A DNA stretch of 20,699 bases from a virus. Each line of letters opens with the position of its first letter. The first letter of the stretch is position 1. The DNA lies in IMG/VR virus record IMGVR_UViG_3300026094_000048, positions 1-20,699 of that record; one strand, given 5' to 3'. The notes beneath the pieces are model-generated. The model had not been told where the DNA came from and searched no databases. It worked only from the letters and a program-made list of their open reading frames with translations. Made by a program: the position numbers and the translations under genes. Below, piece after piece: positions 1 through 20,699 of the stretch.

Positions 1-3000
1 ATAGCCTTCCCCTTGCGGATTTCTTATGAGATCAGCTATGTCTTGGGCAGATGTTTTTCTAGATTCTATATTAGGCACTGTTGATTTATTTCTTACCCAA
101 TAGTAGAATCTAGTTGAAAAAGTTTGAGATGCTTTATTGTATACTCTCTTAGACACATATGCACTATCTCCGTACCTTGTAGTGCCAGTAATGCCTCTAG
201 TAAATCCTTGCTCGGTTCCTGAAAGTCTATCCCATTCACTAGGAAGTATATCTGCTTCTACCCACTCAAAGACATCAACCGAATTTTGGTCTGAGAAAAG
301 CGTGCTCCAGTTATTAGCGCTATAGATAATTTCGCTTTGGTACGGATTGAGAAATTTGGTATTAGATAAATCCCACCAAATCTCTCCTACCTGTGGTTCC
401 CCCCAGCTATTTGTTCTGTCTATCTGAACTTCTGTGCCTTCTGTGTAAACAGCTGGGTCGTAGTATAGTTTATAAGAAATTTCCTGCTCTGCAATTCCTG
501 CAATTTTTCCTTGTAGAGGATCTATATAATCAAGATATTGTATTAGTTCGTTCTTTCTAGTATCGTATAGCGAAACTTTTTTAATCTTGCTAACATCTAC
601 TGTAGGTTTAATTCTTCTTAATTCCTTCCATAACGAGCTGTTTTGTTTTTTCCTATAATCAACTACAGTGCCTTTAGCATTATCTAGGTATTCAAGTTGC
701 GGCATGCCTATGTAGATATGATTTCCTACTACGCTAAGATTTCTACCAAAATATTTTACTCCGCTGTCGTCGAAATCAATGGTTTGAGCATACAACAACG
801 AGTTGTCAAATAATTCATAAATTTGAACTATGCCTGCATCGTCCTCATAGTCCCTAAATTTTGTCAAGTTTCTATCAAATATAGTTTCGCCGCTATCAAA
901 AATAGCTTCGGAAAAACTATCACCGTTTCTAGATGTAACTGCTAGTGTTTTAGTACTAAAATCTACTCTGTAACCAAATTGTTCATTTTTATCATCATTA
1001 GAACTAGTAAGAATTTGACTCAACACAAATTCACCATCGACTTGTTTGTAAACAAATACTGCGCCTTGATTAAGGCCGTTTGTGTCATCTAGGGGAGCGC
1101 CTACCGCAAGGAACAAACCGTCATTGGTTATGCTTATAGAATTTCCAAAATCATCAGTGTTGCTAGGAGCTTGAATTTCTTGGTCTCTAACATACAAACC
1201 GTTTTGGTTTCTATATATTACTAGCCTATTTGGCTGTGTGTCGTTGTAAAATGAGCTTGTTACAAGGATTTCTCCATTTTCAGAAACATCAAAATCTCTT
1301 GAAAACTCAGTTAAGTCGCCAATATCTGATACGGTAGAAAAATCTTCTAAAACAAGTCCTTGGCTATTTGGTACAAATCCTAGGTAATCAATCGGGTCTT
1401 CAATGAAATTCCAATCATCGTTATCAAATTCCCCAGGTATCAGGTTGGTTTTTGCTCTATACAAGCCACGCGAGACATTGTCGTTTGCTTCGTCGAGGAA
1501 TACAACATTATCTCTAAAATATTGCCGTTGAATATCAAATTCACCTGTATAATCTTTATCGCGGCCTATTTCCCAACTATATAGGTTTTCATTTTCTTCT
1601 CCGTTTTTAATTACAAAGATTTTGCCAAAATTTTCACTGTCGCTGTTTCCTGCAGCCTTAACGAAAAGTTTTGTTAAGTTGTTAATATCAGAAAACTTAA
1701 CGTCTTCCCCTAATCTGATATTATTATCTCTTTGTGGTACAATAAAGTCATCGATTTTTGTATACTGCCCGCTGCCTGTTCTTGTAAAGACAGTAAATAG
1801 GCCTTCATTTTCAAAAGAACTCTCGGCACCTGAAGAATCTGCTGGAATTCTGTATACTTGTCTCCAGTCATTGTTATTGTCTGCGGGAATATTTGGTTCT
1901 CTAGGTGCGCCACTAATTATTTCTTCTTGATAAAACCAGTATTCAGGCGTAGCTATGATGTCTGTGTCAGGTAAATCTTCGTTATCTCTTGGATCGTCAG
2001 ACACCTTTATTGTGATTCTATTTTTATCCTGCAGTTCTATATTGTCGCCGTCTCTAGTTTCAAATACTATTAATTTTCCTACTCCATCCGGATCATAACC
2101 AAGACTCCTTGACTCAATTTGTCCGAATACTCTGTTTACACCAAAGTCTGTATTTGATCCATCACCTAAAAACTGAATCTCTCTATTTTCACCAAACAGT
2201 CTGCCTAGTGCAAAAACACCGTCTACATTCTTCACATAGATACGAGCATTAAGAGAATCAAATTTTTGATAGAAAGCAACTTCTGCTGTGCCTTCGTTTG
2301 TAATATCCTGTACTGTGATTCCAACTTTAGGTTCAATAGGAGAACCATCAGAGAAGAATTTAGTAATTCTATAATCAATATATCCATCCCATAGGTCGAA
2401 AATTGTATGGGTTCTATTCAATTCATCTGTGGTAATGCCAATCTGTTCTGTGTCTATAAAACTACCTGTTGCACTGTTAGGCAAGTCATTGTAAAAAACC
2501 TCAATGTTTTCACTTGGGGATAATTGGTCAGTAAGAGGTTTTGGAGCTCTCAGGACATATAGATTTGATTCAAAGACACCAGTTTCTCCGTCTGGGCCAG
2601 GAAGGCCTTCGTAGGTAAGGTTAGCAATTTCTGTATATCTTGTATCAAAGCTGGAAAATTCATCTGATTCAAAATCGAGCACATTAAAATATGGTATGTC
2701 TAGTTCAGCGTCGCCTTGGGGTGTCAGATTGGTATAAACCAGTCCTCTTCCGTTATCGCTTATTGTGTTAAATACATCGTATTCTGCCTGTACATCTATT
2801 TTCCAAAATCCGCCCCAGTATTCTTCTATGTCTGGAATTTGACCTTGTGCGGCTTCTAATTCATATTCACCAACAAATTCGCCTATACCAGTTGTCAATG
2901 AACCTTGAAGATCAAATTCACCATTTTGATCTGTAACATAAATTGTAATCTCGCTGGCTTCATTGTAAACGTATGCTACAGTTCCCGAAGCTGATTGTGT

Positions 3001-6000
3001 TTCAACAATCTGACCAACATCTGGAATATTTGTTGCTGATTCTACGTAAAGAATGCTGTCAATTTTTTCTGCTATTACGTGATTTTTTGTAATAAAATCA
3101 GAATCTAGTTGAGAGATTGTTCCTAGGAACGGCTCTACTGTTTCTAAATCTTGATTGTCCTGATATGCATAGGAAAGTGTATTCCATTTTAGTTCAACTG
3201 TGTCGCCTACACTAGATCCGTCGTACATATCTCTCGGCGCTCTGACAAGGAAATGATCGGCAGACTGATTTTCGAAAGGATAATTACCTGCAAGAAGAAC
3301 CGGTATATTCGAATTGCTATCAGCAACTCCAAGTTCTATAAGTATCTGTAAAACTGATTCGTAAGAACCTAATTCGACTGCTTCTTGAGCTTTTGCAATA
3401 TCTGTTTCAGATTTCCAAAAATTATCGTTGAGTTGAACAATGCTGCCTAGTTCATAGTTTCTGCCTGGACTAAAAGTTCCTGAAAATCTACTTTTTACAT
3501 TTGATGCTTTAGGCGACCCTACTGCAACAAAGTTTCCATCTTGTGATACTGCAACTGAAGATCCAAAGCCTGCACCAGGACTTGCAATTTCATCATCTAT
3601 TTCAAGAGTAGTTGCTAATTTATATGTGCCAGAATTATTTGCTCTTGTATAAATGTAAACCTTGCCGTTTTCATTATCAGGATCACCTACTGCTAATACT
3701 GTATTGTTTCTATTTGAATCTATGCTGGATCCAAAACTAGCGCTTTCGCTAAAATCTGAAGTTATTGTTTCGTGTTCAGAGAACGCCATGTTTCTGTCTA
3801 TAACTCGCCAGGCATCGCTTGTATTATCAATCCAAAGTCGATCTAATCCTTGATTTATAATTTTGGTATTTTGGCAAACCTCAGTTGCATTAGTAAATCT
3901 GCTAGAAACTAATCTAACAATTTTACCCTTGAGATCGCCAACATCTGGTTGTTCCTGAGACTCTGAACGCACTTTAATGATGTTGTTTTCAATGCTGTCG
4001 ATCTGATACAATCCGTCTATTGGCGACACATTGTAGATGCCTATAATTTCTTCGTTGTCAAGTTGCCAATCAGTTGTTGATAATGACAAGTCGTATCCGA
4101 TTTCGCTAGACTCAATTGCTTCTACTTCTAGGTCAGTTCTTGCAACCGTATAGATATTCCAAGTATTATTTTCGTTACCTACCCATATTTTGCTGCCAAA
4201 TTTCAAATCAAATAAATCTAGATTTAATATATCTCTATATTCATCTAGCGTAAAATCTACATCATCGGGGTTTACATACCCACTATTTTTAACAAATGTA
4301 TCTGTTACAGATTTTTCTGGAAACGGTGCATGATTGTAATCTTCAGGTTTTAGATAGGTTTCGTTAGGCAAAATCCTATAAACAAGTTCAGTTCCTGTAC
4401 TTGCTCTGTCAGTTAGTTTTATAGGCTGCGGTGAGGCCCTAAATTGAGATTCATCTAGTATGTATTCTACTTCTTTGAATCCGTCTGCCGCTCCATATTG
4501 TCCTGATTTAATTGCCCATTCTTCGTAAAATTCTAGGCTGTCTCTGTTGGCACTGCCTAGTGCATCGAACAGCTTTGTAAAAGCATTAGCAGTGCCTTTG
4601 TCTTGTATAAATCCTTGATAGAACTTGTATTGACTTACTTCGTCATTTATAATATTTGCAAGATAGTCTCTATTTTGATACCCGATAAGATGTTGTGCAA
4701 ACTTTTGTTGTTCTGAATCGAAATTATCAGTATCGAGGTCATAAAAATCTGCAAATTGATTTGTTTTGTATTCAAAGTTAGGTATTATTCCGCTTTCTGG
4801 TCTTTCTGACAATTGCGACCAATCTTGTGAATCAAATACTGCTGTTCCTGTCACAGGAGTTCTTGCAGCATAAAAGAACTCTTTGTAACGCACTAGGTCG
4901 CCTATCACGTAGTCACGCCATGGTTGCCAGTCTTCAATTTTTACTTCGTCAAATATAAAGCCTGGAATATTTACCGAACCGTCCCATTCACCTGTTCGGT
5001 ATCCAAGAACTCTTATTCTTTCTTGTCTATAACCTGCAGGCTGGTCGTATATAATGTCACCAAACTGTGTTCTATTATCTATAATAAGAGCATGTTCTTT
5101 TTGAACAAATGACACTCTAACACCAAAAATTCCATCTTCAGTAGCTTTTGGTTTAATTTCAAATTCACCAGGTTCTTCTCTTGTTAAACTAACAAATTCA
5201 GGTTGGAATTTTTTGCCGTCGACTTTAAGCAAACTGTATCCATAAATTGTATCGTAGATATCTCCTACAATAGAATTTTGAGATTCAACTTTAAGTTTGA
5301 ATGCCGCAGGAGACAGCGAAATTACTGATCCTTTGCTCCAGTTTTGGGTTGTCCAGAATAGATATTCTTTTGTAGCCGTAATCCAATCCGCTACTAGACC
5401 AGTATCGCCTTCGTAATAGTCAAATACAAATCCCTGAGTTTCTAACCAATTGCCATAACCTAGAATAAAATCAACTACGTCTTGAATATCTTTCAACACA
5501 GTGCCATAAGGCAGAATTTCTGTAGTTGGCAGATATTCTTGTCGTATTGCTGCTTCTCTTCCTCCTTCGACAGGGAGTCTAGGAAGTTTTGTAAATTTGT
5601 CTTCGTCGAATGTATTGCCAGATACATGCGAAGTAGTAACTCTATAAAATGAATTTCTAAAATTTACTATTGTGCCGCTAGTGAGTGTTCTGTTCGATAC
5701 CCAGTCTGTTGATGTTGCTGAGATTCCGCCAACGCTAACTATTGGATCTTGATTGCGTTTTCTAGGAGGTGTGTATTCAAAATATGGCTGTTGCTCATTA
5801 TATCCTCTAATAACAAAACCGTTGCCTTGCTTTTCTACAATTACACCGCTATAGTACACCGTTTTGATCGGGGTGCTTGTGTTTAGAAATATTTGATAGT
5901 TTTCCTCTGGCACAAAAACATTACCTTCATTAAACGGTGTTCTTGAATCTAATATAAGTTTAAATTTTTCTTTCGTAGTAAACCCTGCTAGTTTTGCTCC

Positions 6001-9000
6001 TATTTGATTATCTATATTTCTTAGGTTATTTTTATAGGTCTCATAGATACGAGTAACACTCGAACTTACATAATCTCTAATGTAGTTTACAAAACCTGCT
6101 GTAAATATTCTTTCGTTGTCCTGTATTGAATTAGGGAACACAATATCCTGTAGTCTTATCTGTCTATTAGGTTTTTCATAGATTATATCATCAACTAATC
6201 CTCTCTGTTGACGTGTTCTATCAAAACAAACACTCATAGTTCTAGCAGGTTGGTTTACAAACAGCGAACCCAGTATTGCAAACGGATATTCTGAACTTTT
6301 TCTCCAAGCAGTTTCTACCGGAGACCAATCACCATAAACAAAGTCTTGAGACAGGTCTGATGTGTTGTAATCTTTAATATAATTGCTCTGTAGAGGTGAC
6401 AACAAGTTGCCTCTATCGTCTACAGGCAAATGAGCCACTAGACCAGGTCTTTTATATTTTTCAAATTGTATGAAGTTTTTACCCGGCTCTCTTACAATAC
6501 CTTTTTCTATGTCTTCCCACATTAATAGGTTATTGCTGGTATATGGTGCTTCGCCGTATTGTTCATTCCACCATGAAGGTTTAATAGAATATCCGAGCAT
6601 TTCCCATGGGTGAGAATGTGGACGATCTGTATCATAGGCGGCTTGATATACCTGTCTCCATCTTCCTTTTACTTTTTGATTATTGAAATTTGAAGAACCG
6701 GTATAATTCCAAGTAAAAGAATTATTTCTGTTGTAGCTTGTATTTTCTGTGTAGTCTTCGTTTACTAACCTTGTCCATTGAACAAAGTCGCTTATCATAG
6801 TCTGGTCGATTTGATCTCTTGTAATGCCAGTATTTCTATAAACGCTAGGAATATAATCTAGTACGTCGAACAGGTTAGAATCGTATTCAACTTTAATGTT
6901 GTTGTATATTCTTTTTTCTAGTTCAAGAATTAGATCGTCTCTAAAATCGTCAAATGCCAAGGTCAAACTTCCGTCGTGGCCTTGTATTACTGTGCGGGGT
7001 TCGATATAGGTATCATCAACAAACTTTTGGGGAATAAACTTCGGATATAATCCAAGCTTGGTAGGCGTAGCTGGAACAAAGCTACCGTTTGTGCTTTCAA
7101 ATTCATCAATAACTAATTCGTCGCCTCTGTCTATCGCCGCAAAAAGCACAACGAACCCTTCGTCATTAAAGATATAATCTTTGCTGTGGATTAATTGAAC
7201 ACCGTTCAAGTACACCAGTACAGATCTTTCACTTAGATTTTCTAAATTAAAGCTGCCACTAAGTCCGAAAAACTCCTGGTCTGCGGAGTCAATTTCGAAT
7301 ACAGTTGTGTTTTTAGCGCCTGTCGCTACCATATCGGAAAAATAGAAAGGATCTGTATTAGGCTTTTCCTTTGTGATTTGACGCATTACTTGGTCAAAAT
7401 GCTTGTTTATAGGGCCGTCGAATGCTAGATCAAATGATGTCCGTAGGAAATTTCTTTTGAACTTGCCATATTCTTGTCTTGCAAACTGCAGTGATTTTAC
7501 AAGGTTTGCATCTTCGTCTAGTAAATGATAAAGCGCAAGATTAAGAGGTGCAGAATGTTTTACTATTCTTCTTCCAAATTGAGATACTTGTCCTTGGTCT
7601 CTGAGATTAGACAACCCTGGATATTTTCCTTCAAAATCCTCTATATCTTCAATTATAGTCCCTACATGATCATTGATTTCGCCTAACGTAAGGCGTTGGA
7701 CATCATCGTTGAGAGGATTTCTTTCGAGATTTATTGCTATTTCATATTTTCCGTTTTCATTTTTTACAGCGTTTGATCTTGTTTTTATTTGTATAACATC
7801 GCCGTCTTCTAGGTTTGGCAGCAACACTTCTGACTGGTTTTGAGCATTGGTTATTACTGAGTAGTCAACCACTGGTTGTTTCAGTTTATTGTTTACAAAA
7901 ACCTTTATAACTAGATCTTCTAATTCTGCACTGTTATCGTATACATCTATAGGATAATTCGACTGGTCACTTTCGGCTACAAATTGTCTTATAACGTATT
8001 GTTGACTGAGTTGTTCCGCTTTTTTCCAACCGTTTACATATTGGAAAGTCTCTCTGTCTTGAAATTGTTTAAGATAGCCAATTCCTGTGCTTTCAGTAAG
8101 CACTATCGATTTGTCAGGACAAAATGTAATAGCATCAGAGGAAAGGTTAAAATCAAAAACAATATCTCCAACGTTCTGTATACTGCGATACGCAAGAGGA
8201 AATCCTAGCTCTGGATCATTGAAGCCTTGACTTCTACTATATGAAAAAATCTTGGTTCCTGCAAAGCTGGATGATTGATAAACTTCTGGATCAGCTAGAC
8301 TGTTACCTTCGCAATCAAAAACATCAAAAAGAGGTTCTTGGTTTACACTATTTTTCTGTTGACCAAGTTCCCATTCTACTCCGGTATAATACAAAATTTT
8401 ACCGCTAAAAGTAGCGCCCTGTTTACAAAGCACTGTTTCGTTACTAAAGGGTTGTGCGTCTTCTGCTTCTCTCAGTGCAATTTGTCTTTGACCTTTAAAT
8501 AAAATAAATTCTACTGTATAGATTTTTCCAGAAACTCTTACGTCAGTGTCTGCTGTAAACAGAATTCTCATTCCGTTTGTTAGATCTACACCGTCAATAT
8601 TATAGCCCTCTGAGCCTTCAATGGTTGAAAATATATCTTTTGTAAAATCATCTACTAAGTCTACCGATTGTTTAGCACCTGTTCCAAAATTAAACAGTTT
8701 TACTCCTGCTTCGAACTCAATAATTGGTCTAGCTGCTCTAGCGTTTTGATCTAAACTACTTTCAACACCAGTAATTTCAGCTGCTTTATCAATTACATCA
8801 CGATGAAACCAGCGATTATATTTGCTCCAAAGGTTTCCGTCTCTGCTTGATCGATTGATTGTGAAATAATCTTTATCTCTTGGAAAGCCTATCGCTCTAG
8901 AATATGGTACAGTATCGAATCCTTCTGTATCAAAATCGATCTGAGTGTCTTCCACAAAAGCAGAAGAAATATTGAGGTCATCTTCAGATATTAAAGTAAT

Positions 9001-10125
9001 ACTAGAGCCAACACCTTCAACATACCATGAACCTTGTTGATATTTGGCTTGAGCAGTTGTTCCTTGAAAATAGATCTTCATGCCGTTAGACAAATCAAAT
9101 CCATTTCCTGTGGTATAACTTCTTTTTCCTATTATGTCTTGTTCTACATCAATAAAGGATGCTTCTTCTTCGTTATACACTCTTATCAGACCGCCTGCAT
9201 TTATGTCGGCGTCGCTCACATAGTATATAAAATTAGGAGAGTCAGGAAATAGTGTTAATTCAACTATGCCGTTTTCTACACCCTGTTGCGATACTTCATT
9301 TACAAGGTTTAGTGAAGTATCTATGAACCATAAATCTCTATCTTCTTCGAAAATTTCGCCCGATCTATGAGTTGCAGTAGCAGTATAAATTTGACTTTCA
9401 TATACAACTGTTTCACCTTCTAGGAATCTTGTATTTGCAGACCACGCTGCAGCAGTAACTCGTGTGCTTCTAAAACTTATAGGAATACCAGGCGAATCTA
9501 TTTCAAACCTATAAGTAGTTCCTCTATAAAGTGTAAGTTCTGGATTCTGAGTTAATCCGTCAGGAGAAAATACAAATGCATAATTATCAATGTTATCCTC
9601 GGAAGTAACCGAATAGGTAGATTGTATCTGAATGTTATCGCCAGATACTGGCACAGGCTGAGGACCGTTTGGTAACCAATAGTATTCCCTAAAGTTTACA
9701 AATTTATCCCAATCAATATGTGGGTTCCAACTGTAGTACTCTTGTTGATTAAGTTTTGAATGATCTTTTACAGCTCCGTCAAGGTTGTTTATTTGATTAA
9801 TATAATCGTTATAATCGCCATAAAACTGTACATTGTCAAGATCGTCTTTTACAACAGCAGCCGGCTCTAGTTGATAATCTTCTCTATCTTTGCTTACGTC
9901 GCCGATATAGAAATCATCAGGAGAATAACCCGGAGCTGTCTGTCTTCCTATATATCCGTTAAGTTTTTCTGTGACGCCAGGTTGTATTAATTGGTCAAAC
10001 GTGCTTGACAAAAATTTATTGTTTGCCTGAGTTCTAAAATATCTGGGAAGATGTCTAGAACTTCTGCGCCTATCGTCAGATCCTCCTGGTAGAGGAAACT
10101 CTCTTTGATCCTTATTAAAAGCCAT
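1..10125 (-). CDS. Giant virion structural protein, probable baseplate-attached host-recognition protein (3' end outside window)
   Basis: I read this frame codon by codon from the ATG at 10125 to base 1 and found no stop: at least 3375 residues, C-terminus missing. It starts inside the gp6 stop (TAATG), with a GGAGGG ribosome site at 10137-10142. The N-terminus (about residues 24-62; 'RYFRTQANNKFLSS', 'QLIQPGVTEKLNGYIGR') resembles the opening of large structural proteins of marine T4-like phages. Modules seen: a beta segment 'LTLYRGTTYRFEID' (197-210); CBM5/12-like modules (228-270, 1474-1515, 1733-1772); hairpin modules (736-780, 968-1008, 'VYLNGVQL'); FG-GAP-like repeats (2116-2235 and 2796-3155). 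The position after gp6 is where gp7 (T4) or gpI/gpH (P2) sits, so a composite docking and fibre protein is inferred. No catalytic motif was seen. The role as a virion protein is fairly sure; the receptor-binding role is inference. Confidence 0.85.
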   Translation of the reverse strand, partial: MAFNKDQREFPLPGGSDDRRRSSRHLPRYFRTQANNKFLSSTFDQLIQPGVTEKLNGYIGRQTAPGYSPDDFYIGDVSKDREDYQLEPAAVVKDDLDNVQFYGDYNDYINQINNLDGAVKDHSKLNQQEYYSWNPHIDWDKFVNFREYYWLPNGPQPVPVSGDNIQIQSTYSVTSEDNIDNYAFVFSPDGLTQNPELTLYRGTTYRFEIDSPGIPISFRSTRVTAAAWSANTRFLEGETVVYESQIYTATATHRSGEIFEEDRDLWFIDTSLNLVNEVSQQGVENGIVELTLFPDSPNFIYYVSDADINAGGLIRVYNEEEASFIDVEQDIIGKRSYTTGNGFDLSNGMKIYFQGTTAQAKYQQGSWYVEGVGSSITLISEDDLNISSAFVEDTQIDFDTEGFDTVPYSRAIGFPRDKDYFTINRSSRDGNLWSKYNRWFHRDVIDKAAEITGVESSLDQNARAARPIIEFEAGVKLFNFGTGAKQSVDLVDDFTKDIFSTIEGSEGYNIDGVDLTNGMRILFTADTDVRVSGKIYTVEFILFKGQRQIALREAEDAQPFSNETVLCKQGATFSGKILYYTGVEWELGQQKNSVNQEPLFDVFDCEGNSLADPEVYQSSSFAGTKIFSYSRSQGFNDPELGFPLAYRSIQNVGDIVFDFNLSSDAITFCPDKSIVLTESTGIGYLKQFQDRETFQYVNGWKKAEQLSQQYVIRQFVAESDQSNYPIDVYDNSAELEDLVIKVFVNNKLKQPVVDYSVITNAQNQSEVLLPNLEDGDVIQIKTRSNAVKNENGKYEIAINLERNPLNDDVQRLTLGEINDHVGTIIEDIEDFEGKYPGLSNLRDQGQVSQFGRRIVKHSAPLNLALYHLLDEDANLVKSLQFARQEYGKFKRNFLRTSFDLAFDGPINKHFDQVMRQITKEKPNTDPFYFSDMVATGAKNTTVFEIDSADQEFFGLSGSFNLENLSERSVLVYLNGVQLIHSKDYIFNDEGFVVLFAAIDRGDELVIDEFESTNGSFVPATPTKLGLYPKFIPQKFVDDTYIEPRTVIQGHDGSLTLAFDDFRDDLILELEKRIYNNIKVEYDSNLFDVLDYIPSVYRNTGITRDQIDQTMISDFVQWTRLVNEDYTENTSYNRNNSFTWNYTGSSNFNNQKVKGRWRQVYQAAYDTDRPHSHPWEMLGYSIKPSWWNEQYGEAPYTSNNLLMWEDIEKGIVREPGKNFIQFEKYKRPGLVAHLPVDDRGNLLSPLQSNYIKDYNTSDLSQDFVYGDWSPVETAWRKSSEYPFAILGSLFVNQPARTMSVCFDRTRQQRGLVDDIIYEKPNRQIRLQDIVFPNSIQDNERIFTAGFVNYIRDYVSSSVTRIYETYKNNLRNIDNQIGAKLAGFTTKEKFKLILDSRTPFNEGNVFVPEENYQIFLNTSTPIKTVYYSGVIVEKQGNGFVIRGYNEQQPYFEYTPPRKRNQDPIVSVGGISATSTDWVSNRTLTSGTIVNFRNSFYRVTTSHVSGNTFDEDKFTKLPRLPVEGGREAAIRQEYLPTTEILPYGTVLKDIQDVVDFILGYGNWLETQGFVFDYYEGDTGLVADWITATKEYLFWTTQNWSKGSVISLSPAAFKLKVESQNSIVGDIYDTIYGYSLLKVDGKKFQPEFVSLTREEPGEFEIKPKATEDGIFGVRVSFVQKEHALIIDNRTQFGDIIYDQPAGYRQERIRVLGYRTGEWDGSVNIPGFIFDEVKIEDWQPWRDYVIGDLVRYKEFFYAARTPVTGTAVFDSQDWSQLSERPESGIIPNFEYKTNQFADFYDLDTDNFDSEQQKFAQHLIGYQNRDYLANIINDEVSQYKFYQGFIQDKGTANAFTKLFDALGSANRDSLEFYEEWAIKSGQYGAADGFKEVEYILDESQFRASPQPIKLTDRASTGTELVYRILPNETYLKPEDYNHAPFPEKSVTDTFVKNSGYVNPDDVDFTLDEYRDILNLDLFDLKFGSKIWVGNENNTWNIYTVARTDLEVEAIESSEIGYDLSLSTTDWQLDNEEIIGIYNVSPIDGLYQIDSIENNIIKVRSESQEQPDVGDLKGKIVRLVSSRFTNATEVCQNTKIINQGLDRLWIDNTSDAWRVIDRNMAFSEHETITSDFSESASFGSSIDSNRNNTVLAVGDPDNENGKVYIYTRANNSGTYKLATTLEIDDEIASPGAGFGSSVAVSQDGNFVAVGSPKASNVKSRFSGTFSPGRNYELGSIVQLNDNFWKSETDIAKAQEAVELGSYESVLQILIELGVADSNSNIPVLLAGNYPFENQSADHFLVRAPRDMYDGSSVGDTVELKWNTLSYAYQDNQDLETVEPFLGTISQLDSDFITKNHVIAEKIDSILYVESATNIPDVGQIVETQSASGTVAYVYNEASEITIYVTDQNGEFDLQGSLTTGIGEFVGEYELEAAQGQIPDIEEYWGGFWKIDVQAEYDVFNTISDNGRGLVYTNLTPQGDAELDIPYFNVLDFESDEFSSFDTRYTEIANLTYEGLPGPDGETGVFESNLYVLRAPKPLTDQLSPSENIEVFYNDLPNSATGSFIDTEQIGITTDELNRTHTIFDLWDGYIDYRITKFFSDGSPIEPKVGITVQDITNEGTAEVAFYQKFDSLNARIYVKNVDGVFALGRLFGENREIQFLGDGSNTDFGVNRVFGQIESRSLGYDPDGVGKLIVFETRDGDNIELQDKNRITIKVSDDPRDNEDLPDTDIIATPEYWFYQEEIISGAPREPNIPADNNNDWRQVYRIPADSSGAESSFENEGLFTVFTRTGSGQYTKIDDFIVPQRDNNIRLGEDVKFSDINNLTKLFVKAAGNSDSENFGKIFVIKNGEENENLYSWEIGRDKDYTGEFDIQRQYFRDNVVFLDEANDNVSRGLYRAKTNLIPGEFDNDDWNFIEDPIDYLGFVPNSQGLVLEDFSTVSDIGDLTEFSRDFDVSENGEILVTSSFYNDTQPNRLVIYRNQNGLYVRDQEIQAPSNTDDFGNSISITNDGLFLAVGAPLDDTNGLNQGAVFVYKQVDGEFVLSQILTSSNDDKNEQFGYRVDFSTKTLAVTSRNGDSFSEAIFDSGETIFDRNLTKFRDYEDDAGIVQIYELFDNSLLYAQTIDFDDSGVKYFGRNLSVVGNHIYIGMPQLEYLDNAKGTVVDYRKKQNSSLWKELRRIKPTVDVSKIKKVSLYDTRKNELIQYLDYIDPLQGKIAGIAEQEISYKLYYDPAVYTEGTEVQIDRTNSWGEPQVGEIWWDLSNTKFLNPYQSEIIYSANNWSTLFSDQNSVDVFEWVEADILPSEWDRLSGTEQGFTRGITGTTRYGDSAYVSKRVYNKASQTFSTRFYYWVRNKSTVPNIESRKTSAQDIADLIRNPQGEGY

Positions 10126-13100
10126 TAGTAGCTATACCCTCCACTAGGTGGACTGCTTGGTGAACTCGGTGGTGGCGAAGTGCTCGGTGGTGGCGAAGTG
10201 CTCGGTGGCGAACTGCTTGGAGGCACTGAAATATTGGAACTAGTTGCCATGCTGCTTGGCGAACTAGTAAGCGGCGTTGAATTACTATTTTGATAATTCA
10301 TACTGGTTATGCCTATATTAGTTGATGTAGTCTGTCTTACAACAGCCCCGTCTGCTTTTAATCTAGACGCTGTCAATTCGTCTATAATATCTATATCATC
10401 CACAGTTGCTCCGCTTATAAAAATTTCGTCTGATTCAGATTTAACTTCAAAAAGAGAACCAAATACCTGATTCTCTTGAACCGGAACAATTACAAACGTT
10501 GCTAGATCAGGTGTCAGTTCGTTTATGACATAAGCAGCAAGTTCTGAAAAGTAAAAAGTATCACCAAAGTCCCAATTTTCTAGGGCAAAATAACGATTTA
10601 TTGATCTAATCACTCCAGACTTCAATTGGTTATCATTTATTACAAGATCTGGATTCTTAACAATTTTAAACCTTGCCTGAAGATCTCTGTCAGCTTTTGC
10701 GCCAAATAACACTTTGTACTTAACAGGATGATAGATAATTTCATCGCTAACTGATTTTATTTTGTTCAACTCTGTACCATAACTAACAAAGAGTGAATCA
10801 CTGCTCGGTGGTAAGGGCTCTTGTTCTATAGCATTTTGCAGATATTGTCTATATTGCGTGTCGTATCCTCTAGTCAACAGATATGTGTCAATTATATTGC
10901 TTGCGCTGGGATCTATTCGAGCATTTTGATCTGCAGTATGAAAATACTGAAATTTTAGATTATCTCTTCCTATTTTTGCTCTGTAATTGGAAGATATTGA
11001 AAATCTAGCAGTGTCTCTGTTAAGTATCTTAAACACGTCCTGCTCTCTAAAATAAAAAAGACTTTGATCTTCGAACTTGCTTGGTATAACCTCTGATTCT
11101 CTTTCAAAAATATGCACTCCTATTTCTTCAGGAGTCACATATATAAAATCATTAACTCCGTTTGTAGAAGTTCGCAGTTCGAGAAACACCAATTTGTCTA
11201 TAGGGTTTTGTTCTTCTTGCACTATTTGTTTGAAGATATCAGGATCATCTACAATACCATCATTGTCGTCATCAAAGAATGAGATTTCAATTTTCTTACT
11301 ATCCACATATCCTTGAGTGTCTCGATATTCTTCAACAATTTTCCAGTCAAATGTTCTGTTAAAAGGCAGAGTAGCATCGGGTTTTGTATTGATGCTAAGA
11401 ACTGATATTCTGTCTTTTTCGGTTTTACCTGTTTTATTATTAAAAAATTTATCAGAACTGTCATAGAAAAAACGTATTTCTTTATCACTTTCAAACACAT
11501 ATCTCAGTGCTCGATAGGTAACAGTATATCGCTCACCGTCTGTTTCAAATAAGACTAGCCAACTTGCGTCTAAATTTTGGCCTGTGGTATCGCCTGTTTT
11601 ACCAGTAGAGAAATCGCTCGACGTGTCTAGGTTATTCTGTGAAATAATTCTCCATTCGCTGTCGCTTTGAGAATATCTAAGACCAAATGTTCTAAACGAA
11701 AAAATCTGATCAATTGTCTGAGCTTCTACTTCGGTAGTAAGTGCCGTAGGCAACGCTGTTCTAATTTCGACTAGTTTTGCTCCTGTAGGAATAATATCGT
11801 TAAACACAATAGGGCCGATGCCGTTATCGGCAACTTCGGTACCGTCGTTTGAAATACTTACAACTTTGGTCCATAGATATTCCCTAGAACCAAGGTGTGA
11901 TGCGGGTCCTGCCATTAGAGTACCGTCAGGCATAAAATGAAAGCCTTCTGGAGGCTCAAATTTCAGAAGACTGTTAGGCTTAACAAATTTCATGTTAGAG
12001 CCAGTGAATGAACTGACTTTGACTGCAACACCGTTTGCGTTTTCAAATAGGCCTGTTGATTGATTTGTGTCTGCTGTAGATTGCTGCCATATACTGCCCA
12101 AATCTTCTACAAACAATTGAGGGAATTGGTCTAGATAGTAATTTTTCAGTTTGCTATCCGCTAGTATAGGCTCAACAGTGTTTACAACTTCGCCTTCAAT
12201 GTCTGTCAAGTTTTCAAATGTGAAACTGGTTTTAGGCATTATAAAATCTTTATATAATGCGCCGTCTGTTCCGAATAGATTGGTGTTAGAATATTTGCCT
12301 GTGGCATCTATTAAATCAAAATATCTTGATATTCCTGAACTTGTCCTATTAACTGATTTTACTTTTACAATCTCTTGACTAATTCCTAAAGGCGCTACTT
12401 GATAGTCTTCCCCTGTTACCATTCTATTTTGAGTGTAATAGGTAGACGGAGCGTTTGTTCTTATGCTTTCGTTTGTTTCTGATACTGTGCCATTGTCCAC
12501 TGTGTTTTTAAGGCCTAGAGTAATTGTGAGACGTTCTCTTGTGTTCCTTTTAGATACATATGGTATTGTAATAGAAACTGATCTCATAGAGTCTGGATTA
12601 ATTACTAACCTCTGGTTTACAGAAGTTCTATAATAAATCCTAAACGCGCCTTGTGGAAGATTACCAAAAGTACCATCCGCAAAAATCAAATTAATTCTGT
12701 CTTCAATTCTAGTCAGTACCGAGTAGATATTTCTTTCTCGACGTGCTAGGCTGTTGTAAATTACGTTATTGCCTTCTACAGCATCAACCTGTGTCCATAA
12801 CTGAGTTTCATTGCCGTTGCTGTCTAGTGAATATAACCAAACATCCGAATTATTGATATTTTTTGCGTCGATTGCCACGGTTTGGTTAGTGCTAGGGTTT
12901 GATACAGAAAAATTACCTACGTCAAGAGAGCCTTGTCTAAAATGACAGAAATAACCAGTGTTAGTGCTTGCTGGTCCTTGGCCATCATCTCTAAATAAGA
13001 AAGCAAGACTGTTATCAGGCAATGGAGGTTCTTCTATTATGTCTTGATCTGTAATATCCGTAGAAGTCACTTCAAATGTAACAGTTCTGCCATCTACGGT

Positions 13101-13709
13101 TTTTGTATAGGCATAAACAGGAACATCTTCTTCTGTGCCGTTTAATCTATACTGCTCTGTGGGCACACCATTAATATTTTCTTGTTTTGCTGGATTACCT
13201 ATCTTACCGTTTTCAGGAAGAGCAGCATTTAGTATTCTCTGAAATTGTTCATTCCAATTTGAATTAGCTGGGTCATTCCAATTTATGTTTTGGCCAGCTA
13301 GATTAATATTATTTGAATCTATAACAGATTCTGTTGTAGAAACCGAATCTACTTTAAGCAAACCGTTTGCTGCTTGATTTCGCTTAGGATTGTAACTTAA
13401 CAGCCTTGCAAGCCTAAGAACTGATTCTCTTCTTTCTGCTAATTCAAGATAGTTTTCTCTAGCATTAAGGTCGATCCTAAACGCTAAGTTTTGACCTAGG
13501 AATGCAATCATGTCAATCAAAGCAAGATATTCCGATGATTCGATGTAATCATTAAAATCTTCGGGGTAATTCTCACGAAGATAATTGATCATTGTTCTGC
13601 GTAGATTATCGAAATCGTATGACTGAAATTCTGCGTTTCTAAAAGATTGATAAACTCTTTTCCAGTCTTCAGATGCTAACAGTCTATTTTGTCTATCTGT
13701 AGATGACAT
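10125..13709 (-). CDS. 6: Baseplate wedge protein gp6, long form
   Basis: gp6 forms the inner ring of the baseplate that links wedges around the hub and transmits the contraction signal. The first 110 residues carry the family signature ('DWKRVYQSFRNAEF', 'YPEDFNDYIESSEY', 'DLNARENYLELAERR'). The 1194 residues are far longer than T4 gp6 (about 660 from memory), as in marine T4-like phages. Residues 813-824 form an EF-hand-type calcium loop (DDDNDGIVDDPD). The last roughly 54 residues are a Pro/Ser-rich tail with (PPPSTS) repeats. The start at 13709 has AGAGGAA at 13716-13722 and a late-promoter-like motif just upstream. The stop TAA shares a base with the next start. It lies 53 bases downstream of gp25, the usual neighbour. 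The identity is strong; the roles of the tail and loop are unknown. Confidence 0.92.
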   Translation of the reverse strand: MSSTDRQNRLLASEDWKRVYQSFRNAEFQSYDFDNLRRTMINYLRENYPEDFNDYIESSEYLALIDMIAFLGQNLAFRIDLNARENYLELAERRESVLRLARLLSYNPKRNQAANGLLKVDSVSTTESVIDSNNINLAGQNINWNDPANSNWNEQFQRILNAALPENGKIGNPAKQENINGVPTEQYRLNGTEEDVPVYAYTKTVDGRTVTFEVTSTDITDQDIIEEPPLPDNSLAFLFRDDGQGPASTNTGYFCHFRQGSLDVGNFSVSNPSTNQTVAIDAKNINNSDVWLYSLDSNGNETQLWTQVDAVEGNNVIYNSLARRERNIYSVLTRIEDRINLIFADGTFGNLPQGAFRIYYRTSVNQRLVINPDSMRSVSITIPYVSKRNTRERLTITLGLKNTVDNGTVSETNESIRTNAPSTYYTQNRMVTGEDYQVAPLGISQEIVKVKSVNRTSSGISRYFDLIDATGKYSNTNLFGTDGALYKDFIMPKTSFTFENLTDIEGEVVNTVEPILADSKLKNYYLDQFPQLFVEDLGSIWQQSTADTNQSTGLFENANGVAVKVSSFTGSNMKFVKPNSLLKFEPPEGFHFMPDGTLMAGPASHLGSREYLWTKVVSISNDGTEVADNGIGPIVFNDIIPTGAKLVEIRTALPTALTTEVEAQTIDQIFSFRTFGLRYSQSDSEWRIISQNNLDTSSDFSTGKTGDTTGQNLDASWLVLFETDGERYTVTYRALRYVFESDKEIRFFYDSSDKFFNNKTGKTEKDRISVLSINTKPDATLPFNRTFDWKIVEEYRDTQGYVDSKKIEISFFDDDNDGIVDDPDIFKQIVQEEQNPIDKLVFLELRTSTNGVNDFIYVTPEEIGVHIFERESEVIPSKFEDQSLFYFREQDVFKILNRDTARFSISSNYRAKIGRDNLKFQYFHTADQNARIDPSASNIIDTYLLTRGYDTQYRQYLQNAIEQEPLPPSSDSLFVSYGTELNKIKSVSDEIIYHPVKYKVLFGAKADRDLQARFKIVKNPDLVINDNQLKSGVIRSINRYFALENWDFGDTFYFSELAAYVINELTPDLATFVIVPVQENQVFGSLFEVKSESDEIFISGATVDDIDIIDELTASRLKADGAVVRQTTSTNIGITSMNYQNSNSTPLTSSPSSMATSSNISVPPSSSPPSTSPPPSTSPPPSSPSSPPSGGYSY
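10137..10142 (-). promoter_or_regulatory. Ribosome binding site of the giant structural gene
   Basis: The minus strand reads GGAGGG, 11 bases upstream of the ATG at 10125 and inside the last codons of gp6. The strong site together with the TAATG overlap supports this start and suggests both independent initiation and coupling to gp6 translation. Confidence 0.6.
10165..10212. repeat. 18-bp tandem repeat encoding Pro/Ser-rich tail of gp6
   Basis: The unit ctcggtggtggcgaagtg occurs exactly twice (10165-10182, 10183-10200), followed by a partial third copy with a 3-base deletion (10201-10212). The repeat stays in frame and encodes a Pro-Pro-Pro-Ser-Thr-Ser type hexapeptide on the minus strand. 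Looser copies flank it on both sides. It looks like a slippage-prone, length-variable linker. Confidence 0.85.
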
Positions 13710-13728
13710 TCTCTATTCCTCTATGTAG

Positions 13729-13738
13729 AGTATTTATT
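13729..13738 (-). promoter_or_regulatory. Candidate phage late promoter before gp6
   Basis: The minus strand reads AATAAATACT, matching 9 of 10 bases of the T4 late consensus TATAAATACT, which is read by the gp55 sigma factor without a -35 element. It lies in the widest gap (53 bases) of the baseplate block, about 20 bases upstream of the gp6 ATG. The predicted start near 13725 would leave the AGAGGAA ribosome site in the leader. Because AT-rich DNA gives chance matches, confidence is moderate. Confidence 0.5.
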
Positions 13739-13762
13739 TTATAAAAAAAACTGCGTAGTTAA

Positions 13763-14206
13763 TTACACAAGTCCGGCATCTTGGTCGAATTTTAGACGAA
13801 GCGACTCCGAGATGCTATAAGGCAGATAAGTGAGCACGCATTCTATCTGTATGCCTTTGTCGAATCGATCAACAGTTATTTCTTCTACATTTACTCGAGG
13901 ATCGTAGTTGATTATTGTGGATACATTTTTTATAATCAAATCTCGCAACTGGTCTGTAAGTTGTTCGTACAACAAATCCCAAATAATAGTGCCAAAAGTA
14001 GGATCATTGAGTTTTTCACCCTGTCTAATATGAAAATGGTTTATAATATCTTGCTTGATAAGCGCAATGTCATACAAAACAAAACTTGGATTATCAGGAT
14101 TTACTGTTGAAATTCCTCTATAAGCGCGACTTTCAGGAACTGCCTGAGCTTTTTTGTTGGAAGGTACTGTGATCTGTTTATAGATATTTTTTTCTAGCGT
14201 GCTCAT
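13763..14206 (-). CDS. 25: Baseplate wedge protein gp25
   Basis: gp25 is a small conserved wedge subunit of contractile tails (lysozyme-like GPW/gp25 fold, not enzymatic) that nucleates sheath assembly and binds gp6. The 147 residues fit the family. The middle carries the expected run: 'IINHFHIRQGEKLNDPTFGT' (about residues 53-72), then a helix 'IIWDLLYEQLTDQLRDLI', then 'YDPRVNVEEITVD', the usual strand pattern before the C-terminal sheet. The ATG at 14206 is 18 bases after the gp5 stop. Its leader has only a weak ribosome site (AAGG) and the sequence GGTAAATACC, a poor match to the late-promoter motif. The order gp5, gp25, gp6 is the standard one. The identity is strong. Confidence 0.93.
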   Translation of the reverse strand: MSTLEKNIYKQITVPSNKKAQAVPESRAYRGISTVNPDNPSFVLYDIALIKQDIINHFHIRQGEKLNDPTFGTIIWDLLYEQLTDQLRDLIIKNVSTIINYDPRVNVEEITVDRFDKGIQIECVLTYLPYSISESLRLKFDQDAGLV

Positions 14207-14224
14207 ATTGGTATTTACCTTGGT

Positions 14225-15823
14225 TTATAAGCCTCTTCTAAAAGTATCAGCAGTAGGAATATACTCACCAGATTCAGGAGGCTCTTGAGTTATACCCGAA
14301 CCAGATGTTGCTGGTTTTTTAACATCAGTTTCTTCTGGGGTAAAATTTAAAGGTGCAAGATTTTCATGCTGGAACCAAGGTTCGGTTTGAGGCACTCTGC
14401 GCATAATTGTTTCAACTGTGCTGTCTCCTGCCGGCAACTGCCATGTAGTCAATGGCTCAGCAGCTTCTGCTTCTTCTGCTGTTTTTGCAGTAGGCCCGTT
14501 CATTCTTAATTTTGAGCCAGTTGTTATAGTTTGATTTCCGCCGCTGTTAATATCTGTATCAGTTTCTGCTGTAAACAGATTATTCTTGCTGGATACCTGT
14601 GTGTCTTTTGGAGTTGTAATTTTTATTCCCTGTTCTACAGAAAGATCAAATTTTCCAGTTGTGGTAATTTTGTTGTCTTTGCCTACAATCAACTGGAAAT
14701 TTTCCACGCTTTCTGCTGCAATATTTTTATTTGCTTTTAGGTTTATGTCTCTGCCTGCTTCAATATTAATATCTCTGTCTGCTTGAAAATTTAGATCATT
14801 TTCCGTATGTACACTTACAGAGTCTTGTGCATAGATATCTATCTTGCCGTTTGCTGTGAGCTCTATCCAAGTAGTGCCCTTGGAGTTTCCGATATAGATT
14901 AGATCCTCTGAATTGTGCATCAAAATCTGATGACCTGTGCGAGTTTTTAGACGCAGCATTTCGTTGTGTGGTATTGTTACATCACCGTCAGTTTCTTCTT
15001 TTTTCCTGTCTGCGTATTCTGACGGACCTTCTGCTGCTGAAGTTTTTCTAAGCAGTGTAGCATCCCCGTCGTCCATTACTAGCGAACTTCCTCCTAGTCT
15101 GTTATGGTATATCTGTGTAGAGCCATATTGTACCTTTGGAGCATCCTGTCTTCTATCATATGGTCCGGGAGTTGAAATTCCAAACACAGTAGAAGGTGTT
15201 TCTCGCCTTGCACTGGAAGTAGTAAGTCCTCTAGTTTCGTCTTCGGTTAATCCGCGTTGGTTTAAGGAATCTAAGTAGTCTGTGTTCACAGGTTTGAAAA
15301 ATTGCGTGGCATTTTTGTTGCCTGTGTTTTGTTCAGCAACAGACGTCTTATTGTATTCACCTACTGGCAGTTTCTGATCCTGCTGTTCACTGGTATATGT
15401 TGTGACTGCATCTCCTGCGGGCGTCATAAAGTTAGTGCCCTTCTGAGGCACACAACCAATCCAAAAGCCTTCGCCTCCTTCTGCAAAAATTACAAGAACA
15501 AGGCTTCCTACATCGGGAGGAACAAACCACATACCATATGATTTTTGACTAAATTGATGACCAGCGTTTTGTTGTATGCCATCCAAGGGTGTAAGTCCGT
15601 AAAAAGGAGACAGATATCTCACTTTGTAAAATGTACCTTCTTCGTTTGGCTTGTTACCTGAACTAGATCTGTCCAACAATTGTACTTCCAGCCCGCCAAG
15701 GTAATCTGCATCCAGATGATTTCTAACAATCGCAATACAAGGATTTTGTGGAGGCGTCCTGTTTACAAGTTTAGCTGAACTTCTTTTTGATTCGCCGGTA
15801 TATCTATTGATATGATCTTTCAT
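14225..15823 (-). CDS. 5: Baseplate hub/central spike protein gp5, lysozyme-less
   Basis: This is the central spike at the tail tip that punctures the outer membrane. Residues 28-135 form the gp5/VgrG OB-fold ('PCIAIVRNHLDADYLGGLEV', 'GMWFVPPDVGSLVLVIFAEG', 'GFWIGCVP'). Residues 136-285 are low-complexity linker. Residues 290-440 are a beta-helix of short D/N repeats ('DRDINIEAGRDINLKANKNI'). Residues 475-487 carry the conserved 'RVPQTEPWFQHE' tail motif, followed by a Pro/Glu/Ser-rich end. T4 gp5 has a lysozyme domain between OB-fold and helix; none is visible here. The ATG at 15823 follows the upstream stop by 3 bases and has no Shine-Dalgarno sequence, so translation is probably coupled to the upstream gene. 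The identity is strong. Confidence 0.93.
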   Translation of the reverse strand: MKDHINRYTGESKRSSAKLVNRTPPQNPCIAIVRNHLDADYLGGLEVQLLDRSSSGNKPNEEGTFYKVRYLSPFYGLTPLDGIQQNAGHQFSQKSYGMWFVPPDVGSLVLVIFAEGGEGFWIGCVPQKGTNFMTPAGDAVTTYTSEQQDQKLPVGEYNKTSVAEQNTGNKNATQFFKPVNTDYLDSLNQRGLTEDETRGLTTSSARRETPSTVFGISTPGPYDRRQDAPKVQYGSTQIYHNRLGGSSLVMDDGDATLLRKTSAAEGPSEYADRKKEETDGDVTIPHNEMLRLKTRTGHQILMHNSEDLIYIGNSKGTTWIELTANGKIDIYAQDSVSVHTENDLNFQADRDINIEAGRDINLKANKNIAAESVENFQLIVGKDNKITTTGKFDLSVEQGIKITTPKDTQVSSKNNLFTAETDTDINSGGNQTITTGSKLRMNGPTAKTAEEAEAAEPLTTWQLPAGDSTVETIMRRVPQTEPWFQHENLAPLNFTPEETDVKKPATSGSGITQEPPESGEYIPTADTFRRGL

Positions 15824-15826
15824 AAT

Positions 15827-18487
15827 TTAGTTGTTATCGTTGTTGTTGAAAGTAAAAGCGTCGCCTATGCTGTCTGTGGCGTCGGTAACTGCATCTCCTA
15901 TAGAATCAGTTACATTTGACACTGTGTTACCTACTTCTGATATTGTATCACCGACCTGTGATATTGTGTCGCCGACGCTGTCAAACACAGACAAACCTCC
16001 TCCGCCTGTTTCGGTATTGAATATGTCATCTACTCCTCCTAGACCTCCTGATAAAGGACTATCAAACAAGAATTCAAAAATTGGTTTGCCATCTTCTTTC
16101 ACAAGACTGTTTTCTTCTGTGTCTTCGCCTTGCTGGTTGCGGATTCTGATAAGACTGAGCGTCTGTGTAAACATATTAGAACTTATATTATTTGTTAGTG
16201 TAAGAATTTTATAGATGCCTGAAAATTTCTTGACCGGCTCGCCGTCTATGGCAGGGAAATCCATTCTTCCTGAGTCTTTGTTTATATCTACAGGCGTTTT
16301 TAGATTTAAAATACAAAACGGTTCGCCATATTGATAATCGATTGATTTATCGCTTGTAGTTTGATTTCCTTCGCGTTCTGCTCTGTAATTGCCAATACCA
16401 CTATCGCTTAGGTAGTACGGGTCTCCCCAGATTTCAATTTCTGTGCTTATCAAATCGACACCGTTGACTATTGCATCATTAAAAGATCTTGCAATAGAAA
16501 TTTCGGGTGTTTCTTTGACACTGCCGCTTGAAATAGCAGAACTAGTATTAGCCCCTCCTGTTTGCTGTATTCTAGCACGAGCCTCGTTAGAAGTGTCTCC
16601 TCTCTCTGAAGCTTGTGGTGCACCTGGAGTTAATGAATCTTCAGGATATAGAGATAGTGCGCCGTTGGTTTGTTTTTCCTGCGAGAATTGTGCCAAATCT
16701 AGTTGGAGAGCCTGAAAGAACGCACTGTTAAAATTAATTTCAAAATTTATTATATCATCATTTTCGCCACTGTAGATGTAGTTGTATTCTTTAGGCACAT
16801 CTTCTTTAAGGATTTCTACACCTTCGCTTTTCTTGGAAGGCGGTGTGAAAGCGGATGAATGAACAAGGTAGGGCACAACTCTATAAACATATATTTTTGC
16901 ACTAGATCCTGTCTGCTGTTCGTTTTCTTCTCCGGAAATATCATATACTTCAGTTTCAATTCTGAACCATTTTTTCATTCCTTTGTCATCTGGAGTTGCA
17001 GTAACCAGCTGTTTTCCGTATTCAGACAGTATGATTATTTCTTCTATTATTTCTTGAATTCGATTGCCTTTTCTAATTGTAATAAACCTATCATTTGTAT
17101 CGTATTTGAAGTTTCCCCTGTCTACTATGCCATCTTCATTTATTTCTTCTTCAGGTCTGCCAAAGGCACTGTTGCCTGAACTGAATTCAGATGCATCTAC
17201 TCTGGCTTTTCCGATTTCATTTATGTTGTTTGTGTCTTCTGCTCGCGACTTGATATCATCAAGATTTACACCGCCTTCGGACACAGCTCTAATAGTATCA
17301 GTTTGATTAGACTGATCAGTTGCACCATTAGTGTCTTCGCCCGATCCTCTAAATGACTCGCTGTTTGACGGTCTTTGATCTGGAAACATAATTACATATG
17401 AATCTCCGGTTGCCTTGTTGTCTGCTTCTTCTTGGTCCTCTTGTGTGTTGTTTAGAATATACGTAAGGCTTTCACTGCCTTCTTCGCCTATCTGCAGCAT
17501 TTCAGCAACAGTTGATCCTTTGAGATCAACGTCTTGATTTACCACTTGAACTTCGTCGGCAAGTGCCTGTTCGTTCCAAGCAATTGCTTCGATATCATAT
17601 ACACTGCCACCGGCTGTAACATTGAAAGAAAGATTGGTAATTTTAATCGGAAAAAATCTCTTAGTATAAGGCACTGTAATAACCTGCCCAGCGTCGTTGT
17701 ATCCCTTAAATTCTAGTATTAATACATAGGGAGCGTCTAGGTAATTCGAACGACCGTCTTCGGTAGCAAGTGCAGATACTGCAAGTGTTTCAAGCAACAT
17801 TCCCATTGAGTAAGGTTCATGAATTTGAAATCGCATAGTAGTTGCGTTTGTTTGCTTAGTATCTTGATTAGACGACATTATTGCTTCAATTTCCACATCC
17901 TCAATAAAATATTCAGTTGTAATGCCTAATTCTTGTTCATAAGCAGTGCTTACCTGTTTGTCGCCGCTTCCGCCAGACCGTAATATTACAATATCAGGCC
18001 CATTAATTCTGTAAGTGTTATCAGGATCTGCTAGTTCGCTTTTTTTCAAAACTCCTAGTGTAAACACACAACTATAGCTTGCAAACTTTGATAATGGATT
18101 AGGAAATACCTGAGCACTTGGGTTACCGCCGGCTGCACCGCTGCTATTTTGATTGTCTGAAGAATTAAATGAAAACTGTTGCGACGACTGAGATATAGGA
18201 GAATTGGGTGTATCTGTAGCTGCAGTTGCTCTGTTAGGTGTTCTACTGTCTGGCCTTGATTCTACAGCCGCTCTATTCCTTGCATTTTCTTCCGCGCCGG
18301 AAGAAACTCGAATATTTTCACTCTGTTCAGGAATATTTGAAGTTTCCTGCTCCTGTTGTTCTTGTTGTTCTTGTTCACGTAATTGCTCACGCCTTCTCTC
18401 GGCTCTTGCTCTCATTCGCGCAACTTTTTGATCTGTGTTTGATTCTCCGGTTCTGCCTCCGGTTTCTAGCGCTCTACCTACTGGCAT
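15827..18487 (-). CDS. Probable baseplate hub protein (gp27 position), 886 residues
   Basis: I do not recognise this family with certainty. It sits between the LysM-type gp53 and the spike gp5, where the hub protein (gp27, or gpD in P2) lies in contractile tails. Residues 21-48 are a charged Arg/Glu/Gln coiled-coil candidate, and 50-125 look disordered. Residues 130-330 look like a folded beta-rich domain ('KFASYSCVFTLGVL', 'MRFQIHEPYSMGMLLETL', 'YVLILEFKGY', 'FFPIKITNLSFNVTAGGS') typical of hub/tube folds. Residues 340-470 are acidic and low-complexity, and a second structured part runs to about 800. Residues 836-877 form heptad-like repeats (xxVGDTI). The ATG at 18487 has AGGAG 6 bases upstream and starts 1 base after the gp53 stop. 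At 886 residues it is more than twice T4 gp27. It is surely structural; the hub assignment is by context. Confidence 0.7.
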   Translation of the reverse strand: MPVGRALETGGRTGESNTDQKVARMRARAERRREQLREQEQQEQQEQETSNIPEQSENIRVSSGAEENARNRAAVESRPDSRTPNRATAATDTPNSPISQSSQQFSFNSSDNQNSSGAAGGNPSAQVFPNPLSKFASYSCVFTLGVLKKSELADPDNTYRINGPDIVILRSGGSGDKQVSTAYEQELGITTEYFIEDVEIEAIMSSNQDTKQTNATTMRFQIHEPYSMGMLLETLAVSALATEDGRSNYLDAPYVLILEFKGYNDAGQVITVPYTKRFFPIKITNLSFNVTAGGSVYDIEAIAWNEQALADEVQVVNQDVDLKGSTVAEMLQIGEEGSESLTYILNNTQEDQEEADNKATGDSYVIMFPDQRPSNSESFRGSGEDTNGATDQSNQTDTIRAVSEGGVNLDDIKSRAEDTNNINEIGKARVDASEFSSGNSAFGRPEEEINEDGIVDRGNFKYDTNDRFITIRKGNRIQEIIEEIIILSEYGKQLVTATPDDKGMKKWFRIETEVYDISGEENEQQTGSSAKIYVYRVVPYLVHSSAFTPPSKKSEGVEILKEDVPKEYNYIYSGENDDIINFEINFNSAFFQALQLDLAQFSQEKQTNGALSLYPEDSLTPGAPQASERGDTSNEARARIQQTGGANTSSAISSGSVKETPEISIARSFNDAIVNGVDLISTEIEIWGDPYYLSDSGIGNYRAEREGNQTTSDKSIDYQYGEPFCILNLKTPVDINKDSGRMDFPAIDGEPVKKFSGIYKILTLTNNISSNMFTQTLSLIRIRNQQGEDTEENSLVKEDGKPIFEFLFDSPLSGGLGGVDDIFNTETGGGGLSVFDSVGDTISQVGDTISEVGNTVSNVTDSIGDAVTDATDSIGDAFTFNNNDNN
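15857..15982 (-). repeat. Heptad-like repeats at the C-terminus of the hub protein
   Basis: Six consecutive seven-residue units (residues 836-877) read DSVGDTI, SQVGDTI, SEVGNTV, SNVTDSI, GDAVTDA and TDSIGDA, with hydrophobic residues at regular spacing. At DNA level the units are related but diverged. They could make an amphipathic helix or a trimeric coiled coil, ending in an Asn-rich tip. Confidence 0.8.
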
Positions 18488-18488
18488 A

Positions 18489-18791
18489 TCAAACTCCTAG
18501 CAACTCTTGTAATTTTGACCCTTTCGGCAAGAATATAGTTACTCCAGCTTCAAAATCATACACAGGATCTTTGAGAACATTCATATTTCTTTGCGCAAAT
18601 ACCCACCATAATTTATGATTACCATACAGATCAAAAGCTAACAGGTCTGGTCTGTAAGTATACTGTGGCTCTATTTCATATGGAATATCATCTGACTCTG
18701 CGGGCACCGGTCTGATTCTCAATATGTCAAGATATTCGTTTCCTTGTATTTTGGTATTTTTCCAAGGACTTCCGGAATTATATTTTGCCAT
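18489..18791 (-). CDS. 53: Baseplate wedge protein gp53 (LysM-like)
   Basis: gp53 is a small wedge component that helps join wedges around the hub; in other contractile systems the matching protein is a LysM-domain subunit. The 100 residues contain the typical wording: 'NEYLDILRIRPVPAES' (about residues 18-33), 'YTYRPDLLAFDLYGNHKLWW' (45-64), and a short C-terminal LysM-like end 'YDFEAGVTIFLPKGSKLQEL'. T4 gp53 is about twice as long, but the short form is usual in marine T4-like phages. Its ATG shares a base with the gp48 stop (TAATG) and no ribosome site is evident, so translation is probably coupled to gp48. The identity is fairly strong by wording and position. Confidence 0.85.
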   Translation of the reverse strand: MAKYNSGSPWKNTKIQGNEYLDILRIRPVPAESDDIPYEIEPQYTYRPDLLAFDLYGNHKLWWVFAQRNMNVLKDPVYDFEAGVTIFLPKGSKLQELLGV

Positions 18792-19585
18792 TAGATAAAT
18801 CTCGGTCCGTCATTTAGATAACCGCCTTCAGCAAATGTTTTCAAGTTGAATTTGTTGACAGAATCTCTGCTGTAAGACGGCTGTACTGTAACTGCGATTG
18901 TAGACCGTGCAGGTGCCCACGATCCGTTGTTGCCTACGGGAACTTTTATATAATCTACAGAATCTCCTAATTCAACGTTCCACTGCAGCACTACAACTGG
19001 TACATCATTAAACACAAAATCGCCGTATCCGTTCAGTTTAACTACAGGCGGCGGAGCGCCTCTAGCAGGAGAATTTTCGCCATATGACATTTTGGTTATT
19101 GTGCGTAAATAATGCGTAGCAGCTACCCAATATAATCCTTCTTGTGAATTTTCAACTGTAAAATCTCCGGTTATAACAAATTGATCAATTGCTGAATTCT
19201 TATATATTGGGAATGGATAATTACTGTGAGTAGGATGTAAATTATCGTAGTTTGCTTGGTACGTAATAAACACCTGCGGAGTGTATGGAAAAACCATTCT
19301 GTTATTGGTTTCTCGCAACGGAGCAAGCGGATCTGGCGAAGACGCATCGGGCCTGGCATACGTGTCACCTTGAGGCAGGCTTAGACTGACTCTCCAGTCT
19401 TTTGTTTCTGAATCATCGTCCCAAGAAGCAGAAGTAAAATTACCTGGAATTGCTTCGGCGCCTGGCACAAGGTTAGTTGATCTAAGCGCGCTGCCTAGAC
19501 CGGTCTCGCTAACACTGTCTAGTACTCCTGATTTAACACGGTCAACTGCGCCTGTAACAAAGCTTTTTGGATCTGGTATTGCCAT
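18791..19585 (-). CDS. 48: Baseplate tail-tube cap protein gp48
   Basis: gp48 caps the baseplate hub and starts tail-tube polymerisation; it has a tube-like fold. The 264 residues carry a helical N-terminus (1-30), then 'DWRVSLSLP' (about 63-71), 'HSNYPFPIYKNSAIDQFVIT' (119-138), 'GLYWVAATHYLRTITKMSYG', and 'PPPVVKLNGYGDFVFNDVPV', a block I associate with gp48 of marine T4-like phages. The C-terminal part ('WAPARSTIAVTVQPSYSRD') fits the last tube strands. The ATG at 19585 has GAGAGGA 7 bases upstream. It is the first gene of the minus-strand block and lies divergent from gp55, behind a late-promoter-like motif. T4 gp54 is a related fold and an alternative name. Confidence 0.85.
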   Translation of the reverse strand: MAIPDPKSFVTGAVDRVKSGVLDSVSETGLGSALRSTNLVPGAEAIPGNFTSASWDDDSETKDWRVSLSLPQGDTYARPDASSPDPLAPLRETNNRMVFPYTPQVFITYQANYDNLHPTHSNYPFPIYKNSAIDQFVITGDFTVENSQEGLYWVAATHYLRTITKMSYGENSPARGAPPPVVKLNGYGDFVFNDVPVVVLQWNVELGDSVDYIKVPVGNNGSWAPARSTIAVTVQPSYSRDSVNKFNLKTFAEGGYLNDGPRFI

Positions 19586-19592
19586 AATATAT

Positions 19593-19599
19593 TCCTCTC
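19593..19599 (-). promoter_or_regulatory. Ribosome binding site of gp48
   Basis: The minus strand reads GAGAGGA, 7 bases before the ATG at 19585. The same AGAGGAATA string precedes gp6 at the same distance, which supports both starts. Confidence 0.7.
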
Positions 19600-19609
19600 A
19601 GTATTTAGT
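19600..19609 (-). promoter_or_regulatory. Candidate phage late promoter for the baseplate block
   Basis: The minus strand reads ACTAAATACT, 8 of 10 matches to the T4 late consensus TATAAATACT, including the 3' eight bases. It is the only candidate upstream of gp48, the first gene of the block. Its first base coincides with the first T of the plus-strand -35 box of gp55. A start about 6 bases past the motif would give a leader of roughly 11 bases, close enough to clip the ribosome site, so the exact start is uncertain. Confidence 0.45.
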
Positions 19610-19637
19610 TGACAAAATAAACTACATACTTTATAAT
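19609..19637 (+). promoter_or_regulatory. Consensus sigma-70 promoter of gp55
   Basis: TTGACA (19609-19614), a 17-base spacer, then TATAAT (19632-19637): an exact match in both boxes with ideal spacing. A second overlapping TATAAT lies at 19637-19642. The predicted start is near 19644, giving a leader of about 19 bases with AGGAG at 19652-19656. This fits early expression of gp55 by unmodified host RNA polymerase. Confidence 0.88.
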
Positions 19638-19651
19638 ATAATCAATAACTT

Positions 19652-19656
19652 AGGAG
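19652..19656 (+). promoter_or_regulatory. Ribosome binding site fixing the TTG start of gp55
   Basis: AGGAG lies 6 bases before the TTG codon at 19663. No ATG or GTG start lies nearby in frame; the next methionine codon encodes residue 97. The residues right after this TTG resemble the T4 gp55 N-terminus, which supports the rare start. Confidence 0.8.
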
Positions 19657-19662
19657 ATTTCG

Positions 19663-20502
19663 TTGAGAAAAGTCAATTACCTTAACAACAAGGATTTATT
19701 AAAAGAAATACACAAATCAAAGACTACATTTTGTTCATTTTCGCAGCCAGAATATCATCAGTATGACATCATTCTGCCATCGCTTGAAAGAATCAATATT
19801 CGCACAATAGCAGAAGCAAAAAGAAACAAGGCAAAACGACTTTCTCAGGCAGATTTTGAAGCTCGTAAAGCAGCAGGCGAAAAAGTAAAGCAGGCAGACT
19901 GTGAAATAGATTACAAAAAAATCACAAAACATGAACTGATATTTCGAGTTATGTCATTTGATCATATTCCTGAAGAACCGGGCAGAAAGAAAAATCCAAA
20001 GACTATTGCAGACACAAAAGTAAAGCTAAACTTTCCTCCCTTTCAACATTGGAAGTTTGACGAAAATGACGACCTTGTTTGTGTAGGAAAATCACACTGG
20101 TCAGGCGATGTAGACACTGGTGAATTTTCCAAGTCAAAAGGTCAAGCCACAGACACACTGGCTCGGATGTGGTTGAAACTGGTAGATCGTTATGCCACAA
20201 AAGGCAACGTTAGAGGTTATACATACAATGACGAGATGAAGGGGCAGGCTATTCTTCAGCTTTCGCAGATTGGTTTACAGTTTGACGAATCTAAATCAAA
20301 CAATCCTTTTGCCTATTACACAGCAGCAGTTACTAACTCTTTTGTGAGAATTATCAATATTGAAAAGAAAAATCAGAACATTCGAGACGATATTCTCGAA
20401 CAGAACGATCTTAATCCTTCCTATACTAGAACTCATCAAGGAGAGTGGGAAGCTGCTCTTAGACGCGAACGAATCCACAACGGCGAAGACCCCAATGCCT
20501 AA
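19663..20502 (+). CDS. 55: Late-transcription sigma factor gp55
   Basis: gp55 is the divergent phage sigma factor that binds host RNA polymerase core and reads the TATAAATA late promoters. Residues 1-20 ('KVNYLNNKDLLKEIHKSK') resemble the T4 N-terminus. Residues 165-240 carry the region-2-like core: 'LARMWLKLVDRYA', 'GYTYNDEMKGQAILQL', 'FDESKSNNPFAYYTAAVTNS', 'RIINIEKKNQNIRDD'. Between them lies an insertion of about 140 residues (charged helix 50-75; 'ELIFRVMSFDHIP', 'KLNFPPFQHWKF') that T4 lacks. At 279 residues it is about 95 longer than T4 gp55. The C-terminus (REREIHNGEDPNA-like, basic then acidic) shows no hydrophobic clamp-binding tail of the T4 type. It starts at TTG behind a consensus host promoter, divergent from the block it probably activates. 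The identity is strong. Confidence 0.9.
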   Translation: MRKVNYLNNKDLLKEIHKSKTTFCSFSQPEYHQYDIILPSLERINIRTIAEAKRNKAKRLSQADFEARKAAGEKVKQADCEIDYKKITKHELIFRVMSFDHIPEEPGRKKNPKTIADTKVKLNFPPFQHWKFDENDDLVCVGKSHWSGDVDTGEFSKSKGQATDTLARMWLKLVDRYATKGNVRGYTYNDEMKGQAILQLSQIGLQFDESKSNNPFAYYTAAVTNSFVRIINIEKKNQNIRDDILEQNDLNPSYTRTHQGEWEAALRRERIHNGEDPNA

Positions 20503-20521
20503 TATTGGGGTTGACTTTTTT
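20490..20521 (+). terminator. Rho-independent terminator overlapping the gp55 stop
   Basis: A perfect 7-base-pair stem CCCCAAT (20490-20496) / ATTGGGG (20504-20510) has a 7-base loop that contains the gp55 TAA (20500-20502). It is followed by TTGAC and a run of six T (20516-20521). The T run starts 5 bases after the stem, so termination may be partial, allowing some read-through into gp47. Confidence 0.6.
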
Positions 20522-20546
20522 CTTAAAGATCATAAACTTATATAAT

Positions 20547-20699
20547 ATGTTTGACAAAGCTGCGGTATTCACTGACCTACACCTGGGACTGAAGTCCAAC
20601 TCTCGAATCCACAATCAAGACTGCGAAGACTTTGTTGATTGGTATATCAATCAAGCAAAAACAAACGGTTGTGAAACTGGCATATTCTGTGGCGACCTG
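20547..20699 (+). CDS. 47: Recombination endonuclease subunit gp47, Mre11/SbcD-like (5' part only)
   Basis: gp47 with gp46 forms the Mre11/Rad50-type complex that resects DNA ends for recombination-dependent replication. The first 51 residues run off the right edge. They hold metallophosphoesterase motif I, Asp10-x-His12 in 'VFTDLHLGLK', and the beginning of motif II, Gly49-Asp50 in 'GIFCGDL', at the family's usual spacing. The ATG at 20547 lies 44 bases after the gp55 stop. No Shine-Dalgarno sequence is visible: the bases just before it are TATAAT. A TTG at 20511 is in frame but lies in the terminator with no proper ribosome site. In T4, gp47 is an early gene; the position beside gp55 fits the same timing. 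Confidence 0.85.
   Translation, partial: MFDKAAVFTDLHLGLKSNSRIHNQDCEDFVDWYINQAKTNGCETGIFCGDL

Follow-up and report, generated by a model that had tools for sequence, protein, structure and literature searches.

How does a single chain build a seven-bladed β-propeller when hundreds of residues interrupt it after the second blade has begun? The question is raised by the window analysed here (the whole stretch of DNA under study), which is one entire 20.7 kb contig of an uncultured T4-like phage, taken from a public virus collection. A first-pass annotation, made from the letters alone, had recognised seven FG-GAP-like segments and proposed one possible propeller, with a long stretch inserted between its blades 2 and 3. 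All seven segments lie where it had placed them, in the minus-strand open reading frame (ORF) at positions 1–10125. The region encodes a kind of fold that is already known, in a form that is new: very probably a single closed seven-bladed ring that carries a large extra domain, named INS, within blade 2.

The giant protein and its locus

The minus strand of the window encodes a T4-like baseplate operon, in which genes for gp53-like, gp5-like hub, gp25-like and gp6-like proteins are followed by the giant ORF (Table 1); a gene for a gp55-like late sigma factor lies on the opposite strand. The gene order, gp53...gp5-gp25/gp6-[giant ORF], puts the giant ORF directly after gp6, which is the position of T4 gp7. 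The giant protein occupies gp7's place and is at most a candidate gp7. It matches the phrog_10938 profile in three stretches (E 0, 1037 bits), a virion structural family of RaK2-, PBECO4- and PA5oct-type jumbo phages, and its relatives measure ~5000 residues. The phrog_10938 proteins of RaK2, PBECO4, PA5oct and Atu_ph07 share a common family with residues 1–1990 and 3165–3375 of the giant ORF, and they too are encoded after gp6. According to its record annotation, the PA5oct homologue was detected by mass spectrometry of the phage; a gp10-like protein is encoded shortly after it.

Two conserved segments, UP and CF, bracket a slot whose content differs among these phages. RaK2 and PA5oct have ~110 residues between UP and CF and no propeller, Atu_ph07 has more than 1000 residues of different sequence without FG-GAP signal, and the protein in the window has the ring described below; the slot therefore tolerates different domains. 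Searches of openly accessible papers with limited terms found no literature on FG-GAP in phage baseplates, and a similarly limited search of the RaK2 literature returned nothing on the giant protein. No relatives, sought as a clue to the host, were found among prokaryote genomes.

Table 1. Features of the baseplate locus and of the giant protein, in gene order on the minus strand (positions in the window; residues of the giant protein).
Feature	Residues	Positions	Strand	Basis
gp53-like baseplate wedge protein		18489..18791	-	profile/family match
gp5-like baseplate hub protein		14225..15823	-	profile match
gp25-like baseplate wedge protein		13763..14206	-	profile/family match
gp6-like baseplate wedge protein		10125..13709	-	profile match
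Giant ORF, phrog_10938 virion structural protein; 3' end beyond contig	at least 3375 aa	1..10125	-	ORF + profile match
Conserved upstream segment UP, common to RaK2/PA5oct/Atu_ph07-type jumbo phages	1600-1990	4156..5328	-	sequence comparison
Predicted seven-bladed integrin-type β-propeller with insertions	2116-3171	613..3780	-	AlphaFold2 pLDDT 91.5; Z 35.3 to integrin alphaM
N-terminal strand; by integrin analogy the outer, ring-closing strand of blade 7	2116-2122	3760..3780	-	model; alignment start
Blade 1	2131-2175	3601..3735	-	model + sequence profiles
Blade 2, strands 1-2	2187-2204	3514..3567	-	model + sequence profiles
CBM5/12-like module in blade 2, first half	2207-2252	3370..3507	-	c2 profile columns 2-47, 28.2 bits; hhalign E 9.5e-21 to relatives' unsplit module
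Nested insertion INS, 496 residues; in 96/110 non-redundant relatives	2253-2748	1882..3369	-	alignment + c2 profile
INS repeat 1	2251-2469	2719..3375	-	hhalign of INS halves, E 1.1e-13
INS repeat 2; barrel 2580-2676 resembles T4-type gp7 760-845	2478-2699	2029..2694	-	hhalign, structural alignment
CBM5/12-like module, second half	2749-2773	1807..1881	-	c2 profile columns 47-71, 7.2 bits; hhalign E 1.3e-6
Blade 2, strands 3-4	2775-2795	1741..1803	-	model
Blade 3	2805-2853	1567..1713	-	model
CBM5/12-like module, blade 3-4 loop	2855-2934	1324..1563	-	family profile; Pfam CBM_5_12 in relative L214
Blade 4	2938-2985	1171..1314	-	model; weak in sequence
Blade 5	2993-3039	1009..1149	-	model + sequence profiles
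Blade 6; strand 2-3 loop of 33 residues	3050-3116	778..978	-	model + loop lengths
Blade 7, strands 1-3	3126-3158	652..750	-	model
Conserved downstream segment CF	3169-3375	1..621	-	sequence comparison

The predicted ring and its integrin counterpart

An AlphaFold2 model of residues 2060–3181, computed from a 110-sequence alignment of relatives, has a pLDDT of 91.5 and a pTM of 0.79. Its secondary structure comprises seven four-stranded blades, with one strand (model residues 57–63) ahead of blade 1; the strands of each predicted blade are antiparallel, the ring is closed, and the N-terminal strand is placed in blade 7. Structural alignment (VIA) superimposes the whole ring, model residues 54–1108, on integrin alphaM (Z 35.3, 350 residues, 3.0 Å), with model residue 54 paired to integrin residue 1 at the start of the alignment. 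Integrin alpha chains overall score Z 31.9–35.3 over ~350–370 residues at ~3 Å, and the top-ranked matches are the alphaI-bearing integrins alphaM, alphaX and alphaL (PDB 7usm, 3k71, 5e6s), likewise seven-bladed FG-GAP-type rings with an N-terminal closing strand. Foldseek again returns the integrin family, with low TM-scores because the insertion makes up half of the model. Independently, at the sequence level, a profile of insertion-free relatives reaches integrin alpha-4, -M, -X and -6 (E 1.2e-4 to 0.01). The closed ring that the first-pass annotation had proposed, with two blade starts ahead of a looped-out insertion and five behind it, is borne out by the model and by this superposition.

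Recognition of single blades in sequence is uneven. Pfam FG-GAP_2 (PF14312), an entry that covers single repeats and is silent on the insertion, matches the window protein at 53.4 bits (cut-off 23, E 2.8e-14) as well as 12 of the 14 insertion-free relatives; with the blades scanned one by one, the cut-off is passed only by the blade 1–2 stretch and blade 5. A leave-one-blade-out profile, which gave at most 0.3 bits on a control of 67.5 thousand residues of shuffled sequence, scores blades 1, 2 and 5 at 12–18 bits and blade 4 at 2.0 bits, and does not recover blades 3, 6 and 7, which are assigned from the predicted structure. The earlier expectation that an FG-GAP profile search would confirm each blade held for blades 1, 2 and 5, weakly for blade 4, and failed for the other three. 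The blades start at FGSSIDS (2131), FGSSVAV (2187), LGEDVKF (2805), FSRDFDV (2941), FGNSISI (2993), FGYRVDF (3050) and FGRNLSV (3126); FG, P and G are all present in blades 1, 2, 5 and 7, and G or P is missing in blades 3, 4 and 6.

The phage ring departs from the integrin propeller in several respects. By the strict integrin definition every blade has a complete FG-GAP/Cage motif and the strand 1–2 loops of blades 5–7 have a DxDxDG Ca2+ motif (PMC3192720); here a clear Cage motif is confined to blades 1, 2, 5 and 7, no DxDxDG motif occurs in residues 2060–3181, and the strand 1–2 loops are uniformly short, at 2–5 residues. The Ca2+ loops of integrins lie at the end of the blades opposite the FG-GAP/Cage motifs, and alphaI, the domain that binds the ligand, emerges between blades 2 and 3 (PMC3192720), whereas the phage insertion occupies the strand 2–3 loop of blade 2. 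The phage ring is moreover part of a phage virion protein. What is common to both is a big domain budding from the FG-GAP/Cage face near the blade 2/3 border (integrin side, PMC3192720). Since large insertions sit at this end here, as alphaI does in integrins, the likeness to alphaI integrins is one of fold and placement and falls short of strict membership, the Ca2+ motif being absent and the Cage motif complete in four blades. In animal integrins as in phage proteins of the baseplate locus, one and the same face of the FG-GAP propeller has thus taken up large inserts. An FG-GAP propeller fold is also predicted for BFVD entry A0A6J5S3H5 (uncultured Caudovirales phage, FG-GAP repeat) and for H6WG31 of cyanophage S-TIM5; both are compact, 400–470 residues in total, and too small for a 500-residue insertion.

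Nested insertions on one face

The insertion measures 570 residues (2205–2774). Strands 3 and 4 of blade 2 come after it, and it therefore lies inside that blade, between strands 2 and 3. The long insertion of the first-pass annotation does exist and does split the ring, but the boundary between blades 2 and 3 is not where it sits, and it consists of two insertions, one within the other. Some relatives carry a module of ~65–70 residues in the blade-2 loop, related (hhalign E 6.6e-13) to a second one in the blade 3–4 loop. In one relative (L214) the latter matches Pfam CBM_5_12 at 27.0 bits (cut-off 26.2), and the blade 3–4 module of the window is tied to CBM5/12 through the family profile. The profile of the blade-2 module halts at column 47 before INS and restarts at column 47 after it, 496 residues later, so that INS is nested in the CBM5/12-like module and the module in blade 2. 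A CBM5/12-like sequence is in itself no proof of sugar binding.

Scans of viral contigs found 224 loci in which both the start of the propeller and its downstream flank are present; reduction to 90% identity leaves 110. A long insertion of the INS type is present in 96 of these and missing in 14, and in the barest relatives the strand 2–3 loop of blade 2 has 7 residues. The family occurs naturally as a bare ring, as a ring with the small module, and as a ring with the module and a 500-residue domain; nested domain insertion is plainly visible here, in several states, within one protein family. Decoration is one-sided: across the 110 relatives the strand 1–2 and 3–4 loops never exceed 12 residues, whereas the strand 2–3 and 4–1 loops carry all the large insertions, up to 787 residues. 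The decorated loops are those at the FG-GAP/Cage end of the blades, and the opposite face is nearly constant in length. A tree built from the flanking segments, by a quick method and with long branches to the outgroup, places the insertion-free forms in two groups within insertion-bearing lineages; INS has therefore changed state at least twice, gain and loss being indistinguishable on this tree.

INS is an internal tandem duplication, as seen from the alignment of its halves (Table 1). Modelled separately, it reaches a pLDDT of 93.8 and a pTM of 0.89, and in the search for its fold no PDB chain fell below E 0.001. Its best structural match is the barrel of gp7 from phage KP1 (Z 8.0, 72 residues, 2.2 Å, 24% identity), T4 gp7 scores Z 7.4–7.6 over gp7 residues ~760–845, and EF-Tu-type barrels are nearly equal at Z 6.9. 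In profile comparison the two INS repeats both match one gp7 segment (760–841) at E 0.003–0.005. This likeness to gp7 is suggestive and not proof. The vWA fold (alphaI, MIDAS) is absent among the matches listed for the INS model, an absence that does not exclude it.

Orthology to T4 gp7 along the whole protein was considered and found unsupported: when all pieces, the relatives' C-terminal part among them, were compared by hhalign with a gp7 profile of nine sequences, the INS barrel was the only match of note. Outside that barrel there is no detectable sequence kinship with T4 gp7, than which the giant protein is three to five times longer. Two more short gp7 matches in its N-terminal part were judged to be chance.

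Proposed role and competing readings

We propose that the propeller is a cassette, flanked on either side by a conserved segment, within a giant virion protein encoded at a T4-like baseplate-wedge locus. Its N-terminal strand would close blade 7 beside the exit of the chain, so that the ring could bud from the parent protein. The FG-GAP/Cage face bears the CBM5/12-like module with INS nested in it and, between blades 3 and 4, the second such module; the undecorated face and the joined chain ends would fasten the ring to the baseplate wedge, leaving the decorated face to point outward and bind something, most likely a host-envelope glycan during adsorption. What has been computed is the fold, the splitting of blade 2, the order of nesting, the placement on one side and the presence or absence of INS in relatives; a host-surface or docking role is what we infer, and glycan contact through the CBM5/12-like modules is a fair guess from their sequence. 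With the outward, binding role included, we regard the full explanation as an even call. Counting against an outward-binding face, INS evolves no faster than the strands of the ring (39–40% identity among relatives versus 44%) and is kept in most relatives; typical receptor tips are not conserved across relatives as INS is. An insert that varies no more than the propeller's own strands and persists in 96 of the 110 relatives could therefore also have a structural role.

A serious rival, which we rate somewhat below an even chance, takes the split propeller for an assembly or docking platform within the baseplate. INS and the CBM-like modules would then touch not the host but other proteins of the wedge, pins or fibres. 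The conservation of INS speaks for it, as do the place of the gene directly after gp25 and gp6, in gp7's position, with a gp10-like protein following in PA5oct, and the resemblance of the INS barrel to gp7 (Z 8.0 and 7.4). That match is borderline, however, EF-Tu-type barrels scoring almost as high; INS is dispensable, being missing from two separate lineages, the jumbo relatives RaK2 and PA5oct manage without any propeller, and the CBM-like modules suggest surface binding. An integrin-like sensor that arose by parallel evolution in the phage baseplate, in which a ligand-binding domain grown from the Cage face, as in alphaI integrins, would signal host contact to the wedge by way of the propeller and help to trigger tail contraction, is improbable.

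Two separate propellers, or repeats without closure, would accord with the long sequence gap between blades 2 and 3 and with the low Foldseek TM-scores, the latter dominated by the insertion. The predicted structure of residues 2060–3181 contains neither of the outcomes that would have told against the original proposal, two propellers or none: it has exactly seven four-stranded blades in one model, which cover the full integrin ring at 3.0 Å, and in insertion-free relatives of 475–480 residues the ring sequence is uninterrupted. We consider this reading ruled out as highly unlikely. That a chimeric contig or a frameshift joined unrelated sequences, as might be feared of a 20.7 kb public-collection contig that is possibly a fragment, has a negligible chance and is ruled out, for the order UP-blades-INS-blades-CF recurs in open frames on many contigs (96 non-redundant sequences).

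The propeller and its insertions supply defined modules for testing what little-known giant baseplate proteins do in host attachment, and the relatives with and without the extra domain make INS a natural module for such tests.

CBM5/12-like modules and the preceding gene

CBM5/12-like modules are repeated along the length of the giant protein, at four places. The first scores weakly against the family profile (9 bits), despite containing the protein's best Pfam CBM_5_12 stretch. Immediately before the giant gene, a tail rich in Pro and Ser, PPSTSPPPSTSPPPSSPSSPP, closes the gp6-like protein.

Features in the window
Feature	Window	Strand	Residues (giant protein)
CBM5/12-like module, first	9346-9444	-	228-260
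CBM5/12-like module, second	4777-4929	-	1733-1783
CBM5/12-like module, split	3370-3507 + 1807-1881	-	2207-2252/2749-2773
CBM5/12-like module, last	1324-1563	-	2855-2934
INS (contains the barrel)	1882-3369	-	2253-2748
Pro/Ser-rich tail, gp6-like protein	10125-10250	-	

Likeness of the inserted barrel to T4 gp7

The barrel of INS, the duplicated domain nested in the split module, is structurally similar to T4 gp7 residues 760-845, and profile comparison also shows a weak similarity; the giant gene also occupies the place of gp7 in the gene order. The barrel and gp7 may possibly share a common baseplate module.

The propeller slot and its loops in relatives

In some relatives, among them loci L046 and L147, additional long loops emerge on the FG-GAP/Cage face, as in the window protein. 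Their maximum lengths are 787 residues for blade 2, 152 for blade 3 and 78 for the connection between blades 1 and 2. Whereas the window protein carries the propeller between conserved flanks, the corresponding slot of Agrobacterium phage Atu_ph07 (about 18300-21470 of its locus, L249) holds more than 1000 residues of other sequence without FG-GAP signal. A separate Atu_ph07 protein, A0A2L0UZX4, is predicted to form an FG-GAP-like propeller.
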